Assembly (NCBI GenBank): GCA_030040395.1
Contig: JASHTU010000633.1
Coordinates: 1-14,392 of the forward strand
DNA length: 14,392 nucleotides
From: Acidobacteriaceae bacterium
Lineage (GTDB): Bacteria > Acidobacteriota > Terriglobia > Terriglobales > Acidobacteriaceae
Direction: 5' to 3'
Below, one piece after another: positions 1 through 14,392 of the stretch; the stretch's first letter is position 1, and the number at the start of each line of letters is the position of its first letter. Position numbers and translations under genes: made by a program. The notes under the pieces are model-generated. The model was not told the DNA's origin and made no database searches. It saw nothing but the letters and a program-made list of their open reading frames with translations.

Positions 1-246
1 GCGGTGAGGCCACCGGTTCCGGTGGCGCTGCCGGCGATGGCTGCCGCAGCAGCTATGCAGACTGGGCACATAGATTCCTGAAATTCTGCTCGGTTGGCCG
101 CGGTGCAGTTAATTGGTTCGCAGTTGAAGATCGACTGTCCCGGGTCTCAAAAGCGAGATCTCCACCCCACGGACGAAGACCTGTCCGGGGGGACCCCGGA
201 GTACATGGGGCGGCCAGGAACGGCGCCCAATCAAACGGTCAGAGAC
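1..246. other. Gene-poor left edge with two short palindromes
   Basis: I see no convincing gene here. One plus-strand frame is open from the window edge to a TGA at 88-90 and encodes an Ala/Pro-rich tail. It could be the end of an upstream gene, but nothing recognisable supports that. Two dyads stand out: GCCACCGGTTCCGGTGGC at 9-26 (8-bp arms) and TCCGGGG-GGA-CCCCGGA at 184-200 (7-bp arms). The second lies just downstream of the minus-strand DinB gene and could act as a 3' hairpin, but it has no U-run. The GTCTC...GAGAT segment near 147-163 resembles structured intergenic sequence I associate with acidobacterial genomes; this is recollection, not a search. Confidence 0.3.
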
Positions 247-771
247 CTACGCCACCTGCGCGGCCTGTTGCATAAAGACCGGCGGCTCATCGGCGCTGGG
301 TCCCCAGCTTGCGGGAACAGCTACATTCAGCAGCCGCAAGTAGACGCTGAACTGCCCACGATGCTGGTACAGGTGGCTGAACATAATGTCGCGGACGAAT
401 TCGCTGCGCGGCCGCGCCAGCAGCTCGCGACCACCGGCCAGCATACGCCAGGTTTCACGCATGGCCGCATCGTCAAACTGCGGCAATAGGCTGCGCACGG
501 TTGCGACGCTTTCGTCATGCGCCTTCAGGATCTCCTCCCGGCTCTCCGGTTGTGGAAACTTGAAACCGTCCGGAGCCTGAGCCGGATTGTTTTGGACGAA
601 GCGCACAACCCCTCCCGGCGTCAAGGCGATGTGGAACGCCAGTTGCCCGGCGGTCATCGATTTTTCATGCGGCTTCCACGTCAATTTATCTGCGGGCAGG
701 CGCTCGAGAAACTTTCTCGTGACGGGTGCTTGCGTTTCAAACTCGGCTAAGAATTCCCGTGCAATCGGCAT
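247..771 (-). CDS. DinB-fold metal-binding protein
   Basis: This 174-residue protein belongs to the DinB/YfiT-like four-helix-bundle superfamily. These small metal-binding proteins include thiol-dependent transferases, but most members have no known reaction. The expected histidine triad is visible: H47 in LAFHIA, and H133 and H137 in the FSHLYQHRGQ segment, which is the most typical part of the family. The start is the ATG at 771, because AAAGGAG sits 7 bases upstream in the transcript; the frame stays open further upstream but without a ribosome site. It is the last gene of an operon, 31 bases after the SRPBCC gene, and is presumably controlled by the ArsR-type repressor at its head. The substrate cannot be read from the sequence. 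The fold call is firm, the function is not. Confidence 0.88.
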   Translation of the reverse strand: MPIAREFLAEFETQAPVTRKFLERLPADKLTWKPHEKSMTAGQLAFHIALTPGGVVRFVQNNPAQAPDGFKFPQPESREEILKAHDESVATVRSLLPQFDDAAMRETWRMLAGGRELLARPRSEFVRDIMFSHLYQHRGQFSVYLRLLNVAVPASWGPSADEPPVFMQQAAQVA

Positions 772-802
772 CGCGATTCTCCTTTGTGCGAATGTTAGAA
801 AT

Positions 803-1276
803 TCACTTGCGGATAGCTGCGGTGGCCAAAGACCCTTCGGCGCGCTGGCGCACTCTTTCATGGATGGAGTTCCATCCCGTGGTCACTCCCCTGCGGTGCT
901 CGTCCTGAATCAGACCGAAGCCCGAGTGGCAAAACCTGATAAGCGTTTCGCCGCCCTCATGGCTCAGGCGGTACTGCACGTTGTTGGCCACAGGATAGGA
1001 CATGAACAGCGGCCCGCTGAACTCCAGCAGCGTGGGCCGCTTGATGGCTTGAACATTGGCCCAGAGATGGCCGTTGCCTTCGCCCAGGTCGCGGAACCAG
1101 CGTCCGCCGGGCCAAGGTTCGAGCTTCATCGGTAACGGCGTTCCATCGGGCATTTCGTTCGCGGGACCCATCTGTTCCAGGAGCGCCGCGAACGTGACCT
1201 CGAGCGATGCGTGGACGCGGATTTCCTGGTTCACAGTGAGCGTGAGGCTCTCAATACCGGAAAGGGTCGAGGTCAT
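803..1276 (-). CDS. SRPBCC (AHSA1/START-like) domain protein
   Basis: This is a 157-residue single-domain protein of the SRPBCC helix-grip superfamily, close to the AHSA1 group. Family members bind hydrophobic ligands in a deep cavity. Supporting features are the early strand EIRVHASLEVTFAALLEQM, the WPGGRWFRDLGEGNGHLWANV block, the LLEFSGPLFMSYPVANNVQY strands and a C-terminal amphipathic helix with GWNSIHERVRQ. The start at 1276 is fixed by AAAGGAG five bases upstream. The gene follows the ArsR-type regulator by 14 bases. Adjacent ArsR and AHSA1-type genes are a recurrent bacterial arrangement in which the regulator usually controls the neighbour. The ligand is unknown. The domain call is secure; a link to stress or xenobiotic response would be inference. 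Confidence 0.87.
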   Translation of the reverse strand: MTSTLSGIESLTLTVNQEIRVHASLEVTFAALLEQMGPANEMPDGTPLPMKLEPWPGGRWFRDLGEGNGHLWANVQAIKRPTLLEFSGPLFMSYPVANNVQYRLSHEGGETLIRFCHSGFGLIQDEHRRGVTTGWNSIHERVRQRAEGSLATAAIRK

Positions 1277-1290
1277 GATTTCTCCTTTGG

Positions 1291-1659
1291 TTATGATTTT
1301 CCTTTTGCGAGATTCGATTGGATTGCGGGCCCTCGGTTCATTTGTGCTTCGGCGCGTTCCTTTACAAGGCTCAACTGGCGGCGCCAATAGCGCTCGAAGG
1401 TTTCAGTCCATTCGTGCAGGGGACGAATGGCGTCGGCGTTGGTCCGGTAGAGCCTGTGGCGCCCATTGCGGCGAACGTGGACCAATCCCACCCGGCGCAA
1501 CACCCCCAAGTGCTTTGAGACGGAGGGTTGATCGAGACCGACAGCCCTAACAATTTCTCCTACCTTCCTCTCATCGTGCGCAAGGTAGGTGAGAATCTGG
1601 CGCCGCCGGAGCTCGGCGACGGCATTGAAGGGATCGGAGGTGGTTGGGGCCCTGGCCAT
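1291..1659 (-). CDS. ArsR/SmtB-type winged-helix repressor
   Basis: This 122-residue regulator has a winged helix-turn-helix in residues about 8-75. Typical parts are the LRRRQILTYLAHDERKVGEIV helices, the recognition helix DQPSVSKHLGVLRRVGLV, and the wing RRNGRHRLYRTN. The C-terminal helix (LHEWTETFERYWRRQLSLVKE) is typical of the ArsR proteins paired with AHSA1-type genes. It contains no cysteine, so the thiol metal site of classic arsenic or zinc sensors is absent and another signal is likely. The ATG at 1659 is chosen over an in-frame TTG at 1671, because the -10 element overlaps the TTG and the predicted transcript would begin almost at the ATG. It heads the operon with the SRPBCC and DinB genes and probably represses it. 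Confidence 0.9.
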   Translation of the reverse strand: MARAPTTSDPFNAVAELRRRQILTYLAHDERKVGEIVRAVGLDQPSVSKHLGVLRRVGLVHVRRNGRHRLYRTNADAIRPLHEWTETFERYWRRQLSLVKERAEAQMNRGPAIQSNLAKGKS

Positions 1660-1667
1660 GGAAAGTG

Positions 1668-1697
1668 ACAATACATGCTTATATAGGAATATGTCAA
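1668..1697 (-). promoter_or_regulatory. Promoter of the arsR-type operon
   Basis: Read on the minus strand, a perfect -35 box TTGACA (1692-1697) is followed after 18 bases by TATTGT (1668-1673), a four-of-six match to the -10 consensus. Transcription would start near 1660-1662, at or just before the ATG at 1659, giving a leaderless or nearly leaderless mRNA. GACA...TGTC bracket the region at 1667-1695, a loose dyad that could be the repressor's operator. The motif match is direct; the start point and operator are inferred. Confidence 0.55.
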
Positions 1698-1777
1698 ACG
1701 AAATTTTGCCCCCAATTCTCGATCATCGGCCGCACGCGCGCTTGCCGTTGCCGTCCGCGTGGTCTACCATCGCTCGC

Positions 1778-2191
1778 ATGAAGTCAGCGCCGCTGCTCCT
1801 TGCCGCTCTGTTGATGAGTCTGGCGCCCGTGCTGTTTGCGCAGGCTCCTGGTGCGAACTCCAACCTCGTTGAGGACAAACCGCCGATGAAGAACTGGTTG
1901 ATCCGACTCCTTCAGCCGCGCGCCAGCTTCGACAAAGACATTACACCGGGCGAGCAAGCATTGATGGACCAGCATTTTGCTTACTGGAAGGACCTGAACG
2001 AGAAGGGCATCTGCCTCTTCGGGGGCCCTGTGCTTGACCCAAAGGGCGTCTACGGAATCCTGGTCGTCCGGGCCGCCAGCGAAGATGAAGCCCGCGCTCT
2101 TGCCGGCGCCGACCCAAGCGTCAAGTCCGGTTTGAACCACATTGATGTCGCGGAGATGCGCGTCGCATTCGTGCCCGTCGCTCATTCCTAG
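1778..2191 (+). CDS. Secreted YCII-domain (YciI-like) protein
   Basis: This 137-residue protein has a signal peptide (about residues 1-21, MKSAPLLLAALLMSLAPVLFA, then QAP) followed by one YCII-related domain. The family has a ferredoxin-like fold with a conserved His and Asp. Candidates here are H66 in LMDQHFAYW and D112 in GADPSVKSG. The GICLFGGPVLDPKGVYGILVVRAAS strands and the C-terminal AEMRVAFVPV strand also fit. Most YciI proteins are cytoplasmic, so the exported form is somewhat unusual. The start is the ATG at 1778, which begins the signal peptide; no strong ribosome site precedes it. It is transcribed divergently from the ArsR-type operon, 118 bases away, and might share its control. 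No reaction can be assigned. Confidence 0.85.
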   Translation: MKSAPLLLAALLMSLAPVLFAQAPGANSNLVEDKPPMKNWLIRLLQPRASFDKDITPGEQALMDQHFAYWKDLNEKGICLFGGPVLDPKGVYGILVVRAASEDEARALAGADPSVKSGLNHIDVAEMRVAFVPVAHS

Positions 2192-2647
2192 CGCCTGCTC
2201 CCATCCGTCCTTCGAATATGAGTGCGGAGAAGACCGGCGCCAGGATGCGGTGAACTGAGCCGAGGCGATGGTGGACGCGGCCGGAAAGTAGGGTCCGGAC
2301 CGGACACGCGACGATCGGAAATCGACTGGGCCTGCGATCTTGATTTGCCGCACCGCGGGCCAGGGGAATTTTCCCGGGCAAGATACAGGTCCGGCGCCCG
2401 CATTTTTCTCTGTTACAACCGACGTGCTTCAAAGCGTGCGCGCACTTAACTCTACTGCCGCGCACTTTAACCGTATTGCGTTGATGGGGCGGAGCACGTG
2501 CGCCTGGGATTGAGCCTGCGCGCAGCCTACGCGCGGCTGGGGAAGCGCATCCAACTGCATACTGTTTTCTCGCGCTTTCGGTTGCGCGCGTGATCGCTTT
2601 GCAAACTTCTTGCCGCGGTTCATTTCAAAAACTCGAGGTATTGAGCG
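2192..2647. other. Gene-poor spacer
   Basis: No supported gene lies in these 456 bases: the open frames are short, compositionally odd and match no family I know. No strong sigma-70 promoter is evident. The one regular feature is the pair of GCGCACTT boxes listed separately. The last bases (around 2632-2638) hold the GAGG ribosome site of the following gene. Confidence 0.5.
2440..2467. repeat. Two GCGCACTT boxes 20 bp apart
   Basis: GCGCACTT occurs at 2440-2447 and again at 2460-2467, each followed by (T)AAC. The 20-bp period is close to two helical turns, as for tandem operators. The pair lies about 180 bases upstream of the outer-membrane protein gene. Two copies can arise by chance in GC-rich DNA, so a regulatory role is only a suggestion. 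Confidence 0.3.
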
Positions 2648-3241
2648 ATGCGAAAGTCATTTTTCCCGGTTCTGCTCATTATGGCCCTGGCTGCCCCCAC
2701 CTGTTTGTGCGCACAAGTGCCGGAATCCGCACGTAGCTGGTCAGTGCCCAACTTCACGCTCTATGGCGGCTTCTCGTATGTGTTTCGGCCCTACGACCGC
2801 AACAGCACCAACGCCTTCAGCGGCGGTATGCAGGGCTGGGATGCGGCGGCCACCGTGCCGCTACCGCTGGTGGGTAACTGGCTGGATGTGAAGGGGGACG
2901 TCTCGGGCTTCTACCGCAATGATTTTCCCGACTTCCACCCCCGCGATTATTTTTTCCTCTTCGGCCCACAAGTGCAGACGCACCTTGGCGCGAACACAAT
3001 CTTCGCGGATGGTCTGGTGGGAAGTTCGCACCTAAACAGCAGCGCCATTCCCGACTTGAAGTCCAATAATACGCTGGCGGTTTCCGCGGGAGCCGGCATC
3101 GACATCGGCTTCACGCGCGATTTTGCGTGGCGCTTGAAGGGCGATTTCTATAACACCCACTACGCATCGACCAACAACAACGTGCACGAGATTGTCAACT
3201 CGAACTGGCGGTTGGCGACGGGTCCAGTGTTGCGCTGGTGA
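2648..3241 (+). CDS. Small outer-membrane beta-barrel protein
   Basis: The 197-residue product has a signal peptide (residues 1-22, basic MRK, a hydrophobic core, cleavage near CLCA-QVPES). Alternating strands follow: FTLYGGFSYVFRP, GMQGWDAAATVPLP, WLDVKGDVSGFYRND, YFFLFGPQVQTHLG, TIFADGLVGSSHL, LAVSAGAGIDIGF, FAWRLKGDFYNTHY and WRLATGPVLRW. This matches the eight-stranded OmpA-like or porin-family barrels. The short terminal strand ends in tryptophan, in keeping with the aromatic C-terminus of BAM substrates. GAGG lies 9 bases before the ATG. There is no peptidoglycan-binding domain, so this is a lone barrel. No specific role or ligand can be given, and no operon partner is evident. Confidence 0.8.
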   Translation: MRKSFFPVLLIMALAAPTCLCAQVPESARSWSVPNFTLYGGFSYVFRPYDRNSTNAFSGGMQGWDAAATVPLPLVGNWLDVKGDVSGFYRNDFPDFHPRDYFFLFGPQVQTHLGANTIFADGLVGSSHLNSSAIPDLKSNNTLAVSAGAGIDIGFTRDFAWRLKGDFYNTHYASTNNNVHEIVNSNWRLATGPVLRW

Positions 3242-3404
3242 GCTCGGCTTTTGGCCAAGTGGTTCAGTCATCGGGGCCCGCGCCCCCCACGTCCTAAAAG
3301 GGGGATTTCCAGCCCAGCGAGCACAGACCGTTCGCCCGGCGGTTGAGAGCTGGGGCGCCCAGCGGCGCGGGCGGGCTGCGCGCGCACCCGTTTACCATCG
3401 GTGT

Positions 3405-4232
3405 ATGGCGCTGGTTGAAGTTGAGTCGGTGTGGAAGAGCTATCCGCGACGCGCCGGCTTGCGGAGCGAAGAGCGCAGCGTGGTGGAAGACGTTTCGCTC
3501 TCGATCGAAGCCGGCGAGACTCTGGGCCTGGTGGGCGAGTCGGGCTCGGGCAAGACCACGGTGGCGCGCATGATCCTGGGCTTGGCTGCGCCGAGCCGCG
3601 GCGCGGTGCGCGTGGGTGGCGTGGATGTAGCGAAGGCTTCCGGCGCCGAGATGCGGCGGTTGCGGCGGAAGATGCAGCCGGTTTTCCAGGATCCGTACGC
3701 GGCGCTGAATCCGCGGATGAACATTTTTGAGATCGTCACCGAGCCGTGGTTGATTCATAGACGCGAGGCTGGCGTGGATCGCCGGCGGACCGTCCTGCGC
3801 GCCAGGGGCGCGGAGCTGATGCGCGAGGTAGGGTTGGAGGAGTCGGCGTTGGCGCGGCATCCGCATGAGCTTTCCGGGGGGCAACGGCAGCGCGTGAACA
3901 TTGCCCGGGCGCTGGCGCTGCGGCCGGCGCTGCTGATTCTTGACGAGCCGGTTTCGGCGCTCGACGTGAGCGTGGGCGCGCAGATCGTGAACCTGCTGCG
4001 GCGGCTGCAGCGGGAGAACGGACTGACGTATCTGTTTATCTCGCACTCCATGCCGCTGGTGCGCTACCTGAGTACGCGGATTGCGGTGATGGAGCGGGGA
4101 CGGCTGGTGGAAAGCGGCGAAACCGAAGCGCTATGCGCGCATCCGCAAAAGGCGTATACGCGGCAACTGATCGCGGCCACGCCGGAGCTGCCGGCGGGCG
4201 CAGCGGGATCAAGCGGGCTCCGATCAGTCTAA
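3405..4232 (+). CDS. Oligopeptide/dipeptide-type ABC transporter ATPase (DppF/OppF-like)
   Basis: This 275-residue nucleotide-binding subunit carries all the ABC motifs: Walker A GESGSGKT (44-51), the Q-loop in VFQDP (93-97), signature LSGGQ (156-160), Walker B LLILDE (176-181), SALD (184-187) and the switch His in ISHSM (214). The TVARMILGL, DPYAALNPRM and HPQKAYTRQLIAATPE segments point to the peptide/nickel (Dpp/Opp) class, whose ATPases power peptide uptake at the inner membrane. It is shorter than typical DppF/OppF proteins, with little beyond the YTRQL motif. The start at ATG 3405 gives the normal N-terminus (MALVEVESVWKSY). No Shine-Dalgarno is clear. No permease, partner ATPase or binding protein is nearby, so its complex must be encoded elsewhere or be absent. 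It ends in a convergent overlap with phoU. Confidence 0.9.
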   Translation: MALVEVESVWKSYPRRAGLRSEERSVVEDVSLSIEAGETLGLVGESGSGKTTVARMILGLAAPSRGAVRVGGVDVAKASGAEMRRLRRKMQPVFQDPYAALNPRMNIFEIVTEPWLIHRREAGVDRRRTVLRARGAELMREVGLEESALARHPHELSGGQRQRVNIARALALRPALLILDEPVSALDVSVGAQIVNLLRRLQRENGLTYLFISHSMPLVRYLSTRIAVMERGRLVESGETEALCAHPQKAYTRQLIAATPELPAGAAGSSGLRSV

Positions 4233-4895
4233 GGACATGCTTAACTGGTGGCGAACATCGGCGCCGCGAATCCAGAAGATGACGTCGGTGGCGATGTCGG
4301 CGGCGTGATCGGCGATCCGCTCCAGGTTTCTCGCCACCAGGATGCCGGTCATGGCCTGCTTGGTGGACTGGGGCTCGGACACGATGAGCTTGAGCAGGTC
4401 GGCCTGGGCACGGCGGTTCATGCGGTCGATCTCGTCGTCCATCTCACGGATGGAGTCGGCGAGGCGGGCGTCGCCGTCGAGCAGCGCCTGCACAGCGGAG
4501 CGGATCATGCGACCGGCGTACTCGCCCATGGCGGCGAAATCGACCGGCAATTCGACCCGCTCGAGGGCAAGAACGTCCTTGGTGCGTCGGGCAATGCTCA
4601 TGGCCTGATCGCCAACGCGCTCCAGGTCGCCGTTGATTTTGATCACCGCCAGGATGAAGCGCAGATCGATGGCCATGGGTTGTTCCTTGGCGAGCAGCTC
4701 GTAAGCCATCTCATCCAAGTCCCGCTGCGCGGTGTTAACGGCGGCTTCGTTCTGCTTGACGTATTTGCACAGGCCCTTGTCGCGCTGCAGATAGGCGTCG
4801 ACCGCGGCCTCGACCGACTGCTGCGCCAGGGCAGCCATGGCAAGGAGCTTGTCCTTGAGCTCGGCGAGCTGTAGTTGAAAGTGAATACGCGGCAC
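4224..4895 (-). CDS. phoU: PhoU phosphate-signalling regulator
   Basis: PhoU links the Pst phosphate transporter to the PhoR/PhoB two-component system and represses the Pho response when phosphate is plentiful. The 223-residue product has two three-helix repeats, each with its metal-binding motif: NGDLERVGDQA (D90, E92, D96) and RNLERIADHA (E192, D196). The length is normal. The start is GTG 4895: AGGGGGAG lies five bases upstream, and the N-terminus then matches the usual PRIHFQLQLAELKDKLL opening; the longer TTG start has no such site. Its last 9 bases overlap the 3' end of the convergent ABC ATPase gene. No pst or phoB/phoR genes are in the window. It is divergent from the TPR gene, 282 bases away. 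Confidence 0.95.
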   Translation of the reverse strand: MPRIHFQLQLAELKDKLLAMAALAQQSVEAAVDAYLQRDKGLCKYVKQNEAAVNTAQRDLDEMAYELLAKEQPMAIDLRFILAVIKINGDLERVGDQAMSIARRTKDVLALERVELPVDFAAMGEYAGRMIRSAVQALLDGDARLADSIREMDDEIDRMNRRAQADLLKLIVSEPQSTKQAMTGILVARNLERIADHAADIATDVIFWIRGADVRHQLSMSLD

Positions 4896-5177
4896 GACTG
4901 CTCCCCCTATCACTCCATTGTGCAACAAGCAGTATTACAGGAGGACGAAATTCGAGGCGCGCACCAGATTGGTCAAGCGCCCAGCGGATCGTCCGGCGCC
5001 AGTCCCGATTTCAAACTCGGCCAGGATTGGGAAAGACTTCCTTCCCAAGGGCCTCTGCGACCTGCTTTTTGCTTGTGCGCCGCCGTGGCCGAGCCTAGGT
5101 TTCAAGGTGAGCGGAGATCAGGGATCGGGGGGCCAGGGATTACGGATTGCACCAAGGTTGGTCCGTTGGGGGCGCCT

Positions 5178-7364
5178 ATGCTTCGAACCGTGCATAAACC
5201 GTCGCAAACCGGAAAACGCAGCCACAACTGGACGGGGCAGTTGACGGAAATCGCGCTCAATTATCAGAAGATGCTCGAGCGGAACCCGCGGCATCCCGAG
5301 GCGCTGGTGGGGATGAGCCTGGTCGCGTTGGCCAGCCGGCAGACGGAAGCGGCGGTGAAAATGGCGGCGGCGGGCACAGCAGCCGCGCCGGGGATGAACG
5401 CGGCGTGGGTGGCGTTGGGTCAGGCGCTGAAAGCGGCGGGACGAAACAATGAGGCGGAACGCGCTTACGCGGAGGCCCTCGGGCTGGACGGGATGGACCC
5501 GCTGGCGCGGATGGGGCTGGGCGAGCTGAAGATCGCCGCGGGCCGGCCGGAGGAAGCCGCGCGCGAATTTGAACGGGCGCTGGCGCGGCGGCCGTCGCTG
5601 ACGGCCGCCCAGATGGGACTGGGCAACGCCCTGGCCTTTATGAGCCGGCACAAAGAGGCGCTGGTGCGCTATGAGCAGGCGCTAGCGATGCAGCCGCGAT
5701 TGCCGGAAGCGCACTTTGCCGCCGGCTTTGCGCTGGCGCGGCTGGGGCGGAAGAAGGAGGCCGAAGCGCGCTATCGGCGTGCGATTGCGTTACGCCCGGA
5801 TTTTGCCGCGGCGTGGATGAGCCTGGGAAGTTTGCTGCGCGAACAGGGCAACGAGGCTTACGCAGAGGCGGCTTTGCGGCGCGCCACGGAGTTGCGGCCG
5901 GACCTGATTTCTGGATGGGTAAACCTAGCCATCCTGGAGCGCGAGCGGCGCCGGCCCGCGGATGCGGAAAAGTATCTGCGCAAGGCCTTTGCGCTGAACC
6001 CCGATCAAATCGAGACGCAGATTGCATGGTGCCAGTTCCGGGCTGCGGAACGGGACCCGGCTGGCGCGTGGGGGTGGCTGCAGTGGGCGATGGCGCGCGA
6101 TACCGACCACGACGAAGCCGTGAATATGCAGGGAATTCTGCTCCACAACGAGGGCCGGTTCGAGGAGGCGATTGCGGCTTTCGAGCGCGCAGAGGCGCTG
6201 GGCAACCAAGCCGCCACGTCGAACCGAGGCAATTCGCTGCTCGATCTGGGCCGTATGGGCGAAGCTTTGCAGGCGCATCGGACGGCGGCGGAGCGGGATC
6301 CATCGCTTCCGGGCGCACTCTACAACCTGGCGTTGACTGAACTGCGTCTGGGAGATTGGGAGCACGGCTGGGTGGACTACGAAGCGCGCTGGCGATTCCG
6401 CGAGGTGCATCGCGCGCCGAGGCAATTTGCGCAGCCTCGCTGGCGCGGCGAAGCGCTCCAAGGGCAACGGGTGCTGTTACACGCGGAGCAGGGCCTGGGC
6501 GACACCCTTCAATTTTGCCGCTACGCGGCGCTGGTGGCCGCGCGCGGGGGCGCGCCAATTCTCGAAGTGCAGGCGCCGGTGGAGCGGCTGATGCGCTCGC
6601 TGGCCGTGGTGCGCGCGGGGCAGGCCGAGACGAGGATGCTGGGCGCGCATTGCAGCGAGGTCTCGGGAGGTGGGTTGGGGTCGGACAGGGAACGTGATTT
6701 CGAATTGGAGTGTCCGCTGATGAGCCTGCCGGCGGTTTTCGGGACGACAGTTGACACCGTGCCTTGGCCGGGTGCGTATTTGGGGGCTGAGCCGGCGGCG
6801 GTTGCCGAAAAGCGATTGCAGTTTCGGGATGCGGGACCGGGACCTCGCGTGGGATTGGCGTGGGCGGGTAATCCGCGGTACAAGGCTGACCAGCGGCGCT
6901 CAACGCGGCTGGTTACACTGCTGCCGCTGGTTCGTGCGGTGGACGCGACATGGATCTCGCTGCAAAAAGGCGAAGCGGCGAAGCAGTTGGCCGGCTTGCC
7001 TGACAATGTATGTGTTTCGGACGGGTCGAGCCAGGACCACGATTTGGCTGAGACGGCGGCGCTCGCAGCCACGCTGGACCTGGTGATTACGACTGACACC
7101 TCGATTGCGCATCTGGCCGGGGCGATGGGCAAGCCGGTGTGGATTTTGCTGCCGTATCTGGCCGACTGGCGATGGATGCAGGAGACGGAGACGACGCCGT
7201 GGTACCCAACGGCGCGGCTGCTGCGGCAAAGCACACCTGGCGACTGGGACGGCCTGATCGAGCGCGTCATTGGCGAGTTGAGGAGCGCTGGCGGGAGCTC
7301 TGAACAGCTTTCGATGGAATTGATGCGGAATCCGTTGGAACACTCACGGTTGATTCCAGCGTGA
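5178..7364 (+). CDS. TPR-repeat protein with C-terminal GT9/heptosyltransferase-like domain
   Basis: This 728-residue fusion has about ten tetratricopeptide repeats (residues about 22-395; e.g. AWMSLGSLLREQGNEAYAEAALRRATELRP begins near 212). A GT-B glycosyltransferase-like domain follows (about 430-700). Diagnostic segments are LLHAEQGLGDTLQFCRYA (434-450), VGLAWAGNP (558-566), the ISLQKG loop (593-598) and TTDTSIAHLAGAMGKPVWILLP (638-659), the nucleotide-sugar site of the heptosyltransferase (GT9) fold. Such proteins transfer sugars, often to surface glycans; the TPR superhelix may hold a protein partner, as in O-GlcNAc transferases. No signal peptide or membrane helix is visible. ATG 5178 is the first ATG that gives a TPR-like N-terminus; upstream sequence in frame does not look coding. 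The donor and acceptor are unknown. It is co-oriented with the peptide gene 448 bases downstream. Confidence 0.87.
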   Translation: MLRTVHKPSQTGKRSHNWTGQLTEIALNYQKMLERNPRHPEALVGMSLVALASRQTEAAVKMAAAGTAAAPGMNAAWVALGQALKAAGRNNEAERAYAEALGLDGMDPLARMGLGELKIAAGRPEEAAREFERALARRPSLTAAQMGLGNALAFMSRHKEALVRYEQALAMQPRLPEAHFAAGFALARLGRKKEAEARYRRAIALRPDFAAAWMSLGSLLREQGNEAYAEAALRRATELRPDLISGWVNLAILERERRRPADAEKYLRKAFALNPDQIETQIAWCQFRAAERDPAGAWGWLQWAMARDTDHDEAVNMQGILLHNEGRFEEAIAAFERAEALGNQAATSNRGNSLLDLGRMGEALQAHRTAAERDPSLPGALYNLALTELRLGDWEHGWVDYEARWRFREVHRAPRQFAQPRWRGEALQGQRVLLHAEQGLGDTLQFCRYAALVAARGGAPILEVQAPVERLMRSLAVVRAGQAETRMLGAHCSEVSGGGLGSDRERDFELECPLMSLPAVFGTTVDTVPWPGAYLGAEPAAVAEKRLQFRDAGPGPRVGLAWAGNPRYKADQRRSTRLVTLLPLVRAVDATWISLQKGEAAKQLAGLPDNVCVSDGSSQDHDLAETAALAATLDLVITTDTSIAHLAGAMGKPVWILLPYLADWRWMQETETTPWYPTARLLRQSTPGDWDGLIERVIGELRSAGGSSEQLSMELMRNPLEHSRLIPA

Positions 7365-7388
7365 AAGCGTGCACATGGGTAGGTTGAC

Positions 7389-7418
7389 GGGTAGCGCCGG
7401 GTAGTGCCGGGTAGCGCG
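7389..7418. repeat. 10-bp tandem triplet GGGTAGYGCS
   Basis: GGGTAGCGCC, GGGTAGTGCC and GGGTAGCGCG follow one another without gaps, just after the stop of the TPR-glycosyltransferase gene. It may be a replication-slippage repeat or part of a 3' structure: the third copy and the following AAACCCGC can form a short GCGGGTTT-type dyad. No function is implied by the sequence. Confidence 0.6.
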
Positions 7419-7513
7419 AAACCCGCTTTCCATTGCAGCGGTTCCACCATGCAGGCGCAAGTGACAGGAGAACGGCCCGCGCCTTCAACCATTTCCGCGG
7501 AGGCGTCGCGCCG

Positions 7514-7529
7514 TCACAATTCCCTGTGA
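7514..7529. promoter_or_regulatory. TCACA-N6-TGTGA dyad
   Basis: Perfect 5-bp arms flank ATTCCC. The half-sites are those of CRP/FNR-family operators but in the opposite order (the CRP consensus is TGTGA-N6-TCACA), so a CRP site is not established. A dimeric regulator could still bind here, 284 bases before the peptide start. No adjacent promoter elements were recognised. Confidence 0.25.
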
Positions 7530-7800
7530 TTTTGGGCACAGCCATTCATGTGCGTCTCGCACCACTATGACGTCAACCTTTGGGAGCGGGCCTCTCCCAG
7601 CGCGTCTGCGCTATCCCAAAAGCGCCGGAGCCAGGATCTCAGTAACGGCCTGGAAAATCACCCCTGGGCTCCCGTATCTCAATTTCTTCGTGAATGCTGT
7701 TGTCGAAAGGAATGGGAAATCCGGCCTCGCCGGCTCTCGTCAACGCGAATTCTCCAGGTCTTTTCGCCTGTGCGAGGCGTGCGCGGTCCGGTTCTCCGGA

Positions 7801-7806
7801 AGGAGG
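7801..7806 (+). promoter_or_regulatory. Perfect Shine-Dalgarno that sets the peptide start
   Basis: AGGAGG lies six bases before GTG 7813. It also precedes an overlapping ATG at 7811, but that frame stops at once (ATGTGA). Only the GTG frame gives the helical leader and the aromatic core, so the precursor starts at GTG. It is among the strongest ribosome sites in the window, suggesting high expression of the peptide. Confidence 0.85.
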
Positions 7807-7812
7807 TTCAAT

Positions 7813-8229
7813 GTGAACAATGAAGCTGCGGTTGCAAAGTTGATGCAGGCTTGCGAGAAGGATGCGGAACTGTATTCCAAATTGCTGGCCAATCCGCAGG
7901 AAGTCGCCAATCAATACGGCGTGACGCTGGAGCCCGAGGAGATCGAGCAATTTAACAGGGTTCAGAAACTACAGAGCCTGGTGGCAGAGTTCAAGACGGG
8001 ACGGGGTGTCGTCGGTCCCATCCGGTACCCGATCGACGTGGCGTGGAAGGCAACGCTGGCCAACCACATCATTTACTACCGGCCGATTTTCTACCCCATT
8101 TTTTACGGGATCTTCTATCCGATCTTCTATCGGCCGACCGGCTATGTGGCTGGATATCCCGTGGAATCAGCTCAGGCCATTGGCCCGTTCACCGGTTTGC
8201 GACGGCTGGCTGCGAGGAAGCGGACCTGA
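7813..8229 (+). CDS. Candidate RiPP precursor with IFY-repeat core
   Basis: The 138-residue peptide has no signal sequence. Residues 1-62 form a charged helical leader (MNNEAAVAKLMQACEKDAEL, then LLANPQEVANQYGVTLEPEE). The 'L..NP...A..YG.TLE.EEI..F' pattern recalls Nif11-, NHLP- and LigA-like RiPP leaders. Residues 91-106 are four four-residue units, PIFY-PIFY-GIFY-PIFY, flanked by RP on both sides, followed by TGYVAGYP and a basic tail (LRRLAARKRT). The region between (66-90) holds RYPIDVAW and HIIYY. The start is GTG 7813, set by AGGAGG. The next gene, 252 bases on, is a radical SAM enzyme with an RRE-like domain, so modification of the Phe/Tyr array is the natural inference. The cleavage site and product are not predictable. 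A structural or adhesive repeat protein is the alternative. I recognise no named family. Confidence 0.75.
   Translation: MNNEAAVAKLMQACEKDAELYSKLLANPQEVANQYGVTLEPEEIEQFNRVQKLQSLVAEFKTGRGVVGPIRYPIDVAWKATLANHIIYYRPIFYPIFYGIFYPIFYRPTGYVAGYPVESAQAIGPFTGLRRLAARKRT
8083..8130 (+). repeat. Four in-frame 12-bp units encoding (P/G)IFY
   Basis: The units are CCGATTTTCTAC, CCCATTTTTTAC, GGGATCTTCTAT and CCGATCTTCTAT. They differ mostly at synonymous third positions (ATT/ATC, TTC/TTT, TAC/TAT), while the peptide IFY is kept in all four. Only the first residue changes, from Pro to Gly in unit three. This pattern suggests selection on the peptide rather than a fresh DNA slippage. Confidence 0.9.
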
Positions 8230-8481
8230 GTTTGCGGGAACTTCCGGGCGGTTTGTAGAAAGAGTCGACTTTTTCTGACTGGTTCGGGGAAGAAAGATTG
8301 CATTCTTTGCAAGCGATCCGCCTCGAACCGATTGCGAAAAAACGCATGATTGGAAGCGGCGCGGCGCCGGAAGAATCCGGAGGCTGCGCCCTTTCAAAGA
8401 CTGTCTTGGCTCGAAAACAAACAACCGGAGGGCCCGACCGTTCCGGCTGGCTCGGCGATTCCGTAAAGAAAGCGAGAAGAG
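8230..8481. other. Spacer between peptide and radical SAM genes
   Basis: These 252 bases hold no supported gene. AGAAAGAG-TCGA-CTTTTTCT (8257-8276) can form an 8-bp AT-rich hairpin with one G-U pair, 27 bases after the precursor stop. It could attenuate transcription so that peptide is made in excess over enzyme, as is common for RiPP precursors, but it is weak and lacks a separate U-run. An open frame from ATG 8298 runs into the enzyme gene out of frame and is not supported. Confidence 0.35.
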
Positions 8482-9801
8482 ATGGCCAACATACTCCTCA
8501 CCACCCGCTGCAATCTCAAGTGCCCGTACTGTTTTGCCCAGGAAAAACTGGGCTCCGGGCAAAAGCTCACCATGTCGATCAGCGATGTGGAGAAAGTGAT
8601 CGGTTTTTTGAAGCGATCGAACCACCCATACTTTCGGGCGATGGGCGGAGAACCGACGCTCCATCCGGAGTTTCCCCGCATTCTGGAGATGGCGCTGCAG
8701 AGCGGAATGCGCATGGATGTGCTGAGCAACGCGACCTGGCCCGAAAGTTATAACGACCTGTTCCGGCGCACCTCGCCCCGGCGAGTGATTTTCCTTTTGA
8801 ATATCGATCGCCCGGAGCGCTATGCGACCCATATCTGGGAGAGAATCGAGCGCAACCTGGCGGCCATTGCAGACCGGGGAACGATTACGTTGAGCTTTAA
8901 CGTCTTCGAAAAGCAGCCCAACTACGAATATGTCCTCGAACTTACCAGGAAATATGGCATCGACAAGATTCGGATGAGTTTTTCGCTCCCTGTGGTGGGT
9001 GCGAACAACGCCTTTCTCAAGCTGGAGGACTACAAAGAGATGGCGCCGTTCGTGGTGGAGTTTGTCCGCCGCGCGGAGGAAGGCGGCGTGCAGGTGAGAA
9101 TGGATAACGCGGTTCCGCTCTGCATGTTCAACAACGAACAGGCCGGAGAGTTGCTGCTGAAAGGCGTCGTCGATTTCCAGCGCAACATGCGCTGCGCTCC
9201 GGTGATCGATATCGGACCCGATCTGCGTGTGTGGTGTTGTTTCTGCCTTTCGAAGATGTGGAATCGCCATCTGGACGAGTTTCAAAACCTCGAGGAAATC
9301 CATAACTACTACCGCAAAGCCATGAGTCTTTATCAATCCCGGCTCTACCCGCTCGCGGAGTGCGATGATTGCCGCTACCGGGAGCTTTGGAACTGCCAGG
9401 GCGGCTGCCTGGCCTATACAGTGATGCGGTACGGAGAACTCTCGATCGAGGAGCGGCCCGAGCGGCCGTGCAGAGAGGGATGGAAGGAGGGGACGGTTCT
9501 CGCCTTCGCTCCCGATGTGCGGATTCGCCGCTATGACATGCCGGAGGAGTCATTCGCAATCTCTAGCAAGGCTTCCGGAATGGAGCTGGAAGTGGATGCA
9601 TCGTTTCAGCCGCTCTTGCAGTGCCTGAACGGCCAGCACTCGGCGCGGGAAGTGGTCGAGCGGTACGTTGGGAGCTCCGACCGGGGCTCCAACGGGCAAA
9701 ATGAACTGGAAGCGCTGACGCAAGGTGCTTTGAAGCAGGGAGCGAACGAGTTGCTCCGGGGCATGTTGCAAAAAGGGCTATTGGTTGAGCGCCAAGTCTG
9801 A
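8482..9801 (+). CDS. Radical SAM/SPASM-type peptide maturase with C-terminal PqqD/RRE-like domain
   Basis: The 439-residue enzyme opens directly with the radical SAM cluster motif C10-NLK-C14-PY-C17 and has GGEP (55-58), the SAM-binding element. A cysteine-rich C-terminal region (C238, C252, C253, C255, C294, C297, C305, C309, C330; AECDDCRYRELWNCQGGCLAY) fits a SPASM or twitch domain binding auxiliary Fe-S clusters. Residues about 342-439 (RIRRYDMPEESFAISSKASG, LLQCLNGQHSAREVVERY, GMLQKGLLVE) resemble PqqD-like RiPP recognition elements, which hold leader peptides. An in-frame TAA at 8464 makes ATG 8482 the first ATG start; the ribosome site (GAGAAG) is weak. With the repeat peptide just upstream, it probably performs radical chemistry on that peptide. 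Crosslinking, epimerisation and backbone excision are all possible. Confidence 0.88.
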   Translation: MANILLTTRCNLKCPYCFAQEKLGSGQKLTMSISDVEKVIGFLKRSNHPYFRAMGGEPTLHPEFPRILEMALQSGMRMDVLSNATWPESYNDLFRRTSPRRVIFLLNIDRPERYATHIWERIERNLAAIADRGTITLSFNVFEKQPNYEYVLELTRKYGIDKIRMSFSLPVVGANNAFLKLEDYKEMAPFVVEFVRRAEEGGVQVRMDNAVPLCMFNNEQAGELLLKGVVDFQRNMRCAPVIDIGPDLRVWCCFCLSKMWNRHLDEFQNLEEIHNYYRKAMSLYQSRLYPLAECDDCRYRELWNCQGGCLAYTVMRYGELSIEERPERPCREGWKEGTVLAFAPDVRIRRYDMPEESFAISSKASGMELEVDASFQPLLQCLNGQHSAREVVERYVGSSDRGSNGQNELEALTQGALKQGANELLRGMLQKGLLVERQV

Positions 9802-9970
9802 AGGGGACAGAATTTCGATTTGCGCTAACTGCTTCATTTGATTGGGTCCAAGATTTCGCATTATGCCTCTAGCCGAGTCGACTGCCCTGGTCGCAAAAAT
9901 CCGATTTTACACGCGCGCGATAGGGAATGCGTGTACAACGGGCAGGCTGGTGCGCTAGGCTTGCTGCATC

Positions 9971-12544
9971 ATGAAAAAGCTGACCCAGGGCTCTCCTGAA
10001 ACGTTTTTTATACGGGTGCAAGCCACTTTTTTCGGCATCCTGGTGGGTTGTTGCCTCATGCCCGGTTTGCCGGCGGTAGCGCAGGCTCCGGGGCCCGATT
10101 CGCCGGCGATCGAAGCCAGGGCCCGCGCCATGGTGGACAAGCTTACGCTCGCGCAGAAGATCGAGCTGCTGGGTGGCGTAGACAGTATGTTCACGCACCC
10201 GATGCCGTCGATTGGGCTGCCGCGCTTTAAGATGTCGGATGCATCGGTGGGGGTGCGCACGTGGGGGCCGACCACGGCGTACGCGGGCGGCGTGGCGCTG
10301 GCGGCCACGTGGGACCGCGCGTTTGCGCGCACCCTGGGCGAGAGCCTGGGCAAAGACGCACGGGCGCGCGGCGTAAACTTCCTGCTGGGGCCAGGCGTGA
10401 ACATTGCGCGCTCGCCGATTGGGGGACGTAATTTCGAATATCTTTCGGAAGATCCCTATCTGAACGCGACGATGGTGGTTCCTTACATCGAGGGTGTGCA
10501 ATCGGAGGGGGTGGTCGCCACGGTGAAGCATTACGCTCTGAACGACGAGGAGTATAACCGGCACAACGCGAGCGCCAACGTGGACGAGCGCACCATGCGC
10601 GAAATCTACCTTCCCGGCTTCGAAGCCGCGGTGACCAAGGCCCACGTGGACGCGGTGATGAACTCATACAACCTGGTGAACGGCGTACACGCCACGCAAA
10701 ACCCCTTTCTCAATCTCAAAGTGTTGAAGGGCGACTGGGGTTTCGAGGGTGTCCTGATGTCGGACTGGGATGCAACCTACGACGGCGTGGCCGCGGCCAA
10801 CAACGGTCTTGACGTGGAGATGCCCAGTTCCAAGTTCATGAACGCGAAAAACCTGATTCCCGCGGTGAAGGGCGGCGCGGTGAAAGAGTCGACCATCGAC
10901 GACAAGCTGATGAGGCTTTTCCGGGTTGAACTGCGCTACGGATTCACCGACCGGCCGCAGTTCGATCCGGCGGACTCGACTTACTCTGTGGCGGACCGCG
11001 CGGTGGCGTTGCAGGGGGCTCTCGAAAGCGTCACGCTGCTCAAGAACGAAGGCCACTTGCTGCCGCTCGATGCGGCGAAGGTGAAGACGGTCGCGATTAT
11101 CGGGCCGGATGCGTGGCCCGCGGTTCCGGGCGGCGGGGGTTCGTCGGAGGCGACGGCCTTCGATCCCGTGAGCACGGTAGTGGGCATTGGCAATCAGCTC
11201 GGTCCCGATGCGCACGTTCTGTATGCGCGCGGGCTGCCGGATATGATTGACGTCTTCCGCAATACGCACTGGGGGGGTGGCCTGAAAACGGAGACCTACC
11301 CGAGCAACGACTTCACGGGCTCGCCCGAGACCACTATGCGGCCGAGCGTGGCGGAGTGGAGCGAGGGCCAATGGCGCGCCCAGGACACAACTCCGCGCAG
11401 CATCCGCTATACGGGCAGGTTCACGGCGGGGGAAGCCGGAAAGTATCTGCTGCTGGCCGCGGCCAGCGGCGAGGATGTCTTCCACGTGACGGTGGATGGC
11501 AAGCAGGTGCTGAACCAGGAGCGGGCTGAGGGCCAGGTTCCGAATTCCGCGTCGCTCGATTTGAGCGCGGGGCAGACGGTGACGGTGGTGGCCGATTATC
11601 TGCCGTATTCCTCGGGCACCCGTTTTGGAATGGGTATGGCGTATGAGCCGGACCTGGTTTCGGCTGAGGCGAAGGAGTTTGCTGCGAAGGCGGATGTGGT
11701 GGTGGTGGCGGTGGGTTTTGACGCAGCCACCGAGGGTGAGGGACACGACCGCACCTTTACGCTGCCGTGGGGGCAGGATGCGCTCGTTGAGGCCATGGCG
11801 GCGGCTAATCCGCACACCATTGTGACCCTCACTGGCGGCGGGGGCATGGACGTGGAGCGTTGGCTGGACAAGGTTGCGGTGCTGCTGCACACCTGGTATC
11901 CCGGCCAGGAGGGCGGCACGGCGCTGGCGGAGATTCTCTTCGGCAAGCACGACCCTGAAGGCAAGCTGCCGGTGACCTTCGACCGGAGTTGGGCCGAGAG
12001 CGCCTCCGCGCCGTGGTACTACTCCAAGGGACCGGACAAGACGCTGCGAACCATCGGCGAAGACGGCAAGCCGCTCGATTACAAGATTGCCCAGATCGAG
12101 TATGGGGATAAGCTGATGGTTGGCTACCGCTACTGGACGACGACCGGAAAGCACCCGCTGTTTCCTTTCGGCTTCGGGCTGAGTTACACGACGTTCGGGT
12201 TTTCCCATCTGAGCGTGCCGGCTACGGCGCAGGCGGGATCGACGGTTCCGGTGAGCTTCGACGTGACCAATACCGGGAGCGTGGAGGGAGCCGAAGTAGC
12301 GCAGCTTTACGTCTCCGACCCTTCGGCCAAAGTGGACCGGCCGGAGCGGGAGTTGAAGGGCTTCGAGAAGGTGCGGCTGGCGCCCGGCGAAGCCAAGCAG
12401 GTAACAATGGACCTCGATGCGCGCGCTTTCAGCTATTGGAGCGAAACGGAGCACAAGTGGACGATTGATCCGGGCAAATTCGTGATTCGGGTGGGCGATT
12501 CGAGCGAGAGCACGCCGCTGAGCGCGGATTTGACGCTGGAGTAA
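9971..12544 (+). CDS. Secreted GH3 beta-glucosidase with PA14 insert
   Basis: The 857-residue glycoside hydrolase family 3 enzyme is predicted to release beta-linked glucose or similar sugars from oligosaccharides outside the cytoplasm. Residues 1-38 form a signal peptide ending AVAQA. The GH3 N-terminal barrel has GVNIARSPIGGRNFEYLSEDP (142-162), KH at 186-187 and the nucleophile D265 in MSDWDA. The second GH3 domain (about 355 onward) is split by a PA14-like insert (about 420-560, with YTGRFTAGEAGKYLLLAAAS). It resumes with TEGEGHDR, whose E588 or E590 is the likely acid/base. A fibronectin III-like C-terminal domain follows (about 757-857). No Shine-Dalgarno precedes ATG 9971. It stands alone, 169 bases after the radical SAM gene, and ends at a strong terminator. 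Specificity (beta-glucosidase or xylosidase) is uncertain. Confidence 0.92.
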   Translation: MKKLTQGSPETFFIRVQATFFGILVGCCLMPGLPAVAQAPGPDSPAIEARARAMVDKLTLAQKIELLGGVDSMFTHPMPSIGLPRFKMSDASVGVRTWGPTTAYAGGVALAATWDRAFARTLGESLGKDARARGVNFLLGPGVNIARSPIGGRNFEYLSEDPYLNATMVVPYIEGVQSEGVVATVKHYALNDEEYNRHNASANVDERTMREIYLPGFEAAVTKAHVDAVMNSYNLVNGVHATQNPFLNLKVLKGDWGFEGVLMSDWDATYDGVAAANNGLDVEMPSSKFMNAKNLIPAVKGGAVKESTIDDKLMRLFRVELRYGFTDRPQFDPADSTYSVADRAVALQGALESVTLLKNEGHLLPLDAAKVKTVAIIGPDAWPAVPGGGGSSEATAFDPVSTVVGIGNQLGPDAHVLYARGLPDMIDVFRNTHWGGGLKTETYPSNDFTGSPETTMRPSVAEWSEGQWRAQDTTPRSIRYTGRFTAGEAGKYLLLAAASGEDVFHVTVDGKQVLNQERAEGQVPNSASLDLSAGQTVTVVADYLPYSSGTRFGMGMAYEPDLVSAEAKEFAAKADVVVVAVGFDAATEGEGHDRTFTLPWGQDALVEAMAAANPHTIVTLTGGGGMDVERWLDKVAVLLHTWYPGQEGGTALAEILFGKHDPEGKLPVTFDRSWAESASAPWYYSKGPDKTLRTIGEDGKPLDYKIAQIEYGDKLMVGYRYWTTTGKHPLFPFGFGLSYTTFGFSHLSVPATAQAGSTVPVSFDVTNTGSVEGAEVAQLYVSDPSAKVDRPERELKGFEKVRLAPGEAKQVTMDLDARAFSYWSETEHKWTIDPGKFVIRVGDSSESTPLSADLTLE

Positions 12545-12569
12545 GCTCTAGATTTTTGGGCGCCGATGC

Positions 12570-12599
12570 AAAAAGCTCCGTCCACGCGCGGAGCTTTTT
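12570..12599. terminator. Bidirectional intrinsic terminator
   Basis: AAAAAGCTCCG (12570-12580) and CGGAGCTTTTT (12589-12599) are perfect 11-bp arms around an 8-base loop. The GC stem with a 3' T-run reads as a terminator on both strands. It lies 25 bases after the glucosidase stop and also downstream of the convergent lipoprotein gene, so it probably serves both. Confidence 0.92.
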
Positions 12600-12742
12600 G
12601 TTGGTCTCCAAAACGTGCGGGTGACGCGAGCGCCGCCGTGAATCGTGCCCTGCAGCACATCGCCAAAGAAGTGGTCGAGCGCGGTGGATTCGGGCACGCT
12701 GACTTCATCGAAAAACGGAGGCTCACGGCGCTGAAGCGAGCG

Positions 12743-13540
12743 TCAGTGGCTCTGGTCCATCAGAATCTTTTCGGCTTGGAGAAGGGAAAGATCGCCGGGA
12801 AGCTCGTGGAACCTGGACTTGACCTCGTCCTCCTGTTCGGAGATGGTTCTGAAGATCAGGGAGTGGCCCTGGATGTGGATGTGGGTCTGGGTGATCTGCC
12901 ACTCGTTCGGACCCACTTGGCGCCTCTCCACGTTGAACGAGCCTCCGGATTGGAGGTCGCCGAACAAGCCGAGAAGGCCGAATTTCACGCTGTGGATGAG
13001 CCGCCCTTTCAGGCTCACGATGCGGTGCTGCGCGTCCTGGACGGTCATATCGCCCTCCATGGCGGCGAAGACGCGCGACTCCCAGGTGGGAGGGTTGAAA
13101 GCCGGATTCGGCCGGAAGTGAAAGGTGGTCTCCCCGTCGTGCTGGCCGGTTTGAGTCCAGATAAATGCGGTGGGTAGCAGGTTGAGCATCTGAGCGCTCT
13201 GCTGGTCGTCGTGTTGTCCGCTTCTGCGTTGTTTGGCCTGGGCGGAGGGATTTTGAATGAAGGCTTCCATCCGGCTGCGCTGCTCGTGCTCCGGGAGGTT
13301 GCGACCGTTCTGCTCGACGACCCGGTCGAGGTTGCCATGCGGCGTTTCGGTCACCCATTGGGTTACATTGTTGCCCGGCTTGTCGTCGACGTCATAGTAG
13401 AGCCAGCGCGAATTGTCGTGGTCGTTGGCGTAAAGCTCGGACGTGACTGCTTGCTGAACGATTTCTTTCGGATTGAGGGCGCTCACCGATGCGCATCCTC
13501 CCAACAGGATGGCCCAAGCAAGCACCCGACCTCTTCGCAT
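12743..13540 (-). CDS. Putative lipoprotein of unknown function
   Basis: The 265-residue product starts with a basic-hydrophobic signal (MRRGRVLAWAILLGGC) ending in a lipobox-like LGGC, with C16 as the likely lipidated residue. The mature part is polar, with a Q/R-rich stretch (about 90-120, RSRMEAFIQNPSAQAKQRRS). Then come strand-rich segments: TTFHFRPNPAFNPPTWESRVF, the AMEGDMTVQDAQHRIVSLKGRL block, SGGSFNVERRQVG, and a closing ISEQEDEVKSRFHELP. This recalls uncharacterised proteins I associate with acidobacteria and is loosely compatible with a LolA-like half-barrel; no function is known to me. The ATG at 13540 is chosen over the GTG at 13546 because AGGGAGG is six bases upstream of the ATG. 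It is monocistronic and converges on the glucosidase gene. Confidence 0.78.
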   Translation of the reverse strand: MRRGRVLAWAILLGGCASVSALNPKEIVQQAVTSELYANDHDNSRWLYYDVDDKPGNNVTQWVTETPHGNLDRVVEQNGRNLPEHEQRSRMEAFIQNPSAQAKQRRSGQHDDQQSAQMLNLLPTAFIWTQTGQHDGETTFHFRPNPAFNPPTWESRVFAAMEGDMTVQDAQHRIVSLKGRLIHSVKFGLLGLFGDLQSGGSFNVERRQVGPNEWQITQTHIHIQGHSLIFRTISEQEDEVKSRFHELPGDLSLLQAEKILMDQSH

Positions 13541-13836
13541 TTCCACCCTCCCTGAAGTGGCTGTATTTGCGCAACCAGCCCAACCGATGCTATTGATTGG
13601 ATGCGAGTTATGAGACGCATGGAACCCGGTCCGCGCTCGGGAACCCCTTGCCGGCGCGGAGCGAAAGCCCGAGGATAAGCCGCAGTTTGCGGGGCGGCAA
13701 GCCTACCCGGCAAGATGCGAGAACGATTCAGGATCTCGCGCTTCAAATCATGAACAGAACGACTTCAACAGGTTTCCGCGCGGCTCTCGAGTTGGAGGCG
13801 CCGGCATGCCCTGTACTTTTCGGTTACCCTCCCCCT
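13541..13836. other. Gene-poor region upstream of the lipoprotein gene
   Basis: I see no supported gene in this stretch. The first bases hold the ribosome site of the minus-strand lipoprotein gene. The middle (about 13620-13720) is GC-rich with many short dyads in the same style as other intergenic spacers here, but I could not fit it to a tRNA, a known riboswitch or another RNA family. No clear promoter for the lipoprotein gene was found. Confidence 0.4.
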
Positions 13837-13972
13837 ACCCCCTATCCATTTGGGGGTTAAGTGGTTTGTTTGCAATCACTTATACTATTTAGTACTGGGT
13901 CTAAATTCTTGATAATAAAGGGGTTAGATCCTAAAATCTCCAATAATAAGGACTTATGGCCCATTTTTGGGC
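13837..13972. repeat. AT-richer repeat segment with hairpins and 30-bp imperfect tandem copies
   Basis: ACCCCC (13837-13842) pairs with GGGGGT (13852-13857) around a 9-base loop. Two adjacent 30-base units follow, 13897-13926 (GGGTCTAAATTCTTG...) and 13927-13956 (GATCCTAAAATCTCC...). They share 18 of 30 positions without gaps and both carry a TAATAA...AGG...TTA tail. GCCCA-TTTT-TGGGC (13959-13972) closes the segment with a short hairpin. The base composition differs sharply from the surrounding GC-rich DNA. From memory, similar CTAAAAT...AATAA...GGACTTA strings recur between acidobacterial genes, so this may be a dispersed repeat. That is unverified. Confidence 0.45.
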
Positions 13973-14071
13973 GTTTTGCCCCGCTTTCGGCGCCACCCCA
14001 GGCAGAGCCTAGCTGCGAAGGGGCCGCGAAGCAGGGGCCAAAAGCAGGCGGCCCGGGGATGGCGGCCCGGC

Positions 14072-14344
14072 CTAGAGCCTGTTATTAACTTTGGGGCAGG
14101 CAGCGTTGCGAGCGAAAATCCGGCCAGACGAGGCGGAGCCCGCAGGCTGTGGCGGGTCCACCGTCAAGGGCGAGAACGAAGTATGGCCGGATTTTCGCCG
14201 CAACCCTTCGGGACGGGGCCAATTTTCCCGATTTCGTTGTCGCTCGTCGCTAGCAGACACCCGGTATGCGTCCCTCCTCGCTCCTGGAACTCGAAAAAAT
14301 TGGCTCCCGTCGCTGCCTGCCCCAAAGTTAATAACAGGCTCTAG
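14072..14344. mobile_element. 273-bp palindromic element with perfect 34-bp inverted ends (MITE-like)
   Basis: The left end 14072-14105 (CTAGAGCCTGTTATTAAC...) is the exact reverse complement of the right end 14311-14344. The outermost four bases are CTAG on both sides and may be a 4-bp target duplication. This leaves 30-bp terminal inverted repeats beginning AGCCTGTTATTAAC. Inside are two large hairpins. Stem one pairs 14105-14126 with 14184-14204 (21 bp, one bulged A; GCGAAAATCCGGCCA core). Stem two pairs about 14211-14231 with 14292-14312 (CCAATTTT core, a few mismatches). No transposase is present, so it would be non-autonomous. The CTAG target would fit IS5-family mobilisation, which is inference. 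A non-mobile cruciform or structured RNA is the alternative. Confidence 0.7.
14105..14204. repeat. Inner long hairpin of the palindromic element
   Basis: GTTGCG-a-GCGAAAATCCGGCCA on the left pairs with TGGCCGGATTTTCGC-CGCAAC on the right. The loop holds a second, bulged hairpin between GACGAGGCGGAGCCCGC and GCGGGTCCACCGTC. This nested fold is richer than expected for a simple terminal-repeat relic. Confidence 0.8.
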
Positions 14345-14392
14345 CCACCACTCCCGAGCCGTCTTCCGAATAGGGATCGCCCCGTTCTGCTA

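Follow-up and report, generated by a model that had tools for sequence, protein, structure and literature searches.

A candidate two-gene radical SAM RiPP system with a tyrosine-unit precursor and a fused C-terminal RRE in Acidobacteriaceae

In a contig from a soil bacterium of the Acidobacteriaceae we found a peptide gene followed on the same strand by the gene of a radical SAM enzyme, a pair that probably constitutes an uncharacterised, minimal two-gene radical SAM RiPP system in which the leader of the peptide would dock on an RRE fused to the enzyme and successive tyrosines of the core would be modified. The stretch analysed (henceforth the window) is the entire contig of 14,392 bases, belonging to an assembly of 4.1 Mb with a completeness of 77%, and the closest named homologues come from Terracidiphilus and Acidobacteriaceae MAGs. 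Computation directly shows the two genes and the way they are paired, the RRE domain of the enzyme and a conserved repeat unit in the peptide. The features of the peptide gene are the following, all on the forward strand.

7800..7806, +: Shine-Dalgarno AAGGAGG, read in the sequence, six bases ahead of the start
7813..8229, +: precursor peptide gene, 138 aa, with a GTG start and a stop ending at 8229 (sequence, homologue searches)
7813..8004, +: leader, approximately residues 1-64, Os1348/NHLP-like (match to NF038399; the boundary is an estimate)
8014..8037, +: opening unit of the core, GPIRYPID, spanning residues 68-75 (Y72 and P73 do not vary among 50 aligned peptides)
8065..8082, +: second unit HIIYYR, residues 85-90 (sequence)
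8086..8133, +: IFYP-IFYG-IFYP-IFYR repeat, residues 92-107, with Tyr at every fourth residue

The 138-residue peptide with a strong ribosome site that had been read from this DNA in an earlier note was thus recovered, with GTG at 7813 and AAGGAGG six bases ahead of it; GTG also occupies the aligned start position in three relatives (L001, L002 and L012). The leader claimed in that note stands as well and can be refined to the Os1348/NHLP kind: residues 17-58 match NF038399 (Os1348 family NHLP clan) with an E-value of 3.8e-5 and 23.7 bits, below the curated cut-off of 40. Given that 48 of the 50 aligned family members match the same model at E<=0.1 (best E-value 2.7e-7), we consider the leader related to the curated family while lying outside it. 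The core reads IRYP, IYYR and then four consecutive IFY units trailed by P, G, P and R, and the C-terminal end of the peptide is a basic tail. Five [IVL]xY[PR] matches fall after residue 62, a number equalled by 3 in 100,000 shuffles of those residues. The codons of the four IFY units (ATT TTC TAC, ATT TTT TAC, ATC TTC TAT and ATC TTC TAT) are not all identical, so the array is not simply one recent DNA duplication.

A single-sequence search for peptide homologues gave 28 proteins at E<=1e-3, and a profile built from their alignment raised this to 75 (the window's own included in both counts). Residues P28, Y72 and P73 were invariant across 50 aligned peptides. While the IFY units proposed earlier are present, four of them at residues 92-107, the unit is better written across the 75 members as [I/V/L]-x-Y-[P/R], which occurs 309 times (not independent observations, because the peptides are related) compared with a mean of 25.5 in 1000 shuffles (sd 4.9, maximum 44). 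Natural variants carry between 1 and 7 units, arranged differently from one peptide to another (PIFYP strings, VISYRG tails, GPIFYPA blocks or PIRFYPIRYYP strings) with Y-[P/R] recurring throughout. Both genes seem to be under purifying selection between the window and L001, with dN 0.17 and dS 1.5 in the leader, 0.21 and 1.0 in the core, and 0.16 and 1.8 in the enzyme (dS being near saturation in these comparisons).

We then considered the residues around the 576 tyrosines found after residue 62 in the 75 peptides, a rough cut because some of the peptides are N-terminally truncated. Position -3 is Pro in 48% of cases, position -2 is Ile in 52% and Val in 9%, and at position +1 Pro accounts for 53% and Arg for 19% (72% together), with Gly outside the six commonest residues. 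This distribution bears on a splicease-type reaction, in which the enzyme would excise tyramine from X-Y-Z sites and leave alpha-keto-beta-amino acids along the core. The known splicease PlpX is a SPASM-containing radical SAM enzyme acting on Tyr (PMC11002830), and the PlpX tags given in PMC10533398, which read GGPIRPGYGLPI and alike, resemble the GPIRYPI of the window. The PlpX site, however, is X-Tyr-Gly, whereas the family sites are Y-P or Y-R (a single IFYG is present in the window core), and spliceotide maturation by PlpXY involves a separate partner, PlpY, whereas the window RRE is fused. Taking these points together, we regard tyramine excision as distinctly unlikely.

Returning to successive modification of intact Tyr units, our tentative first guess for the chemistry, at somewhat less than an even chance, is that the Tyr ring is joined to an adjoining residue by a C-C crosslink, by analogy with cyclophane RiPPs. 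Precedents include triceptides, where Tyr C3 is joined to the C-beta of Asp or Arg (PMC11002830), as well as the Arg-Tyr crosslink of RRR and the Glu-Tyr crosslink of PQQ (PMC8326336). In the first Y[PR] unit, Asp lies at Tyr +3 in 60 of 75 peptides, while the residue at Tyr +2 is variable (I, P, A, V or G); as Gly lacks a C-beta and occupies +2 in some units, this argues against a uniform +2 crosslink. Triceptide enzymes (XncB, OscB and YxdB) are SPASM radical SAM proteins that form a C-C bond between an aromatic residue, including Tyr, and a neighbour (PMC11002830), a bond we only guess at for the window; unlike in triceptides, the window +2 position can be Gly or Pro, the RRE is C-terminal and no NCBIfam match of the window enzyme at E<=1e-5 carries a cyclophane title. 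Chemistry other than crosslinking, epimerisation, tyramine excision and cyclopropanation takes the remainder of our estimates.

The second gene encodes a radical SAM enzyme with 428 homologues at E<=1e-3 (the window's own included), whose features, again on the forward strand, are as follows.

8482..9801, +: radical SAM maturase, 439 aa (PF04055, E-value 1.6e-14)
8509..8532, +: CxxxCxxC, residues 10-17, invariant in 82 aligned members
9193..9408, +: SPASM-like cysteines C238, C252/253/255 and C294-x2-C297-x7-C305-x3-C309 (alignment of 82)
9490..9798, +: C-terminal PqqD-like RRE, residues 337-439 (profile comparison, predicted fold)

Both motifs reported earlier for the enzyme are in place, namely C10-x3-C14-x2-C17 and GGEP at residues 55-58, and from their role in the family we take the three cysteines of the former to be the ligands of the SAM-binding cluster. 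The SPASM-like cysteines that had been noted were likewise found: Cys 10, 14, 17, 214, 253, 255, 294, 297, 305 and 309 are invariant in the 82 aligned enzymes and Cys 238 is kept in 81 of them, and the extra conserved cysteines would presumably bind auxiliary clusters. There is no conserved Cys past 309 in these 82 sequences (C330 is not conserved), so the last cysteine of the usual SPASM pattern seems to be missing from the window enzyme, and SPASM was absent from its three Pfam matches at E<=1. The predicted fold of the enzyme aligns with SuiB, anSME and CteB over residues 1-322. NCBIfam gave 22 matches at E<=1e-5, every one far below its cut-off; none of these 22 has a cyclophane-forming title, and TIGR04517 (PoyD; cut-off 325 bits) is absent from them.

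The cysteine pattern is relevant to the possibility that the enzyme is an epimerase which inverts alpha-carbons (e.g., those of the Ile or Val two residues before Tyr) to yield a D/L-patterned peptide. Proteusins resemble the window in two respects: their NHLP (Os1348) precursors have a long leader of the NHLP clan, and their PoyD-type epimerases are radical SAM enzymes with a C-terminal RRE (PMC8326336, PMC7470986). Yet, according to a review, proteusin epimerases carry the radical SAM cluster only, whereas here seven further cysteines are invariant, with one more conserved in 81 of the 82 enzymes; the window also differs in its Tyr-unit core and in a leader that scores below the family cut-off. 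Moreover, Y-[P/R] is more constant than Ile/Val, and the Tyr/Trp repeats found beside RRE-less relatives of the enzyme (see below) mostly lack I/V. We therefore judge epimerisation unlikely.

The PqqD-like C-terminus proposed in the earlier note was recovered by two approaches. In profile comparison, the last ~100 residues of the window enzyme matched the PqqD set at 94.8%, compared with at most 16.8% in 200 shuffles, and the domain modelled alone had a pLDDT of 89.4 and RREs as its top six PDB matches. Pfam alone was tried for RRE detection and set aside, since at E<=1 its PqqD model picked out 4 of 82 members, the window enzyme not being one of them; because Pfam is blind to this RRE, detection depended on profile comparison and fold. 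The enzyme C-terminus is thus a PqqD-like RRE by profile and predicted fold, and its binding of the peptide is a prediction.

TigE appeared as match 12 for the whole enzyme model and match 5 for the RRE model, in line with cyclopropane formation on Ile/Val, the kind of reaction that TvgB performs at TVGG repeats. That enzyme modifies one repeat peptide many times (PMC9062424), as would the window enzyme, but its target in TVG repeat peptides is Val rather than Tyr; and although TigE resembles the window enzyme in fold and RRE, its RRE is N-terminal (chain residues 4-85). Since no more than 61% of Tyr have I/V two positions before them, while the first-unit Y-P is invariant in 50 peptides, we find cyclopropanation very unlikely.

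In the mechanism that we favour, iterative modification of Tyr units, the precursor would be the peptide with its Os1348/NHLP-like leader, core of [I/V/L]-x-Y-[P/R] units and basic tail. The leader would bind the RRE at the enzyme C-terminus, and the radical SAM/SPASM-like part would move along the core, modifying Tyr units in succession, both the Tyr target and the iteration being conjectural.

The reading of the two genes as a biosynthetic pair gained support from several comparisons. The peptide gene lies directly upstream of the enzyme gene on the same strand in 5 of 5 distinct readable loci with a full-length enzyme, i.e., the window, L001 (also L010 and L013), L002 (also L005 and L014), L012 (also L009; one-contig genome G720) and L003 (Geobacter UBA698, also L011), although these are a small part of the 428 enzyme proteins and the neighbourhood of most others is not readable. 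An enzyme without the peptide was thus seen in none of the five loci. Among 80 genomes of the genus, the same four contain enzyme and peptide (one match each), and a peptide on its own was found in none of the 80. Together with the RRE fold of the C-terminal domain, this means that none of the three outcomes named in the earlier note as refuting its reading was observed in what could be read. Furthermore, 20 of 73 database peptides (the 75 minus the window's own and one without a contig size) share their exact longest-contig size with one of the 120 enzymes listed of 428, compared with 0-2 matches in twelve offset controls. On contigs of at least 3 kb, 18 of 34 peptides pair in this way and 16 have no size match among the 120 enzymes listed (308 further enzymes are outside the list). 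Leader and enzyme distances correlate (r 0.78) over 24 pairs, comprising the five loci and 19 of the 20 contig-size pairs (the partial P0118 being excluded), a correlation which could be explained by shared descent alone. That the peptide serves as the enzyme's substrate, and that it is modified at all, is our inference.

The neighbours of the window pair are one TPR and one GH3 gene; inspection of the ORF lists of the window, L001, L003 and L012 by eye gave no common flanking gene and, in agreement with the earlier note, no protease or exporter beside the pair. Leader removal and export might therefore rely on machinery that the host shares among several substrates, or the product might be retained inside the cell. 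The same lack of a nearby protease or exporter, along with the basic tail, would also suit the alternative that the peptide is an ordinary membrane or surface protein with aromatic repeats and that the enzyme targets something else; against this non-RiPP reading stand the co-occurrence and adjacency of the genes, the NHLP-like leader and the fused RRE, making it barely probable.

The gap between the two genes (8230-8481) is 252 nt in the window, as opposed to 118 nt in L001, 116 in L002, 117 in L012 and 96 in L003. It contains one predicted element.

8350..8397, +: predicted hairpin between the peptide and enzyme genes (folding prediction)

This hairpin may perhaps set the peptide-to-enzyme ratio. 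A GC-rich stem was predicted in all five gaps, but with whole-region z-scores of only -0.3 to -2.8 a conserved regulatory element was not upheld.

Further full-length enzymes were sought in several sets of genomes. A scan of genome contigs confirmed 3 of 64 stretches, and 60 relatives gave 4 enzyme matches; two of these are full-length, from the window's own genome and from G020, and the other two lack the RRE. With up to 4 candidates scored per genome, the full-length enzyme was found only in the own genome among 396 genomes of the phylum and in the own genome and G720 among 399 of the class. The Geobacter genome was likewise the only one with a full-length enzyme among 141 of its order, and accounted for the one full-length hit of 11 matches in 297 genomes of its phylum (up to 5 candidates scored per genome). 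Plasmids gave 14 matching records; among the best 10 of the 14, the top two have a coverage of 84% at 27% identity and of 82% at 26% identity. In the viral collection, among the 80 of 261 relatives listed, no match extended past query residue 323 and no peptides like the 50-member family were found.

The earlier suggestion of an undescribed family holds in part. Already known are NHLP-type leaders and the C-terminal RRE fusion, the latter from proteusins (PMC8326336, PMC7470986). By contrast, among the papers listed, covered at the level of titles and starts of abstracts and mostly outside subscription papers, there was no description of an IFY-type peptide paired with an RRE-fused radical SAM enzyme, and neither the Tyr-unit core nor the enzyme subfamily was found named. 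The pair seems to be an as yet undescribed offshoot of an already known type of peptide natural product. As a compact two-gene system with a repeated site and a fused docking domain, it suits the study of iterative radical enzyme action.

Distant RRE-less relatives of the enzyme (~320-370 aa, with the match stopping near residue 320) occur in genomes and viral-collection contigs, and 20 of them formed one group in a tree (98/100) in which the outgroup and several rows have long branches. In L007/L148, from the window's class, a separate ORF directly upstream of the RRE-less relative matched the PqqD set at 93.9% (the L007 ORF had no Pfam match), and a Thiodictyon plasmid encodes a 408-aa relative whose immediate upstream neighbour carries the annotation PqqD family chaperone. 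The window enzyme may therefore have arisen by fusion of two genes that elsewhere lie side by side, although the L007 ORF scored only 2.9% against the window RRE profile, so that close kinship of the two RREs was not borne out.

At a threshold of at least 35% Tyr+Trp over 40 residues, chosen after seeing the data, 7 of 20 RRE-less loci (L141, L142, L143, L145, L146, L057 and L062) have an aromatic-rich ORF that immediately precedes the enzyme gene and shares its strand, compared with 0 of 30 PqqD loci (shorter, at 90 kb in all vs 256 kb) and 1 of 66 other viral radical SAM loci (L071, with an ORF identical to that of L062). The 20 exclude L149, L058, L066 and L068, where the filter found no radical SAM ORF, together with L060 and L064, which we treated as duplicates of L059 and L063. 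A 25% threshold (13 of 20 RRE-less, 0 of 30 PqqD and 22 of 66 viral control loci) was dropped as undiscriminating in viral contigs. At 35%, 13 of 20 loci have no such ORF, including L147 from the same genus and L139, the best RRE-less match in the Geobacter-phylum search. Periodic aromatic repeats were seen by eye in three further loci (L056, with Trp, L061 and L063), leaving 10 of 20 with no aromatic repeat even by eye. The repeat of L145 has a period of three, with N or D at +2 of the aromatic residue in 23 of 26 cases, while those of L056 and L063 have a period of four. These neighbours support aromatic residues as the targets in the enzyme clade, albeit with half of the loci having no repeat.

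A broader, speculative extension, which we deem improbable, is that a wide unnamed radical SAM clade of bacteria and viral-collection contigs has specialised in periodic aromatic peptides with Tyr/Trp every 3-4 residues; its members would lay crosslinks unit by unit and so stiffen or zip whole repeat tracts. The product would then be a polymer, an 'aromatic ladder', and not a small natural product, and in the window branch the RRE would be fused to the enzyme. If the link between RRE-less relatives and Tyr/Trp repeats holds, it would point to a larger enzyme clade with predictable substrates, partly from the viral collection.

The Tyr-rich repeat proteins (16-34% Tyr) upstream of RRE-less relatives in the phylum of the Geobacter genome lie at L141:7351-7833, L142:7584-7997, L143:1817-2161, L145:7544-8020 and L146:8976-10001 (-), and have a signal-like RR..KR..K N-terminus, which we take to have a twin-arginine look. 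Viral-collection Tyr/Trp-repeat proteins near RRE-less relatives lie at L057:4847-5527 (the enzyme of this locus had no match in named phage records), L062:4652-5962, L061:3003-4355, L056:7276-7977 and L063:8056-8334. A common order of radical SAM gene, small ORF, shorter radical SAM relative and WD40 protein was observed at L148:7323-11342 (a genome of the window's class) and L151:2339-6197 (a Chlorohelix plasmid); in L148 the small ORF is PqqD-like and the WD40 protein has a C-terminal tail rich in Cys. Finally, the Thiodictyon plasmid (L152:2573-8650) encodes in a row the PqqD-family chaperone, the 408-aa radical SAM relative, an amidohydrolase, YcaO and TfuA.
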